The position numbers and the translations under genes are program-made. Source: Acinetobacter piscicola (GTDB lineage Bacteria > Pseudomonadota > Gammaproteobacteria > Pseudomonadales > Moraxellaceae). From it: DNA of 64,000 nt. Position 1 is the first letter of the stretch. Each line of letters opens with the position of its first letter. The stretch lies in NCBI RefSeq assembly GCF_002233755.1, contig NZ_NIFO01000022.1:1-64000 (forward strand), read 5' to 3'. This document shows positions 1 through 64,000 of the stretch, piece by piece. The notes beneath the pieces were generated by a model. That model had not been told where the DNA came from. It worked only from the letters and a program-made list of their open reading frames with translations, and made no database searches.

Positions 1-417
1 GCATACTTTTTGATACACCACCAAACCCTATTCTATTGAGAAATAAAAATCATATTAAAAATATACACATGTAGCTTAATTTTTTCAGATTCAGTATGAC
101 TTATCTTTTTATATTTTCGTGAAATAAACTTCACTTATTCACATAAGTAATCCAGAGATTGTATGTAAAATATACATTTAAATCACTATATTTATTTTAA
201 ATTTTTATAAAAAAACTCTGCTTTCATTCACTTATTTAGAATTTTACTTATCATCGGTTTTTTAGATAGAATGCATTGAAAATAAACACTTTACATATAA
301 ATATAATATAAATAAAATGGACCTCATGATAGAGATTTAAAATATCACTATTTGAAAATATATACCCTTTTATGCCCAGTTATCCCCAATGAACTGGGCA
401 TTTTTTTAATTTCCGTA
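1..417. other. AT-rich gap at window edge, no gene seen
   Basis: No credible open reading frame was found on either strand. The stretch is very AT-rich. The only structured element is the hairpin at 373-407, listed separately. Confidence 0.6.
373..407 (+). terminator. Rho-independent terminator, + orientation
   Basis: A 9-bp perfect stem, TGCCCAGTT (373-381) with AACTGGGCA (392-400), is followed by seven T on the + strand. The + strand T-run means it best terminates a rightward transcript entering from the window edge. The OXA gene reads leftward and ends at 418, and on that strand no T-run follows the stem, so it would act only weakly for OXA. Confidence 0.7.
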
Positions 418-1335
<918 letters not shown>

Positions 1336-1394
1336 TTATATCGAATCAAACATTTACTTTTGCATCATTATGATGCAAAATGCACTTAATTAGG

Positions 1395-1481
1395 GCGATT
1401 TGGTATTTTTCAGCAGAATACTAGAAATCCTCAGATTTTGGCGAAAAACCCCAGATTTGAATAAAATTTGGGATTTTTTTT
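1395..1481 (+). ncRNA. Candidate small RNA ending at an orphan + terminator
   Basis: A strong intrinsic terminator lies at 1450-1481: stem CCCAGATTT (1450-1458) with AAATTTGGG (1464-1472), then eight T. No rightward ORF precedes it; the only upstream gene is the divergent OXA gene starting at 1251. A short rightward transcript starting somewhere in 1290-1400 is therefore inferred. The start given here is a guess. An inverted repeat, TGCATCA/TGATGCA, at about 1361-1376 could be a promoter-proximal operator. No known RNA family was recognised. Confidence 0.35.
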
Positions 1482-1592
1482 GTAAAAAAAGCAACCACGT
1501 AATCATAAACTCAAATCTAAAAGTAATAATCATGTGAATAATGCAGACTAATATTCTTCATATTAATTATTTAGAGTAATCATTTTTTAGGC

Positions 1593-1622
1593 AAAAAAAA
1601 CTCAACTTTGGGGAAAGTTGAG
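1593..1622 (-). terminator. Orphan rho-independent terminator, leftward
   Basis: A perfect 9-bp stem, CTCAACTTT (1601-1609) with AAAGTTGAG (1614-1622), has a GGGG loop and a run of eight A on the + strand (1593-1600), which is the T-run on the minus strand. No leftward gene lies between here and omp33, so it ends an unrecognised leftward transcript. It faces the + terminator at 1450-1481. Confidence 0.65.
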
Positions 1623-2077
1623 CATTAAACTTTAAAACTTGAACAAAATTCAGTTTAAACCAGTAAACCTTATTTATCAATTATGTGAAATATGTCTGAT
1701 TTTGTACAGCCGATTAAACAAATAAATACAGCATTAATTATCGATAATTTTAATTATTTAGATTTAATTATCATTTTTATATTTTTTAATACCACAATTC
1801 ACCTATTATGCCTGTAATGTAAAAAAACATTCTAAATAATGAAGTTTTAATTAAACCTATAATTGGTAATACCGATTATAATAAAAAATTCTACAATAAA
1901 ACTAATCAAAGAATTTTATATTTTTTCATCATTTCTTAACGAAATATCCCTCATAACTCATTTATTTGATTGTTATGATTGATTTTTTTATGGGTTGACT
2001 TGAAACGAATCAAATGTTTGTTTTTTAACCACTCTATTTTTTGACATTTATCAAGCGCTCAATGTCCTTAAACATCA
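1623..2077. other. AT-rich gap upstream of omp33
   Basis: No gene could be supported here. The region must hold whatever leftward transcript uses the terminator at 1593-1622, and the upstream control region of omp33. Confidence 0.5.
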
Positions 2078-2105
2078 TTGACTTAATATCTTGTTACAAT
2101 ACAAT
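2078..2105 (+). promoter_or_regulatory. Predicted sigma-70 promoter of omp33
   Basis: TTGACT (2078-2083) and TACAAT (2100-2105) are separated by 16 bp, close to both consensus hexamers. They lie about 40 bp upstream of the omp33 start codon. Confidence 0.5.
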
Positions 2106-2143
2106 GCCGTCTGTTTCACCAATTTATCCTCTTGGAAAAGATT

Positions 2144-3040
2144 ATGAAAAAACTCGGTTTAGCCACTGCTCTATTATTAGCCATGACCGGCGCTCAAGCA
2201 TACCAATTCGAAGTTCAAGGTCAATCAGAGTACATCGATACGACTGTAAATGACAAAGACTTCACTGGTGGTCTTCAAGGTACTTTCTACTTCAAAGATG
2301 TTGACTCTTCAAAAGGTCCATTGGCTGAAGCAGCGTTCTTAAACCAAGCATCTAATGTATCTTTAGCGTATAACTACGGTGAATTAGGTTCAAATGGTAT
2401 CGACGTTATTGCACATAACTACGGTGCAAAAGCAGAAGCTTACCTTCCTACACCATACCTACCTGTATACGCTAGTGCTTCTTATAGCCATACTATTCTT
2501 GACAGCAAAAACGATAATGCTTCTGATGATCAAGGCGATCGTTATGCATTAGAATTTGGTGCTTTAGCAACAAACAACTTCTTAGTTGCTGTTGGTTATA
2601 CAAGCGCTGCTGACCAAGCTGCTATCGATGCATTCAACGTTATGGGTAACGGCGTTGCTAAAGCAACTGCTGAAGCTGCAACAATTGGCGAAGACCAAGA
2701 TGCGATCACTGCACGTACTAAATACGTTGGTGGTATCGATGGTACAAACATGGCTGTTGGTTTTGAATCTGGCATTATCTATGGTGATGCTACTGCATAC
2801 CAATTAAAAACAGATTTATATTTAAATCCTAAACTAAGCGTTGGTGCTTCTTATGCTGCTTCTAGCTACGAAGGTACACCTGATTCAGCTTGGGGTGCAA
2901 ATGTAAACTACTTCATCACTCCTGCAATTGCTGTAGGCGCGAGCTATGTAAATGCGAACTACCAAGCAAACAAAGGCGAAGCTGTTGATTTTGCTGGCGA
3001 TACGCAAACTGTTGGCGTAAATGCTAAATTCCGTTTCTAA
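2144..3040 (+). CDS. omp33: Omp33-36 family outer-membrane porin
   Basis: The product is a 298-aa outer-membrane beta-barrel closely matching the Acinetobacter Omp33-36 porin. In A. baumannii that protein is a water/small-solute channel and virulence factor, and its loss is linked to carbapenem resistance. The ATG at 2144 gives a clean 19-residue signal peptide ending in GAQA before YQFEV; a TTG at 2132 is also in frame but sits inside the ribosome-binding GGAAAAG. The barrel ends in the aromatic residue expected for outer-membrane assembly (AKFRF). Features shared with the two porins at 26001 and 27167 are a GTFYF/GTYYF block and an L-EAAFL-ASNV block. A bidirectional terminator follows. Confidence 0.95.
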   Translation: MKKLGLATALLLAMTGAQAYQFEVQGQSEYIDTTVNDKDFTGGLQGTFYFKDVDSSKGPLAEAAFLNQASNVSLAYNYGELGSNGIDVIAHNYGAKAEAYLPTPYLPVYASASYSHTILDSKNDNASDDQGDRYALEFGALATNNFLVAVGYTSAADQAAIDAFNVMGNGVAKATAEAATIGEDQDAITARTKYVGGIDGTNMAVGFESGIIYGDATAYQLKTDLYLNPKLSVGASYAASSYEGTPDSAWGANVNYFITPAIAVGASYVNANYQANKGEAVDFAGDTQTVGVNAKFRF

Positions 3041-3141
3041 GTGATTAGAAATTGAATAAAAATTTGTTATCGATCTTTTTGAACAATATAAAATCCTATT
3101 GAAATCATAAATAGTTTTATATTTACGATAGATTGATAAAG

Positions 3142-3179
3142 AAAAGACCCAGCTGAATTCAGTTGGGTCTTTTCTTTTG
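3142..3179. terminator. Bidirectional terminator after omp33
   Basis: AAAAGACCCAGCTG (3142-3155) pairs with CAGTTGGGTCTTTT (3160-3173) with one G-T wobble around an AATT loop, and more T follow. Flanking A and T runs let it work in both directions. Confidence 0.8.
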
Positions 3180-3321
3180 TATCTCATTTCAAAAAATACA
3201 TTTCATATATGAATTTTTAAAATAATGTTCACATATTCGATCAATCTTATTTCTCGACCTAACTGCTGGAATTAAATCTTTAAGTAACCTGAGTTCGAGA
3301 TAAGATATATTCCCAACTATA

Positions 3322-3558
3322 TGATACGCGGAAACGTCAGTCGCATTGTTCGAGGCATGAGGAATATATTCCGCAAGATCTGCAATATACTGTTTTTGCA
3401 ATATATTAGGTACTTAATAGCATCTGTCGAGTTGGCGACTGACAAATGGTTTTGCCCTTGCGTGGCAGTGCCACTCATCCCGAAAGCCTTGCGAGGTAAT
3501 ACCTCTCAGGTCGAACCGAAGGTTAATCCTTACACTTGACTTTAAACGGTAAGACTCC
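3322..3558. repeat. Dispersed intergenic repeat, copy A
   Basis: This stretch is homologous to 21200-21426. Both begin TGATACGCG(G/T)AAACGTCA, continue with CGC-ATTGT and GAGGCA, and end with CCCGAAAG, AGGTCGA, GAAGG-TTAA, ACTTTAAA and GTAAGACTC, in the same order and orientation. The interior differs. A 72-aa ORF inside copy A is not conserved in copy B and is judged spurious. The remaining parts of the 3180-3729 gap show nothing else. Confidence 0.7.
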
Positions 3559-3729
3559 GCTGTGCCTGATCAATCTTTTCAATAACTTGCATCAAAGCTT
3601 ATCCCGAACTGACGTTAAGTAGAAATAACACATCGCTTGCAGATGGATATACCGTCTCAAATCATTCAATTGCCAAAAATAAAGAAAAGACTCTGTGCTT
3701 TTGAAGATCGAATGCGCTGTAAAACAAAT

Positions 3730-5697
3730 TTAATTTCTCACCACATTTAAGAAATATAAATGACGTTCATATTGGTCAATAATGTCTTGTAGCAAGTCTT
3801 CCTGTGTCCATTCCATAACATCATAATTCTGCCCGCCTTCTTTTAAAAAGACTTCTGCTTGATAAAAATCATCACGCTCTTGATGTTGCTCATTCATCAT
3901 AAAACTAGGTGCTACAGTTTTTCGTGCAATCACTTTGTAAATAAAATTAAACTCATCATGGTGATCTACACTCAATTGAACGCCATCTTCTACAGGATTA
4001 ATAATGACATTCAAATCACGGCGTTTAAATTCAAAACGTACACTTTCAAAAGCTTGAATAACATCATGTTGAATATAGTGCTGCACTTCTACCAAACTAT
4101 GTGGATAGTGCATGATCAAGCCTAAACGCTGTTGCCAACTGCGAGGATTTTGCACAGCTCTCGGGGTGATCCTTGCTTCTTGCAAAGCCTGCATTTTAGT
4201 CACATCTAAACGTAAAGCTTTGAGTAATCCCCAACACAGTAACAACATAATAAAGGTAAAGGGTAAAGCACTCATCATCGTGGCAGATTGCAGCGCGCCC
4301 AAACCACCTACCATCAAAAGAATGATTGATAATACAGCCATTAATGCTGTCCAAAATAAACGTTGCCAGATTGGTGAATGTTCAGTTTTGGCCGTTAAAT
4401 AATCTGCAACTAAAGCACCTGAGTCAGCAGAAGTAACAAAGAATAGGATCACCAAAACTGTCGCAATCAGGCTAGAAATACCTGCAAATGGTAAATGAGT
4501 TAAAAACTCAAATAATGCAACAGATGAATCTTTTTGTACTGCGGCAATCAGCCCGACTTGCCCTTGCTCAAGAATGCTGAATAATGCTGCATTGCCCATG
4601 AAACCCATCCAAATCAAGGTAAAACCTGTAGGAATAAGTAACACACCGACGATAAACTCACGAATCGTGCGCCCTTTAGACACTCGGGCTATAAACATAC
4701 CAACAAATGGTGACCAAGAAATCCACCATGCCCAATACATAATTGTCCAGCCACCAATCCAACCATTTGATTGATAAGCATATAAATTGAAGGTCATTGT
4801 GAAAAGATTGGAAATATATTGCCCAGCACTTTGAATGGTGGCTTGTAAAATATAAATACTTGAACTCGCTAAAAATACAAAGCCCAAGAGTAACAATGCC
4901 AAAATCAAGTTCAGCTCAGAAAGGCGTTTAATCCCTTTATCTAAACCCAGAAAAACGGATAGCGACGCTAAAATACTGACAAAAATAATCAATAAAATTT
5001 GGCTAGAAATACTATTTTCCCAACCAAATAAATAGCTTAAGCCTGAATTAATTTGAGTTACACCAAAGCCTAAAGTCGTGGCCACACCGAATACCGTACC
5101 AATCGTGGCAAAGGTATCAACAGCATCCCCGATAGGACCATAAATCCGTTGACCGATAATCGGATATAAACCTGAACGAACTTTGAGTGGCAAGTGATAA
5201 CGAAACGTAAAATAAGCCAAAGTCAAACCGACAATGGCATAGATTGCCCAAGCATGCAGTCCCCAATGAAAAAAGGTAATCCGCATCGCTTGCTGGGCAG
5301 ATTGAATGGTTTGTGGGTCACCTGTTGGCGGATTGACATAATGCATAACGGGTTCAGCAACCCCGAAGAACATCAGTCCAATTCCCATACCTGCTGTAAA
5401 GAGCATCGCAAACCATGATGCATTGCTATATTCAGGTTGACTATGATCAGGCCCAAGTTTGATCTTGCCCATATCGGATACAGCAATCACAACGAGAACA
5501 ATCAAAAACACAGCGACTGATAATACATAGAACCAACTAAATGACGTGGTAATCCATTGGTTCATTTGTTGAGTAATCAGCTCAAAAGCATTCGGCGCAA
5601 AAATAACAACAGCTAGAAAAAGCGCAATAATTCCAACAGTACTTAAGAAAACATTTGGATTGACATTCGCAAACCAAGTTGCTTTTTTGGAAGGCAT
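3730..5697 (-). CDS. betT: BCCT-family choline/betaine transporter
   Basis: A 655-aa sodium- or proton-coupled transporter of the betaine/choline/carnitine family. About 12 membrane segments occupy residues 15-490, with the family glycine-rich segment GMGIGLMFFGVAEP at 103-116 and the signature WWISWSPFVGMFIARVSKGR near 325-345. A hydrophilic tail of about 160 residues follows, as in BetT-type carriers whose tail senses osmotic stress. The start is ATG 5697, preceded by GGGGGAAAT; the longer TTG start at 5721 has no such support. Choline is the likeliest substrate for a protein of this length with such a tail, but glycine betaine cannot be excluded. No bet oxidation genes are adjacent in this window. 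Confidence 0.85.
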   Translation of the reverse strand: MPSKKATWFANVNPNVFLSTVGIIALFLAVVIFAPNAFELITQQMNQWITTSFSWFYVLSVAVFLIVLVVIAVSDMGKIKLGPDHSQPEYSNASWFAMLFTAGMGIGLMFFGVAEPVMHYVNPPTGDPQTIQSAQQAMRITFFHWGLHAWAIYAIVGLTLAYFTFRYHLPLKVRSGLYPIIGQRIYGPIGDAVDTFATIGTVFGVATTLGFGVTQINSGLSYLFGWENSISSQILLIIFVSILASLSVFLGLDKGIKRLSELNLILALLLLGFVFLASSSIYILQATIQSAGQYISNLFTMTFNLYAYQSNGWIGGWTIMYWAWWISWSPFVGMFIARVSKGRTIREFIVGVLLIPTGFTLIWMGFMGNAALFSILEQGQVGLIAAVQKDSSVALFEFLTHLPFAGISSLIATVLVILFFVTSADSGALVADYLTAKTEHSPIWQRLFWTALMAVLSIILLMVGGLGALQSATMMSALPFTFIMLLLCWGLLKALRLDVTKMQALQEARITPRAVQNPRSWQQRLGLIMHYPHSLVEVQHYIQHDVIQAFESVRFEFKRRDLNVIINPVEDGVQLSVDHHDEFNFIYKVIARKTVAPSFMMNEQHQERDDFYQAEVFLKEGGQNYDVMEWTQEDLLQDIIDQYERHLYFLNVVRN

Positions 5698-5861
5698 ATT
5701 TCCCCCAGTTTTTATATTCAACGGACAGACTTTTTAAAGTCGAAAAGGCATTCACAGGTGTGAAAAAAGACGAACCCTGTAGAACAGCGATTGGGTTCGG
5801 GGTCTATTATAATTTGGATGATGATTTTCAGCAGTTTAGTAAATGTAACAAGACCACAACA

Positions 5862-6542
5862 CTATTCTTTAGGTCGAATGTCTATATATTGCAGTGCAAC
5901 CATTCGAGAGACAATCAAAGCAAAATACATCACGCCACAAAACATTTGTAGCATCGCAATCACTCGTGCTGCAGGTGCGATGGGCATCAAATCGGATAAC
6001 CCTGTTGCAGACTGCAAACTAAAACTCAGAAATAAAAGATCTAACCATGTTTGATAATCGGCAACATGGTTTGGATTTTGAAAGCTTTGTGGAACAAGCA
6101 ACTGGCAAATGCTATATAAAAATGCAAATCCCCATGAGATTAATGTAAATACCGCACCTGCTGCAAATAGCTCATCTTTAGTTAGATAACGGTCTGCAAA
6201 CATATAACGGATCAAACCATAAGCCGCACAAAAATAAGCTGCCGCCTCAAAGCAATGCGTAAAGACCTGTAAAGTGATTGAATGAAACCCGATTAACATC
6301 AAAAAAGATAAGAAAAAAGCACCTGTCACAAAGGTTAAACCCAACACTGTATATGTAGGCGTTTGGCGAATCACTTTGGCAATAATTAATAATGCCAAGA
6401 CCCCTAATAGCCATGTGACAATTTGATAGCTTCTACTGTCATTGATATAGATAGATAAAATGAGTATCAGCAATTGAACCAATAACAACCATGCTGAAGG
6501 TAATAATTTAAAGCCCTGCCAAAATTCAATCACTGGACGCAT
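5862..6542 (-). CDS. Ion-channel-like membrane protein
   Basis: The 226-aa protein has several hydrophobic segments and a C-terminal two-helix pore module of the Ion_trans_2 type. The pore loop reads LQSATGLSDLMP near residues 180-191, where a potassium channel would have T-VGYGD. The filter is therefore altered at the Tyr-Gly positions, and ion selectivity cannot be assumed. No regulatory RCK domain is present. It lies between actP and the BCCT transporter, all leftward, with 164 bp to the BCCT gene and its own upstream gap, so co-transcription with betT is possible. The family is known widely as uncharacterised ion channel proteins. Confidence 0.65.
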   Translation of the reverse strand: MRPVIEFWQGFKLLPSAWLLLVQLLILILSIYINDSRSYQIVTWLLGVLALLIIAKVIRQTPTYTVLGLTFVTGAFFLSFLMLIGFHSITLQVFTHCFEAAAYFCAAYGLIRYMFADRYLTKDELFAAGAVFTLISWGFAFLYSICQLLVPQSFQNPNHVADYQTWLDLLFLSFSLQSATGLSDLMPIAPAARVIAMLQMFCGVMYFALIVSRMVALQYIDIRPKE

Positions 6543-6737
6543 ATTTTTAGGTTCTGTTTGTTTTTATCGGATAGAAAACTAACACATTTAGCAAACGACA
6601 TGAATCATTTTAATTGTGGTTTGTAATGGAAATAATAAATGACTTAGTCGATACTCATACACTAGCATCTATAATAAATGTCCGAATGACCTTCTCAGCA
6701 CCTATTCATTCAACACTTATGACAAAGCTACATGCAT

Positions 6738-6763
6738 AAAAAAACACCTCCGAAGAGGCGCTT
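6738..6763 (-). terminator. Terminator of the yjcH-actP operon
   Basis: On the minus strand a GCGCCTC/GAGGTGT stem closed by a TTCG tetraloop (6744-6761) is followed by seven T (6738-6744). It lies about 30 bp past the actP stop. Confidence 0.85.
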
Positions 6764-6790
6764 TTAGGGTTTGATATTGTGATATTTCAA

Positions 6791-8506
6791 TTAGTGGTCT
6801 GAAGCACCAGAGATACCAATACCTGTTTGTGAACGAACATATTGTGCATCAAATGCTTTGCGCTCAGCTTCAGCACGTGCTGATTTATCAGTTACAGAGA
6901 AGAACCAACAGCAGAAGAATGCAAGTGGCATAGCGAAGATCGCAGGACCATTAAATGAGTTAATTGGTGTATCAGAAATCTTTAATGTATCTACCCAAAC
7001 TGCTTTAGATAAGATAATTAAAGTTACTGCTGTTATAAGGCCAGCCAAACCGCCAATCACTGCACCACGAGTCGTTAGACCTTTCCAGAACATTGACAGT
7101 ACAAGCACTGGGAAGTTTGCACATGCTGCTACAGAAAATGCCAAACCGACCATGAACGCAACGTTTTGCTTTTCGAATACAATACCCAAGATCATCGCAA
7201 AAATAGCAAGACCTAAAGTCGCAATCTTAGACATACGTAATTCAGATTCAGGAGTCGTTTGACCTTTCTTAAATACGTTTGCATACAAGTCATGAGAGAT
7301 TGCTGAAGCACCTGACAATGTCAAACCAGCAACAACCGCAAGAATCGTTGCGAACGCAACTGCTGAAATGAAGCCCATGAACAAGTCACCGCCGACAGCA
7401 TCAGACAAGTGAACCGCAGCCATGTTATTACCACCAACAAGTTCTAACTTGCCAGTGACTGCCATTTTAGCAACGTCGATAAATTGTGGGTTGTTTGATA
7501 CGAAAAGGATCGCACCGAAACCGATAATGAAGGTTAATAAGTAGAAGTAACCAATGAAACCTGTTGCAACCACAACTGATTTACGAGCTTCTTTCGCATC
7601 TTTCACAGTAAAGAAACGCATAAGAATGTGTGGTAAACCTGCTGTACCAAACATCAATGCAAGACCTAAAGATAATGCATCGAGTGGATTGGCAGCTAAT
7701 TTACCCGGTCCCATGATGTGACTTGCTTCGTCAACACTAATCTCATGTACTTTTGCAAATACATCAATAGACTGTCTGAACATTTCAGAGAAGCTATAAC
7801 CGACAGAATGCATCACCATAAATGCCATGAAAGTCGCACCTGAAAGCAACATCACCGCTTTAATGATTTGTACCCAAGTTGTCGCTAACATACCACCGAA
7901 GATTACGTAGGCCATCATCAAAAGACCAACAATCACAACGGCGATGTTATAGTTCAAACCAAATAATAGTTTGATTAACTGACCCGCACCCACCATCTGT
8001 GCAATCAGATAGAAAGCAACTACAACCAATGAGCTGATTGCTGCAAGTGTACGTACTGGTTTTTCTTCCAAACGGAATGAAACCACATCAGATAAATTAT
8101 ATTTACCTAGGTTACGTAAACGTTCAGCAACCAAGAATAATACGATTGGCCAACCAACCATAAAGCCTAGTGAATAAAGCAAGCCATCAAAACCTGAGCT
8201 AAACACCATTGCGGAGATACCGAGGAACGATGCTGCTGACATATAGTCACCCGCGATCGCTAAACCATTTTGGAAACCTGAAATACCACCACCAGCAGTA
8301 TAGAAGTCTTGTGTACTTGTGGTTTGTTTCGCTGCCCATTTGGTAATGAACAATGTTAAACCGACAAAGATGGCAAACATGATAATCGCATGCCAATTGG
8401 TCGCTTGTTGCTCTGCTGCACCTAAATCAGGGCTCGCTTGAGCAAACGTAGAAAGCAGTGCAGTAGATGCTAGAGCTGCTTTAGTTTTTAAAGAGTTCCA
8501 TTTCAT
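6791..8506 (-). CDS. actP: Cation/acetate symporter ActP
   Basis: A 571-aa solute:sodium symporter family protein that imports acetate and other short monocarboxylates with a cation. The N-terminus carries a signal-like segment (residues 1-24, ending TFAQA), as in E. coli ActP, followed by about 13 membrane segments; conserved stretches include [18 protein letters not shown] and [16 protein letters not shown]. The ATG at 8506 lies one base after the stop of the DUF485 gene, so translational coupling is likely; an AAGGA lies about 10 nt upstream. The gene order DUF485-actP and the nearby acs and crbS/crbR support acetate as substrate. Confidence 0.95.
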
Positions 8507-8507
8507 C

Positions 8508-8843
8508 TTAGTGCAGTCCTTTTTCATGTGCGATGGCTTCAACTTCTTTCATGGCATCACTTGTCAATTGATCCAATTTATTATTGGCAATATATGAATA
8601 CACACCACATAACACGAAAGATAGAACAATAATGCCTAGACCTAAAGGAATACCCCAAGTCGTAACACCACCTGGTGAAACTGTCGTCAATAGAAATTCT
8701 TTGTTATAACCCACTAAAAGCATAAATCCGACGTAAACAAACAACATAATTGCAGTTAACGTCCAGCTTAATTTACTTTTTTTAGCAACCATTTCCTTGA
8801 ATTTTGGATTGTGTAGAATCGCATCTACCTGTCTCTCATCCAT
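8508..8843 (-). CDS. yjcH: DUF485 membrane protein YjcH, ActP partner
   Basis: The 111-aa protein has two membrane helices (about residues 25-47 and 62-84) and belongs to DUF485, which nearly always precedes actP. Its role is not established; an accessory role for ActP is inferred from the fixed gene pairing. The start MDERQVDAI at 8843 has AAGGAG seven nt upstream. The ATG at 8849 is only one base from that ribosome-binding site, and longer starts run into the promoter region. It is the first gene of the leftward yjcH-actP operon and is divergent from crbS. Confidence 0.9.
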
Positions 8844-8943
8844 AACCATACTCCTTGTATAAGCGACCAGAATGCTGGTTGCTTTTTTAATCATTTTTTA
8901 CAAGGCTAAAAGTAACAATGTTGTAGGGTTCTCGTAACTTAGA

Positions 8944-8953
8944 CTTTGGTCGT
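8944..8953 (-). promoter_or_regulatory. Candidate CrbR-type operator upstream of yjcH-actP
   Basis: On the minus strand the 10-mer ACGACCAAAG lies 101 bp upstream of the yjcH start codon. The identical 10-mer lies at 19044-19053, 112 bp upstream of acs, in the same orientation. The site is seen; binding by CrbR is inferred. Confidence 0.45.
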
Positions 8954-9028
8954 TAAATTTTGATCAAAATGGGTGAGTCAGTTCATGTATGCGTTATTAT
9001 ACAGCTAGATTTTTATACTCGCGTCCTT

Positions 9029-12000
9029 ATGAACAGTTGGTTAATTATAGGGGTTTTAGCCCTTTACATCTTAATTCTCTTCGTTTGTGCCTTCTTTGGA
9101 GAGAAGCATGCGAGTCGATTAAGCACACGCGGAAGAATGCTTCTCTTTAGTCTAACATTGGGGGTTTATTGCTCATCTTGGACATTTTATGGAGCAACAG
9201 GCGCCGCAGTACGTGAAGGGATTATTTTTCTTCCAATCTATTTAGGCCCGCTGTTATTTGTTTGGCTTGGCTATGATATTTGGCGACGTTTAGGTCGAGT
9301 TCGTCAGCACCATGCCATTTCATCGATTGCCGACTTTGTTGCCGCTCGCTATGGTAAAAGCGGGACGCTTGCTTCTTTAGTCACCATACTTGCTGTAATT
9401 GCAATTATCCCCTATCTCGCGTTGCAACTCCGTGCGATTGCACTGAGTGCATCGGTCATGCTAGATCACAATACCCAAGTGCTATCGACCACAACCAATG
9501 GTGTGTTGGCTTTAACCGCTGTCTTAGCCATTTTAGCGATGATCTTTGGTACACGACAAATTGCCAATACAGAGCAGCATGGTGGTTTAATGCTAGCTGT
9601 CGCGTTCGAATCTTTCGTTAAATTATTTGCCTTACTCTGTGTCGCATTTTTCTTTATTTTTGATCATCCCGAAAATATTATTCAAATTTCTCACGATGTT
9701 CAAAAAACATTTCATGAAGTTCAATTATTTGGTGTCCCCGATACTTTTTGGATACAAACACTTTTAGCGGCGCTTGCCATTATTTGTTTACCTCGTCAGT
9801 TTCATGTCGCTGTGGTTGAGTTACGTGATGAAAAACATATCCGTGGCGCACGACGCTGGTTCGCAGCCTATTTAATTTTAACCATTATTGCCATCATTCC
9901 AATTGCCAGTTGGGCTTTGCATGCAGCACCGAAATATTTAACCATTCCAGATGTTGCAGTTTTATCATTACCCATCAGTTATAACCAAGATTGGCTCTCG
10001 CTTCTGGCATTTTTAGGTGGTTTTTCCGCGTCAACAGGGATGTTACTGGTTTCTTCAGTTGCGCTGTCCATCATGCTCAGTAATGACTTAATCATGCCTG
10101 CTTTGTGGAAATTTAGACTGTTATCCCGTCATGATAAACGCCTGCCTCAAGTGCTGAAATTCACACGGCGTATATGCATTTTAGCTGTGATGTTACTTGG
10201 CTTTTTATTCTTCCATTTCTTTAATGATATTGACCAACTCTCAACTTTTGGTTTATTGGCGTTCAGTGCTGTTGCACAGTTTTCACCTGCTTTAATTGGG
10301 GGCTTGTACTGGCGTGGTGGTAGTCGCCAAGGCGTCTACACAGGTTTAGTCGTCGGTTATATTGTTTGGGCGTATACCCTTTTACTCCCAACTATTCTAC
10401 GCAGCCTACCAATCGAATATAGCCAATTTGCACATGAATTTCTCATGTATGGCCCTGTAGGAATCGAATGGCTTAGACCTGAAGCATTATTGGGTTTTGA
10501 ATCTTTTGCACCGTTGACGCACGGCGTCATTTGGGCATTAGGTTTAAACATTATGCTTTATATTTGGGTTTCTCAAATATATCGTCCAAGTATTGCAGAA
10601 CAAATCCAAGCCGAAAGTTTCTTCTACTATGAAACCAAGCCTTTACCTGCACAAAGTACATCGACTGATATTAATTACTTACATCATGATGTTGCCAAAT
10701 TAAAAGTTGGCGATCTGATTGCATTGGCGAAACGTATTACAGGTGAAGGGCCAACAACACATGCATTTCATCAATTTTGTACCATGAATAATGTGGTCAT
10801 GAATGAAAATAGCAGTGCCAATGGCATGTGGTGGCGATTTACAGAACAATATTTGGCTGGAACGATTGGTGCAGCTTCTGCACGTACCTTACTCACCACT
10901 GCAATGGTGAATAATGGTTTGGCTTTAGGGCAAGTCGCCAATATTCTCGATCAAGCTTCACAATGGCAGCGTTTTAATCAAAACTTGATTATGACCATGA
11001 TTGACCACATGACTCAGGGGGTCAGTGTGGTTGATGAAAATATGTGTTTGGTGGCATGGAATAATCAATACTTAAAACTTTTTGATTATCCAAAAGATTT
11101 AGTCTATGTCGGTTGTCCAATCGCAGATTTAATTCGTTATAACGCTGAACGCGGTGAATGTGGTCCAGGTTCAGTCGAAGAACATGTGCGTAAACGTATT
11201 CACTGGATGAAGGCAGGTAGCGCACATGAGTTTGAGCGTATCCGTAAAGATGGTCGTGTGATTCAAATGCGAGGCAACCCCATTGAAGGCGGAGGGTTCG
11301 TCACCACTTTTGCAGATATTACTGCATTCCGTGAAAATGAAGCGATCCTTGAAGCACGTGTATCAGATCGTACTCAACGACTTGCAGATGCTTTATCTAA
11401 ACAACAGCTGGCCCGCGAACAAGCAGATAAAGCCAATATGTCGAAAAGCCGCTTTATTGCTGCGGCAAGCCATGATTTATTGCAACCTATGCATGCTGCA
11501 CGTTTATTCAGTACAGCCTTGGAACAAAGTGTCCAATCTGACGAAGACCGTAAAACACTACAACAACTTGATCGTGCATTATACGGCGCAGAAAGTATGC
11601 TTTCTGCCTTATTAGATATTGCTCGTTTAGAAGGCGGTTCAATCCAGCCGAAGCGTCAAGCGTATCCTTTACACGATCTACTAAGTGATTTGGAATTACA
11701 ATTTAGATCCATTGCAGCACAACGTGATATTCAATTGCATGTACACGATGCTCAATTTTGGATTGATACAGATCCACAATGGATTCGTCGTATTATCCAA
11801 AACTTCGTCAGTAATGCATTACGTTATACCGCACGTGGTCGTATAATTGTTGGTGTATTACGTCATACAACTCGTCCAGACTACATTCGCATAGGTGTGT
11901 GGGATACGGGACCTGGAATCGCTGAAGAACAACGTATTAAATTGTTCCAAGAATTTGAACGTTGTGGGCATACTTCTCCTTGGGGTGAGCAAGGTTTAGG

Positions 12001-12520
12001 ACTCGGTTTGGCCATTGTTCAACGTATGACCAGCTTACTGGATTACCCTGTCCATGTTTATTCTGAACTGGGCAAAGGCTCATGTTTTATGATTGAAGTG
12101 CCTATTGTTGAAGCACCTAAAATAGTGAGTACACCTGTACAAGCTGTACCGCTCAAAACCAAAGCCTATAAAATTTTGTGTTTAGACAATGATGAAACGA
12201 TCTTAGAAGGTATGAGCACACTATTGACAAAATGGGGTTATCAAGTCTTTAAAGCCACAGAACCTGAACAAGCTTTTGAAATTATTCAACAAGAAAATAT
12301 TCAAGTATGGCTGGTTGATCAGCACTTAAATGATGACAAAGAAGGTTTAGACTTTATTATCAATCATCGTCAGGAAAATGTGCCTATGGCATTGATTACA
12401 GCAGATTCAGATCCTGAATTGCCACAACGCGTCAAAGACTTAAATGTGGTGTTACTGAAAAAACCGCTTAAACCCGCTTCATTACGCGCTTGGCTATCGG
12501 GCTTGAAGATTTCTAAATAG
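9029..12520 (+). CDS. crbS: Hybrid sensor histidine kinase with SSS transporter domain, CrbS type
   Basis: The protein is 1163 aa from ATG 9029. Residues 1 to about 500 form a solute:sodium symporter-like membrane domain, followed by a PAS domain from about 650, a coiled segment, a HisKA domain with phosphoacceptor His815 (SHDLLQP), a HATPase domain with N-box Asn925 and G-box DTGPG from Asp959, and a C-terminal receiver with Asp1097. In Vibrio and Pseudomonas CrbS/MxtR kinases of this architecture activate acs and related genes through CrbR/ErdR. It is divergent from yjcH-actP and upstream of the crbR-like gene, fitting that role. The start is uncertain: in-frame TTG 8960 and ATG 8969 would add a short tail, and no start has a clear ribosome-binding site. 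Confidence 0.85.
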   Translation: MNSWLIIGVLALYILILFVCAFFGEKHASRLSTRGRMLLFSLTLGVYCSSWTFYGATGAAVREGIIFLPIYLGPLLFVWLGYDIWRRLGRVRQHHAISSIADFVAARYGKSGTLASLVTILAVIAIIPYLALQLRAIALSASVMLDHNTQVLSTTTNGVLALTAVLAILAMIFGTRQIANTEQHGGLMLAVAFESFVKLFALLCVAFFFIFDHPENIIQISHDVQKTFHEVQLFGVPDTFWIQTLLAALAIICLPRQFHVAVVELRDEKHIRGARRWFAAYLILTIIAIIPIASWALHAAPKYLTIPDVAVLSLPISYNQDWLSLLAFLGGFSASTGMLLVSSVALSIMLSNDLIMPALWKFRLLSRHDKRLPQVLKFTRRICILAVMLLGFLFFHFFNDIDQLSTFGLLAFSAVAQFSPALIGGLYWRGGSRQGVYTGLVVGYIVWAYTLLLPTILRSLPIEYSQFAHEFLMYGPVGIEWLRPEALLGFESFAPLTHGVIWALGLNIMLYIWVSQIYRPSIAEQIQAESFFYYETKPLPAQSTSTDINYLHHDVAKLKVGDLIALAKRITGEGPTTHAFHQFCTMNNVVMNENSSANGMWWRFTEQYLAGTIGAASARTLLTTAMVNNGLALGQVANILDQASQWQRFNQNLIMTMIDHMTQGVSVVDENMCLVAWNNQYLKLFDYPKDLVYVGCPIADLIRYNAERGECGPGSVEEHVRKRIHWMKAGSAHEFERIRKDGRVIQMRGNPIEGGGFVTTFADITAFRENEAILEARVSDRTQRLADALSKQQLAREQADKANMSKSRFIAAASHDLLQPMHAARLFSTALEQSVQSDEDRKTLQQLDRALYGAESMLSALLDIARLEGGSIQPKRQAYPLHDLLSDLELQFRSIAAQRDIQLHVHDAQFWIDTDPQWIRRIIQNFVSNALRYTARGRIIVGVLRHTTRPDYIRIGVWDTGPGIAEEQRIKLFQEFERCGHTSPWGEQGLGLGLAIVQRMTSLLDYPVHVYSELGKGSCFMIEVPIVEAPKIVSTPVQAVPLKTKAYKILCLDNDETILEGMSTLLTKWGYQVFKATEPEQAFEIIQQENIQVWLVDQHLNDDKEGLDFIINHRQENVPMALITADSDPELPQRVKDLNVVLLKKPLKPASLRAWLSGLKISK

Positions 12521-12938
12521 TTTCTAATCTGTATTTTTAGAAAATATTGAAACTTTATAGAATGTTTTGAAACATTTACAACCGCCATGAAATCATTTTA
12601 TGGCGGTTTTTTTTAAGTGAAATAGCAATTTTTTTCTTACACTATGCAAAAGCATTCAAAAATTACTCAAAATATCAGACATTCATTGACCAAAGATTTC
12701 AAACGCACGTTTTCTATGGCAAAGAAGATCAAAATAGCGACTATACACTTGTATACTTGGTTACAAATTCATAATGAATTGATTTATAAAAATAAAAAAC
12801 CTCATTTTATACCACATACAACTTTAGTCGTATTCATATTGCATCTCAAATAATTCAAGAATTGGAGATCACAAAACCACGCTTTGATGTGCAGGGATGC
12901 AATGTTGATGCGTCATCAATTTTAATAGGATTTGAACC
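12521..12938. other. Gap between crbS and the 255-aa gene
   Basis: It holds the crbS terminator (12581-12614). A 69-aa ORF at 12644-12853 has a biased, low-complexity composition and no convincing ribosome-binding site, so it is not called. The rest is presumed leader of the gene at 12939. Confidence 0.5.
12581..12614 (+). terminator. Terminator of crbS
   Basis: The stem ACCGCCAT (12581-12588) with ATGGCGGT (12600-12607) is followed by a T-run to 12614, about 60 bp past the crbS stop. Confidence 0.85.
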
Positions 12939-13706
12939 ATGAATATTTCAGAAGCTGTTCCACATGGAATTCATCAAACTCAACAATTCCATCGTCAATA
13001 TGGTGCCAATGCCATGTTGCCTACAATCGATTGGCAAGATCTTTTCAAACAAACCAAATTACAAGATGCACAACTCCAAGCTCTAAATACGATTTATCAA
13101 AGTGCTGTTCCTTTAGCTCTACAAGTTTTTGAAGAATTAAAATTTGATGTATTCGCACCTGCTGCATTTCATCCACAAGGGTTAGGACTTTTTGATAAAT
13201 TAGCACAACAAGAAGAGCTGTTTGTACAAGGTCTAGAAGATGAGTGTGATTGTTTAAGTGATGAAGTGCGTCACCAAATGTGGAGCATGTTGCTGCGTGG
13301 TGGTGCAGTACTGGTGTTTAAAGCATGGCTAGGTAAAGTAAAATCTGGTCAAGATACTCTGGATATGACTCAGTTTGATGAATTGTCAGACTTACTTTTC
13401 ATTAAAACATCACCAAGCACCTTGGCTCATCGGTTAAACATAGACCCACAGGCAGATTATGATCATATTTTCTTGATGTATGGAAATGATGTATTCCTAG
13501 ATCGTTTTAATAGCTTAGAAACCGCGGCTTTGTTTGTCGATTTAGGCGTATATGATGCAGCTTTCCTAAGTTTACGAGATGATCGTGTTGCAGATTATTT
13601 AAAATCTAAAGGCTATGTCACCCAAGATCAAATTGATGACTTAAAATGTGCATTAAACCCATTGGGTTGCCCTGATTTAGTCTCTAAACAAGATTGTTTG
13701 GCTTAA
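12939..13706 (+). CDS. Conserved hypothetical protein between crbS and crbR
   Basis: This 255-aa protein was not recognised. It looks soluble and acidic, with no signal peptide or membrane segment. It contains a CDC pair near residue 105 (EDECDCLSDEV) and further cysteines near the C-terminus, including LGCPD and KQDCL. The start at 12939 has AGGAT ten nt upstream. It sits between the sensor kinase and response regulator genes, convergent with the latter across a shared terminator, but has its own leader and is separated from crbS by a terminator. A link to acetate control is suggested by position only. Confidence 0.8.
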   Translation: MNISEAVPHGIHQTQQFHRQYGANAMLPTIDWQDLFKQTKLQDAQLQALNTIYQSAVPLALQVFEELKFDVFAPAAFHPQGLGLFDKLAQQEELFVQGLEDECDCLSDEVRHQMWSMLLRGGAVLVFKAWLGKVKSGQDTLDMTQFDELSDLLFIKTSPSTLAHRLNIDPQADYDHIFLMYGNDVFLDRFNSLETAALFVDLGVYDAAFLSLRDDRVADYLKSKGYVTQDQIDDLKCALNPLGCPDLVSKQDCLA

Positions 13707-13728
13707 AACTTAATAAGAACGTGGTATA

Positions 13729-13757
13729 AAAAAGACCTCTATGATGAGGTCTTTTTT
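13729..13757. terminator. Bidirectional terminator between 255-aa gene and crbR
   Basis: AAAAGACCTC and GAGGTCTTTT form the stem around a TATGAT loop, with A and T runs outside. It serves both convergent genes. Confidence 0.8.
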
Positions 13758-13786
13758 ATGGCTCTAAATTTTTGGATTTAGATCAT

Positions 13787-14440
13787 TTAAACTTTCTTTT
13801 CTTCAATATTCAGTGCATTGATTGCCAATACAGCTTGAGTACGATTTTGCACACCAAGTTTACGGAAGATTGCTGTCACATGTGCTTTGATGGTTGCTTC
13901 AGAAACTTCTAGTTCGTATGCAATTTGCTTATTCAATAAACCTTCTGCCACCATCATCAATACACGGAATTGCTGTGGCGTCAGTGACTGAATACGTTCT
14001 GCCAAAGCCGTTTCATCTGCTGCACGCGGATCAAAATTCATATTAGCCGCAGGTAAATTTGGTGGTAACCAAATGTCACCCTCTAAAACCTGACGAATCG
14101 CTTCACCAATATGGCTTGGATGTGCAGATTTAGGAATGTACCCCATTGCGCCATGTGCAATCGCACGCTGAATAATCGATGCGTCTTCATGCGCTGAAAC
14201 AACAATAATTGGAAGTGACGGATATTGCGCACGTACATGTACCAATGCAGAGAAACCTGACGCACCCGGCAGATTTAAATCCAACAAGACGAGGTCTGGT
14301 TCTGGACCATTTTCCAAACGTTCATAAAATTCATTTACAGCCGCAGTTTCACTAATCTGAGCTTGTGGCAAACTATAACGAACTGCCTGAATTAACGCAT
14401 GGCGAAACAGTGGATGATCATCAACGATTAAAATATTCAT
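13787..14440 (-). CDS. crbR: LuxR/NarL-family response regulator, CrbR type
   Basis: A 217-aa two-domain regulator. The receiver domain (1-120) has the acidic pair at Asp7-Asp8 and phosphoacceptor Asp54 (LVLLDLNLPG). A LuxR-type helix-turn-helix follows at about 148-205 (TPQQFRVLMMVAEGL, NKQIAYELEVSEATIKAH). This C-terminal segment is the form seen in CrbR/ErdR regulators that activate acetyl-CoA synthetase. It is transcribed leftward about 1.3 kb from crbS, with acs further right, so it is the probable partner of that kinase. The pairing is inferred, because other orphan LuxR-type regulators share this architecture. Confidence 0.85.
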   Translation of the reverse strand: MNILIVDDHPLFRHALIQAVRYSLPQAQISETAAVNEFYERLENGPEPDLVLLDLNLPGASGFSALVHVRAQYPSLPIIVVSAHEDASIIQRAIAHGAMGYIPKSAHPSHIGEAIRQVLEGDIWLPPNLPAANMNFDPRAADETALAERIQSLTPQQFRVLMMVAEGLLNKQIAYELEVSEATIKAHVTAIFRKLGVQNRTQAVLAINALNIEEKKV

Positions 14441-14818
14441 AAGCGAAGCGAGAGATCTCTAGCAGAGTTCTTTCATTCTAACCGCACTATTGCTATTTAA
14501 GATACGTAAATATTAACGATTTTTTGGATAATTTGTTTGCGTTGATTAAAATTCCCTAAAGATTTTAAGCGATTTATTCATTTTGAGATTTAAATATCAC
14601 TTTTAAGTATAAAATAAAGACATAAAAATGAATTACTTATTTAAATTTATAATATATTTTAGCTTCAACAACTTAGAAGATTTATATCATAATTACCCCT
14701 TCTAATTTTGATTTATATTAAAAACTGATAACCAATCTGTTTTTGCTTATTTTACAGCATATCCTGCAATGTAGATTAATAAATGGTATTCCGAGATTAA
14801 TTTGATTAGGTTGCCAAA
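14441..14818. other. Divergent promoter region crbR / FMN reductase
   Basis: This AT-rich 378-bp region separates the leftward crbR from the rightward reductase gene. No ORF, clear hairpin or copy of the ACGACCAAAG element was seen. Confidence 0.5.
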
Positions 14819-15556
14819 ATGTCTATTTTCACTCAACAAAAACCATTAAATATCGTTGCTGTTTCAGGGGGGTTAAACAATCCATCAAAAACAGAAAGCT
14901 TAGTTCAAGCGATTATTGATGAGCTGGGTCAAGCGACCCCAATTCATGTGCATTTTATTAAATTTAGTGAAATTGGGCAGCTATTGGGTGGAGCAATTTA
15001 CCGCAATCAACTTCCACAACGTGTCCAAAATGATTTAGCTGCTGTTGAGGCTGCGGATGCTTTAATCGTCGGCACACCTGTTTATCGTGCTTCATTTACA
15101 GGCTTATTTAAGCATTTCTTTGACTTCGTTGAGCAAACGGCCTTGGTCGATGTTCCTGTTCTGCTTGCCGCTTCTGGTGGTAGTGACCGTCATGCATTGG
15201 TTCTAGAACACCAATTACGTCCTTTATTTAGCTTTTTCCAAGCACAGACTTTACCGATTGGCGTTTACGCAACAGATCGTGATTTCACACCTGAATACAC
15301 CATTAAAAGTGAACATATTCAAGACCGTATCACTTTGGCTGTCGCACGTGCTTTACCTATTTTAGAATGGGCACCAGCCAAAGGACAACGTGCTGACGTT
15401 GTAAAAGCCAAAACACAACAAGCCAATCAAAACTTAGGCATTAACAAACAGATTGAACAAGATGAAGTACTTCCTTCTGCGGCAGTACCAAGTTTAGATG
15501 CTGCTGAAAATCGTTTACATGCAAAAGTCAAAACACCACAGTCTCAGGTTGCCTAG
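14819..15556 (+). CDS. msuE: NADPH-dependent FMN reductase, MsuE/SsuE-like
   Basis: The 245-aa flavodoxin-fold protein supplies reduced FMN to two-component monooxygenases, typically of sulfonate metabolism. The phosphate-binding loop is near the N-terminus (VAVSGGLNNPSKTESL, about 13-28), and the flavin/dimer segment is GTPVYRASFTGLFKHFFDF near 80-98, both typical of the MsuE/SsuE group. The C-terminal about 60 residues are a hydrophilic extension, rich in Gln and Ala and probably disordered. No monooxygenase or sulfonate transporter gene is adjacent, so the partner enzyme is unknown. The symbol is a family-level guess. Confidence 0.75.
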   Translation: MSIFTQQKPLNIVAVSGGLNNPSKTESLVQAIIDELGQATPIHVHFIKFSEIGQLLGGAIYRNQLPQRVQNDLAAVEAADALIVGTPVYRASFTGLFKHFFDFVEQTALVDVPVLLAASGGSDRHALVLEHQLRPLFSFFQAQTLPIGVYATDRDFTPEYTIKSEHIQDRITLAVARALPILEWAPAKGQRADVVKAKTQQANQNLGINKQIEQDEVLPSAAVPSLDAAENRLHAKVKTPQSQVA

Positions 15557-15617
15557 TCATTATTAGCCATCAGCAATGTAAAACAACAATAAATAATTAA
15601 AAATGCTTTGAAACTCT

Positions 15618-15647
15618 CCCTCTTGACTCGGCTTGAGGGATTTTTTT
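15618..15647 (+). terminator. Terminator of the FMN reductase gene
   Basis: The short stem CCCTC (15618-15622) with GAGGG (15635-15639) is followed by ATTTTTTT. Confidence 0.65.
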
Positions 15648-15841
15648 GTTTGAAGATTTCAAAATGATCAAATTTCTGGTTTTTTATATCTTTATCTAGT
15701 TTATTTTAAGCTTAGAATAGAGCGCTTAACTTTCTCATTTTATTATACTAATCACGAAGAAGCACTCGATCAGTTCTTCTTGATCATATTTTACTAAGAA
15801 GTGCTTAAAAGGATTAAAACGAAAAAGGTTTAAAACAAAAT

Positions 15842-16879
15842 ATGCAAATACGTTTCCCATCCAAGTTAGTCGCAGGGGATTTAATTGCGATTACAGCACC
15901 ATCAACAGGTGTCCCAACTTCATTACATCCTCGGTTAGATCTTGCCATCAAAATGCTTAAAGAAAGAGGTTTCCGAGTAATCGAAGGAGACTGCTTACGT
16001 GCTGTATATAAAAATAAAAGTGCAGATAAAATATTACGTGCAGAAGAATTAAAGCGCCTCTTAATTGACCCAGAAGTTAAGGCAATTATGCCACCTTGGG
16101 GCGGCGAGTTAGCTATGGAGTTACTCGAGCTGATTGACTTTGAAAAGCTTACTAAAATCGAGCCAAAATGGTTTTCAGGGTTTTCTGACCTCAGTACTTT
16201 GCATATCCCCATAACCACGATTTCAGGTTGGGCGACTTTGCATGGGCCGAATTTAATGGAACTTGCTGCGGAGCCACTAGACTCAATGACGCAGAAAATA
16301 TGGGATGTCCTAACCAGTGATAGAGAAACGGTGATGACTCAACAATCTTCATCGTTTTATCAGAAAAAAGAGAATGATTGGCAGGCAAATCCAAAAGCAG
16401 GTTTGAATCTCACAGAGCCTACACAATGGAAACGTCTAGATGGTAAAAGCACTCCTATAGATTTTAAAGGCCGCTTGATTGGTGGATGTTTAGAAACAAT
16501 TTCAAGGTTGGCTGGAACAAAGTTTGCTAACTTTCCCCAGTTTTATCAACAATATGAAAATGATGGCGTCATTCTGTATTTTGAAAGTTCAGAATTAAAA
16601 CCTTGTGAACTCACAAGAACTTTACTTAGCCTTAAAATGCATGGTTGGTTTGATCATATTTCGGGATTACTTATCGGTAGGAATATGGCGACTGAAATAA
16701 TAGATTCCACCCAATTAAATTCCTTTGATGCTCTTCATTCGGTCTTAAATTATCTCGATATACCTGTTTTGTATGATGTGGATATCGGCCATGTTCCTCC
16801 TCAATTATCCTTAGTCAATGGAGCGATTGCACAGATTAAATTTAATGAAAATGGCAGTACTATTTCGCAATATTTATAA
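15842..16879 (+). CDS. S66-family peptidase (LD-carboxypeptidase / MccF-like)
   Basis: A 345-aa serine peptidase of family S66. The likely catalytic triad is Ser115 (SGFSDLSTL), Glu248 (LYFESSE) and His317 (DIGHVPP). The spacing and length fit the MccF-like branch, which cleaves peptide-nucleotide antibiotics such as microcin C7, more than the murein-recycling LdcA branch, which is about 310 aa. No signal peptide is present, so it acts in the cytoplasm. An AAAGG lies about 14 nt before the ATG. It stands alone between two terminators and no antibiotic cluster is near, so the physiological substrate is unknown. Confidence 0.85.
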   Translation: MQIRFPSKLVAGDLIAITAPSTGVPTSLHPRLDLAIKMLKERGFRVIEGDCLRAVYKNKSADKILRAEELKRLLIDPEVKAIMPPWGGELAMELLELIDFEKLTKIEPKWFSGFSDLSTLHIPITTISGWATLHGPNLMELAAEPLDSMTQKIWDVLTSDRETVMTQQSSSFYQKKENDWQANPKAGLNLTEPTQWKRLDGKSTPIDFKGRLIGGCLETISRLAGTKFANFPQFYQQYENDGVILYFESSELKPCELTRTLLSLKMHGWFDHISGLLIGRNMATEIIDSTQLNSFDALHSVLNYLDIPVLYDVDIGHVPPQLSLVNGAIAQIKFNENGSTISQYL

Positions 16880-16935
16880 GTCTTATTTCGCCCTAAAAAT
16901 GAAGTTGTTAAAAATTCAAAATACCGTCAACAAAC

Positions 16936-16965
16936 AAAAACCCAATCAAATTTGATTGGGTTTTT
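16936..16965. terminator. Bidirectional terminator between S66 peptidase and acs
   Basis: A perfect palindrome AAAAACCCAATCAAA/TTTGATTGGGTTTTT of 30 bp serves both convergent genes. Confidence 0.9.
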
Positions 16966-16988
16966 ACAAGATCATTCAATTTATTGGC

Positions 16989-18932
16989 TTAGCTATTTGC
17001 TTTAACCTCAGCAATCAACTGATCAACCACATTCGGGTCTGCCAATGTAGACGTATCGCCTAAACTGTCCAATTCAGCTGCCGCAATCTTTCTTAAAATA
17101 CGACGCATGATTTTCCCAGAACGAGTTTTCGGTAAAGCAGGTGCCCAATAAATTGCATCAGGTGTTGCAACAGGGCCTAATACCTTCCGAACCCAAGCGA
17201 CTAATTCCTTGCGTAACTCTTCGGTTTCAGCCTCACCTGCTTGTAATGTGACATAGGCAGCTATACCTTGTCCTTTAATCTCATGCGGCATACCGACCAC
17301 AGCAGATTCAGCGACTTTTTCGTGTGCAACCAAAGCACTTTCAATCTCTGCCGTACCTAAACGGTGCCCTGAAACATTCAAGACATCATCTACACGCCCT
17401 GTGATCCAGTAATATCCATCCTTATCTCGTCGTGCACCATCACCTGTAAAATACGTCCCCGGATAAGTTGAAAAATAAGCTTCAATAAACCGCTCAGGAT
17501 CTCCCCAAATTGTACGCATTTGTCCCGGCCAAGAGTCTTTAATGATTAAATTCCCTTCCGCCGCACCTTCAATTTCATGACCATCTGCATCGACTAAAGC
17601 AGGCTGAATACCAAAGAATGGACGCGTTGCCGAACCCGGTTTCAACGGTGTTGCACCTGGTAATGGTGAAATGAGAATACCGCCAGTTTCAGTTTGCCAC
17701 CATGTATCTACAATCGGACAACGGCTTTCACCCACAACTGTATAGTACCAATTCCATGCTTCAGGATTAATCGGTTCACCCACTGAACCCAATAGACGTA
17801 AACTACTGCGATCACTTTCTCGTACAAAAGCATCGCCCTCTCGCATCATGGCGCGAATTGCGGTCGGTGCTGTATAGAGAATTGTCACATTATGTTTATC
17901 AACAATATGTCCTGTCCGTGCCCATGTTGGGTACTGTGGAATACCTTCGGACATCACCGTGGTTGTACCATTTGATAGTGGCCCATACAGTACATAAGAA
18001 TGCCCTGTAATCCAACCCACATCTGCCGTGCACCAAAACACATCATCTTGTTTAATATCAAATACTTCACGGAATGTTGTGTTGACATAAGTCAAATAAC
18101 CGCCTGTGGTGTGTAAAACACCTTTCGGCTTACCTGTAGAGCCTGAAGTATAGAGAATGAATAATGGGTCTTCTGCATTCATTGCTTCGGGTGGGCAAAT
18201 GTCAGTAACCGTCATGATTTCCATGTGATACCACAAATCACGACCGTCTTTCATCGAAATTGGATGCCCTGTACGATGCACCACAATCATTTTCTCAACA
18301 GAAGACGTTCCATCAAGTGCTAAAGCCGCATCAACATTTTCTTTGAGTGGAATGGTTTTTCCACCACGCATCCCCTGATCCGCAGTAATCACCAACTTCG
18401 CTTGACTATCATCTATTCGACTTGCCAAAGAATCTGGGGAGAAACCACCAAAAACCACACAATGCACAGCACCAATTCGGGTGCATGCCAACATGGCGAT
18501 TGCAGCTTCTGGAATCATTGGCATATACAAAATAACGCGATCACCTTTTCCAATACCATTCTTTTTCAAGACATTGGCAAAACGGCAAACTTCATCATGT
18601 AATTCTTCAAATGAAATAATCTTATGACGGGATGGATGATCACCTTCCCAAATGATCGCAGGTTTAAGTGGATGTTCTTTTAAATGACGATCTAAACAGT
18701 TGGCACTGACATTGAGTTCACCATCCGCGAACCATTCAATTTTAAAATTGTCTTTGTCATAGCTTGTATTTTTAACTTGAGTAAATGGTTTCATCCATTC
18801 AAGTTTATTGGCAGCTTCTGCCCAAAAAGTATTTGGATCATCTATCGACTGCTGATAGCGTTCAAAATACTGTTGCTCATTGGTTCTTGCTGTTTTAACA
18901 AATTGCTCTGGAACTGGATAAATCTCATTCAT
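16989..18932 (-). CDS. acs: Acetyl-CoA synthetase
   Basis: The 647-aa enzyme activates acetate to acetyl-CoA through acetyl-AMP and is the high-affinity route of acetate use. The sequence follows E. coli Acs throughout: the adenylation P-loop [12 protein letters not shown], the WWQTETGG motif, the hinge [14 protein letters not shown], and the C-terminal [11 protein letters not shown] holding the lysine that protein acetyltransferases modify. The start at 18932 ([10 protein letters not shown]) has AAGGAAG seven nt upstream; the longer ATG at 18956 lies upstream of that site and is rejected. The gene is downstream of the candidate operator at 19044-19053 and is presumably activated by the CrbS/CrbR pair. 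Confidence 0.97.
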
Positions 18933-19398
18933 AATTCTACTTCCTTGATTTGCCATCTCATCACGAGATATATGCCTACATTCTTGATTTTATTACTTGC
19001 ATGTACTCAGTATTACGATAGCGCATTTTGTATAACAATTGTGCTTTGGTCGTAGACGCAAAGTTCACTTTAACTGTCGTAATATATTGAGTCACTTGCA
19101 AAAACATTCGTATTTTCAATATTTATGCAGTTTTTTTGATCTTATAATGTGTAGCGCGCAGTGCCTATGGATTTTTTCAGAAAAATACATTTTCTTACCG
19201 AAATCTTCAACCTAGAGCGTAGACGCATATACGTTTTAGGCTCTACATTATTTTTAATCATAAATTTTTTATATCTCTTAGAAACTTTAAATGCATAAGT
19301 ATTATCGTTATATATCTAAACTAAGAAATTCTGTAATCAAAGCTTAACTTATTTGAAATTTCAGGCAAAATACGCAGATCATTTTATTGGACATTACT
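18933..19398. promoter_or_regulatory. acs upstream region with repeated CGTAGACGCA
   Basis: This 466-bp divergent region holds the 10-mer CGTAGACGCA twice on the + strand, at 19051-19060 and 19218-19227, 167 bp apart. The first copy overlaps CTTTGGTCGT (19044-19053), which also occurs upstream of yjcH-actP at 8944-8953. No ORF is supported. The layout suggests regulator sites for acs and perhaps for the divergent channel gene. Confidence 0.45.
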
Positions 19399-20370
19399 GT
19401 GGCTGAAGAAGCAAATAAATTAAGTGAAGTCGCTCAAGATACGACTCAGCTACTCCATTCCGCAAGTGAAAAAACCGCAAGAACGGTCATTGAACATACT
19501 GCAAAATATAATGATGCTTATACGACCATCGACAAAATTGTAGATAGCTTTTGGGAACGTGTACCCTATTTTTGTATTGCGCTCGCAGTACTGCTCATTT
19601 TTTGGTTATTGTCCAAAATATTTAAATTCTTCGTCCGTAAAACATTAGAAAACCGCTCATACACTCGCCAAAACTTGGTTTTGGTGTTAAACCGTGTCGG
19701 CAGTAGTTTTATTATCTTCTTTGGTTTCCTCATTGCAATGGTGATTGCTATTCCTGGTTTTACTCCGGGTCAGTTGATGAGTGCTTTGGGTATTGGTTCT
19801 GTCGCAATTGGTTTTGCATTCAAAGATATTTTCCAAAATATGCTTTCAGGTGTACTGATTCTATTAGGCGAACCCTTCAAAATTGGCGATGACATCATTG
19901 TCAATAATATGGAAGGCACCGTTGAAGATATTCAAATTCGTGCAACATTCCTACGCTCACCTGACGGTCGTCGTATTGTGATTCCAAATGCAACGGTTTA
20001 TACCAGTGCCGTGACTGTGAATACGGCTTATCAACGTCGTCGTTGTGAGTTTATTGTCGGCATAGGCTATGAAGACGATGTACAAAAGGCGAAAAATATT
20101 ATTTTAGAACTATTAGACAAAGATAGTAGCATTCTAAGCCAACCCGGTTTCAGCGTGAATGTCACTGCTTTAGCTGATTTCTCAGTCAATTTAAAAGTGC
20201 AATGGTGGGTAAATACCACTGAGACATCGACTTCTGCTTCAATTAGCAAAATTCAAGAAATGGTTGTTCATTCATTTGCTGAAAATAATGTGTCTATTCC
20301 TTATCCAGTTCAAGAAGTTAAAATCTATCGCAATGATAATGCTGAAGAAGAATCAGCCCGTGCTAAATAA
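19399..20370 (+). CDS. mscS: MscS-family small-conductance mechanosensitive channel
   Basis: The 323-aa channel releases solutes on osmotic downshock. An N-terminal stretch of about 50 hydrophilic residues is followed by three membrane helices; the pore helix reads ALGIGSVAIGFAFKDIFQNM, then the beta domain. The tail extends past the beta-barrel with an acidic, charged end. The GTG at 19399 is preferred because GGA lies eight nt upstream; a TTG at 19387 would add four residues. The last 18 bases overlap the 3' end of rsmE on the other strand, so the two genes converge. Confidence 0.88.
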   Translation: MAEEANKLSEVAQDTTQLLHSASEKTARTVIEHTAKYNDAYTTIDKIVDSFWERVPYFCIALAVLLIFWLLSKIFKFFVRKTLENRSYTRQNLVLVLNRVGSSFIIFFGFLIAMVIAIPGFTPGQLMSALGIGSVAIGFAFKDIFQNMLSGVLILLGEPFKIGDDIIVNNMEGTVEDIQIRATFLRSPDGRRIVIPNATVYTSAVTVNTAYQRRRCEFIVGIGYEDDVQKAKNIILELLDKDSSILSQPGFSVNVTALADFSVNLKVQWWVNTTETSTSASISKIQEMVVHSFAENNVSIPYPVQEVKIYRNDNAEEESARAK

Positions 20371-21066
20371 TCTTCCTAGCACATAAGGAATCACGGTTTC
20401 AGTACGAATAATACGGTTGCCTAAGCTCACAGCTTGGCAGCCGTTTTTTACAAGTAAATCAACTTCATAAGGAATAAAACCACCTTCTGGACCAATGATT
20501 ACTGTACACGGATGATCAATCGCAAAAGGCATACTTAGTTCCGCATAAGGATGCGCCACATAAGCTGGAGATTGTGCTGTAATTAAAGTTGGGAGGATAT
20601 CTTCCGTAAAAGGTTTAAAGCGTTTATAAAGCTCAATTTTAGGTGCTATTGTATCGCCTGCTTGCTCTAAACCTAAAGTGACATAATGATCAAGCTGTTG
20701 TAAAAAAGGCGTTTGCCAATAACTTTTATCTACTCGATAACTGTGGATAAGGATCAACTTATCCACACCCAACGTCACTGCATCCATGATTAAACGGCGT
20801 AAAACCTTCGGTCGGGGCAATGCCACAACTAAAGTCACAGGTAATTTTTGAGGTACTATTTCTTCTTGAATCGGTTTAATTTGGATAGAGATTTCTGTAA
20901 TATGAATAATTTCAGTTAGATAACGTTTTCCATCACGAATACCGACTCTAAGTGTATCGCCAACTTGAATATCAACATGGGTTTTTAAATGTTCTATCTG
21001 TCTTTTGGCACTAATTGTCCAGATTTCGGATAAGGTTTGACGAGGATCTAATAAGACGATATTCAT
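20353..21066 (-). CDS. rsmE: 16S rRNA (uracil-1498-N3)-methyltransferase
   Basis: A 237-aa SPOUT-class methyltransferase that modifies U1498 of 16S rRNA in the assembled small subunit. The N-terminal PUA-like domain (1-70) is followed by the knotted catalytic domain with the SAM-binding stretches VIIGPEGGF and VSLGNRIIRTETV, the hallmark of RsmE. The length is normal. It converges on the mechanosensitive channel gene with an 18-bp overlap. Between it and waaA lie a dispersed repeat and a palindrome. Confidence 0.95.
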   Translation of the reverse strand: MNIVLLDPRQTLSEIWTISAKRQIEHLKTHVDIQVGDTLRVGIRDGKRYLTEIIHITEISIQIKPIQEEIVPQKLPVTLVVALPRPKVLRRLIMDAVTLGVDKLILIHSYRVDKSYWQTPFLQQLDHYVTLGLEQAGDTIAPKIELYKRFKPFTEDILPTLITAQSPAYVAHPYAELSMPFAIDHPCTVIIGPEGGFIPYEVDLLVKNGCQAVSLGNRIIRTETVIPYVLGRLFSTG

Positions 21067-21199
21067 AAAATGATTCTATCTACTTTGCATAATTTTTAAT
21101 GCTACTAACTCAATCTAGAAATTATACCGACAATATTATTAATTGATGTTATATAACAATAGCTCAAAAAAAATTTCAATTTTCTTCGAGATGATTCAT

Positions 21200-21426
21200 T
21201 GATACGCGTAAACGTCATCCGCTATTGTCTGAGGCAGAACTACATTTGAATGAGAATGTTTTTGCGATGAATCTAGTTCATAGAAGGTATTGAACGAGTT
21301 CAGCGGTGAGGAGCAAAGCTCCGCAAGGTGGTTTTCTTGCAAAGCTTCGCTTTTCATTTTCCCGAAAGAAAAGTAGGTCGAGCTGAAGGCTTAACCCTAA
21401 ATATAAACTTTAAAAGTAAGACTCTA
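21200..21426. repeat. Dispersed intergenic repeat, copy B
   Basis: This is the second copy of the repeat at 3322-3558, in the same orientation. The ends match well (TGATACGCG-AAACGTCA and GTAAGACTC) and the interior diverges. It contains GC-richer, codon-like sequence (GGAGCAAAGCTCCGCAAGG) but no open frame of useful length. Confidence 0.7.
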
Positions 21427-21471
21427 CTAAGTATTTTATCATTTTAAACATTTAGTAAATCATATATATCA

Positions 21472-21516
21472 TTTAAAATACGTAATACAGTTATTAACTG
21501 TATTACGTATTTTAAA
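21472..21516. repeat. 45-bp perfect palindrome downstream of waaA
   Basis: Arms of 22 nt (21472-21493 and 21495-21516) are perfect inverted repeats around a single T. It lies 46 bp past the waaA stop. It could act as a weak terminator for waaA, because its lower stem is A/T-only, but no extended T-run follows. Confidence 0.75.
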
Positions 21517-21561
21517 GTTGTATAGCAATTAAAATTCTTAATTAACTTACAGATAACTAGA

Positions 21562-22842
21562 TTATAAATACCCATCAATCACAGCAATATGCTTCTGCAA
21601 AGAACCTTTATTGCGATTTAAAACCTCTATTGCATGCTGACTCAATTGCTGTGCAAAATTTGCATCTTCCAAACAACGTACCAATAACTCAACAACATCA
21701 TCTGCTGTTAATCCAACCTTTACTGCATCCGCTTGTAAAAACTCATCAACAATCACTTGGAAGTTAAAATAATTTGGGCCAATAATGGTCGGTACATCCA
21801 AAACCATCGGTTCTAAAATATTATGTCCACCACCTGGTTCATTCAACGAACCACCGACAAAACAAGCTTGACTAAGCGCATACCAAAGCCACATTTCCCC
21901 CATACTATCGGCCAAATAAACTTGAGTATCTGATTGAATCGATTGGTTTAAACTACGTCTTTGGGTATTTAAATTCAAACGCTGTGCAACATGAAACACT
22001 TCATCAAAACGTTCAGGGTGACGTGGTACAACAATACATAGCCAATCTGGATGCTGATCTAAATAAGGCTTTAAGCTGGTTAATAACTTTTCTTCTTCTG
22101 GAGAATGCGTACTGGCAATCGTCATGATTTTACGTGAATTTAAATTCCAATCTTGTTTTAACTGTTCAGCTTTGTGAATAAATTGCTCAGGTACAGAAAT
22201 ATCAAACTTAATACTTCCCACGACTTCTGTACGATTATTTTCAATTCCAAGATCGATAAAACGTTGTTGAGTCGCTAAATCTTGTGCCAATAAACGATCC
22301 AAATTTTGTAGCATTGGACGAGTCAAGCTTGGTACTTTTGCATAGCCTTTGGCAGATTTTTCTGAAAGACGTGCATTGACCAAAATACATGGCACTTTAA
22401 ACTGCTTGGCTTGATCAATTAAATTTGGCCAAAGCTCTGTTTCAACTAAAATCAATAATTTAGGTTGATATTTTTGATAAAAATCAGCAATTAAATACTG
22501 CTGATCCGCAGGTAAATAGACTGCTTGAAACAATGCCTCATAAGGCGCTTTGAGAAATAATGATTTAGATCGAGTCTGCCCAGTCTTGGTGGTATTGGTG
22601 ACGAGAACACGATGACCTAATTTTAAATAATGCTCAATCAAAGGCTGTGCTGCATTGGTTTCACCAAAAGAGACACAATGAAACCAAATGGTTTGTATAT
22701 TTTTAGGCGTTTGAAATGGGCCAAAGCGTTCTAGGCATTCCTGTTGATATTGCTGCATATTCTGCGCACGCTTTTTTATTCGCCATTTATACAAAGGTTT
22801 GACGATTGCAAGCGCTGCGTTATACCAAAAAGGAGTAGCCAA
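21562..22842 (-). CDS. waaA: Kdo transferase (3-deoxy-D-manno-octulosonic acid transferase)
   Basis: The 426-aa GT30 glycosyltransferase adds Kdo to the lipid A precursor at the inner membrane. It has an N-terminal membrane-associated segment, the acceptor-side motif HCVSFGETNAAQPL, ETELWPN in the middle, and the C-terminal donor-binding GGSLNEPGGGHNILEP. The start is a TTG at 22842 with GAGG eight nt upstream; the first internal ATG, about 28 codons later, would remove the conserved N-terminus. It appears monocistronic. Confidence 0.95.
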   Translation of the reverse strand: MATPFWYNAALAIVKPLYKWRIKKRAQNMQQYQQECLERFGPFQTPKNIQTIWFHCVSFGETNAAQPLIEHYLKLGHRVLVTNTTKTGQTRSKSLFLKAPYEALFQAVYLPADQQYLIADFYQKYQPKLLILVETELWPNLIDQAKQFKVPCILVNARLSEKSAKGYAKVPSLTRPMLQNLDRLLAQDLATQQRFIDLGIENNRTEVVGSIKFDISVPEQFIHKAEQLKQDWNLNSRKIMTIASTHSPEEEKLLTSLKPYLDQHPDWLCIVVPRHPERFDEVFHVAQRLNLNTQRRSLNQSIQSDTQVYLADSMGEMWLWYALSQACFVGGSLNEPGGGHNILEPMVLDVPTIIGPNYFNFQVIVDEFLQADAVKVGLTADDVVELLVRCLEDANFAQQLSQHAIEVLNRNKGSLQKHIAVIDGYL

Positions 22843-23043
22843 ACAAAATGCCTCAAAATAAATTTCATCGGCAAATATAACAGAGCCGTATTCAGTTGTT
22901 AATGAATAATGTTGTTAATGAATCATATTGAATGATTTGTTGTCGTACTCAAAACAACCGTGCAGGTTCTAATATTTCAACACGTATCAAAATCTAGCCT
23001 TTCTTATCTGATTACTCAGTGAATACTTTTAAAGTGAGTCCAT

Positions 23044-23084
23044 CAAAAAATAAAGCTGTATTCATTCTCAAACAAATACAGCTT
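23044..23084 (-). terminator. Terminator of the ArsR-OYE operon
   Basis: AAGCTGTATT (23053-23062) pairs with AATACAGCTT (23075-23084). On the minus strand the stem is followed by TTATTTTTT. It lies about 40 bp past the reductase stop. Confidence 0.75.
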
Positions 23085-23123
23085 TTGCATCACAGTAAAA
23101 CATTAGGAAAAAACAACAAAATA

Positions 23124-24209
23124 TTAAGCAGATAGCTCACTTTCAGACATTTCAGCCAACGTTGGATAATCAATATAACCTTCCGCAGTCTGCGAACCGA
23201 TCATATTTTCAAACACCAATTCATTCAAAGGTGCATCAGCAACTAAACGCTCAAACAAATCAGGATTGGCAATATAAGCCTTACCAAAAGACACAGCATC
23301 CGCTTGACCCGTAGCCAATAGATCAATTGCTGCTTCACGGCTTAGACCCATATTGGCAATATATGGCACACCACCAGAGCGAGCTTTCATATCTTCACTG
23401 ATGCTGTCATCTGCCAAATATTCACGAGTAAAGAAGAAAGCAATTTTACGTTTACCTAATTCTTCCAATGCATAACCAAAGGTTTCACGTGGATCAGCAT
23501 CACCCATATCATGCTCATCACCACGTGGTGCTAAATGAACACCAACACGTCCTGCACCCCAAACTTCGATCAATACATCAACCACTTCAAGGAGGAAACG
23601 TGCACGATTTTCTACAGAACCACCGTATTCGTCTTCGCGCTGATTGGTTGAACTTTGTAAGAATTGATCAATTAAATAACCATTGGCGGCATGCAATTCT
23701 ACGCCATCAAATCCAGCGGATTTAGCGTTAATTGCAGCTTGTTTAAATTGTTGCGTAATGTGATGAATTTCAGCGATTTCTAAAGGACGAGGTACCACAT
23801 ATTCGCGTTTTGGACGGAGTAAACTCACATGCCCAGCTTGTTGTACAGCACTTGCCGAAACAGGTGCTTCTCCACCGAGTAAATCAGGATGTGAAACACG
23901 ACCAACATGCCATAACTGCGCAACGATTAAGCCTTGTTTTTCATGTACTGCTTGAGTGACTTCTTTCCATCCCTCAACTTGTGCATCGCTAAAAAGTCCC
24001 GGTGTATTTAAATAACCATTGGCTTCTTCGGAAATAACGGTTGCTTCAGAAATGATTAAACCTGCACTTGCACGCTGTGCATAGTATTCAGCCATCATTG
24101 CTGTAGGTACACGATCATCTGTTGCACGACTACGCGTTAAAGGAGCCATCACCACGCGATTTTTAAGTTTTAAATCGCCAAGAATCAGGGGAGAAATCAG
24201 TTCAGCCAT
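23124..24209 (-). CDS. nemA: Old Yellow Enzyme family alkene reductase (NemA-like)
   Basis: A 361-aa FMN-dependent TIM-barrel reductase that uses NAD(P)H to reduce activated alkenes such as N-ethylmaleimide, and often nitro compounds. The substrate-binding pair His173-Asn176 (ELHAANGYLIDQF) and the FMN segment APLTRSRA (23-30) are present, as is REDEYGGSVENR (191-202) with the proton-donor-region Tyr. The start at 24209 has GAGG just upstream; the 27-codon extension to 24290 is rejected. It follows the ArsR-type gene by 55 bp, giving a probable two-gene operon for electrophile detoxification. Confidence 0.9.
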   Translation of the reverse strand: MAELISPLILGDLKLKNRVVMAPLTRSRATDDRVPTAMMAEYYAQRASAGLIISEATVISEEANGYLNTPGLFSDAQVEGWKEVTQAVHEKQGLIVAQLWHVGRVSHPDLLGGEAPVSASAVQQAGHVSLLRPKREYVVPRPLEIAEIHHITQQFKQAAINAKSAGFDGVELHAANGYLIDQFLQSSTNQREDEYGGSVENRARFLLEVVDVLIEVWGAGRVGVHLAPRGDEHDMGDADPRETFGYALEELGKRKIAFFFTREYLADDSISEDMKARSGGVPYIANMGLSREAAIDLLATGQADAVSFGKAYIANPDLFERLVADAPLNELVFENMIGSQTAEGYIDYPTLAEMSESELSA

Positions 24210-24264
24210 GTTAACCTCATGACTCACTTTTTCCATTCTATAAATATTAAATAGTGAAAAGAAT

Positions 24265-24564
24265 TTAAAGTGAGCTGTGTAGATATTCAATATATTGCTG
24301 AATTAGAGCTTCATTGCGAGAAAAATATGACCATTGACCATATTTTTCTGCCTGAATTAAACCTGCCTGTTGTAATACAGATAAATGATTAGACATCGTT
24401 GACTGAGAGACATTACCGAGTTTTTCGATATTCCCTGCACAGACACCACGATTAAAGCCACCGCATTGCTCTTCCGATAAAAACTGTTGTGGGTTTTTCA
24501 ACCACTCCAGTATTTGTCGTCGAGTCGGATTTGCCAATGCTTTAAAAATTAAATCAATATCCAT
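24265..24564 (-). CDS. ArsR-family transcriptional regulator
   Basis: A 99-aa winged-helix repressor with the recognition helix in SQSTMSNHLSVLQQAGLI (53-70). Two cysteines, Cys34 and Cys42, lie in the loop between helices (QCGGFNRGVCAG). Together with the reductase gene downstream they suggest thiol-based sensing of electrophiles rather than metal binding, though a metal site is not excluded. ATG 24564 is preferred over a TTG at 24579; neither has a strong ribosome-binding site. Autoregulation of the operon is expected from the family. Confidence 0.85.
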   Translation of the reverse strand: MDIDLIFKALANPTRRQILEWLKNPQQFLSEEQCGGFNRGVCAGNIEKLGNVSQSTMSNHLSVLQQAGLIQAEKYGQWSYFSRNEALIQQYIEYLHSSL

Positions 24565-24719
24565 CTTAGACACATTCAATAAAAGTGCAAAGCTCTGTTC
24601 AGCATCTTGAATACACTATATCGTATTTTTTCGATTATTATATCGAATATTTTAGATATTAATATAAATAGCTGTTAAAGCTTTGCTTTTGTTAAGTATT
24701 TAATTTACAAACTTAAGGC

Positions 24720-25815
24720 TTATAGGCCTTGTTTTAAGCTTGCTTCAATAAACTTATCTAAGTCACCGTCCAATACTGCACCTGTATTTGAACTTTCCAC
24801 GCTAGTACGTAAGTCTTTGATACGAGAGTCATCCAAAACATACGAACGAATTTGGCTACCCCAACCAATATCAGACTTGGTATCTTCAAGTGCTTTTGCG
24901 GCATCATTACGTTTTTGCATCTCTAATTCATAGAGTTTTGCACGTAACTGCTTCCAAGCGTGATCACGGTTAGCATGTTGTGAACGCTGGTTCTGACAAG
25001 CCACCACAATACCTGTTGGTGCATGTGTTAAACGTACTGCTGAATCGGTTTTGTTAATATGCTGACCACCTGCACCAGACGCACGATAAGTATCGGTACG
25101 AACATCTGCAGGATTAATATCAATTTCAATATTATCATCGACTTCAGGCGATACAAATACCGCTGAGAATGAAGTATGACGACGGTTACCTGAGTCAAAT
25201 GGAGACTTACGTACTAAGCGGTGTACACCTGATTCTGTACGTAACCAACCATAAGCATACTCACCTTCTACACGTATAGTTGCAGATTTAATCCCTGCCA
25301 CATCTCCATCAGATTCTTCCATCAATTCAGCTTTAAAGCCATGACGTTCAATCCAACGCATATACATACGCAGCAACATTGAAGCCCAATCTTGTGCTTC
25401 TGTACCGCCTGAACCCGCTTGAATTTCCACATAACATGGGTTTGGATCCATTGGATTACTAAACATACGACGGAATTCAAGTTTTGCTAACTCTTCTTCA
25501 CTTGAATCAAGTTCCGCTTGTACATCTGCTAGCAGACTTTCATCATCAACTTCAACCGCCAAATCAAGCATTGCTTTGGCATCTTCAAGCTGATTGGCTA
25601 AGCCTTCTAAAACATTGATGACATTTTCAAGCTCACCTTTTTCTTTTGCCATTGCCTGTGCACGACTTTGGTCATTCCAAATCGTCGGATCTTCTAACTC
25701 GCGGAGAACCTCTTCTAAACGCTCTTTCTTCAGATCGTAGTCAAAGATACCCCCGTAGTGTTAGACCACGGTCATTTAAGTCTTTTAGCTGGTTTAAATA
25801 AGGATTAATTTCCAC
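24720..25815 (-). CDS. prfB: Peptide chain release factor 2, with programmed +1 frameshift
   Basis: RF2 releases peptides at UGA and UAA. Translation begins at GTG 25815 ([17 protein letters not shown]) and meets an in-frame UGA at codon 25 (25741-25743). The context CGGGGGTATCTTTGAC is the classic RF2 autoregulatory site: an internal Shine-Dalgarno-like GGGGG, the slippery CUU, then UGA-C. A +1 shift joins the 24-codon leader frame to the main frame, giving 364 aa, the normal RF2 length. The SPF anticodon-like tripeptide (RKSPFDSG) and the GGQ catalytic motif ([16 protein letters not shown]) are present. A conventional gene call would start at 25652 and lose the N-terminus. Confidence 0.95.
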
Positions 25816-26000
25816 GAGTTTTAATCTCACATTTGACGTTTTTTAATTCGGCAATATTCTACCACAGTGCAGAAAAAGTTGAGATATTGCATTTTTATTT
25901 AACAAAACAATTGACCTAAGTGCATTTTTTGTGAACAATAGCACATTATTTTAAATAAACACTAAACAATAGACAACAATAACCCTTCCTAGAGGATTTT

Positions 26001-26858
26001 ATGAAACGTTCTTTTCTTGCTTTACTCTTAACAGCGATGACCAGTTCTAGCTTTGCCTATATTGCGCAAATCGATGCAGGTTATACCTATACGAACCATG
26101 ATGATGACTATACAGATTCTGACAATCAACTCAATCTGCTCGGTACATTTTATCTCGCACCCGTGCAATCCAAGCAAGGTCCTTTAAATGAAGGCGCTTT
26201 TTTAACGCATGCCAGTAATGTGTATGGTGCATACGATTATACTGAGCTTAAAAGTGACCGTTATGCCATAGCAGATCAAGTGGGCTCTACTGGTACTAGA
26301 AAAGATGAATTTGAAAATCATAATTTTGTGGTTGGTTTGGAATATTTTTATGAGCAATTCTATTTCAATGCAGACATTGGAATGAATCATGAAAAATACC
26401 AAGAAAAAGAGCAGTTCTCTTATGGTTCTGACTACAATAAAAATGAATATGATCGTACCAATTATCGAGCTTTAGTCGGCTACATGCCTATGAGCAACTT
26501 ATTAATTGCTGCAGGTGTGGACGGTTATAATGGCGATGATGAAAACGATGAAGACAATGCTTTTGCAGTAAAAGCAAAATATGTTTTTCCAGTCGGTAAT
26601 GCTGACCAATATATTAACCTAGAAGCAGATGGAGGATTTGGTGATGAAGATAACATCACTGTTGGTGGAGATTATTATTTTAATAAAGCATTTAGCTTAG
26701 GCGCTGCTTATAACTTTGAAGATAATGGCGATGACGATGTAGATTATTTTTCTATACGCAGCAAATACTTCTTAAATGACATCTTTGCAGTCGGTGGTGC
26801 TATTGGTTTTGGCGATGATCTACAGGCCTTTAATGTCAATGGAACATTCCGTTTCTAA
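26001..26858 (+). CDS. Putative porin, Omp33-36-related, tandem copy 1
   Basis: The 285-aa protein has a 19-residue signal peptide (MKRSFLALLL...SSSFA) followed by alternating amphipathic strands ending in NGTFRF, the outer-membrane insertion signature. It shares with Omp33 the LLGTFYL, GPLNEGAFL and ASNV blocks near residues 45-75, so it is a paralogue. The mature protein is unusually rich in Asp, Glu and Tyr, suggesting a strongly acidic pore or loops. AGAGGA precedes the ATG. It is followed by its own terminator, so the downstream paralogue is probably separately transcribed. Confidence 0.85.
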   Translation: MKRSFLALLLTAMTSSSFAYIAQIDAGYTYTNHDDDYTDSDNQLNLLGTFYLAPVQSKQGPLNEGAFLTHASNVYGAYDYTELKSDRYAIADQVGSTGTRKDEFENHNFVVGLEYFYEQFYFNADIGMNHEKYQEKEQFSYGSDYNKNEYDRTNYRALVGYMPMSNLLIAAGVDGYNGDDENDEDNAFAVKAKYVFPVGNADQYINLEADGGFGDEDNITVGGDYYFNKAFSLGAAYNFEDNGDDDVDYFSIRSKYFLNDIFAVGGAIGFGDDLQAFNVNGTFRF

Positions 26859-26881
26859 TATTAAACATGATTAAATTTTTC

Positions 26882-26911
26882 AAGGCATTTCTATACAAGA
26901 ATGCCTTTTTT
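26882..26911 (+). terminator. Terminator of porin copy 1
   Basis: The stem AAGGCATT (26882-26889) with AATGCCTT (26900-26907) is followed by T to 26911. Confidence 0.8.
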
Positions 26912-27075
26912 ATTACAAAATATGTTTACTATTCACTCAATCACCATCATTCTCCACACTATCTACACAGTTTTAATAAAATTAAACATAGATAATTTTT
27001 AATATTTATCAAATATTTATATTTGATAAAATTACACAAACCTACTAAAACTACAGTTCTGTTACGTTGCTAATA

Positions 27076-27103
27076 TTGACGATATTTCGATTCACTCTAG
27101 ACT
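27076..27103 (+). promoter_or_regulatory. Predicted promoter of porin copy 2
   Basis: TTGACG (27076-27081) and TAGACT (27098-27103) are spaced 16 bp, about 63 bp before the start codon. The rest of the 26859-27166 gap is AT-rich and holds nothing else recognised. Confidence 0.4.
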
Positions 27104-27166
27104 TAAAGATGTAACAAAAAATTTAAAAAACTTTTTAGCCTAATCATTTCCAAAGGGGAAGAATCC

Positions 27167-27937
27167 ATGAAAAAGTTAGCAATTGCATCAGCGCTTCTAT
27201 CGACTATCGCAATGACAGGTACAGCAGCACATGCGTATCAAGCTGAAGTGGGCGGTTCTTATACCTATGCTGATTGGGACGATTATGATGCAACCCATAA
27301 TTTCGGTGTAGACGGTACTTATTACTTCAATCCAGTTCAAATTCGTAATTCACCGCTCAATGAAGCTGCTTTCCTTGATCGTGCGAGTAATGTAAAAGCC
27401 AATGTAGAGTATGCTGATAACGATGGCATCAAAGATACAAAATACGGTGCAGGACTTGAATATTACGTACCAAACAGTGATTTCTACGTAAGTGGTCGTG
27501 TCGGTCGCAATGAGTTTGAAGTGGATAACACATCGATCGACTCTAAAGTCACAACATACGGCGCAGAAGTCGGTTATTTACCAGCACCTGGGTTATTACT
27601 TGCTTTAGGTGTGACAGGTTATGACGAAAAAAATGGTGATGACGGTGCTGATCCAACCGTGCGTGCCAAATATGTAACCAAAGTTGGTCAATACGATGCC
27701 AACTTTGAAGCTTATGGCGCTTTTGGTGATCTAGATGAATACAAAGTACGTACTGACTTATATTTAGACAAAACCTTAAGTGTTGGTGCAGATTACTATA
27801 ACAATGATTTAACTGAACGTGATGAATTCGGTATTTCTGCGAAAAAATTCTTAAATCAAAAAGTAAGTGTTGAAGGTCGTGTTGGTTTTGGTGATGACTA
27901 CAATACTTATGGTGTACGTGCTGGTTACCGCTTCTAA
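27167..27937 (+). CDS. Putative porin, Omp33-36-related, tandem copy 2
   Basis: This 256-aa outer-membrane barrel has a 23-residue signal peptide (MKKLAIASALL...TAAHA) and C-terminal RAGYRF. The blocks DGTYYFNPV, SPLNEAAFL and RASNV match the neighbouring porin and Omp33, so the three form one family within this window. It is shorter than Omp33 by about 40 residues, probably through shorter loops. The AAAGGGGAAG ribosome-binding site is strong, suggesting abundant expression. Its substrate is unknown. Confidence 0.87.
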   Translation: MKKLAIASALLSTIAMTGTAAHAYQAEVGGSYTYADWDDYDATHNFGVDGTYYFNPVQIRNSPLNEAAFLDRASNVKANVEYADNDGIKDTKYGAGLEYYVPNSDFYVSGRVGRNEFEVDNTSIDSKVTTYGAEVGYLPAPGLLLALGVTGYDEKNGDDGADPTVRAKYVTKVGQYDANFEAYGAFGDLDEYKVRTDLYLDKTLSVGADYYNNDLTERDEFGISAKKFLNQKVSVEGRVGFGDDYNTYGVRAGYRF

Positions 27938-27951
27938 TTTACAACCCTATA

Positions 27952-27980
27952 AAAAAACCGCTCAATTTGAGCGGTTTTTT
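27952..27980. terminator. Bidirectional terminator between porin copy 2 and recJ
   Basis: AAAAAACCGCTCAA and TTGAGCGGTTTTTT form a long stem with a very small loop, shared by the two convergent genes. Confidence 0.9.
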
Positions 27981-28014
27981 ATTCAATTTCGTTATTTATC
28001 TTTATCATTCATTG

Positions 28015-29718
28015 TTAATGCTCTAAATGCAGCATCTTTAACTGCAAACTCACATTACCATTAAACTGATTTTTATCTAACTCATAAACAATACGAACAT
28101 TCTTTTGCATGGGATCAAAATTAAATTTATTCAATGCATTAAAAGCAATTGCATCCACAGATTGACCATTCTCCAAAGCCAATTTTAATTTGAGATGTAC
28201 CTCTTTTAGCCAACGATAATCCAAGATTTGAAATTGACCTTCAAAAACAGGCGAAGGAAATTTTTGTCCCCACGGCCCTAAAGCTTCAATGGTATCGACT
28301 GTTTGGATTTGAAATGCCTGATTCGGCAACTCACCATCTGTCCATAAAGTGGCTTGAAACAATTCATCTTCTGATTGTGCAATCAGTTGAGTGAATATCT
28401 GCTTAAATTCTTCAAAATGTTGTTTTTGAATGGTTAAACCTGCCGCCGCCGCATGTCCACCAAAATGACTGACCAAATGCGGATATTGTTCAGCGACTTT
28501 TTCAATACTGTCTCGAATATGAATCCCATCGATTGAACGTGCCGAACCTTTAATATGAACCCCATCTTTGTCTGCTGCAAAGATAATACTTGGGCGGTGA
28601 AATTGTTCCTTTAAACGCCCTGCAACAATCCCAATCACGCCTTGATGCCAATGTTCTTCAAACATCACCAATGCAGCAGGTAAATTGTCCTGATCAAGTT
28701 GTAGCCCCTCAAGTGCAAGCAATGCCTCTTGTTTCATTTGAGATTCAACTTGACGACGCTCTAGATTCAAATCATTCAATTGTCGAGCCAGTGCATAAGC
28801 CGCTTGCATGTCTGTCGCCAAAAGACATTCGATCCCAATGTCCATGGTTTCCATGCGTCCTGCCGCATTAATACGCGGGCCTAATACAAAACCTAAATCA
28901 GAGGCTTTGAGTTCTGCTGGATCACGTCCTGCAATATCCAATAATGCACTAATTCCTGCACGACATTGGTTTTGTTGAATACGCTTCACGCCAGCATCAA
29001 CCAAAATTCGATTGTTATAATCTAAACTTGCAACATCGGCATAGGTTCCCAAAGCCACCAAATCTAAATACTGTGGCATTTTTGCAGTCAATTTACCTAG
29101 TTTCCCACGGTGACTGCTTAAATTTGCCAATAGATAAAAAGCGACCCCAACCCCTGCCAAAGCCTTACTTGGAAACTCACATCCCAATTGATTTGGGTTA
29201 ACTACAGCTTCAGCTTTCGGCGTTTCTTTGGTAGTTAAATGATGATCTGTAATAATCACTTGCATGCCATGCGCTTGAGCTTGCTCAACACCTGCATGAC
29301 TGGAAATACCATTATCAACAGTAATCAATAAATCAGGTTGGAAGCTTTCAAAAGCTAAGTCTGCAATTTTGGGAGTTAACCCATAACCATACTTAAAACG
29401 ATCGGGTACTAAATATTGTACATTGGCACCCATTTCGCGCAGCGCCAAAATCATCAATGTAGTACTGGTTGCACCATCTGCATCATAATCCCCAACGATG
29501 ACGATTTTCTTATTTTCATCAATCGCTTGGTCAATGATTTGAATAGCTTGATCTAAGCCTTTCATTTTCGGCGCAAGTAAATATTTTAATTTTAAATCAA
29601 GCTCTTGCTCAGATTGAACACCACGACGTGCCAAAATTTCAGCAATAAAGGGTGACACGCCCTGAAATTGTTCAGGGCGTGTTAGAAATGGACGTTGTTT
29701 TATTTGAATATTTTGCAT
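28015..29718 (-). CDS. recJ: Single-stranded-DNA-specific exonuclease RecJ
   Basis: A 567-aa 5'-3' ssDNA exonuclease used in recombination and mismatch/base-excision repair. It has the DHH phosphoesterase motifs VGDYDADGATS near residues 74-84, TVDNGIS, and ITDHHLTT, then the DHHA1 domain with SHFGGHAAAAG. The ATG follows directly on the pdxH stop codon with no intervening base, so the two are translationally coupled. The length is normal. Confidence 0.96.
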   Translation of the reverse strand: MQNIQIKQRPFLTRPEQFQGVSPFIAEILARRGVQSEQELDLKLKYLLAPKMKGLDQAIQIIDQAIDENKKIVIVGDYDADGATSTTLMILALREMGANVQYLVPDRFKYGYGLTPKIADLAFESFQPDLLITVDNGISSHAGVEQAQAHGMQVIITDHHLTTKETPKAEAVVNPNQLGCEFPSKALAGVGVAFYLLANLSSHRGKLGKLTAKMPQYLDLVALGTYADVASLDYNNRILVDAGVKRIQQNQCRAGISALLDIAGRDPAELKASDLGFVLGPRINAAGRMETMDIGIECLLATDMQAAYALARQLNDLNLERRQVESQMKQEALLALEGLQLDQDNLPAALVMFEEHWHQGVIGIVAGRLKEQFHRPSIIFAADKDGVHIKGSARSIDGIHIRDSIEKVAEQYPHLVSHFGGHAAAAGLTIQKQHFEEFKQIFTQLIAQSEDELFQATLWTDGELPNQAFQIQTVDTIEALGPWGQKFPSPVFEGQFQILDYRWLKEVHLKLKLALENGQSVDAIAFNALNKFNFDPMQKNVRIVYELDKNQFNGNVSLQLKMLHLEH

Positions 29719-30375
29719 TTATGGCATCAAACGTTGTAGTTTCCAAACGCTATCAATCCGTTCATAGGTCAAACGATCATGTAAGCGATTTGGGCGACCT
29801 TGCCAAAATTCATAGTAGTTTGGTTCTAAACGATAACCACCCCAAAATTCAGGCTTCGATAATTCTTGCTGCTCATCAACTCGATCATGCAGTGCTTGAA
29901 AGCGTTGTTGCAACAATTCACGACTTTCAATTACGCCACTTTGTGGTGTGCTGATATGTGCCGCGATTTGACTGTCACGAGGTCTTTTATGATAATAATC
30001 TGTTGATTCTTGCTCAGAGATTCTAGCAACATAACCACCAATACGGACTTGACGCTCAAGCTCTGGCCAATAGAACAATAATTCAGCATAAGGATTTTTA
30101 GCTAAATCTAAACCCTTTTGGCTATCATAATTGGTATAAAAATCATAACCTGCTTCTGTTGCACCACGTAATAAAACCGTGCGTACATGCGGGCGACCTT
30201 GTGCATTTGCTGTCGCCAATGACATGGCATAAGGTTCATGTAACTTTGCTTCTAAAGCAAGATTGAACCAATTGAGAAATTGCTCATGTGGCTGTGTATC
30301 CACCTGTTCCTCATGCAATTCACCCTTTTGATAAGTCAGTCTCAACTCACTCAAATCTTTAATCACATCACTCAT
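29719..30375 (-). CDS. pdxH: Pyridoxamine/pyridoxine 5'-phosphate oxidase
   Basis: A 218-aa FMN-dependent oxidase that makes pyridoxal 5'-phosphate in the cytoplasm. It shows the flavin-binding segments VRTVLLRGATEAGYDFYTNY and SQKGLDLAKNPYAELLFYWP, and the C-terminal family end FWQGRPNRLHDRLTYER and LQRLMP. It starts 20 bp after glmM and abuts recJ, forming the run glmM-pdxH-recJ. Confidence 0.97.
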   Translation of the reverse strand: MSDVIKDLSELRLTYQKGELHEEQVDTQPHEQFLNWFNLALEAKLHEPYAMSLATANAQGRPHVRTVLLRGATEAGYDFYTNYDSQKGLDLAKNPYAELLFYWPELERQVRIGGYVARISEQESTDYYHKRPRDSQIAAHISTPQSGVIESRELLQQRFQALHDRVDEQQELSKPEFWGGYRLEPNYYEFWQGRPNRLHDRLTYERIDSVWKLQRLMP

Positions 30376-30395
30376 GAACCTTACCTTTTTAGAGA

Positions 30396-31730
30396 CTAAG
30401 CATTAGCATGTTGGCGTACAGAATCTGCTAAATGATTTGCTAAATCAGTCACTTCTTGCTGATTATCCCCTTCAACCATAACACGAATCACAGGCTCCGT
30501 ACCTGATTTACGAATCAGGATACGACCGCGACCTTTGAGTTGTTGTTCAACTTGATCAAACTCGCTCACCAACGCAGGAATCGCAAACGGATCAATCATC
30601 TGTTCAAGTCGTACATTGACCAATACATTTGGAAAAACTTTAAAATCTGCAACCAATTCATCTAAAGATTTATTTTGTTCAACCAACACGGTCAACACTT
30701 GTAATGCTGCAATAATCGCATCACCTGTGGTGCTCTTGTCCAAAGTTAAGATATGCCCTGATGGCTCACCGCCCACAACCCAATTATTTTCTTCTAGGTT
30801 CTGAAGCACATAACGATCACCGACATTGGCACGTACAAAAGGCACACCTTGTTTTTCAAGAGCCAATTCAAGAGCCATATTACTCATCACTGTACCCACA
30901 ATTCCTGCTGGTTTAGTGCTTGCCTGAGTTGCAAGAATATAAAGAATATGATCACCATCGACCAACTTGCCATAACGGTCAACCAAAACCACACGGTCAG
31001 CGTCACCATCAAAAGCAATACCGAGATCAGCTTGATGCTCAACCACAGCTTTTTGTAAGCATTCAGGATGAGTTGAACCACAATTTTTATTGATGTTTAA
31101 ACCATCAGGCTCATTGTAAAGTGCAATGACTTTGGCCCCTAACTCACGAAATACCGCAGGGCCTACGCTATAAGCTGCACCATTGGCACAATCCACCACG
31201 ATTTTTAAATGACGCAAGTTAAAATGGTATGGGAATGTGGATTTACAGAATTCAATATAGCGACCATTGGCATCTTTAACACGCACACTCTTACCTAAGT
31301 TTGCGTTGTCTTCAATAACAATGTCTTTTTCAAGTTCTTTATTAATCGCTTCTTGAATTGAATCTGGCAGTTTCTTTCCTTCGTCTGAAAAGAATTTAAT
31401 GCCATTATCAAAATACGGATTATGCGATGCTGAAATTACAATACCTAAGTTGGCATGCAATGCACGTGTCAAATGTGCGATCGCAGGTGTAGGCAATGGC
31501 CCCAATAAATGTACATAAACACCTGCAGCATTTAAACCCGCTTGCAAAGCTGCTTCTAAAATATAACCTGATAATCGCGTGTCTTTACCCATAACCACAA
31601 TCGGTTTAGATTTTGGGCTAATTTGCTTTAATACTTTTCCTGCGGCAAAGCCTAATTTCAGCGCAAATTCAGGGGTAATTGGGAGCTGACCAAATTGTCC
31701 ACGAATACCATCTGTTCCAAAATAACTCAT
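30396..31730 (-). CDS. glmM: Phosphoglucosamine mutase
   Basis: The 444-aa enzyme interconverts glucosamine-6-phosphate and glucosamine-1-phosphate for UDP-GlcNAc synthesis, feeding peptidoglycan and lipid A. The phosphorylated serine is Ser102 in [12 protein letters not shown], the metal loop is [12 protein letters not shown], and the phosphate-binding loop near the end is [15 protein letters not shown]. All are as in E. coli GlmM, including residue numbering of the active serine. Confidence 0.97.
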
Positions 31731-31800
31731 TTTTTACCCACTTATTATGTGTTGTATAACAATCAATTTTTCAATTGCACCACTTTACACCAAAATAAAA

Positions 31801-31827
31801 AAGCCGTCATAAACTGACGGCTTTTTT
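31801..31827. terminator. Terminator downstream of guaB
   Basis: AAGCCGTCA (31801-31809) pairs with TGACGGCTT (31815-31823). A-rich and T-rich flanks make it usable in both directions; it lies 22 bp past the guaB stop. Confidence 0.85.
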
Positions 31828-31848
31828 CAATAAAAATACTACGAAAGA

Positions 31849-33342
<1,494 letters not shown>

Positions 33343-33608
33343 CTATTATATACAAATTTCAGTTCAATTTTCATTTTATAAGATAATTTTTGTATTTTTG
33401 ATGCTAAATATTTGGTAATTATTGTTTTTTGAAAATAAAGTTTCCCATCTTTATCACCTTCTCAAATTTAAAATTAATCTCGTTAAATATAGACAACCGA
33501 ATTTACATTTTCGATTTTATGAATCATTTAAGGGCTGAATAAAAGCACGATTAATATATCAACCACTCCTAACTCCTAAGTAGGTATTTGAATACAAATC
33601 ATGGTGCT

Positions 33609-34001
33609 TTAACAAACTTGATCAAAACTTTCATCATTGCTTGGATATGCAGACTCAATTTCAATTAAAGGAATTAAGCCATAGCCTTGTCTTGCTTTAG
33701 CACATTGATCATCACCCGCCTGAACCTCTTTGCAGGTTGAACTACGATGTTCATACATCGTGCAACTCACCTGTTCTCCAACAGTACCACTTAAAGCGAT
33801 ACACCTCACTTGCTGTTGATTGGTGCCTTTCATACAAGAATAGACTGCAGTTAATGGCTCGATATTATTTTGAGGCATAGCCTCTCCTTCAGCCCAATAA
33901 AATGAGACTCGGAAAAAGGCACAACATGCTCCGCAAGTTAAACACGCATCCTGCGCAGAAATTTGAGACAACATATTTTTAAAATTCTCGTAGTCAAACA
34001 A
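33609..34001 (-). CDS. YkgJ-family cysteine-cluster protein
   Basis: This 130-aa protein has a CxxCxxCC cluster at Cys20, 23, 26 and 27 and further cysteines near 56, 67, 80, 90 and 100, the pattern of the YkgJ/Fe-S zinc-or-iron-binding family (UPF0153). The function is unknown. The given start is a TTG at 34001 lying immediately behind a strong GGAGGAGG; an internal ATG at 33974 would also keep the cluster but is 27 nt from that site. It is downstream of the diiron/MBL gene in the same orientation, about 95 bp away. Confidence 0.75.
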   Translation of the reverse strand: MFDYENFKNMLSQISAQDACLTCGACCAFFRVSFYWAEGEAMPQNNIEPLTAVYSCMKGTNQQQVRCIALSGTVGEQVSCTMYEHRSSTCKEVQAGDDQCAKARQGYGLIPLIEIESAYPSNDESFDQVC

Positions 34002-34095
34002 CCTCCTCCATTTTGACTAAATGAAAGAGGTTTACAATAGATTTAACCCAGAAAATTTTAAAAATTTACCGATAAAAGCTTAACATTTTGAATTT

Positions 34096-34893
34096 TTATG
34101 TAGGACAGGTAAAAACTGATTCATCCATCAAATCGATACCACATTGCAAATTTTCAATCCAATCTAAAAATTGGTTAATCATGTCTTTGCCAATAAATGG
34201 TTTGCCATGTTGCGGCACAATCATTTCAATATCCATTTGACGAACCATTTTGACCCACAAACGAATAATACGATTACTACACATATAGCGCTGATGAAAA
34301 CCACGCATAGTTGGAACATGCAAAGCAAAATTCTCAATCGGTGTAGCTGCATCATCGACAATTGATGCTCCCATATCACCAGAGAACAAGATTTTTGAAA
34401 TTGGATCATAGAATTGAAAATTGCCAACTGAATGTAAAAAATGTGCAGGAACGACAATAATTCGTGTTTCACCCAAAGGGATCGAACCACCTTGATCAGG
34501 TAATTCAATCAAACGCTCTAACCAGCCACCTTTCATGCGATCGCTCATAAAAGCTGAATTTAAATGCGGTAAAAAGCGTGCCCATAATTTAGATGCCACA
34601 ACTTTTGCATCGGTATAGACCAACCAACGTGGCATAGAGGTAATAATGTCAGGGTCTTGATGCGATGCCATCACATAGTCTAAGTTTTGTAGGCGCGTAT
34701 ATTTATTCAGCTCCATGGTTAATGGTACATAAGTTAAATCCCCACCTGGATCTAAAACTGCTGCTCGTTCATTATTGAGAATTAAAAACTGATTGGCTTG
34801 TACACCTTCCCCCTTAACCAAACTGGTAAAACTAATACATTTATGTGTGCCATTATCAAATAATACTTGTGACGTAGTTCGATCTAAAGCCAT
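34096..34893 (-). CDS. MBL-fold oxygen-binding diiron (ODP-type) protein
   Basis: The 265-aa protein is a stand-alone metallo-beta-lactamase-fold domain related to flavodiiron proteins. Metal ligands are seen in ASHQDPD (about 76-82), PAHFLHS (about 149-155), SGDMGAS (about 170-176) and the late PQHGKP. SHQDPD replaces the H-x-H-x-D-H of hydrolytic enzymes and is the diiron pattern. No flavodoxin domain is attached, so it resembles the bacterial ODP sensors/reductases that bind oxygen or NO. The biological role here is unknown. Confidence 0.75.
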   Translation of the reverse strand: MALDRTTSQVLFDNGTHKCISFTSLVKGEGVQANQFLILNNERAAVLDPGGDLTYVPLTMELNKYTRLQNLDYVMASHQDPDIITSMPRWLVYTDAKVVASKLWARFLPHLNSAFMSDRMKGGWLERLIELPDQGGSIPLGETRIIVVPAHFLHSVGNFQFYDPISKILFSGDMGASIVDDAATPIENFALHVPTMRGFHQRYMCSNRIIRLWVKMVRQMDIEMIVPQHGKPFIGKDMINQFLDWIENLQCGIDLMDESVFTCPT

Positions 34894-35028
34894 AACAAAA
34901 CCCCAAAAAAGTCTTTTAAAATAAATCTTTAATTATTCCCATACAACATATAAGGTTTTATTCAAACTGACAATGAATATACAGCCAAAGTTTAATAATT
35001 ATTTTCGTGATTTTTACACAAATTATAA

Positions 35029-35053
35029 AAAACCCAACATCAAGCTGGGTTTA
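35029..35053 (-). terminator. Terminator of the GDT1-family transporter
   Basis: On the minus strand AAACCCA and TGGGTTT-TTT form a stem with T-run, about 30 bp past the stop at 35080. Confidence 0.75.
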
Positions 35054-35079
35054 CTGTGATTAAAAAACAATGCTGTTTT

Positions 35080-35658
35080 TTATAAAAAATAATGTTGTAC
35101 CAATGCCGCAACACCAATAATTAAGAAAATCGCTGCACCAATTTTATGAATAAGAGAAATCGGTAATTTATCTGCCAATTTATTACCAATAAATACCGCA
35201 GGCGCATTGACGAGCATAATTCCAAGCGTCGTACCGATTGTTACCCAACCCACACTGTCAAATCGAGCAGCTAAAGCGACTGTGGCGATTTGAGTTTTAT
35301 CACCGATTTCGGCAAGGAAGAACAACACAAAAGTTGCTCCGAAAACCCCATATTTCTGCCATTTATTGATGCTTTCAGATTCATCATCCAATTCATCTGG
35401 AATCAGCATCCAACCTGCCATTGCAATAAATCCAAGCGAAACAATCCATAGTAGAACGGTAGGGCTGAGAACAGTCGTGATCCATTGACCTAATACCGCA
35501 GACACGCCATGGTTGACAATCGTTGCCAATAAAATAGCAAAGAGTATTGGGATAGGTTTTCGAAATTTTGCCGCAAGAAGTAGCGCAAGAAGTTGTGTTT
35601 TATCGCCCATTTCAGACAAGGCAACAACCACTAAAGAGATGAGGAAAGCATGTAACAT
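35080..35658 (-). CDS. TMEM165/GDT1 (UPF0016) family Mn2+ transporter
   Basis: A 192-aa membrane protein with two homologous halves of three helices. Each half carries the family motif: SEMGDKTQ at about 15-22 and AEIGDKTQ at about 116-123. The family transports Mn2+ or Ca2+ out of the cytoplasm; bacterial members such as Vibrio MneA export manganese. The manganese riboswitch upstream strongly supports manganese here. The central loop is acidic (PDELDDESES). It is monocistronic and followed by a terminator. Confidence 0.9.
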   Translation of the reverse strand: MLHAFLISLVVVALSEMGDKTQLLALLLAAKFRKPIPILFAILLATIVNHGVSAVLGQWITTVLSPTVLLWIVSLGFIAMAGWMLIPDELDDESESINKWQKYGVFGATFVLFFLAEIGDKTQIATVALAARFDSVGWVTIGTTLGIMLVNAPAVFIGNKLADKLPISLIHKIGAAIFLIIGVAALVQHYFL

Positions 35659-35670
35659 ATCTTAGTCTCT

Positions 35671-35721
35671 GGCTAGCAATTTTTACCGATGACTTACCCC
35701 TCCTGCTAGCCTATATGAATA
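35671..35721 (-). promoter_or_regulatory. Hairpin in the riboswitch expression platform
   Basis: On the minus strand GGCTAGCA (35721-35714) pairs with TGCTAGCC (35678-35671) and encloses GGAGGGG in its loop. No T-run follows, so a translational rather than termination mechanism is likelier. The pairing is seen; the mechanism is inferred. Confidence 0.5.
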
Positions 35722-35741
35722 GTCACCTATTCAATGCGGAG

Positions 35742-35896
35742 TGATAAATCAAAGGTCTTGCCAACAAAAGAAGCTGAATAAAATCAGCTAAATTGGTTCT
35801 TTGCTATGATGACCATGTTCTGTTGAACAATTATGTTGACCATCACCTATTTACAAGTCTCTATTGACTGCAAATAGCGGCTACTCCCCAATGAAG
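35742..35896 (-). ncRNA. yybP-ykoY manganese riboswitch (aptamer region)
   Basis: On the minus strand the sequence GGGGAGTAGC near 35880-35889 is the invariant 5' motif of the yybP-ykoY aptamer, and GGCAAGACCTTTG near 35750-35762 resembles the conserved 3' internal loop. Between them lie paired arms, including CTATT/AATAG and GATGGTCA/TGGTCATC-like pairings. It sits in the leader of a GDT1-family gene, a known partner of this Mn2+-sensing RNA. Exact ends were not determined. Confidence 0.8.
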
Positions 35897-35974
35897 TGCT
35901 TATAGTTTACAATGCATTGAAAAAATTTTCATCTTTTTATCAAAAAATCATTCCAACTTTATAATGTCTCATTT

Positions 35975-36646
35975 ATGACTTCTCATTTTTATCAATATAT
36001 TCAAAACAATAAATTTATAGACACGATTTTCATCATTGGTGGTGGCCCATCTATAAAAATGATGAATTTAACTGCATTGCATGATCCTAAACACTTTGTG
36101 ATTTGCTGCAATCAAGCTTTTGAACTTTTTCCACATGCGCAGATTACCCATCACAGTGATTATAGTTGGTGGATGAAATATCAATCACAATTGGCAACCC
36201 AATTTAAGGGGCTTTTTATCACGGGATGTGGTTTAGGAAATACCCGAGCTTACCCTGAAACTGTACTTCGCATGCAATTTATTCACCATGCCAATCAAGA
36301 TCAGCTTTTCAAAGCGACTGATCATGTATATGGGAATAATTGTGGCTTGCAAGCTCTATCTATTGCACATCTATTTCAACCCAAGAATATTGTTTTCATT
36401 GGATTTGATTTTAAACCGCTCGATGGGCAAACCCATAGTTATGCTCAACTAAACACTGATCCAAAGCTAAATTATATGCATCTTTGGACTCTATTTTTAA
36501 AAAGTTTTAAAGCATTTGAACAACTCAAAAAAACACAATGGCAAGCCGCTCATCCTACGCGTAACCCACCGCAAATTTGGAATCTCAATCCTAATTCTGC
36601 TTTGACCTTATATAATAAAACTAAGGCTTTAGAAGATTTTTTGTAA
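35975..36646 (+). CDS. DUF115/MptE-like protein, possible glycan-related
   Basis: This 223-aa soluble protein begins with a nucleotide-binding-type loop IFIIGGGPSIKMMNL (about 18-32). It continues with VICCNQAF and a C-terminal half NNCGLQALSIAHLFQ and VFIGFDFKPLDG, the layout of the DUF115/MptE-like Rossmann family (bacterial motility accessory and surface-carbohydrate proteins). No membrane segment is present. It stands alone, divergent from the riboswitch-controlled transporter. Assignment is from motif resemblance and is tentative. Confidence 0.6.
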   Translation: MTSHFYQYIQNNKFIDTIFIIGGGPSIKMMNLTALHDPKHFVICCNQAFELFPHAQITHHSDYSWWMKYQSQLATQFKGLFITGCGLGNTRAYPETVLRMQFIHHANQDQLFKATDHVYGNNCGLQALSIAHLFQPKNIVFIGFDFKPLDGQTHSYAQLNTDPKLNYMHLWTLFLKSFKAFEQLKKTQWQAAHPTRNPPQIWNLNPNSALTLYNKTKALEDFL

Positions 36647-36670
36647 CATTAGCTCTAAAATACGAGCAAT

Positions 36671-36691
36671 AAAAAACCTCGCCGAAGCGAG
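36671..36691 (-). terminator. Terminator of the aceEF operon, displaced by insertion
   Basis: On the minus strand CTCGC-TTCG-GCGAG (36678-36691) is followed by G and six T (36671-36676). It lies about 240 bp past the aceF stop because a MITE-like element separates it from the gene. Confidence 0.75.
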
Positions 36692-36895
36692 TAATGCCAG
36701 TCAGTTAAGTATTTTTTAAATCCTCTCCCTTGCGGAGCATATCCTCACCTTTTTCAAAAGAGGGATGAGTAACGCAACTACGCAGAAAATCTAAAATTAC
36801 TTTAGATTCTCAATAGTTCCCCTCTTTTTTAAAGAGGGGTTAGGGGAGATTCTTAAATGAGTAATCACTAAATTACTCTTAACTAATCAACATTA
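36692..36895. mobile_element. MITE-like element with 12-bp flanking direct repeats
   Basis: The 204-bp non-coding element is flanked by the direct repeat CGCCGAAGCGAG (36680-36691 and 36896-36907). Its ends are imperfect inverted repeats starting TAATG and ending CATTA, with a shared AGTTAAG inside each end. The interior holds CCCCTCTTTT/AAAGAGGGG-type inverted sequence. No ORF is present. The flanking duplication corresponds to the stem-loop of the aceEF terminator. Confidence 0.6.
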
Positions 36896-36929
36896 CGCCG
36901 AAGCGAGGTCATTTATTCTAGCGAATCAC

Positions 36930-38912
36930 TTAAAGCAGAATATTACGAATATCAGCTAAAAGTTTCGTCAGTTTATTGCTAAAGCGAGCAGCATCTGCAC
37001 CATTAATCACACGATGATCATAAGACAATGACAATGGCAACATTAACTTAGGATCAAAACCTGAACCATTCCAAACAGGTTGTATAGTCGCAGGAGAAAT
37101 ACCTAAAATTGCGACTTGTGGCCAATTTACCAATGGCGTGAATGCCGTACCACCGATTGAACCCAAACTGGTAATGGTAAAGTTTGCACCTTGTAAGTCT
37201 TTCGGAGAAAGTTTCTTATCACGTGCTTTTTTACTTAATTCACCCAATTCAATTGCAATCTGCTTAATTGATTTTTGGTCTGGATTACGTAATACAGGAA
37301 CCGTTAAACCATCTGGTGTTGCCACGGCAATGCCCATATGGATTTCATTGCGCAATAAAACACCTTTTTGATCATCAGCCAAATGACCAGTAAAATACGG
37401 CTCTTCTTTCAACAAGAAAGCAACTGCTTTGGCAATAAAGGCAAGGATCGTTAAGCTGATACCCTCTTGCTTAAACTTGCCTTTTAACTCACCGCGCCAA
37501 GCTTCTAATTCCGTAATATCGGCAAGATCAAACTGAGTCACTTGTGGAATAAAGTTGTTTAAAGATAACTGAGGTACTGACACTTGTTGCAAACGTGTCA
37601 TTGCCGCAACTTCACCACCACCAAATGCACTAAAGTCTGGTAATGCAGGTAAGCCAGAAGCCACTGCCGTAACAACAGGTGCGGTTTTTGGAGGTGCCGT
37701 TAAACGTGACTTCACATAAGCAAAAACATCTTCTTTAATCACACGTTGATGCGGACCAGAAGACTCAACTTGTGCAAGCAAGACACCTAATTCACGTGCC
37801 AATTTACGCACAGCTGGGCCTGCATACACTTTAGCATTCTCAGCTTGCTGTTCTTTACTTAACTTGTCCGATGAATTTGCAATATGTGCTTTTGGTTCAA
37901 CCACTGTTTCAGGCTGAGCTACAGGTTTGGATTCAGCTTTAACAGGTTGTGCAGCCGCTTTTTCTTGCGCTTGCTCAGAAGGTTGCACATCTGTAATACC
38001 ATCAATAGTGACCAATGGCATGCCTTGTTTCACTTCTTGATTGGCACTGACATGAATCGCTTTGATTGTTCCTGAAACAGTACTTGGTACTTCTACAGAA
38101 GCTTTATCAGATTCAACCACGACTAAGCTTTGATCTTTTTCAACACGGTCGCCCACGCTGACTAAAATCTCAGAAACATTGGCCTTATCTACACCCAAAT
38201 CAGGTACAGCGATTTCAACTGGCCCAGACTGAGTTGCTTGCACGGCTTTTGGAGCCTCAGCTTTTGCCGTTTCAACCATTGCCGCTGATGCAACTTGAGT
38301 TGCAGCCGATGAAGCCGTTGTTGTAGACGCTGCTGTTTTAACGGTAATTAAAACTACACCTTCTTGAACGCTATCACCTTCTTTCACGACAACGCTTTCT
38401 ACCGTACCAGCAACCGCACTTGGAACTTCTACCGTTGCTTTATCCGACTCAACCACAACAATGCTATCATCAACAGCAATTTCATCGCCGACTTTAACTA
38501 AGATTTCGCCAACTAACGCTTTTTCAACACCAATATCTGGAACTTTAACATCTACAATTTGAGTTGAAATCGAAGTCGCTGGGGCAGCAGATACTACAAC
38601 CGCAGCCTGTACTACAGGCTGCACTTCTGTTTGAGTTTCTACAGCAGGCTCAGCTTTTACAGATTCTTGAGTAGAGGCAGATGCATCAGCCGATTCAACT
38701 TCAATCAATACTGCACCTTCTGAAACTTCATCACCTTCAGAAACTGCAATACTTTTGACCACGCCTGCTGAAGTGCTAGGCACTTCAACAGAGGCTTTAT
38801 CCGACTCAAGTAAAACGATACTGTCATCTACCGCAATCGTATCGCCAACCTTCACTAAAATTTCTGCAACGGTGGCTTTATCTACACCAATATCAGGAGT
38901 CTTAATTTGCAT
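36930..38912 (-). CDS. aceF: Pyruvate dehydrogenase E2, dihydrolipoyl acetyltransferase
   Basis: This 660-aa core of the pyruvate dehydrogenase complex transfers acetyl groups to CoA. Three lipoyl domains occupy about 1-75, 119-193 and 230-304, with lipoylated lysines at 39, 158 and 270 (each in ESDKA). Ala/Thr/Val-rich linkers join them. A peripheral-subunit-binding domain lies at about 363-400, and the catalytic domain ends with SYDHRVINGADAARF. Three lipoyl domains match the E. coli arrangement. It starts two bases after the aceE stop, so the genes are one operon. Confidence 0.97.
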   Translation of the reverse strand: MQIKTPDIGVDKATVAEILVKVGDTIAVDDSIVLLESDKASVEVPSTSAGVVKSIAVSEGDEVSEGAVLIEVESADASASTQESVKAEPAVETQTEVQPVVQAAVVVSAAPATSISTQIVDVKVPDIGVEKALVGEILVKVGDEIAVDDSIVVVESDKATVEVPSAVAGTVESVVVKEGDSVQEGVVLITVKTAASTTTASSAATQVASAAMVETAKAEAPKAVQATQSGPVEIAVPDLGVDKANVSEILVSVGDRVEKDQSLVVVESDKASVEVPSTVSGTIKAIHVSANQEVKQGMPLVTIDGITDVQPSEQAQEKAAAQPVKAESKPVAQPETVVEPKAHIANSSDKLSKEQQAENAKVYAGPAVRKLARELGVLLAQVESSGPHQRVIKEDVFAYVKSRLTAPPKTAPVVTAVASGLPALPDFSAFGGGEVAAMTRLQQVSVPQLSLNNFIPQVTQFDLADITELEAWRGELKGKFKQEGISLTILAFIAKAVAFLLKEEPYFTGHLADDQKGVLLRNEIHMGIAVATPDGLTVPVLRNPDQKSIKQIAIELGELSKKARDKKLSPKDLQGANFTITSLGSIGGTAFTPLVNWPQVAILGISPATIQPVWNGSGFDPKLMLPLSLSYDHRVINGADAARFSNKLTKLLADIRNILL

Positions 38913-38914
38913 GA

Positions 38915-41614
38915 TTATTTCTCCTCAGTATAAGCCGCAACTTCTTGTGTAGATGGATGAGCTTGCGGTAACCACGCCACAGGACGATCAACATCAAGTT
39001 CAAATGTAGAAATCGCATCCTTCACTAAACGAGCGTCTACTTCACCTTCGTCTGCTAATTTTTTCAATGTCGCAACAACAATGTGTGCTGCATCTACACC
39101 GAAATAGCTACGTAAGTTTGCACGAGTATCTGAACGACCATAACCATCTGTACCTAAAGTCACATAAGGACGATTGTCCGGAAGATAAGCACGGATCTGT
39201 TCACTATAAGCACGCATATGATCTGTTGCAGCAACCACGATACCATTTGTATCGCGTAATTGCTGAGATACCCACGACTCTTTACCATCTTCCAATGGAT
39301 GTAAACGATTAAATTCTTCAATCGCCATACCATCACGAGACAACTCATTGAAGCTTGTTACACTCCAAACATTGGAGTGTATTTGATATTCATCACGTAA
39401 AATCTGTGCAGCTTTAATCACTTCACGCAGAATCACACCTGAACCAAGTAACTGAACAGTCGCTTTGTCATCTTTTTCAAATAGATACATACCACGCTTG
39501 ATTCCCTCAATCGCCTCTTGAGGTAAAGCAGGTTGATCGTAGTTTTCATTCATTAATGTTAAATAATAGAACACACGCTCTTGTTTCACATACATGCGTT
39601 CTAAACCATCATGAATGATCACCGCCAACTCATAACCAAAACAAGGATCATAAGAGATACAGTTTGGAATGGTATTGGCTAAAACATGAGAATGACCATC
39701 TTGGTGCTGTAAACCTTCACCATTCAGTGTGGTACGACCTGCTGTTGCACCAAACAAGAAACCTTGAGCTTGTGCATCACCTGCTGCCCATGCAAGATCG
39801 CCAATACGTTGGAAACCAAACATAGAGTAGTACATGTACATTGGAATCATTGGCAAGTTATTGGTTGAATAACTTGTACCTAATGCAGCCCATGCACTCA
39901 TCGCACCTGCTTCATTGATCCCTTCATTCAACATATGACCATCTTTTGCTTCACGATAGTTCATCAACTGTTCTTGGTCTTCAGGAGTATAATTCTGCCC
40001 ATGTGCAGCATAAATACCCAACTGGCGGAACATGCCTTCTAAACCAAAAGTTCGTGCTTCATCTGGAACAATAGGTACGACACGGTCTTTAATTGCTTTA
40101 TCTTTCAATAATGCTGCAATTAAACGAACCATTACCATCGTCGTAGATTGCTCTTTACCACCACTGCCTTTCAATACGCTATCAAAGATAGACAGATCAG
40201 GAATATCTAAAGCTACGCTATCTTTACGACGTGCAGGCAAATAACCACCTAAAGCTTCACGACGCGCTTTTAAGTATTTCAATTCAGGTGAATTTTCGCT
40301 TGGGCGATAAAAAGGAAGTTCTTCCAATTGATCATCTTCGAATGGCAAGTTAAAGCGATTGCGGAAATACTTTAACGACTCCAAATGCATTTTTTTGATT
40401 TGGTGTGTTTTATTCACCGCTTCAATTTCATCAGATAAACCATAACCTTTGACTGTTTTTGCCAAGATCACAGTAGGCTGACCATTACTGGTCATTGCGG
40501 CAGCATAAGCAGCATAAACTTTGTATGGATCGTGACCACCACGGTTCAAGTTATCAATATCTTCATCACTTAAGCCTTTAACCAGCTCTTCAGCTTCAGG
40601 ATATTTACCAAAGAAGTGCTCACGTGTATATGCACCACCTTTCACTTGATAACGCTGGAAATCACCATCCAGTGCTTCATCCATACGTGCTTTTAAAGCA
40701 CCAGAAGTGTCTTTATCCAATAAAGGATCCCAATGACGACCCCATACTACTTTAATGACACGCCAACCTGCACCACGGAATACTGATTCTAGTTCTTGGA
40801 TGATTTTACCATTACCACGTACTGGACCATCTAGACGCTGTAAATTACAGTTAACCACCCAAATTAGATTGTCTAACTTTTCACGTCCTGCAAGAGAAAT
40901 CGCACCTAAACTTTCTGGCTCATCCATCTCACCATCACCGAGATAAGCCCAAACTTTACGGTTTTCATCTTTGATCAAGCCACGATTGGTCAAATATTTT
41001 TGAATATGTGCTTGGTAAATTGACATGATTGGGCCAAGACCCATCGACACCGTCGGGAACTGCCAATAATCAGGCATCAAATAAGGATGCGGATAACTTG
41101 AAAGCCCTTGACCACCCACTTCACGGCGGAAATTAATCAATTGATCTTCAGTTAAACGCCCTTCCAAATACGAACGCGCATAAATACCAGGCGCACAATG
41201 TCCTTGGTAATAAATCATGTCACCGCCAAAGCTATCGCTATTGGCACGGAAGAAATGGTTAAAACCAACATCATATAAAGTTGCTGAAGACGCAAAACTT
41301 GCCAAGTGACCACCTAAGTCATCACCTGTTTTATTGGCACGCAATACCATTGCCAAAGCATTCCAACGAATCAATGCACGGATTCGGCGTTCCATATCTT
41401 GGTCGCCTGGCATCGCTGGAGACTCTTCAACCGTAATGGTATTTAAATAAGGAGTATTTAAACGCTGAATAGAAACATGTTTCGAAATTGCTTGTTGGTA
41501 TAATTTTTCTAATAAAAAAGAAGCACGCTCAGTTCCCATGTGCTGTAACACTGAATCAAAGGCATCTTGCCATTCTTTGGTTTCTTGAGCGTCGCTATCA
41601 CCATAATACGCCAT
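38915..41614 (-). CDS. aceE: Pyruvate dehydrogenase E1, homodimeric type
   Basis: The 899-aa thiamine-diphosphate enzyme decarboxylates pyruvate and acetylates E2. The TPP motif begins YLGDGEMDEPES and ends VVNCNLQRLDGPVRGN, near residues 225-260. It is the single-chain homodimeric E1 of Gammaproteobacteria, slightly longer than E. coli AceE. It is the first gene of the leftward aceE-aceF operon; lpd is not adjacent in this window. It acts in the cytoplasm and feeds the same acetyl-CoA pool as Acs. Confidence 0.97.
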   Translation of the reverse strand: MAYYGDSDAQETKEWQDAFDSVLQHMGTERASFLLEKLYQQAISKHVSIQRLNTPYLNTITVEESPAMPGDQDMERRIRALIRWNALAMVLRANKTGDDLGGHLASFASSATLYDVGFNHFFRANSDSFGGDMIYYQGHCAPGIYARSYLEGRLTEDQLINFRREVGGQGLSSYPHPYLMPDYWQFPTVSMGLGPIMSIYQAHIQKYLTNRGLIKDENRKVWAYLGDGEMDEPESLGAISLAGREKLDNLIWVVNCNLQRLDGPVRGNGKIIQELESVFRGAGWRVIKVVWGRHWDPLLDKDTSGALKARMDEALDGDFQRYQVKGGAYTREHFFGKYPEAEELVKGLSDEDIDNLNRGGHDPYKVYAAYAAAMTSNGQPTVILAKTVKGYGLSDEIEAVNKTHQIKKMHLESLKYFRNRFNLPFEDDQLEELPFYRPSENSPELKYLKARREALGGYLPARRKDSVALDIPDLSIFDSVLKGSGGKEQSTTMVMVRLIAALLKDKAIKDRVVPIVPDEARTFGLEGMFRQLGIYAAHGQNYTPEDQEQLMNYREAKDGHMLNEGINEAGAMSAWAALGTSYSTNNLPMIPMYMYYSMFGFQRIGDLAWAAGDAQAQGFLFGATAGRTTLNGEGLQHQDGHSHVLANTIPNCISYDPCFGYELAVIIHDGLERMYVKQERVFYYLTLMNENYDQPALPQEAIEGIKRGMYLFEKDDKATVQLLGSGVILREVIKAAQILRDEYQIHSNVWSVTSFNELSRDGMAIEEFNRLHPLEDGKESWVSQQLRDTNGIVVAATDHMRAYSEQIRAYLPDNRPYVTLGTDGYGRSDTRANLRSYFGVDAAHIVVATLKKLADEGEVDARLVKDAISTFELDVDRPVAWLPQAHPSTQEVAAYTEEK

Positions 41615-41754
41615 TTGCCACTTACTCCATGAACTGTTTTCTATATATTATATGTATCATGTTTTAGACTTGTTAAGTTATCGTTACAGCTGAATGTGGA
41701 CTGCCCCTATTATTTAGGAACTAAATAGTCATTGACCAAACGTCACATAAAACA

Positions 41755-41780
41755 ACAAAAAACCGCCAATTTAGGCGGTT
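41755..41780 (-). terminator. Terminator downstream of the M23 peptidase gene
   Basis: AACCGCC (41761-41767) pairs with GGCGGTT (41774-41780). On the minus strand TTTTGTTGTT follows. It is about 120 bp past the peptidase stop. Confidence 0.7.
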
Positions 41781-41902
41781 TATTATACAAATAGAATTTT
41801 ATTTAATGATAATGTAAATACTCAATCCAATTCATTGCGACAGATGCTTTAAATTCAGTTCCATTAACACCACATGATCAAATCATGAATGATCAAGAGA
41901 TC

Positions 41903-42604
41903 TTAAGGCAACATTGCCAAATATGAGCTTGGATTTTTACGCTGACCATCTTTCACTACTTCATAATGTAAGTGAGGACCAGTACAACGGCCTGTACAAC
42001 CAACATTGGCAATATGCTCACCCGCTTTCACTTGATCACCAACACGTGCGATTAAGCGTGAAGCATGCGCATAACGCGTGATATAGCCATTCCCATGGTT
42101 AATTTCGACATATTGACCATAACCCGTACCCCAACCTGACTTAGTGACAATACCAGGCCCTGTCGCGTAAATAGGCGTACCACTTGGTGCTGAAAGATCT
42201 AAACCAGAATGGTGTTCTGCACGACCACTCATTGTACGACCACCAAAATCAGAGCTTACACGTTTCATGTCTGGAAGCGGATGCGTCACTAACCATGAAT
42301 ATGGAGCATTTGCTGAATAGCGATTTGTAGAAGTGGTGCTCGAACCGTATTTTTTAGCAATGGTTGCATTATTCAGTTCAATTGGTTTGTCTTGGCTACG
42401 CAAAGTAATATTTACTTTTGCGCTAGCAGGAAGATCAAGATCATCTGGATGGCTATAAGAGCCTTGAGATAATGTTTTTGATAATTGCTCTAAACGATCA
42501 GGTGTTTGAGAATAACTTGAATCTACTTGAACCAAATCTGCGAATGCAACCGAAGCAGCAGAAGCTGCCAGAGTAAAAGCCAATAAAATACGTCGCGTAT
42601 GCAT
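41903..42604 (-). CDS. M23-family peptidoglycan endopeptidase (LytM domain)
   Basis: A 233-aa secreted protein with a signal peptide (MHTRRILLAF...VAFA, about 22 residues) and a C-terminal LytM domain from about residue 105. The zinc ligands are His and Asp in HHSGLD and the last His pair in HLHYEV. It has no LysM or coiled-coil domain, so it is unlike EnvC or NlpD. Two cysteines in VGCTGRCTG probably form a disulfide. The synteny dciA-M23 beside lpxC matches Pseudomonas (lpxC, DUF721, M23, secA), suggesting an ancestral neighbourhood. It is divergent from the DciA-type gene. Confidence 0.9.
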   Translation of the reverse strand: MHTRRILLAFTLAASAASVAFADLVQVDSSYSQTPDRLEQLSKTLSQGSYSHPDDLDLPASAKVNITLRSQDKPIELNNATIAKKYGSSTTSTNRYSANAPYSWLVTHPLPDMKRVSSDFGGRTMSGRAEHHSGLDLSAPSGTPIYATGPGIVTKSGWGTGYGQYVEINHGNGYITRYAHASRLIARVGDQVKAGEHIANVGCTGRCTGPHLHYEVVKDGQRKNPSSYLAMLP

Positions 42605-42710
42605 AAAAAACCTCTTAAACTGCTCTTAATCAAGTTTCTTGCGTGATCTCATCCTTGATATCAACCGAAATGAGCGCTTAAGATAAGACATGGCCATGTA
42701 GGAACAATGT

Positions 42711-43160
42711 ATGTCTGAACCGAAAAACGTCTTTCAACCAACAAGACAGCACATAAAAACAGGAAACTTATCGTTTCTTACAAAGCAAGTTACCGAATGG
42801 CAAAAACTTACTAAATTAATTCAACCGCTATTACCTCAACCTGAGGTATGGCAAGTCGTGTGTTATCAATACGGTATTTTGACCATCACCGGTGAAAATC
42901 AAGCCATGATTAGTCAGCTCGGTTATCTTCAAAAACAGTATATTTCTCAATTATCACAAATGAACGAGTTACGTGACTTACAAAAACTGCAACTTCGTTT
43001 ACGCACCCCAAACAATAATACTGAAAAAAACCAGCTATCCAATAAAACTGTAAAAAGCATCGAACCAGCAACCTCTGAAATGTTACAAAATGCTGCTAGT
43101 TTTGTGAGCGACCCTAAGCTTAGCCAAGCTTTACTACGTTTGGCAAGCAATAAAAAGTAA
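42711..43160 (+). CDS. dciA: DUF721/DciA-family protein, predicted replicative helicase loader
   Basis: The 149-aa basic protein shows the DUF721 layout: a conserved N-terminal domain with VWQVVCYQYGILTITGENQAMISQL (written here only as its span, about 46-70), then a Gln/Leu-rich helix with RDLQKLQLRL, then a low-complexity tail. DciA loads the DnaB helicase at the origin in bacteria lacking DnaC/DnaI. The identification rests on this pattern and on synteny with Pseudomonas between lpxC and an M23 peptidase. It converges on lpxC. Confidence 0.75.
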   Translation: MSEPKNVFQPTRQHIKTGNLSFLTKQVTEWQKLTKLIQPLLPQPEVWQVVCYQYGILTITGENQAMISQLGYLQKQYISQLSQMNELRDLQKLQLRLRTPNNNTEKNQLSNKTVKSIEPATSEMLQNAASFVSDPKLSQALLRLASNKK

Positions 43161-43194
43161 ACAAAATTGTTATATTTATAATTTAGAATACAAA

Positions 43195-43216
43195 AAATGT
43201 GATTAAAATCACATTT
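43195..43216. terminator. Hairpin between dciA and lpxC
   Basis: AAATGTGAT (43195-43203) and ATCACATTT (43208-43216) form a 9-bp stem with a TAAA loop between the convergent genes. It lacks a long T-run, so it is a weak terminator call. Confidence 0.45.
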
Positions 43217-43257
43217 AAATTTGTTACACTATAACATAGACACTAAAAGACAATGAC

Positions 43258-44160
43258 TTATGTCACGTTGACGAAATGAATTGGACACAACTTCTCGTCA
43301 TCAAATGTTACAATTTCGTAGCTACTTGGATCACTTTTCACATTGCGTAAAAGTTGATTATTCAGTGCATGGCCAGATTTGTAGCCATCAAATTTTGCAA
43401 TAATTTGATGACCTAATAAATATAAGTCACCGACTGCATCTAAAATTTTATGACGAACAAACTCGTCCGCAAAGCGCAATCCTTCTTCATTCACTACACC
43501 AGTATCATCCAAACCCACCGCATTATCTAAACTTGCGCCCAAAGCTAAATTATTAGCTTTGAGATAATCCAAATCCTTCATAAAACCAAAAGTACGCGCG
43601 CCACTGACTTCATAAACAAAGGTTTCAGTAGAAAAATCAATGGTTGCAGATTGGTATTCTTTAGCAAATGCAGGATGATCAAAATCAATAGTGAAGTTAA
43701 TTTGAAAACCATCATGTGGTGAAAAGATTGCTCGTTTATCATCAATCAATGCTTCAACAGGCTTTAAAATACGAATAAATTTCTTAGGTGCATCTTGTTC
43801 AACCAACTCACCTTGCATGAGTAGGTAAATAAACGGTCCTGCACTCCCATCCATAATTGGAATTTCTGAGGCAGACACTTCTATAATAAGGTTATCAATA
43901 CCTAAACCAGCAATCGCACTGGTCACATGCTCAATGGTTCCCACTTTGGTTTCTTGATTGACCAAATTTGAACACATAAATGCTTCTTGAATCAGCATTG
44001 CATCTGCAGCGATATCAACAGGTGGGTCTAAATCGATACGGCGAAAAACAATACCCCCATCCGCCACATGCGGTAAAAAGTTAATCATGACTTTTTGTCC
44101 GCTATGTAGTCCGATGCCACTCGCTTTAACGACTCGCTTCAGGGTACGTTGTTTCAACAT
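43258..44160 (-). CDS. lpxC: UDP-3-O-acyl-N-acetylglucosamine deacetylase
   Basis: The 300-aa zinc amidase catalyses the committed step of lipid A synthesis. The zinc ligands fall in TIEHVTSA (His78) and in the [14 protein letters not shown] segment (His and Asp). The start [21 protein letters not shown] at 44160 aligns with E. coli LpxC; the 28-codon extension to 44244 runs through the terminator-side gap and is rejected. In A. baumannii loss of lpxC gives colistin resistance with loss of LOS. It is downstream of ftsZ, separated by a hairpin. Confidence 0.97.
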
Positions 44161-44223
44161 GCTGGTTAGGTCTTCATTCTTAAATCTGCTATACGTTAGC
44201 ACATTTAGCCATTGATAAAAAAC

Positions 44224-44254
44224 AAAAAAGGTAATGAATCTCACTACCTTTTTT
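44224..44254. terminator. Terminator between ftsZ and lpxC
   Basis: AAAAAAGGTA (44224-44233) and TACCTTTTTT (44245-44254) form an A/T-flanked stem 32 bp past the ftsZ stop. It would partly separate lpxC transcription from the division operon. Confidence 0.75.
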
Positions 44255-44285
44255 GATGATATTTATTCTTTTTAAGAATTATCAA

Positions 44286-45479
44286 TTATTTACGTTGTTG
44301 ATTTTTCAAATAGTCTTGAATACTCATCGGTGTAGAACGTGCACCAGAAGTTGGCGCAGCAGCTGGATTTACACCTTCTTGACGTTTATTGATCGCAGGG
44401 ATATCGTCCTCATCGACAACAGTGTTTTGTGCAGCCTGTTGGAAATGCGTACTGGTATTGGTCACATGTGGCGCTCTGCGTTTGGTATCATTTGCATCTG
44501 TTGCATTACGCGTTAAACCTGTCGCAATCACAGTCACACGAATTTCATCACGTGCATCAGGATCAAATACTGTACCAAAGAATACTTCACCTTCTTCAAG
44601 GTCAACAATTTGATTCACAACATCTGTAATTATTTCAGTTTCACGTAAAGTCACATCTGCACCACCGGTGATGTTAATTAACACCCCTTTGGCATTCATA
44701 ATGTTGACATTGTCCAATAACGGGCTACGAATCGCCAAACGCGCAGCTTCTTCAGCACGATCTGGACCACTACTTTTCCCTTCACCCATCATGGCATAGC
44801 CACGCGTACTCATTGCTGTTTTTAAATCTGCGAAGTCAAGGTTAATGTGACCTGGACGAACCACCAAATCAAAAATGCTTCGTACTGCGTTCAATAAAAC
44901 ATCATCCGCTTTACGATAAGCATCTTGCATAGAGATGTCACCGTAAACGCTAAGCAAACGTTGGTTTGGAATGATAATTAAAGAATCTACGTGTTGCTCT
45001 AAAGCCTCAATCCCCTTTTCAGCCGAACGTTGACGACGACGACCTTCAAAGTTAAATGGTGTAGTCACAACACCAACGGTAAGAATACCCATTTCTTGAG
45101 CAATTTCAGCAACAACAGGTGCAGCACCCGTACCAGTACCACCGCCCATACCTGCGGTTACAAATACCATGTCAGCACCTTCAAGGTGTTGACGAATTTG
45201 CTCACGACTTTCTTCAGCAGCAATTTGACCTACATCTGGATTTGCACCCGCACCCAAACCACGTGTACTTTGCTCACCAAGCTGCATTTTGAATGGTGCA
45301 TTCATACGATCAAGCGCTTGCTTATCTGTATTTGCACAAACAAATTTCACACCTTTGATATCAGATTGCACCATGTGTTGTACGGCATTACCACCACCGC
45401 CACCAACACCAAACACTGTAAAACGGGCTTGACCGTTGTTATCGGTTTGTTCATCGTCTAAAAATTCAAATGAAGCCAT
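44286..45479 (-). CDS. ftsZ: Cell division GTPase FtsZ
   Basis: A 397-aa tubulin homologue that forms the Z-ring. The GTP-binding signature [13 protein letters not shown] is near residue 105, with [11 protein letters not shown] near the start and the T7-type NLDFADLK synergy loop near 208-215. A linker rich in Asn, Asp and Thr follows the core. The C-terminal tail [12 protein letters not shown] is the conserved peptide that binds FtsA and other partners. It follows ftsA by 162 bp, so it may have its own promoter there. Confidence 0.98.
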
Positions 45480-45641
45480 GACCTTTAAATTTCCTAATAT
45501 ATTTGGCAGTCACTTAAGCCCGTATACTGCCTTGATCTTCAATAATAAAAATTGCTTTTAGGATGCTGTTCATTGTGGAGCTTGTCAAGCGTAGAACTGC
45601 TAGCTTACAACTTCCTAACAATACTCCCCAAAAAATTACAC

Positions 45642-46904
45642 CTAAAAAATACCCTTTAATTTGTTATTTAAAGCATTCCAACCACTTACAACACGATCAG
45701 AAAATGATCGACCACTTGTAATTTCTGGTTCTTCGACTGCCTCTTGCATATCACTTTGACTGAATAATAATAATCCTGTTGCTGTAGCATACATCGAACG
45801 GCGTAATGATGGTAAGTGCTGATCATCGGCAACAACATGTAATGGTGGATTGCCTAAATGTGCAGAAACACCCAGTATACGACGAGCCAAGGTCACCATA
45901 CCTTCAATTTGACAAACATCACCAGTCAATACAACACCATGATACAAACTTTGTAATGCACCACGTTGCTCAAGCTCATGACGTACCATACCTAAAATTT
46001 CTTCATGGCGCGCAATAATAATTTCAGATAACTCAATACGACTAATCGTTTGTGGGCCATCAATTGCCTCGAACTGAATCATATGGTCAGGTTTAACTTG
46101 GTGAATATCAACACAACCATGTAAAAGCTTAATTCGCTCAGCTTCTTCTGTTGTGGTTTGCAGCACAGATGCAATATCACGTGTTACATTTTCACCACCA
46201 CGCTGAATCGTATGTGCAAGAACAAGATGTCCTTCTATATATACCGCAATATTGGTTGTACCTGCACCAATATCGACTAGACAAACACCGTACTCTTTTT
46301 CATCTTTCAGCAAACTTGCTTCAGCCGTTGCTAGACATGACACCACCATTTTCTCTACAGAAATATTGGCGCCTTTCATGGCACGATCTAAGTTTTGCAT
46401 CGTGCTGATTGGCATCATCATCAATTGATAATGTGCCGTCATACTATTTGCAGACAAGTTAATTGGATTTTGCACCCATTCAGATGAATCATCCAACTCA
46501 AAACCCAAAGGTACAGCACTTGCTAAATAATGATCCGCCGTCATATGGCTGGCTTTTGCAAGTTCTAAAGCACGAACCATTTCCGTTGTCGTAATCGTAT
46601 GTTCAGCGTTCGAAATTGGGGTCCGACCAATTGCATAATGACTTTGCAATTCAGTACTTGGAATTGAAACCCATGCAGAATGTATACGACATTCCGCCAT
46701 ATCCTCAGCTTCTTGAACGGCTTGTTTAATTGCATTTGTAACTTTATCAAGGCTAACAATTTTGCCTTTGTTCATTCCTTTATTACGTGCACTAGCCATG
46801 CCAATAACCTGAATATGATCAGGGGCATGTACTTTTCCAATCAGTACTGAAACTTTATGTGTCCCAATGTCAATTGCAACAACTGAGGGAACAGCTTCAT
46901 TCAT
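45642..46904 (-). CDS. ftsA: Cell division protein FtsA
   Basis: The 420-aa actin-like protein tethers FtsZ to the membrane. ATP-binding phosphate loops are AIDIGTHKVSVLIGK near residue 10 and CLVDIGAGTTNIAVY near 205. The C-terminal amphipathic membrane helix is WNALNNKLKGIF. The ATG at 46904 is chosen over an adjacent GTG at 46907. It follows ftsQ closely (about 64 bp) in the leftward division operon. Confidence 0.97.
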   Translation of the reverse strand: MNEAVPSVVAIDIGTHKVSVLIGKVHAPDHIQVIGMASARNKGMNKGKIVSLDKVTNAIKQAVQEAEDMAECRIHSAWVSIPSTELQSHYAIGRTPISNAEHTITTTEMVRALELAKASHMTADHYLASAVPLGFELDDSSEWVQNPINLSANSMTAHYQLMMMPISTMQNLDRAMKGANISVEKMVVSCLATAEASLLKDEKEYGVCLVDIGAGTTNIAVYIEGHLVLAHTIQRGGENVTRDIASVLQTTTEEAERIKLLHGCVDIHQVKPDHMIQFEAIDGPQTISRIELSEIIIARHEEILGMVRHELEQRGALQSLYHGVVLTGDVCQIEGMVTLARRILGVSAHLGNPPLHVVADDQHLPSLRRSMYATATGLLLFSQSDMQEAVEEPEITSGRSFSDRVVSGWNALNNKLKGIF

Positions 46905-46968
46905 CACATCACTACCATTATCTTGATTGTTTATGTTTTGGCTTAATGCCTCTTTTTCAAGCCAACTA

Positions 46969-47823
46969 TTATGGCTTCGCAGTCATCCCACCTGCAACGC
47001 TTATGTCACTACTCGTTACAACAAACTGACCATTCACAATTTTCGGTGGAACTGAATTTCGCCACTGAATTGCTAAACCATTTCGGTAACGCAAATCAAT
47101 TGCAGAAATATTCGACCAAATCGGCTTTAAATCTGTTTGTGCTAGATGACTTAAACGTTGAAGCTTACTCATCGTTTGATCTTGATCGACAATAACACGT
47201 AAACCTGAATCAAACTGCATGAACCAAGTCATACGCTCTGTGAGATATAACTCTTTTAAACGTATATTAACTGGGTGAAATAATTGATTAATTTCATTAT
47301 AGCGACGCATCATGACTTTGGATTGGCTGAGCGGTCCATGAAGCAGTGGCAGATTTGAATGATTTTTCGCCTTCACTTCTGTATAGACATCTCCAGCATC
47401 ACTTAATAATCGCCCTGTTCCCCAACGAGCAATCGCATGACGCGGCATAACGCGCACTCGAATACCATTTGGCCACGCACGTGATACAACGACACGATCT
47501 ACCCATGATACTTCAAGTGTTTTATCTCGAATTTGTTCTAAATCCGAGGTGAAATAATTTGCCGTCACAACAGATGCGAGATGTTGTGACATAAATTGTG
47601 TCTCTGCCGTTGAATTTGTTCCAACCACTTCAAGGGTTGCAACTCTTGCATCGGTAACGACTTTATAAAATCCGTATATTCCTGCAAGCAATACAACAAC
47701 AGCAATTAACATGAGCAACCAACTCCCCACGTTCAGAAGCTTATCCTGACGTGTAGGAGGTTTATCATGAATTGACGTAATCGCTGCACGCTTACGGCGC
47801 ATTGAAGCAGGAAGTTGAGCCAT
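46969..47823 (-). CDS. ftsQ: Cell division protein FtsQ
   Basis: A 284-aa bitopic inner-membrane protein that links early and late divisome. A basic cytoplasmic N-terminus (MAQLPASMRRKRAAI) is followed by one membrane helix at about 31-52, a POTRA domain starting VATLEVVGTNS, and the FtsQ/DivIB beta domain ending in IQWRNSVPPKIVNGQFVV. The ATG is four bases after the ddlB stop, suggesting translational coupling. Confidence 0.95.
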   Translation of the reverse strand: MAQLPASMRRKRAAITSIHDKPPTRQDKLLNVGSWLLMLIAVVVLLAGIYGFYKVVTDARVATLEVVGTNSTAETQFMSQHLASVVTANYFTSDLEQIRDKTLEVSWVDRVVVSRAWPNGIRVRVMPRHAIARWGTGRLLSDAGDVYTEVKAKNHSNLPLLHGPLSQSKVMMRRYNEINQLFHPVNIRLKELYLTERMTWFMQFDSGLRVIVDQDQTMSKLQRLSHLAQTDLKPIWSNISAIDLRYRNGLAIQWRNSVPPKIVNGQFVVTSSDISVAGGMTAKP

Positions 47824-47827
47824 AAAC

Positions 47828-48757
47828 TTAGTGTGCTTGTTCCGTTAGGGTTTGCTCAAGAATAGCAACACATAATTCATCAAAGCTATAACCCACTGCT
47901 TTCGCCGCTTTTGGTACGAGGGAATGGCTGGTCATACCTGGAACAGTATTCACTTCCAATAACCAAAAATGACCTTGCTCATCAAGCATTGCGTCGATAC
48001 GGCCCCAACCACTTGCACCTACAGCCTGAAAAGCGCGTAAACACAATTCTTGTAGACGTTTTTCTTCAGACTCACTCAAACCACATGGAATACCATATTC
48101 CACATCATTGCGAGTGTATTTCGCTTCATAATCATAGAAAGCAACGTCTGCTGGTGGTTGTAAACGAATCACTGGCAAAGGCAAACCATTCAAGAATGAA
48201 ATCGTATATTCACGACCTGTAATCCATTTTTCAGCCATAACCACTGCATCATGCACAGTCGCTTTATCAATAGCCGCAGCAAGATCTTCAGCTTTTTCAA
48301 CCTTACTCATACCAACACTTGAGCCTTCATGCACAGGTTTGATAATTAAAGGTAAACCAAGACTGTCGATGACTTCTTTTAAATCTGAATCTTTGTTGAT
48401 AATACGATACGGCGCTGTTGGTAAATCAGAACCTTGCCAAATTTGCTTGGTTTTAACTTTGTCCATACCAATGGCAGAACCCTGCACACCTGTACCTGTA
48501 TAAGGTACATTCATCCATTCCAATGCACCTTGGATTTGACCATCTTCACCACCACGGCCATGCAAAACAATAAATGCACGATCATAGTTTACAAGTTCTG
48601 TCACACTACGCTCTTTCGGATCGAAGCCTTCCGCATTCACACCCGAACGTAATAATGCTTCTAGTACAGCTTTACCACTATCTAATGACACCTCACGCTC
48701 AGCAGATTTACCACCAAGCAATACCGCTACCTTGCCGAATTTAGAAGCATTTGACAC
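47828..48757 (-). CDS. ddlB: D-alanine--D-alanine ligase
   Basis: A 309-aa ATP-grasp ligase that makes the D-Ala-D-Ala dipeptide of peptidoglycan and is the target of D-cycloserine. N-terminal KVAVLLGGKSAEREVSLDSG, the ATP-binding LIIKPVHEGSSVGMSKV, and the terminal EVNTVPGMTSHSLVPKAA are all standard. The start is GTG 48757 with AAGGA seven nt upstream. It lies between murC and ftsQ. Confidence 0.97.
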   Translation of the reverse strand: MSNASKFGKVAVLLGGKSAEREVSLDSGKAVLEALLRSGVNAEGFDPKERSVTELVNYDRAFIVLHGRGGEDGQIQGALEWMNVPYTGTGVQGSAIGMDKVKTKQIWQGSDLPTAPYRIINKDSDLKEVIDSLGLPLIIKPVHEGSSVGMSKVEKAEDLAAAIDKATVHDAVVMAEKWITGREYTISFLNGLPLPVIRLQPPADVAFYDYEAKYTRNDVEYGIPCGLSESEEKRLQELCLRAFQAVGASGWGRIDAMLDEQGHFWLLEVNTVPGMTSHSLVPKAAKAVGYSFDELCVAILEQTLTEQAH

Positions 48758-48836
48758 GTTTAAATCCTTAAACTTATAAGTTAGTCAATTCAAATTACGA
48801 GATTAAGCACATGATTTATGCGCTCAACCGAATTCA

Positions 48837-50285
48837 TTATTTTAAATAAAGTTGGTTCTGCGCCAATTCTAGCGAAATTGCTCCAACGTTACCCGCACCT
48901 TGTGTTAATAACAAGTCATTCGCTTGTAACACTTTTTGTATCGCATGCTGTAAATTACCTTCTACAGGATCAATCAAAATAGGCTCAACTTCTCCGCGTA
49001 AGCGAATACTGCGTGCCAATGAACGGCTATCTGCACCAACAATCGGTTTCTCACCTGCAGAATAAACCTCTAGCAATAACAATTGATCAACTTGTGACAA
49101 CACATCTACAAAATCATCAAAACAATCACGTGTACGACTATAACGATGGGGTTGGAACATCATCACTAAGCGACGATCAGGGTGGCTAGCACGTGCAGCT
49201 TTAATTGTTGCTTCAACTTCTTTTGGATGATGACCATAATCGTCCACCAACTTGACATTCCCTTCACCCAGTTCAAACTCACCTTGAACTTGGAAACGGC
49301 GTCCAACACCACTAAAGCTTTCCAATGCACGTGCAATCGCAGCATCAGATACACCTTCGTCTGTCGCAATACCAATGGCAGCAAGTGCATTTAAAATATT
49401 ATGCAAGCCTGGTAGGTTGATCGTTAAACGTAACGGCTCACGACCTTTACGCAATACGGTAAAGCCCGATTGCATACCTGTTTGGTCAATATCTATAGCA
49501 CGGATATCGTTATCTTCATTAAAACCGTAAGTGACCACTGGACGACCGATACGTGGCATGATTTCTCGAATATTTGCATCATCACCACAAACTACAGCTA
49601 GACCATAAAACGGCATTTTTTGTAAGAATTTTACAAATGTATCTTTCAAAACATCAAAACTACCGCCATAGGTATCCATATGATCTGCATCAATATTGGT
49701 TACAATCGCAGCCATAGGCTCTAAGTATAAAAATGAAGCATCAGATTCATCTGCTTCTGCAACAATAAAACGACTCGCACCCAATGCGGCATTGACACCT
49801 GTACGGTTCAGCAACCCACCAATCACGTAAGTTGGGTCCATATTTTCTTCCGCCAACATACAAGTCACTAAACTTGTTGTGGTGGTTTTACCATGTGTTC
49901 CTGCAACTGCAATTCCATGACGGTAGCGCATGAGTTCACCGAGCATTTCCGCACGGCGTACTACTGGAATACGGTTTTCAATGGCCGCTTTAACTTCTAA
50001 GTTTTCAGGGTCAATCGCTGTTGAAACAACTAAAACGTTTGCATCTTTAATATTTTCTGCAGTATGACCAATAAAGACTCGAATCCCATTTTCTTCAAGT
50101 TTTGCAGTTGTTTTAGATGCTTTAATGTCTGAACCCGAAACTTTATAGCCTTGGTTTTTCAACACTTCTGCAATACCACACATCCCTGCGCCACCAATAC
50201 CCACAAAATGGATATGTTTGATACGACGCATTTCAGGAATTTTAATCAGGCTTTTTGCTTTATCAGCTGGGCTTGTTGGAGACAT
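48837..50285 (-). CDS. murC: UDP-N-acetylmuramate--L-alanine ligase
   Basis: The 482-aa Mur ligase adds L-Ala to UDP-MurNAc. The UDP-binding loop is [17 protein letters not shown], the ATP P-loop is [12 protein letters not shown], and the C-terminal domain includes [12 protein letters not shown] and FQPHRYSRT. The ATG at 50285 replaces a TTG at 50291. It starts 13 bp after the murG stop and precedes ddlB by 79 bp. Confidence 0.97.
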
Positions 50286-50298
50286 AATCAACTCTAAC

Positions 50299-51396
50299 TT
50301 ACAAATCTTGAATTAAACCAACCACACGCGCTGTTGCGTCTGGTTGAGCTTGTTGACGAGCTTTTACCGCCATTTCCATCAGTAATTGACGATTCATCAA
50401 CGGAATGAGTAAATCCTTTAACGACTCTGGCGTCATGCTACTTTGCGGGCAAATTTTTGCAGCACCAGTTTTCTCTAAAAATTTTGCATTGGCAGTCTGG
50501 TGATCATCCACTGCACTTGGCAAGGGAACAAAAACCGCAGCTACACCTGCTGTTGCCACTTCAGTGACGGTTAACGCACCTGCACGGCAAATAATTAAAT
50601 CTGCATTGCTATAAGCTTGTGCCATATTTTCAATAAATGGCTGCACTTCAACTTGTAAGGTTTCAGGTGCATCGGCATACAAAGCTTGGGTTGTTTCTTG
50701 TTTGTTTTGCCCACACTGATGAAATACTTTCAATGGTACATTGAGCTGTTTTAAAGCTTGTGGCACACACTCATTCAGCGCTTGCGCACCCAAAGAACCA
50801 CCAACGATCAGTACATGTAACGGCTCACCTGCATTTTCACGCTCTTTATAGCGGAAAGATGGGTTATAAATTGCTGTGATTTCAGCACGTACTGGATTGC
50901 CCGTCGTCACAATTTTTTCACTTTTTGGAAATGTATTCGGAAAAGCTTCACACACAATTTTTGCCACACGCGCAAGTTGCGTATTGGTAAATCCTGCTAC
51001 AGCATTTTGTTCATGGATAATCACAGGAATACCCAATAAACGTGCAGCCAAACCACCCGGCCCTGCAACATAACCACCAAAACCTGCAACGGCATCCACT
51101 TTGAGCTGTTTCATATAGCGCATCGCGCTAAGTGTCGCTTTTAAAATTTTAAATGGAGCACCTAATTTACGAATGATGCCATTACCTCGAACACCTTGGA
51201 TGTCAATTTGATAAATCGGAATATCATGTTGTTGTAATAACCGATTTTCCATGCCTGTTGGTGTCGCCAACCAAGACACTTGACAGCCTTGTTGTTGCAA
51301 TTCTTTTGCAACTGCAAGTGCAGGGAATACATGTCCACCTGTCCCTGCCGCCATCATCATGACGTGTTTTGGTGTGCTTTGCTGAGGTTTGGTCAC
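50299..51396 (-). CDS. murG: UDP-GlcNAc:lipid I N-acetylglucosaminyltransferase
   Basis: A 365-aa GT28 glycosyltransferase that converts lipid I to lipid II on the cytoplasmic face of the membrane. G-loops are [16 protein letters not shown] and [13 protein letters not shown], the acceptor motif is [11 protein letters not shown], and the donor site ends [12 protein letters not shown]. The start is a GTG at 51396 without a strong ribosome-binding site; the conserved core begins 13 residues later, so a slightly later ATG is possible. It heads the block murG-murC-ddlB-ftsQ-ftsA-ftsZ. Confidence 0.96.
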
Positions 51397-51700
51397 GGTC
51401 TAATTCTTCAATTCAAAAATAAATGTTAACGAATATTTAAAAAACCAATTGTAATCACAAACAGCTATAGGGGAAAAGTTTATTTACTTTTTTTCACTAA
51501 GCGCTTCATTGTTTTTTTCTACTGATTTGAGAGTTTAAACTACTTTTATCATTAATCTGCTAAAAATTGTTTAACTATTCGTTATTTTTTATATTTCTCA
51601 CTTGTTTAACGCTTTGATAACAAAACAGAGCCTTTTTAAGACTCCATCTTGTTTTAGTTGAAATTTATAACTTTAAAATCATTTAAAATGACTGTTTAAA
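51397..51700. other. Gap between gshB and murG
   Basis: This 304-bp AT-rich gap between two leftward genes must hold the murG promoter. No ORF, clear terminator or repeat was seen in it. Confidence 0.5.
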
Positions 51701-52645
51701 TCAAACAGACTTTCCTGCTTCAAGGACTTCGAATAAATCATCCGCAATCGATGTCCCAAACTGAGCATCAATTTCACGGATACAGGTCGGACTTGTCACA
51801 TTAATTTCAGTCACATAATTTCCAATCACGTCCAGACCAACAAAGACCAAACCTTTCTCTTTTAAGAATGGGCCAACTTTTGCTGCAATCGCTTTATCAT
51901 TCTCAGTCAATGGACGAGCTTCACCCAAACCACCAACCGCCAAATTACCACGGACTTCCCCATTTTGAGGAATACGTGCTAAGCAATAAGCTACAGCTTC
52001 ACCATTAACCATCAAAATACGTTTATCACCATCCACAATTTCAGGAATATAGCGTTGCGCCATGATTGGCTGCGTACCATTTTCAGTTAAAATTTCAATG
52101 GTTGAACCGATATTTACGCCATCTTGATAAAGTCGGAAAATGCCCATTCCACCCATACCATCCAAAGGTTTCACAATCACATCACCATGTTCTTTCAAAA
52201 ACTCACGAATTAGGCTTTGTTGTGACGTGACGAGTGTTGGAACTTGTAATTCTGGAAATTGTGTTGCAAAAAGTTTTTCATTACAGTCACGTAGGCTTTG
52301 TGGTTTGTTAATAATCCACGAGCCTTCACGTTCTGCTTGTTCTAAAATATAAGTGGTATAGACAAAATTCATATCGAAAGGTGGATCTTTACGCATCAAT
52401 ATGACGTCATAAGAGGCGAGTGATTCTTTGGTTTTTTCACCCAGCTCATAATAATGATTGTAATCTTCAAATACTTTTAACGGTGAAATAAGACCAAAAG
52501 CTTTGCCTTGATCGATATATAAGTCTTGTTGCAATGCATAGCCTAGCTCATGTCCACGGCGTGAAGCTGCCCAAAGCATAGCCATAGTCGAGTCTTTTTT
52601 AAGGTTTACATTTTCGATGGGATCCATCACAACAAGTACGCGCAT
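51701..52645 (-). CDS. gshB: Glutathione synthetase
   Basis: A 314-aa ATP-grasp enzyme that joins gamma-glutamylcysteine and glycine. N-terminal VVMDPIENVNLKKDSTMAML, the glycine-rich lid VKPLDGMGGMGIFRL and the metal/ATP end EINVTSPTCIREID match the bacterial GshB family, and the length is normal. It appears monocistronic, divergent from the DUF3565 gene. gshA is not adjacent. Confidence 0.97.
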   Translation of the reverse strand: MRVLVVMDPIENVNLKKDSTMAMLWAASRRGHELGYALQQDLYIDQGKAFGLISPLKVFEDYNHYYELGEKTKESLASYDVILMRKDPPFDMNFVYTTYILEQAEREGSWIINKPQSLRDCNEKLFATQFPELQVPTLVTSQQSLIREFLKEHGDVIVKPLDGMGGMGIFRLYQDGVNIGSTIEILTENGTQPIMAQRYIPEIVDGDKRILMVNGEAVAYCLARIPQNGEVRGNLAVGGLGEARPLTENDKAIAAKVGPFLKEKGLVFVGLDVIGNYVTEINVTSPTCIREIDAQFGTSIADDLFEVLEAGKSV

Positions 52646-52756
52646 ATTGATGCTCTTATAAAATTTTGGATTACACGCAGTATAGCGGAGATTCTGGTTT
52701 TCTTTTTCTAAATTTCGCTAAACTGTTCGCAATTATTGTGAAGAAGTTATAACGAT

Positions 52757-52963
52757 ATGCAACAAAAAATTATTGGCTTTCATTTGGATGATGAACAACA
52801 TTGGGTTGCTGATCTGGCCTGCGGTCATACACAACATGTCCGTCATACACCACCTTGGCAGAACCGCCCGTGGGTACTCACTGAACAAGGACGCAAAGAA
52901 AAGTTGGGCATGGTGTTGAACTGTAAGACATGTGATTGTTTTGAAGAAAGTTTAGATGATTAG
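52757..52963 (+). CDS. DUF3565 small protein
   Basis: This 68-aa protein has the DUF3565 pattern: IIGFHLDDEQHWVADLACGH, then HVRHTPPWQNRPWV and a terminal CKTCDC. The conserved His and Cys residues (Cys22, His24, Cys56, Cys59, Cys61 region) suggest metal binding. Function is unknown. It is divergent from gshB and has no co-directional partner nearby. Confidence 0.8.
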   Translation: MQQKIIGFHLDDEQHWVADLACGHTQHVRHTPPWQNRPWVLTEQGRKEKLGMVLNCKTCDCFEESLDD

Positions 52964-53201
52964 GAATAAAGTGACGTCAATATAAAATGTGCTAAATCTT
53001 TCTAAATACGTCCAAATTACACCTAAATACAAAGCACCGTAGACTATCCAGTTTAAAAACGTTAACTACATAGCAATTTTTCTACTGTAGAATGAATATG
53101 TATTGTACTTTATCTAAACACCTAAGATTTCAATATTGTAGGTATTGGCAAAAACCATACGTCAGTTTTATAAAAAATAAACAACCGAAGATATGTAATA
53201 C

Positions 53202-53903
53202 ATGAGTGATTTTATGCCTAATTCAAATCATCAATCCGAGATTAAAACCTATTACAATGAACTTGCTCAGAACTACGATGACAACCGTTTTAACAATAGC
53301 TATGGACAATACTTAGACCAGCAAGAAAGAAGTTTTCTTTCTCGAATATTAAAAGATGTTCCTTCTGAAAAATGCATGGATATCGGTTGTGGAACAGGAC
53401 GCTTACTTGATTACGCATATTATGGGGTAGATTTCAGCCCTGAAATGTTGAAAATGGCTGCGCAAAAATATCCCCATAAAATACTTTTAGAAGGAAGTTT
53501 GACAGATATTCCGATTGAAAATGATGTCTTAGAGGTAATTTATAGTTTTCACGTCATCATGCATCAAGATATTGAAACAACACAAAAGTTTCTCGATCAG
53601 GCACATCAAAAACTTAAATATGGTGGAAAGCTTATTTTCGATTTTCCATCTGCTAAACGCCGAAAAATCGTTAAACATCAACAAAAAGATTGGCATGCAG
53701 CCAATCAAATGACACTGTTGGATATTGAAAAAATGATTGCTCCACAATGGAAAATTAGCACAAGTCAGGGCTTTTTATTCTTTCCAATTCATCGTATTCC
53801 CAACACTTTACGTCCCATATTTAGACATTTAGATCACTTGATTTGTCGTTCATTATTTAAAGAATATGCCTCTTACTTGGTGGTGGTTTTAGAAAAACAA
53901 TAA
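53202..53903 (+). CDS. Class I SAM-dependent methyltransferase
   Basis: A 233-aa Rossmann-fold methyltransferase. Motif I is CMDIGCGTGRLLDY (about 65-78), followed by the acidic YGVDFSPEML and a motif-II-like VIYSFHVIMHQDIE. The N-terminal about 50 residues are typical of UbiE/type-11 enzymes, and the C-terminal part is basic and aromatic (FLFFPIHRIPNTLRPIF). The substrate is unknown. The VanW-family start codon lies 28 bp after its stop, so the two probably form an operon. Confidence 0.85.
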   Translation: MSDFMPNSNHQSEIKTYYNELAQNYDDNRFNNSYGQYLDQQERSFLSRILKDVPSEKCMDIGCGTGRLLDYAYYGVDFSPEMLKMAAQKYPHKILLEGSLTDIPIENDVLEVIYSFHVIMHQDIETTQKFLDQAHQKLKYGGKLIFDFPSAKRRKIVKHQQKDWHAANQMTLLDIEKMIAPQWKISTSQGFLFFPIHRIPNTLRPIFRHLDHLICRSLFKEYASYLVVVLEKQ

Positions 53904-53931
53904 TGTGTTCAATAAGAAAAAAGGAAAGAGT

Positions 53932-54642
53932 ATGAAACAGTATTTACCCAAATCATGGAAATTACTTTATCAATTGCTGCGTAGGTATTGTCGTGAGCAT
54001 TTATTTTCTAAGCACAATTTTGCTTTAAAGCATGAACAGTCTTGGCAAACTCAATATCAAATTTCAACACAACAAGAAATTAAGGTAAATCAATATTTTG
54101 ACAATAAAACGCATAACATTGATTTAACCATTCAGGCCTTACATGGCTTAGTGATTGAACCCAATCAAATCTTTTCTTTTTGGCATTTAGTCCAAGCACC
54201 TACACAAAGAAATGGATATAAAATAGGGCGTAATTTAGTTCAAGGAAAAGTCACTGAAGATATTGGCGGCGGGATCTGCCAAGTCTCTTGTTTGCTCTAT
54301 ATCAATGCATTAAAAACAGGTTTAAGGATCATTGAAAGACATGCTCATTCTGTTGATATTTATCAGGAACATGAGCGATTTACACCGTTAGGCAGTGATG
54401 CTAGTGTAGTTTATGGCTATAAAGATTTACAGTTTCAAAATACTTTAGATTTTTCTATTCAAATTAAAATATTAAGGCAGAACAATCAACTGCTTGCACT
54501 ATTTGTAACAAAGCGGCCTGCACGAATCTATCTATTAGATTTTGTTATTGAGGATACTGAACATTATCGAATTGTAAATACCTATGCAGATCATAAGCAT
54601 ATCGCAAAAGACAAATATCAATTGCCAAATCATTTAGGATGA
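53932..54642 (+). CDS. VanW-family protein
   Basis: The 236-aa VanW domain is recognised by GGGICQVSCLLYINALKTGL followed by ERHAHSVDIY and the FTPLGSDASV-Y block. VanW was named from vancomycin-resistance clusters, but its biochemical role is unknown and no resistance genes are here. The ATG at 53932 has AAGGAAAGAG immediately upstream; the longer GTG start at 53905 is rejected. No signal peptide or membrane helix was seen, so it is probably cytoplasmic or peripheral. It follows the methyltransferase gene. Confidence 0.87.
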   Translation: MKQYLPKSWKLLYQLLRRYCREHLFSKHNFALKHEQSWQTQYQISTQQEIKVNQYFDNKTHNIDLTIQALHGLVIEPNQIFSFWHLVQAPTQRNGYKIGRNLVQGKVTEDIGGGICQVSCLLYINALKTGLRIIERHAHSVDIYQEHERFTPLGSDASVVYGYKDLQFQNTLDFSIQIKILRQNNQLLALFVTKRPARIYLLDFVIEDTEHYRIVNTYADHKHIAKDKYQLPNHLG

Positions 54643-54650
54643 TATTGGCC

Positions 54651-55181
54651 TTACTGGTTTTTTTTCTGTTTGATATTTTCGATGATATATCGATCCGCAA
54701 TTCGCGGATCTCGTGGTAAATCGAGTCTCACTCGGCAACCTAAATCAACATCATCTTTTTCAAAAACAATAATTTCAGCATTTAATTCAATCGGGCGTCC
54801 CGTTTCAAAATCCGTTTTTTGTAGGTTTTCTCCCAATAATTCAGCATACCTTTTTTCTAAACGACCAATGGTTAAATCTTGGATCATCACTTTAATTGAA
54901 TATTGCTGATTTGCACATTCAGGCTCACGTTGTACCCGTGCCTTTTTTAAATAACCTGTTTCAGATGCTCTTAACATCAGTTCATTGATCAATTTTTTTT
55001 GCGTGTTAGCATTCATGTTTAAAACCAATTCAAATTGTTCTAAACCTTTCCATTGAAATGGATGCTGCCGAAAATACATATCCCGTTCAAATTGGTAGCG
55101 TTGCCAACGTCGTTGATCGACGTGTTTGGCAAAAAATATACCAAGAGCAATAACAGCGATAATGATCACTAAAATTAACAT
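54651..55181 (-). CDS. Hypothetical protein with N-terminal membrane anchor
   Basis: This 176-aa protein was not recognised. Residues 1-18 form a single hydrophobic helix (LILVIIIAVIALGIFFA), after which the chain is basic then mixed-charge, ending in a lysine-rich tail. The topology fits a type I or II anchored protein with a soluble domain. It lies 76 bp downstream of the pyrE stop, reads the same way, and is separated from it by a terminator hairpin. Confidence 0.75.
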   Translation of the reverse strand: MLILVIIIAVIALGIFFAKHVDQRRWQRYQFERDMYFRQHPFQWKGLEQFELVLNMNANTQKKLINELMLRASETGYLKKARVQREPECANQQYSIKVMIQDLTIGRLEKRYAELLGENLQKTDFETGRPIELNAEIIVFEKDDVDLGCRVRLDLPRDPRIADRYIIENIKQKKNQ

Positions 55182-55214
55182 TGAAGATTGATATCCATTT
55201 TTAAATGAATCATA

Positions 55215-55242
55215 AAAATAAGGAGCCGATGCTCCTTATTTT
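55215..55242. terminator. Terminator of pyrE
   Basis: AAAATAAGGAGC (55215-55226) pairs with GCTCCTTATTTT (55231-55242) around a CGAT loop, 15 bp past the pyrE stop. Confidence 0.8.
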
Positions 55243-55257
55243 AGCTAATTTTAAAAC

Positions 55258-55908
55258 TTATACACCATATTTCACACGGTAAGCTTCCATTTTTGCTAAA
55301 GCTTCTGTTTCACCTTTCGATTCTAGATAATCCATTAAATCTCGCATCGTGATCAGTGCATGCACAGGAATTTCTAATTCTTTTTGCACTTCTTGAATGG
55401 CAGAAAACTGTCCTTGACCTTTTTCCTGACGATCTAAAGCCACCAATACACCGGCAATGGTTGCACCTGCATTTTTAAGAATAGTCACCACTTCACGAAT
55501 CGCAGTTCCCGCAGTAATCACATCATCAATGATCCAAACTTTTTTGCCTTCTACCGAAGCACCCACCAACACGCCGCCTTCACCATGGTCTTTGGCTTCT
55601 TTACGGTTGAAACCCCAAGGCACACTCATACCATGCACTTGTGACAATGCTACTGCTGTTGCGGCAACAAAAGGAATGCCTTTGTAAGCTGGGCCAAAAA
55701 TCACTTCAACATTGTTACATTGTGTAAGTTTATCGGCATAACCTTGAGCTAAAAGCGATAATGCTTCACCATCATTGAGTAAACCAGCATTAAAAAAATA
55801 AGGACTCACACGACCTGATTTTAAAGTAAACTCACCAAATTTAAGCACACCTCGTGATAATGCGAGTTCGATAAAAGCTTGTGGGTTAAACTGAGCTGGT
55901 GTTGACAT
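55258..55908 (-). CDS. pyrE: Orotate phosphoribosyltransferase
   Basis: The 216-aa enzyme of pyrimidine synthesis makes OMP from orotate and PRPP. The PRPP motif is VWIIDDVITAGTAIREV near residues 122-138, and FGEFTLKSGRVSPYFFN is the N-terminal family segment. The start at 55908 has GGAG six nt upstream; a longer frame to 56004 would overlap the divergent crc gene and is rejected. Adjacency to crc is conserved with Pseudomonas. Confidence 0.97.
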   Translation of the reverse strand: MSTPAQFNPQAFIELALSRGVLKFGEFTLKSGRVSPYFFNAGLLNDGEALSLLAQGYADKLTQCNNVEVIFGPAYKGIPFVAATAVALSQVHGMSVPWGFNRKEAKDHGEGGVLVGASVEGKKVWIIDDVITAGTAIREVVTILKNAGATIAGVLVALDRQEKGQGQFSAIQEVQKELEIPVHALITMRDLMDYLESKGETEALAKMEAYRVKYGV

Positions 55909-55949
55909 GAGGTGCTCCAAAAATTCATACATTGAGGTTATGACTGCAC

Positions 55950-56768
55950 ATGATACCAAAGAGTAGCTATCCAAGTGATCAAAAAATTTTAAGAGTCGTA
56001 TCAATCAACGTAAATGGTCTACGTTCATCGGTTACCAAAGGACTTCTTGAATGGATGGAAAAGTCAGATGCAGACGTAATCTGCATACAAGAAAGTCGCA
56101 TTACCCATGAGCAATGGACAGATAAATTTAAACCCGAAGGTTGGTTTACCCATTTATTCCCTGCTGAAAAATCAGGCTATGCAGGCACGGCGATTTATAG
56201 TCGCTTACCGTTTAAATCTGTGCAAAATGGCTTAGGGTTTGAACTTGCAGACTCACAAGGTCGTTTTATTACCGCTGAGTTTGATCTAGGTTTAGACAAG
56301 CCTGTACATATTTGTTCTTTGTATTTACCTTCGGGTTCATCTGGTGATGAAGCTCAAGCACGTAAAGATCACTTTTTAGAAGAATATACAAAAATTTTAA
56401 AACAATGGCGTGATGAAGATAAATCCATCATCGTTTGTGGCGACTACAACATTGTGCATAAACGCATTGATATTAAAAACTGGTCAGGGAACCAAAAATC
56501 TTCTGGTTGTTTACCGCATGAACGCGCATGGTTAGATCATATTTATGATGATTTAGGCTATGTCGACACGTTCCGCGAAGTCCGTAAAGAAGCTGAAGTG
56601 TATTCTTGGTGGTCAAATCGTGGACAAGCACGTGCGAAAAATGTCGGTTGGCGTATTGATTACCAAGCGTGTTCACCAGATTGGAAAGCGCGTACTGTTA
56701 ATGCATGGGTTTATAAAGATGAATGGTATAGTGACCATGCACCTGTGGTCATTGATTATACAATATAA
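55950..56768 (+). CDS. crc: Crc/exonuclease III family protein
   Basis: A 272-aa EEP-family protein. Position beside pyrE and blocks such as SINVNGLRSSVTKGLLEWM, DVKNW-type DIKNW and YSWW identify it as the Acinetobacter Crc, a catabolite-repression protein that acts with Hfq in pseudomonads. Unlike Pseudomonas Crc, the nuclease residues appear intact: Glu48 (CIQESR), Asp165 and Asn167 (CGDYNIVH), Asp237 (WRIDYQ) and Asp262-His263 (YSDHAPV), matching E. coli ExoIII positions 34, 151, 153, 229 and 258-259. It may therefore be an active AP endonuclease, a regulator, or both. Confidence 0.85.
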   Translation: MIPKSSYPSDQKILRVVSINVNGLRSSVTKGLLEWMEKSDADVICIQESRITHEQWTDKFKPEGWFTHLFPAEKSGYAGTAIYSRLPFKSVQNGLGFELADSQGRFITAEFDLGLDKPVHICSLYLPSGSSGDEAQARKDHFLEEYTKILKQWRDEDKSIIVCGDYNIVHKRIDIKNWSGNQKSSGCLPHERAWLDHIYDDLGYVDTFREVRKEAEVYSWWSNRGQARAKNVGWRIDYQACSPDWKARTVNAWVYKDEWYSDHAPVVIDYTI

Positions 56769-56780
56769 TTTTCTAAAAAC

Positions 56781-56816
56781 CGCACATTGAGTTTACATAT
56801 GTAAACTCAATGTGCG
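56781..56816. repeat. 36-bp perfect palindrome between crc and the GGA-rich RNA
   Basis: Positions 56781-56798 and 56799-56816 are exact reverse complements with no loop; the centre is GTTTACATATGTAAAC. No T-run follows. It lies 12 bp past the crc stop and about 65-100 bp before the predicted small RNA, so it could be an operator for that RNA or a crc 3' structure. Confidence 0.8.
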
Positions 56817-56879
56817 TCAAATTCCTACAAAACTTGTCGTGTTATCTTATATTTTCATCATGCAAATAAGAGCATTATA

Positions 56880-57042
56880 GCTTCACGGCACAGGGACATT
56901 GTCAGGATGACAGCAAAAGGATAGGACGCCGTAGGATGAAAAGAAAATAAATATTTTATATTTGTTTTCCAAGGATGTGACATTGGACGTTGTACTGAGA
57001 CCCGCATAATCAGGATGATTTGATGCGGGCTTTCTCTTTTTT
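56880..57042 (+). ncRNA. Csr/Rsm-type CsrA-sequestering small RNA
   Basis: Eight GGA motifs lie in about 122 nt at 56894, 56905, 56919, 56924, 56934, 56973, 56985 and 57013. Two sit in hairpin loops: TGTC-AGGAT-GACA (56900-56912) and AATC-AGGAT-GATT within the terminator. ACGGC (56885-56889) pairs with GCCGT (56928-56932) to close the first domain. The RNA ends with a terminator, CCCGCAT (57001-57007) with ATGCGGG (57023-57029) then a T-rich tail. This is the architecture of RsmX/Y/Z and CsrB, which titrate CsrA. There is no ORF. The 5' end is approximate. Confidence 0.8.
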
Positions 57043-57247
57043 AAGCCATCATTTCATAAAAATAACGATTTTCAATTTAGCTATTTCTTTTGCTATGCTC
57101 ATTTATCTAAAATTTAAGCTTAAAATATGAAAGCTTTATGACAATCGCTACATTCGTTAAAATATACTACCCATTCTCATACATTTTTCATTGGCAATTT
57201 TGCTATTCTTTCAGTCAAATCAGACAATTAAATACTTAGGTTTAAAC

Positions 57248-57595
57248 ATGCTTAAAATTTATGGAATCAAAAACTGTAACTCAATGAAAAAGGCTTTTGA
57301 CCTACTGACCGAACTCGGTTTGAACTACGAATTTCACGACTACAAGAAACAAGGGATCGATGCAGAAACGATCAAAGTTTGGTTAAAACAGATTCCACAA
57401 GATATTCTTTTAAATAAAAAAGGCACAACTTGGAAAAAACTCAGCGAACAAGAGCAACAACTTGCCCTTTCAAACCAAGAAGAGCTAATTAAAGCATTAA
57501 CTGCACATACAAGTTTAATTAAACGCCCTGTGATTGATCAAAATGGTGAATATGTAGTTGGTTTTGATGAAGACAAAATCAAAGCGTTGAAGTAA
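57248..57595 (+). CDS. ArsC/Spx-fold reductase family protein (YffB-like)
   Basis: A 115-aa thioredoxin-fold protein of the ArsC/Spx group. The motif YGIKNCNSMKKAFDLL places the conserved Cys at residue 9. The helix DYKKQGIDAETIKVWL and the terminal IKRPVIDQNGEYVVGF are typical of the YffB branch. True arsenate reduction is unlikely without ars genes nearby; glutathione-dependent thiol reduction is the family suggestion. ATG 57248 is chosen over an upstream ATG-less extension to 57191 because it aligns with the family N-terminus. Confidence 0.87.
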   Translation: MLKIYGIKNCNSMKKAFDLLTELGLNYEFHDYKKQGIDAETIKVWLKQIPQDILLNKKGTTWKKLSEQEQQLALSNQEELIKALTAHTSLIKRPVIDQNGEYVVGFDEDKIKALK

Positions 57596-57610
57596 TAGAT
57601 TTTGAAAATG

Positions 57611-57640
57611 AAAAACCCGATCAATTGATCGGGTTTTTTT
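57611..57640. terminator. Bidirectional terminator
   Basis: AAAAACCCGATCAA pairs with TTGATCGGGTTTTT between two convergent genes, with extra T on the + strand. Confidence 0.9.
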
Positions 57641-57656
57641 GTACAGGAGAATTCGA

Positions 57657-58088
57657 TTAATTCGCACGAACCCAAGTTTGGTTACGACCAAGCGCAGCAA
57701 TACCAATATAACCACGCAATTTCAATTGGTTACCAGCGAGCTCTGCTTTTAATTTATAAGTCTTACCATTTTTTGGATCTAGAATAGAACCATTATCATA
57801 GTTTTTACCACCAACGTTCTTCAATCCAGTCACAATGGTTACGCCTTTTAAAGACTTATTGTGGTAAGGACCTTCACATTTAACACAAGCATTTTCTTCG
57901 CCAGGTGTTAACACATTTTGAATGGTTGCATTCAGCGTTCCATTTTTCTGTTCTGTGAATTTCACAACTGCTTTAGGTTGTTTCGTTGTATCGTCAATTG
58001 TTTTCCACACAGTTCCATTTAATGGATCTGCAGCATTTGCGAAAACTGTTGCAGATAGTAATCCCAGTGCAAGAGCAATTTTTTTCAT
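57657..58088 (-). CDS. DUF2147 secreted protein
   Basis: The 143-aa protein has a signal peptide (MKKIALALGLLSATVFANA) and the DUF2147 fold pattern: GTVWKTIDDTTKQPKAVVKF, then CVKCEGPYHNKSLKG with a Cys-Lys-Cys pair, and GSILDPKNGKTYKLKAEL. A terminal LRGYIGIAALGRNQTWVR completes the family signature. It is predicted periplasmic; function unknown. The ATG 58088 is preferred over 58109. Confidence 0.85.
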   Translation of the reverse strand: MKKIALALGLLSATVFANAADPLNGTVWKTIDDTTKQPKAVVKFTEQKNGTLNATIQNVLTPGEENACVKCEGPYHNKSLKGVTIVTGLKNVGGKNYDNGSILDPKNGKTYKLKAELAGNQLKLRGYIGIAALGRNQTWVRAN

Positions 58089-58114
58089 TGTTTTGTTTTC
58101 CCTAGTCATTTATG

Positions 58115-58176
58115 ACACTATATAGTATTAAAAACTTACAGCCAATTAGCAATTTTTGTCTGTGACTATATAGTGT
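58115..58176. promoter_or_regulatory. Divergent operator-like inverted repeat
   Basis: ACACTATATAGT (58115-58126) and its exact reverse complement ACTATATAGTGT (58165-58176) are separated by 38 bp, and each half contains the palindrome ACTATATAGT. They occupy the gap between the leftward DUF2147 gene and the rightward esterase gene. They resemble paired -10 elements or a regulator site. Confidence 0.45.
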
Positions 58177-58242
58177 ACCCTTGTAAGAATTGTTGGTAAA
58201 TCCACAAAAATAATGATTGAATTTCAAAAAAATGGAAGAAAC

Positions 58243-59157
58243 ATGAAGATTAATCCTGTACTGAAACAATATTTTACAGAATCGATTTTGAAAGCGAGCT
58301 TTAAATATCCCAGCCGCTTTGATCTTCCACCAACCATAGTACGCTTTGGGATGGAACAACTTTCCCGTATTTTTCCTCAGCGTAAAGATGTTCAAATTCG
58401 AACCTTACTTGTCGCAGGTATTCGTGCAGAAGAAATCAAACCTCAAGCACATTCCACACAAATGATCTTACATATTCATGGTGGTGCTTTTTTTGTGGGT
58501 TCTTTAAATACACATCGTGCATTTTTATCAGAAATCGCTGCCAGAACTCAGATGCAAATCTTGCATTTAGATTATCCACTTGCACCAGAAAATCGCTTTC
58601 CTGAGGCAGGAGATGCGATTTATGATGTTTATCAACAACTTCTTTCCCAAGGCATTTTGCCTAAAGATATTATTATTTCAGGTGATTCGTGTGGTGCAAA
58701 TTTAGCTTTAGCACTGGCTTTGAGAATAAAAGAAGAGAATAAACATCAACTTCCTAGTGGGCTGATGTTGATGTCACCTTTTTTAGACTTAACACTCACA
58801 GGCGAGTCGCTACGTTATAACCAAAAACATGATGCATTATTGTCCATAGAAGCACTTGAAACAGGCATTGAATATTACGTTCCTCAACATTTAGATCGTT
58901 CTTTATCCCCTCTTTCACCTATCTTTGGAGATTTCGAAGGACTTCCTCCGACATTAGTACAAATTGGTTCAAAAGAAATTCTTTTATCTGATGCGCAACG
59001 TTTTGAAGAAAAAGCTAAAGCCGCACATGTTAAGGTTGTTTACAAGCTCTATACAGGCATGTGGCACAATTTCCAAATGTTTAGTCCGTGGTTTGATGAA
59101 GCAAAACGTTCACTTGCAGATATTGCTGAATTTGCCCATCACCTTGATCGTGATTAA
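58243..59157 (+). CDS. Alpha/beta hydrolase, HSL-type esterase
   Basis: A 304-aa carboxylesterase/lipase of the hormone-sensitive-lipase (family IV) type. The oxyanion-hole motif is LHIHGGAFFVG near residues 75-85, the nucleophile is in SGDSCGANLALA, and Asp/His of the triad fit the late SDAQRF and GMWHNFQMF. No signal peptide, so it acts in the cytoplasm. ATG 58243 has GGAAG just upstream, better than the start at 58213. The substrate is unknown. Confidence 0.9.
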   Translation: MKINPVLKQYFTESILKASFKYPSRFDLPPTIVRFGMEQLSRIFPQRKDVQIRTLLVAGIRAEEIKPQAHSTQMILHIHGGAFFVGSLNTHRAFLSEIAARTQMQILHLDYPLAPENRFPEAGDAIYDVYQQLLSQGILPKDIIISGDSCGANLALALALRIKEENKHQLPSGLMLMSPFLDLTLTGESLRYNQKHDALLSIEALETGIEYYVPQHLDRSLSPLSPIFGDFEGLPPTLVQIGSKEILLSDAQRFEEKAKAAHVKVVYKLYTGMWHNFQMFSPWFDEAKRSLADIAEFAHHLDRD

Positions 59158-59586
59158 TAATGGAGAAGCTGATCTTTATAATATTTTAATTAAAAATTGT
59201 GATATATAAATCATATATTTATATATCATTTTATTTTCAACATTGTTTATATCAAAATTTTAAATAAAATATGTTACAAAAATATTTTTTATTAAAAAAA
59301 TAAGTTCCTTTATAAAACCAAAAAATATAATTTTTTTAAAATCAATATTTTATCTATTTTTAATTTAATTTAATTAATACGCTTTATTATAAGCATATTT
59401 TAAATAGATTATTTATCCACCCTAAGACCAAATAATTATTCATTTTTACTGAAAAACTCATCACAATTTTGACTATAATGAATATATCTATCAATAATTT
59501 ATATAAACTTTAATTTGAATCTACCCAAATAAGTTGCTACATTTGTAACGTAACACAATAAAAATCGAGCGTATGGGTAGAAAAAG
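59158..59586. other. AT-rich gap upstream of GGDEF gene 1
   Basis: This 429-bp stretch is extremely AT-rich. No ORF, repeat or clear terminator was identified. It presumably carries the promoter of the downstream gene. Confidence 0.5.
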
Positions 59587-60189
59587 ATGCGAAATAAGGT
59601 ATATTCAAACAGACGCCGTAGAATTCATTCATTATTCAATCAAGTATTGAAGACGTCTTTTATTTCAAAATTAATGGGAAAAAATCAGCCCGATAATCAT
59701 TTAGAAATAGATTCTGTTACGGGTATTTACAATCAATTTGCTATAAATAATTATCTGAAAGAGCTGTCTCCGCAACCTGAGTCAAATTTTGGTATTATTT
59801 TATTAAGCCTAGATAATTTTAAGCAAGTTAAAGAAAAATATAACCAAAAGACTGCAAATAAAGCTTTGATTGCAACAGCACAACAACTAACACATCATAT
59901 TCGTGATACAGATTTAGTGGGTCGTTATAGTGAATCTGAATTTATTATCATTTTAGGCGACGTGACTCAAAATCAAGCAATTGGCATCGCAGATCGCCTC
60001 ACCAATGTAGTCAATAAAAATGTGCTAAAGGCAAATCGTAAAAATGTTGCATTAAAAGCCAGTTGTGGTGTGTCTGTTTCAGAAAAAGACTCCATTAGCG
60101 ATGAGGTTCTTCAGCAAGCAGATCAAGCTTTATACTTAGCGAAAACCAATGGTGTTAGTTTTAATTCAAATACTCACCTTTTGTCTTAA
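59587..60189 (+). CDS. GGDEF-domain protein with degenerate active site
   Basis: The 200-aa protein has a basic N-terminus (NRRRRIHSL) and a GGDEF domain from about residue 40. The signature is SESEF at 115-119 instead of GG(D/E)EF, so cyclase activity is not expected. The inhibitory-site motif RxxD is kept at Arg106-Asp109 (RDTD), so it could still bind c-di-GMP as a receptor. The N-terminal domain has no membrane helix, unlike the neighbour at 60579. AGAAAAAG precedes the ATG. Confidence 0.82.
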   Translation: MRNKVYSNRRRRIHSLFNQVLKTSFISKLMGKNQPDNHLEIDSVTGIYNQFAINNYLKELSPQPESNFGIILLSLDNFKQVKEKYNQKTANKALIATAQQLTHHIRDTDLVGRYSESEFIIILGDVTQNQAIGIADRLTNVVNKNVLKANRKNVALKASCGVSVSEKDSISDEVLQQADQALYLAKTNGVSFNSNTHLLS

Positions 60190-60201
60190 TACACTATGCT
60201 A

Positions 60202-60240
60202 CCCTAAAATAAGTTTATATATGAATGACTTATTTTAGGG
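60202..60240. repeat. Hairpin between the two GGDEF genes
   Basis: CCCTAAAATAAGT (60202-60214) and ACTTATTTTAGGG (60228-60240) are perfect 13-bp arms. There is no T-run. It lies 12 bp past the first GGDEF stop; a role as weak terminator or RNA-stabilising structure is possible. The rest of 60190-60578 is AT-rich and shows no gene. Confidence 0.5.
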
Positions 60241-60578
60241 AGCTGTCCAGCTTTGAAATATGTTTTTGAAGATCAAGCTAAAATGATCAATATAGAATTA
60301 TGCTGAATATCTAATAAATCTATCATTATGCAAAGCAATATATCGACTCTTTGAATTTAAATAAATTTATCACTTTTTATTTAATTTACAATAAATTAGA
60401 TGCATTTTTCAGAGTATAATACTCTGCTATTTCAACACCACTGTTCTGTTTAACTTATCTTTTATATACACAATCAAAGCAAATTGTATATAATTCAATC
60501 ACTATAATTAAATTTACTTAATCAATTGAAAATAAATTTTTTTATTACTTTTCCAAATTTTAAATGGATTGAAGAGAA

Positions 60579-61754
60579 ATGACTTTTTTCAACACAAGAA
60601 AGGATAAATTCCTCAAAAAGCTACAAAATCAATTTAACTCACATATCATTATGAATTGGAGTAATGTCCATAAATGTATGCTTGTCCTGATGCTTACTCT
60701 AGGTATGCATTTTTTATGGATCGCGTGGAAATTATTTATTATTTTAAATCCAATACTTTGGCAATGGGTTGATTTACCTTTGCTAAAATCACAAATTTTT
60801 TTCAATATTTATGCTGCTATTCTTGTTTCCCATCTGATTGTTTTTTGTTATTTTTTTCAAAAAGAAGTATGGGCAAATACCATTCTGCCTCATATTGTTC
60901 TTGCTATTTTTGTGAATGTCTTACTTGTTGATGGTTTTTTAGTGGGTATCTATAGCCCTGCAACTATTTTTGCATTTGTCTCTATCTCTGGTTTAGGCCT
61001 CATACTATTCGATAGAAAGATTGTTTATATTCAACTCATTATAGCAATCACGGTGTACTTTACACTTATGTATTGTACGTATCACAAAATAATTCCATAT
61101 GCGCCTTTATTTAGCGACAACTTATTAGATTATAAACCTCGTCACAATTTATTTTGGATTGTGAGCATGATGTATTTCATTATTCCTATACTTATTTCAT
61201 GCTTTACTTTATGTGAGATCTTACTGACACAATGGCGTCATCGAGAATCAATCATTAAAAATTTAAGCCAAACAGATCCTCTTACCAATTTATATAATCG
61301 TCGGTTTTTTAATGAAAGGCTCAACTTCATTCAAAAAAATCAATCACATTACGCTATTATTTTGATGGATATTGATCACTTTAAATCAATTAACGACCAA
61401 TATGGCCACCATATCGGTGATGAAGTCCTACAACGTGTTGCACACTTACTGTCCTCTCAAACACGAAATACAGATATTGTCGCGCGGTATGGCGGTGAAG
61501 AATTTATTATTGCTTTACCTGACACATCATTGGCCGTTGCACAAGAGATTGCTGAACGCTGTCGTTTAATCATTCAGAATGAAATTCTAGAAACGCTTGA
61601 ACATAAAAATATCCAATTCACTGCAAGTTTTGGTGTCGCTACCTCTACATATGGTACCCATATCAACAAGATCATCCATCTCGCTGATCAAGCTTTATAT
61701 CATGCAAAACAACTCGGTAGAAACCAAGTCCAACTCTATACAGAGCTGTACTAA
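60579..61754 (+). CDS. Membrane diguanylate cyclase
   Basis: A 391-aa protein with about six membrane helices in residues 33-215 and a GGDEF domain from about 230. The active-site motif GGEEF lies at 305-309 (ARYGGEEFIIALP), with substrate-site Asp264-Asp266 (MDIDHFKSIN) and the RxxD inhibitory site at Arg296-Asp299. It should make c-di-GMP from GTP with product inhibition. The N-terminal membrane sensor resembles the MASE-type class. GAAGAGAA precedes the ATG. It converges on the GST gene with a 16-bp gap. Confidence 0.92.
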   Translation: MTFFNTRKDKFLKKLQNQFNSHIIMNWSNVHKCMLVLMLTLGMHFLWIAWKLFIILNPILWQWVDLPLLKSQIFFNIYAAILVSHLIVFCYFFQKEVWANTILPHIVLAIFVNVLLVDGFLVGIYSPATIFAFVSISGLGLILFDRKIVYIQLIIAITVYFTLMYCTYHKIIPYAPLFSDNLLDYKPRHNLFWIVSMMYFIIPILISCFTLCEILLTQWRHRESIIKNLSQTDPLTNLYNRRFFNERLNFIQKNQSHYAIILMDIDHFKSINDQYGHHIGDEVLQRVAHLLSSQTRNTDIVARYGGEEFIIALPDTSLAVAQEIAERCRLIIQNEILETLEHKNIQFTASFGVATSTYGTHINKIIHLADQALYHAKQLGRNQVQLYTELY

Positions 61755-61770
61755 CTGCGTTGCAATATTC

Positions 61771-62466
61771 CTATGCGCCTGATGAATCCTGTTGAGTTCG
61801 GTATGGCTCTTCACATGCGACAAAAACATGTTCTGCTTTCGCTTCTGCAATCCATTGTTGCACTGCTGCTAGGTTCAATATGCTTTGCATATAGCGCTGA
61901 TTCAGATCAGATACAGGAATACCATAGCCAATAAAACGCATGACCACTGGAGCAAAGAAAGCATCAACGATACTAAACTCATCTCCACACAGAAAACTAT
62001 TTTGGCTCGGTCGTTCAGCCCATAAGGCTTCAATCCGTTTCACATCTTGTTGCAATTGCGGATTTTCCAACCAAAGCTTAGCACCTACTTCAGCTAGATC
62101 TGCATCAAGATTCATATCGCATGTACTGCGTAAAGTCATAAAACTACTATGCATTTCAGCACTCATCGATCGCGCACGTGCTCTTTGCTTTTTATCCTTC
62201 GGCCACAGTGATTTTTCTGGAAATGTTTCTGCTAAGTATTCACAAATTGCCAATGAATCCCAAATCAAAAGTTCATCATCTTTCAATGCAGGAACCTTAC
62301 CAGTAGGGTTAATTGTTAATATTGTTTTTTTAAAAGGACTCTCGAGCTTGAAATCATCAAAGGGAATCAAATGTTCTTTAAAGTGAATATCAAAATGTTT
62401 TAAAACGAGCCAAGGACGCATAGACCACGTTGAATAATTTTTATTGCCAATAAATAAGTCTAACAT
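61771..62466 (-). CDS. Glutathione S-transferase family protein
   Basis: A 231-aa cytosolic GST. The N-terminal thioredoxin-like domain has FIGNKNYSTWSMRPWLVL (Ser12/Ser15-type active site) and the glutathione-binding NPTGKVPAL-D and DSLAICEYLAE. The all-alpha domain follows from about residue 90. Resembles the YfcF/zeta-like bacterial GSTs. The substrate is unknown. Confidence 0.88.
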   Translation of the reverse strand: MLDLFIGNKNYSTWSMRPWLVLKHFDIHFKEHLIPFDDFKLESPFKKTILTINPTGKVPALKDDELLIWDSLAICEYLAETFPEKSLWPKDKKQRARARSMSAEMHSSFMTLRSTCDMNLDADLAEVGAKLWLENPQLQQDVKRIEALWAERPSQNSFLCGDEFSIVDAFFAPVVMRFIGYGIPVSDLNQRYMQSILNLAAVQQWIAEAKAEHVFVACEEPYRTQQDSSGA

Positions 62467-62576
62467 CGAATAAACTCCTTCAATTTCTTCTCAATTTTTA
62501 TCTTAGAATAGCAATATAAGGCCTATCGAATCATTTTTATACACATATTTTCTATTCAGAATAAACACTTCAGCAA

Positions 62577-62602
62577 TAAAAAAGAGTAGCTAAACTACTC
62601 TT
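62577..62602 (-). terminator. Terminator of the outer-membrane protein operon
   Basis: AAGAGTAG (62582-62589) pairs with CTACTCTT (62595-62602), and T follow on the minus strand. It is about 40 bp past the stop at 62641. Confidence 0.75.
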
Positions 62603-62640
62603 CTTCGTATCGTGACTTTAATTTTTACTGCTGTATTGGC

Positions 62641-63408
62641 TTAGAATAAAAATGAAACACCAAAGCCTGCTTTATAGCTGCGATCTTCACCGCTTAAGTC
62701 AACACCAATACTACCATCAAACTGAGTGCGATCATTTAAAGCATAGATCAAACCAGACGATAGTCCATATTCATAATCTTGACTTTCAGCTTTATGATAA
62801 ACAAACTCTGAAAAACCTGACAGATTACCTGCAATTTTGTAACCCACTGAAGGAATGGCTGTAATAGACCAGTCACCATCTTGCACAGCATAGTTCATCA
62901 CGATTCCAGTATTCACTAAATCGTTATATTTATAATCCAAAGCCGATCCAATGCTATAGATATCATCTTCTGCTGTGAACCCTTCATTGCCCGTTGCAAT
63001 CACTGCTTGAGCCAAAATTGCCATAGACAATTTATCATCGTTCAGATCAATGGCTTTTTTAATACCGATAGAAACATCACCCAAACCTGAGTCATCTTCT
63101 TTATCACCTTTGTACTTGGTTTGTGTCCAAGCTGGACCTTGCCAACCCAGTTGTAATTCCATACTTGGTGTCAAACCAGTACGCAATAACATATCGCCAT
63201 TTAGCGTAACTGTTTTTGCCTTTGCACCATCGATTTTGGTTTCGGTATAGGTTGCACTCGGTAGACCTTGCTCCCATGCCAATTTTCCGACAGGTGTAAT
63301 ACCAGTACCGAACCCTTCACCAGGGCGGTCGAAGGAAAACTCAGCAGCCATTGCACTGACGCTTAGGCTCGAAACAAGGACTAGAGTTGCTTTTCTTAAA
63401 ATTGCCAT
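62641..63408 (-). CDS. Outer-membrane protein, MetA-pathway/phenol-degradation family
   Basis: A 255-aa beta-barrel with signal peptide (MAILRKATLVLVSSLSVSAMAA) and C-terminal AGFGVSFLF. The PGEGFGTGITPVGKLAWEQGLP and LGWQGPAW segments fit the PF13557-type transporter family, whose members are often near aromatic or metabolite genes, though none is here. ATG 63408 is chosen over an ATG-less extension to 63420. It starts 15 bp after the ankyrin-like gene's stop, so the two may be co-transcribed. Confidence 0.8.
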   Translation of the reverse strand: MAILRKATLVLVSSLSVSAMAAEFSFDRPGEGFGTGITPVGKLAWEQGLPSATYTETKIDGAKAKTVTLNGDMLLRTGLTPSMELQLGWQGPAWTQTKYKGDKEDDSGLGDVSIGIKKAIDLNDDKLSMAILAQAVIATGNEGFTAEDDIYSIGSALDYKYNDLVNTGIVMNYAVQDGDWSITAIPSVGYKIAGNLSGFSEFVYHKAESQDYEYGLSSGLIYALNDRTQFDGSIGVDLSGEDRSYKAGFGVSFLF

Positions 63409-63423
63409 AATCTGACTCAAAAT

Positions 63424-63966
63424 TTATGCTATTTCTTTAGACATCTTCGCACCGCGACTACGTAATAACTCTAAAGATTCTTTCTCTTCAGGTAAAGCCT
63501 GTGACCAATCTATTTGATCAAATTCACAATCAAAGAATAAATCACTAATCGAAGATAAGATAGTTTTACCTTCTTCATCTTTGGTATTTGGATCAACTTT
63601 ATAGTCTAATAGCTTTTGAATCGCTGGCGTACATGCGGCACTTGCTGCATCCCATAAAGGGCCGTAACATTCTTCAGCATCCCACAAATAGAAATTTGCT
63701 TTGGCTTTAATTAATTCATCTAAAATTTCGATATGTGGCTGTAGATCTTGTACTTTTTCTTCAGCACTCAGTGGCTGACCTGCTTCATAAGCATCACAGA
63801 CTTTTTCCCACCATTTAAACAGTCCATCAGACCAAATAGAAACAGCTGGACCTTTTTCAGGTTCTATAAAGTTTGGGTCAAATCCATCTGCGAGTAAACG
63901 TCGAACTTGAGCAATATCTAAATCTTCCAAAGCCTGAACAAAGACTTGCTGCTGTGCTGATAACAT
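63424..63966 (-). CDS. Ankyrin-repeat-like protein
   Basis: The 180-aa acidic protein contains ankyrin-like helices, including ALEDLDIAQVRRLLADGFDP near 13-32 and AIQKLLDYKVDPNTKDEEGKT near 118-138, with a less regular middle. The function is unknown; such small ankyrin proteins usually bind other proteins. ATG 63966 has GAG about eight nt upstream. The window ends 34 bp beyond it, so a promoter or further operon genes may lie outside. Confidence 0.75.
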   Translation of the reverse strand: MLSAQQQVFVQALEDLDIAQVRRLLADGFDPNFIEPEKGPAVSIWSDGLFKWWEKVCDAYEAGQPLSAEEKVQDLQPHIEILDELIKAKANFYLWDAEECYGPLWDAASAACTPAIQKLLDYKVDPNTKDEEGKTILSSISDLFFDCEFDQIDWSQALPEEKESLELLRSRGAKMSKEIA

Positions 63967-64000
63967 ATTGATCACTCTATTATATTCATATGCCCCATTA

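Follow-up and report, generated by a model that had tools for sequence, protein, structure and literature searches.

A probable Csr/Rsm-type RNA gene downstream of crc

The region between a crc-type gene and an arsC-like gene of Acinetobacter piscicola very probably makes a non-coding RNA of about 156 nt that sequesters CsrA, as judged from its sequence. The RNA gene is intergenic and lies on contig C13 of the 3.58-Mb genome, within the 64,000-nt stretch of DNA that was analysed as a whole (the window). Its predicted transcript spans positions 56885 to 57042 of the plus strand, based on a covariance model and an alignment of 24 copies, with the 5′ end deduced from the −10 hexamer. The model, which includes the window sequence among its rows, matches positions 56885–57040 with an E-value of 4.7e-35. 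An earlier note on this DNA had proposed a GGA-rich RNA at 56880–57042. The RNA gene is found there, while its start lies probably at about 56885 rather than 56880, given the conserved −10 hexamer and the start of the model match.

As the earlier note had counted, there are exactly eight GGA triplets in 56880–57042 (at 56894, 56905, 56919, 56924, 56934, 56973, 56985, and 57013). Dinucleotide shuffles of this segment have 4.8 GGA on average, and 2.8% of 5000 shuffles have at least eight. Thus, the bare GGA count is only moderately unusual. The extended motifs are the stronger signal: AGGA occurs six times in the RNA (1.19 in the dinucleotide shuffles), AGGAT five times (0.39), and CAGGATGA twice (0.008), and for each of them the fraction of the 5000 shuffles with at least the observed number was 0.0. 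On the plus strand of the 64-kb window, the RNA locus is the sole position group with eight GGA per 163 nt. A segment of the minus strand (17392–17577) also has eight GGA and lies inside a 655-codon open frame.

The same genome encodes one CsrA (91.8 bits). One UvrY/GacA-like response regulator stands out with 268.5 bits, just under the NCBIfam cut-off of 280, while the next one has 77.1 bits. An RNA of the Csr/Rsm functional class is expected to have several conserved GGA motifs, some of them in hairpin loops, and a csrA gene in its genome, and all of these were found. Such an RNA would also have a promoter and an intrinsic terminator of its own, for which the conserved −10 hexamer, the upstream element, and the terminator hairpin speak and the simple scans do not, and activation by a GacA/UvrY-type regulator through an upstream box, of which Acinetobacter keeps the right half. 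The assignment to the RsmZ/CsrB kind in the earlier note very probably holds for the functional class. It does not hold for membership in an Rfam family. The covariance search against the Rfam Csr/Rsm families that the note had proposed gave no match: no Csr or Rsm family was found among 4227 families, either in the window at the gathering thresholds or at the locus with E-values up to 10 (CsrB and CsrC included), and the RNA does not reach the gathering scores of PrrB_RsmZ (RF00166), RsmY (RF00195), CsrB, and CsrC. Of all Rfam families, only a manganese riboswitch (RF00080; 35747–35901, minus strand, 56 bits) reaches its gathering score in the window.

I found no second Csr RNA in this genome with the covariance model (one hit, E up to 10) or with a broader model (one hit, E up to 1), and the RsmZ model (RF00166) has no match in the whole genome with E up to 10. 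The RsmY model gave four sub-threshold matches (at most 19.3 bits, cut-off 57), three of which were viewed and rejected as gene ends, terminators, or coding sequence. A pattern of three successive AGGA matched 63 times in the genome, the RNA locus being one of the matches. After merging of overlaps, 45 of 56 matches lie in open frames of at least 100 codons and 11 lie outside. Among those outside, seven were viewed and eight were scanned with Rfam (a glycine riboswitch and a tRNA were found), and none of these resembles a Csr RNA; L240, L243, and L246, also among the 11, have three or four GGA in 170 nt. The control of the triple-AGGA scan is uninformative because the pattern is the same when reversed, and the scan could miss RNAs with fewer AGGA.

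Secondary structure and terminator

Both CAGGATGA motifs lie in hairpin loops, the second one in the terminator hairpin. RNAalifold with the 24 sequences predicted the terminator hairpin and a 5′ stem that encloses hairpin 1; two of the pairs have both-sided changes. In the 5′ closing stem (P1), ACGGC (56885–56889) pairs with GCCGT (56928–56932) by the consensus structure and covariation, and a compensatory change from GC to AU is seen at one pair in 2 of 50 rows. Hairpin 1 (56900–56912; TGTC-AGGAT-GACA) has both-sided changes at four of its five pairs in a 51-row alignment. An A/T-rich middle hairpin (56943–56969) comes from the fold of the window sequence; it varies in sequence and length between species and lies outside the consensus structure of the 24 sequences. 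The terminator hairpin and the following T tract (57001–57042) were defined by the alignment, the consensus structure, and covariation, and the loop AATC-AGGAT-GATT lies at 57008–57020. The strong terminator claimed in the earlier note is real as to its stem, CCCGCAT/ATGCGGG, which is identical in all of the 24 aligned copies. The claim is weakened by the T tract, which is interrupted (CTTTCTCTTTTTT), and by a simple terminator scan of the plus strand, which does not list this terminator.

The two GGAs that the earlier note had placed in hairpin loops are indeed in loops, with unpaired probabilities of 0.95 (hairpin 1) and 0.98 (terminator hairpin) in the window sequence. The six remaining GGAs lie in linkers with unpaired probabilities of 0.49–0.66, and stable hairpin loops hold only two of the eight. 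Over 650 GGAs in 78 sequences, the mean unpaired probability is 0.72, compared with 0.26 for other G residues and 0.51 for shuffled GGA.

The 51-row alignment, made from 50 loci chosen for diversity (sister genera included), was fitted to the structure, so that the following counts lean towards the structure: both-sided changes occur at 9 of 25 pairs in 60 cells, and 98.8% of the cells are paired. These three measures were matched by none of 500 shuffles, and the pairing falls to 30–50% when the partner is slid by one to three columns. For another measure, that of further pair types, 35 of the 500 shuffles reached the observed value. The fold of the window RNA is modestly more stable than that of its shuffles, with a z-score of −1.5 and 17 of 200 shuffles folding equally well or better; the mean z-score over 20 copies is −2.4.

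Promoter and upstream element

A conserved −10-like hexamer, CATTAT (56873–56878, plus strand, within GCATTAT), was found in the upstream alignment and by a tally. Its last base lies seven positions ahead of the RNA start, and a sigma-70 promoter scan does not list this promoter. A second conserved element in the alignment, CCTACA-N5-TGTCG (56824–56839, plus strand), is located about 62 nt upstream of the RNA; the form seen most often in the genus is CTTACA-N5-TGWCG. A regular expression for the element or a near form, which had been fitted to the element itself, matched 136 of 143 partly redundant upstream regions (135 at −62/−63 and one elsewhere), while the other seven have near variants of the element.

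The consensus of the GacA box is TGTAAG-N6-CTTACA. In its letters, the upstream element of Acinetobacter matches the right half of a box of this type; only this half is kept, and the columns of the left half are mixed. In sister genera, CTTACA or CGTACA forms the second half of a TGTAAG-N6-CKTACA dyad or of near variants (TGTACG, TGTAGT). The dyad TGTAAG-N6-CKTACA was found in G044 and G046/G061, and near variants were found in the loci of genus g25 and in G137. In G043, a perfect palindrome of the GacA type, TGTAAGCAAAAGCTTACA, lies upstream of an RNA-like stretch with ten GGA. A GacA-type regulator is probably the activator of the RNA gene.

When 41 genomes were searched with a promoter pattern, 9 of them had matches, 10 in all, and a reversed-pattern control gave two. 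By place or sequence, 7 of the 10 matches are the RNA's own promoter. The pattern called for TTACA and for 34 or more bases before CATTAT. The window carries CCTACA, and the bases before CATTAT number 33 in 55 of 102 distinct upstream regions and 34 in 20. Thus, the pattern excludes most of the RNA promoters, and the search says little on a wider regulon.

A repeat scan and the alignment showed a long inverted repeat (56780–56816) between crc and the upstream element. The aligned members of the genus share a recognisable TGAACA-n-TGTTCA-like core of this repeat. Since it mostly has no plus-strand T tract after it, the repeat may be a protein site and not only a terminator. In the window, it is terminator-like on the minus strand.

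Conservation within Acinetobacter

BLAST with a 206-nt stretch found the RNA in 24 of 25 Acinetobacter genomes, including that of A. piscicola (G014 is the missing one), and in none of 13 genomes from other families of the order. The 24 aligned copies are 153–161 nt in length and have eight or nine GGA each. The length differences are out of frame, which argues for an RNA element and not a coding sequence. All of the 145 loci that match a regular expression for the conserved ends have at least eight GGA (79 distinct sequences; the collections are redundant). This expression matched 91 of 98 named loci; three of the other seven are cut at the sequence end, three are full matches of the covariance model, and L140 is the RNA by eye. 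The 98 named stretches had been found with a pattern derived from the RNA, and 97 of them are titled Acinetobacter (A. baumannii, A. nosocomialis, A. pittii, A. calcoaceticus, and A. lwoffii among them) and one is titled Moraxellaceae bacterium.

When 299 genomes of the family were searched with the covariance model made from the 24 copies, 132 matched, 122 in the genus and ten in four sister genera. This is about 122 of the 126 genus members sampled, where 126 is the sum of the matching genomes and four listed genus members lacking a match, the genus being taken as the first in the list. The matching genus members have one model match apiece. G137, counted among the 122, has a weak match (38.7 bits) away from crc; the broader model gave 35.8 bits in this genome, likewise not after crc, with six GGA and a GacA-type box. 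The stretch after crc was read in G014, G065, G257, G301, G307, and G137, and the RNA is absent from it. In the first five of these, the broader model gave no convincing match elsewhere in the genome (20.7 bits in G307, which is chance-like, and no match in G014, G065, G257, and G301). These five seem to be natural losses, and thus the genus can do without the RNA. Among 244 sampled genomes of the order, the covariance model with strict filters matched that of A. piscicola and none of the 243 others.

The earlier note had made its proposal depend on conservation of the GGA loops in relatives. The GGA loops are kept across the genus together with the stems, the −10 hexamer, the upstream element, and the terminator, and all of these are recognisable in the sister genera too.

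Copies in sister genera

The sister genera have up to four model matches per genome, and the copy number varies. A copy after crc is also present in G046 (genus g23) and G044 (genus g21); G044 has model matches on four contigs, with crc on one of them. Thus, the crc-RNA neighbourhood is older than the genus, at least for these two; no direct regulation of crc is inferred from the position. G048 (genus g25) has a tandem pair of the RNA far from crc. The stretch after crc in G048 and G063 is divergent and shows GGA hairpins together with a hairpin resembling a terminator. The scores of these stretches in a 49-kb search are low (16.8 bits with E 0.051 for G048; 27.8 bits with E 0.0002 for G063), and a whole-genome search with the broader model recovered that of G048 (26.2 bits) and not that of G063.

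The RNA-like stretch of G043 with ten GGA (L262; C1:286480–286701), which the palindrome TGTAAGCAAAAGCTTACA precedes, starts with ACGGCACAGGGA like the Acinetobacter RNA, and its score with the broader model is only 19.9 bits (E 0.18). In G046, two further near-identical GGA-bearing stretches (L265, C68:46737–46874; L270, C2:3042–3191) have TGTAAGCATT(A/G)GCGTACA upstream. L265 and L270 are likely to be paralogues.

Neighbouring genes and probable function of the RNA

The upstream neighbour is a crc-type gene of the exodeoxyribonuclease III/Crc family (55950–56768, plus strand; NCBIfam and PDB matches), and the downstream neighbour is an ArsC/Spx-family gene (57248–57595, plus strand; open reading frame and family match). 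The two genes flank the RNA in all of the 24 loci, although the arsC-like gene is more distant in L007 and L017. NCBIfam assigns the crc-type protein to exodeoxyribonuclease III. In the PDB, its top match is 2jc5 (259.9 bits), a (putative) exodeoxyribonuclease and presumably the Neisserial enzyme, and the next one is a catabolite repression control protein (225.8 bits), which I take to be Pseudomonas Crc. The crc-type protein keeps GDYN and SDH where Pseudomonas Crc has GSLY and SQH. Since these nuclease residues are kept, the Acinetobacter 'Crc' may be catalytically competent. The gene is divergent from pyrE (NCBIfam TIGR00336), and in the excerpt of PMC8312277, Crc is implicated in the catabolite repression of Acinetobacter sp. 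SK2, and a reference title gives the order pyrE-crc-rph in P. aeruginosa. Because of the divergent pyrE and the study of Crc in Acinetobacter, the name crc is fair, and the position beside crc that the earlier note had reported stands, with exodeoxyribonuclease III as the NCBIfam name.

The constant place between two genes of the same strand would also suit an element in the crc 3′ UTR or in an arsC-like leader that binds CsrA in cis and is not a free sRNA. Such a cis element is improbable, as the conserved −10 hexamer and the upstream element lie directly before the RNA, the RNA ends in the terminator hairpin some 200 nt ahead of the start of the arsC-like gene, and sister genera have copies away from crc (on other contigs of G044 and as the tandem pair of G048).

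CrcZ and CrcY are sponge-type RNAs tied to carbon regulation, and the A-rich motif AANAANAA is the Hfq/Crc target motif of these decoys. The crc neighbour might point to a CrcZ/CrcY-like decoy for Hfq/Crc, but this has very little likelihood: of 145 loci, 123 lack AANAANAA, 19 have one copy, and 3 have two, while the GGA sites are present in 145 of 145, and another RNA, sRNA99, is likened to CrcZ in A. baumannii in the excerpt of PMC12802169. A CrcZ-like identity was rejected on this motif content, repeated AANAANAA being lacking. It is just as improbable that the RNA base-pairs with mRNAs through its GGA runs and has a partner other than CsrA, for although six of the eight GGAs are outside stable hairpin loops, the two CAGGATGA-type loops on covarying stems and the GacA-type box of the sister genera make up the usual set of a Csr RNA.

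As a CsrA sponge, the RNA would work as follows. CsrA dimers would bind to its GGA sites, two of them presented in stable loops and the others in mostly single-stranded linkers, and production of the RNA would draw CsrA off its mRNAs. A GacA-type response regulator would turn on the transcription through the CTTACA element. The 5′ stem P1 closes a GGA-rich domain, and the terminator hairpin holds one of the two loop GGAs. It is conceivable, though rather unlikely, that the Csr counter-regulation of Acinetobacter rests on this single RNA, that the GacA box has decayed, and that the placement after crc couples catabolite repression to the release of CsrA. If this were true, the extra copies of the sister genera would have been lost in Acinetobacter, the half site with the conserved TGWCG partner would mean a changed activator or binding mode, and the coupling to crc might occur, for example, via read-through or shared promoter control.

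Comparison with known systems

RsmY, RsmZ, and RsmX of Pseudomonas resemble the Acinetobacter RNA in size (133 positions for RsmZ and 121 for RsmY in Rfam, compared with about 156 nt), in having GGA in hairpin loops and linkers, and in the GacA-type upstream box. In contrast, the primary sequence and the locus differ, and the Acinetobacter RNA has one match per genome and has not kept the left half of the box. CsrB and CsrC of enterics share the CsrA sponge design, while the Acinetobacter RNA has no Rfam match; E. coli CsrB and CsrC have 18 and 11 CsrA sites, respectively, according to the excerpt of PMC7366521, as compared with the eight GGAs of the Acinetobacter RNA.

The earlier note knew of no established description of this RNA at this locus. 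This needs to be qualified, since CsrB/Rsm-type RNAs have been predicted for Acinetobacter, while in the parts of the sources at hand none of the predictions names the crc locus. PMC7366521 gives RsmX, RsmY, and RsmZ in square brackets for A. baumannii, citing Kulkarni 2006 and Cerqueira 2014, and also lists Fakhry 2017 among such predictions; in the portion seen, the brackets mean genome inspection only, and the Acinetobacter sponge RNAs are described as not experimentally characterised. Similarly, 'a CsrB-like small RNA' is drawn for A. baylyi in the excerpt of PMC12442408, citing Kulkarni 2006. The genus and the predicted role are the same as those of the RNA found here. As excerpted, Table 2 of PMC5568370 has two candidates of strain ADP1 whose gene orders are unlike crc-RNA-arsC on one strand. 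The prediction of Kulkarni 2006 may include the crc-adjacent locus. In the excerpts of the literature, no report of a Csr RNA at Acinetobacter crc or of its activity was found, and earlier prediction or transcriptome tables may list the locus. The excerpts of PMC12802169, PMC5538643, PMC9810633, PMC10325922, and PMC6158957 do not describe a Csr RNA at Acinetobacter crc, and the terms CsrA, CsrB, crc, GGA, and Rsm are all absent from the main text of PMC11472050. In summary, CsrA-sponge RNAs are known elsewhere and are predicted in Acinetobacter, and the crc-adjacent RNA is very probably another one, which lacks an Rfam match.

A. baumannii is reported to require CsrA for growth when cultured on rich media (PMC12802169, in part), and a truncation of csrA alters competence and vanillate growth in A. 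baylyi (PMC12442408, in part). The latter paper describes ISx, a derivative of A. baylyi ADP1, as lacking the insertion by which csrA is truncated. With a genus-wide locus, a structure, a promoter element, and a covariance model, the Gac-Csr circuit of Acinetobacter becomes directly testable. The current Rfam models do not find the RNA, and the covariance model would be a possible addition to them.

GGA-rich stretches beside csrA

The csrA locus of A. piscicola has at most four GGA per 160 nt. In one genome each of two other genera of the family, a GGA-rich stretch of about 260 nt is convergent into the 3′ end of csrA, which lies on the opposite strand. That of G041 (genus g18; L256, about 1378–1630) has 16 GGA next to csrA at 1631–1837, and that of G049 (genus g26; L260, about 1395–1655) has 15 GGA next to csrA at 1670–1867. 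Each stretch may be a sponge-like RNA adjoining the gene of the protein that it putatively binds.
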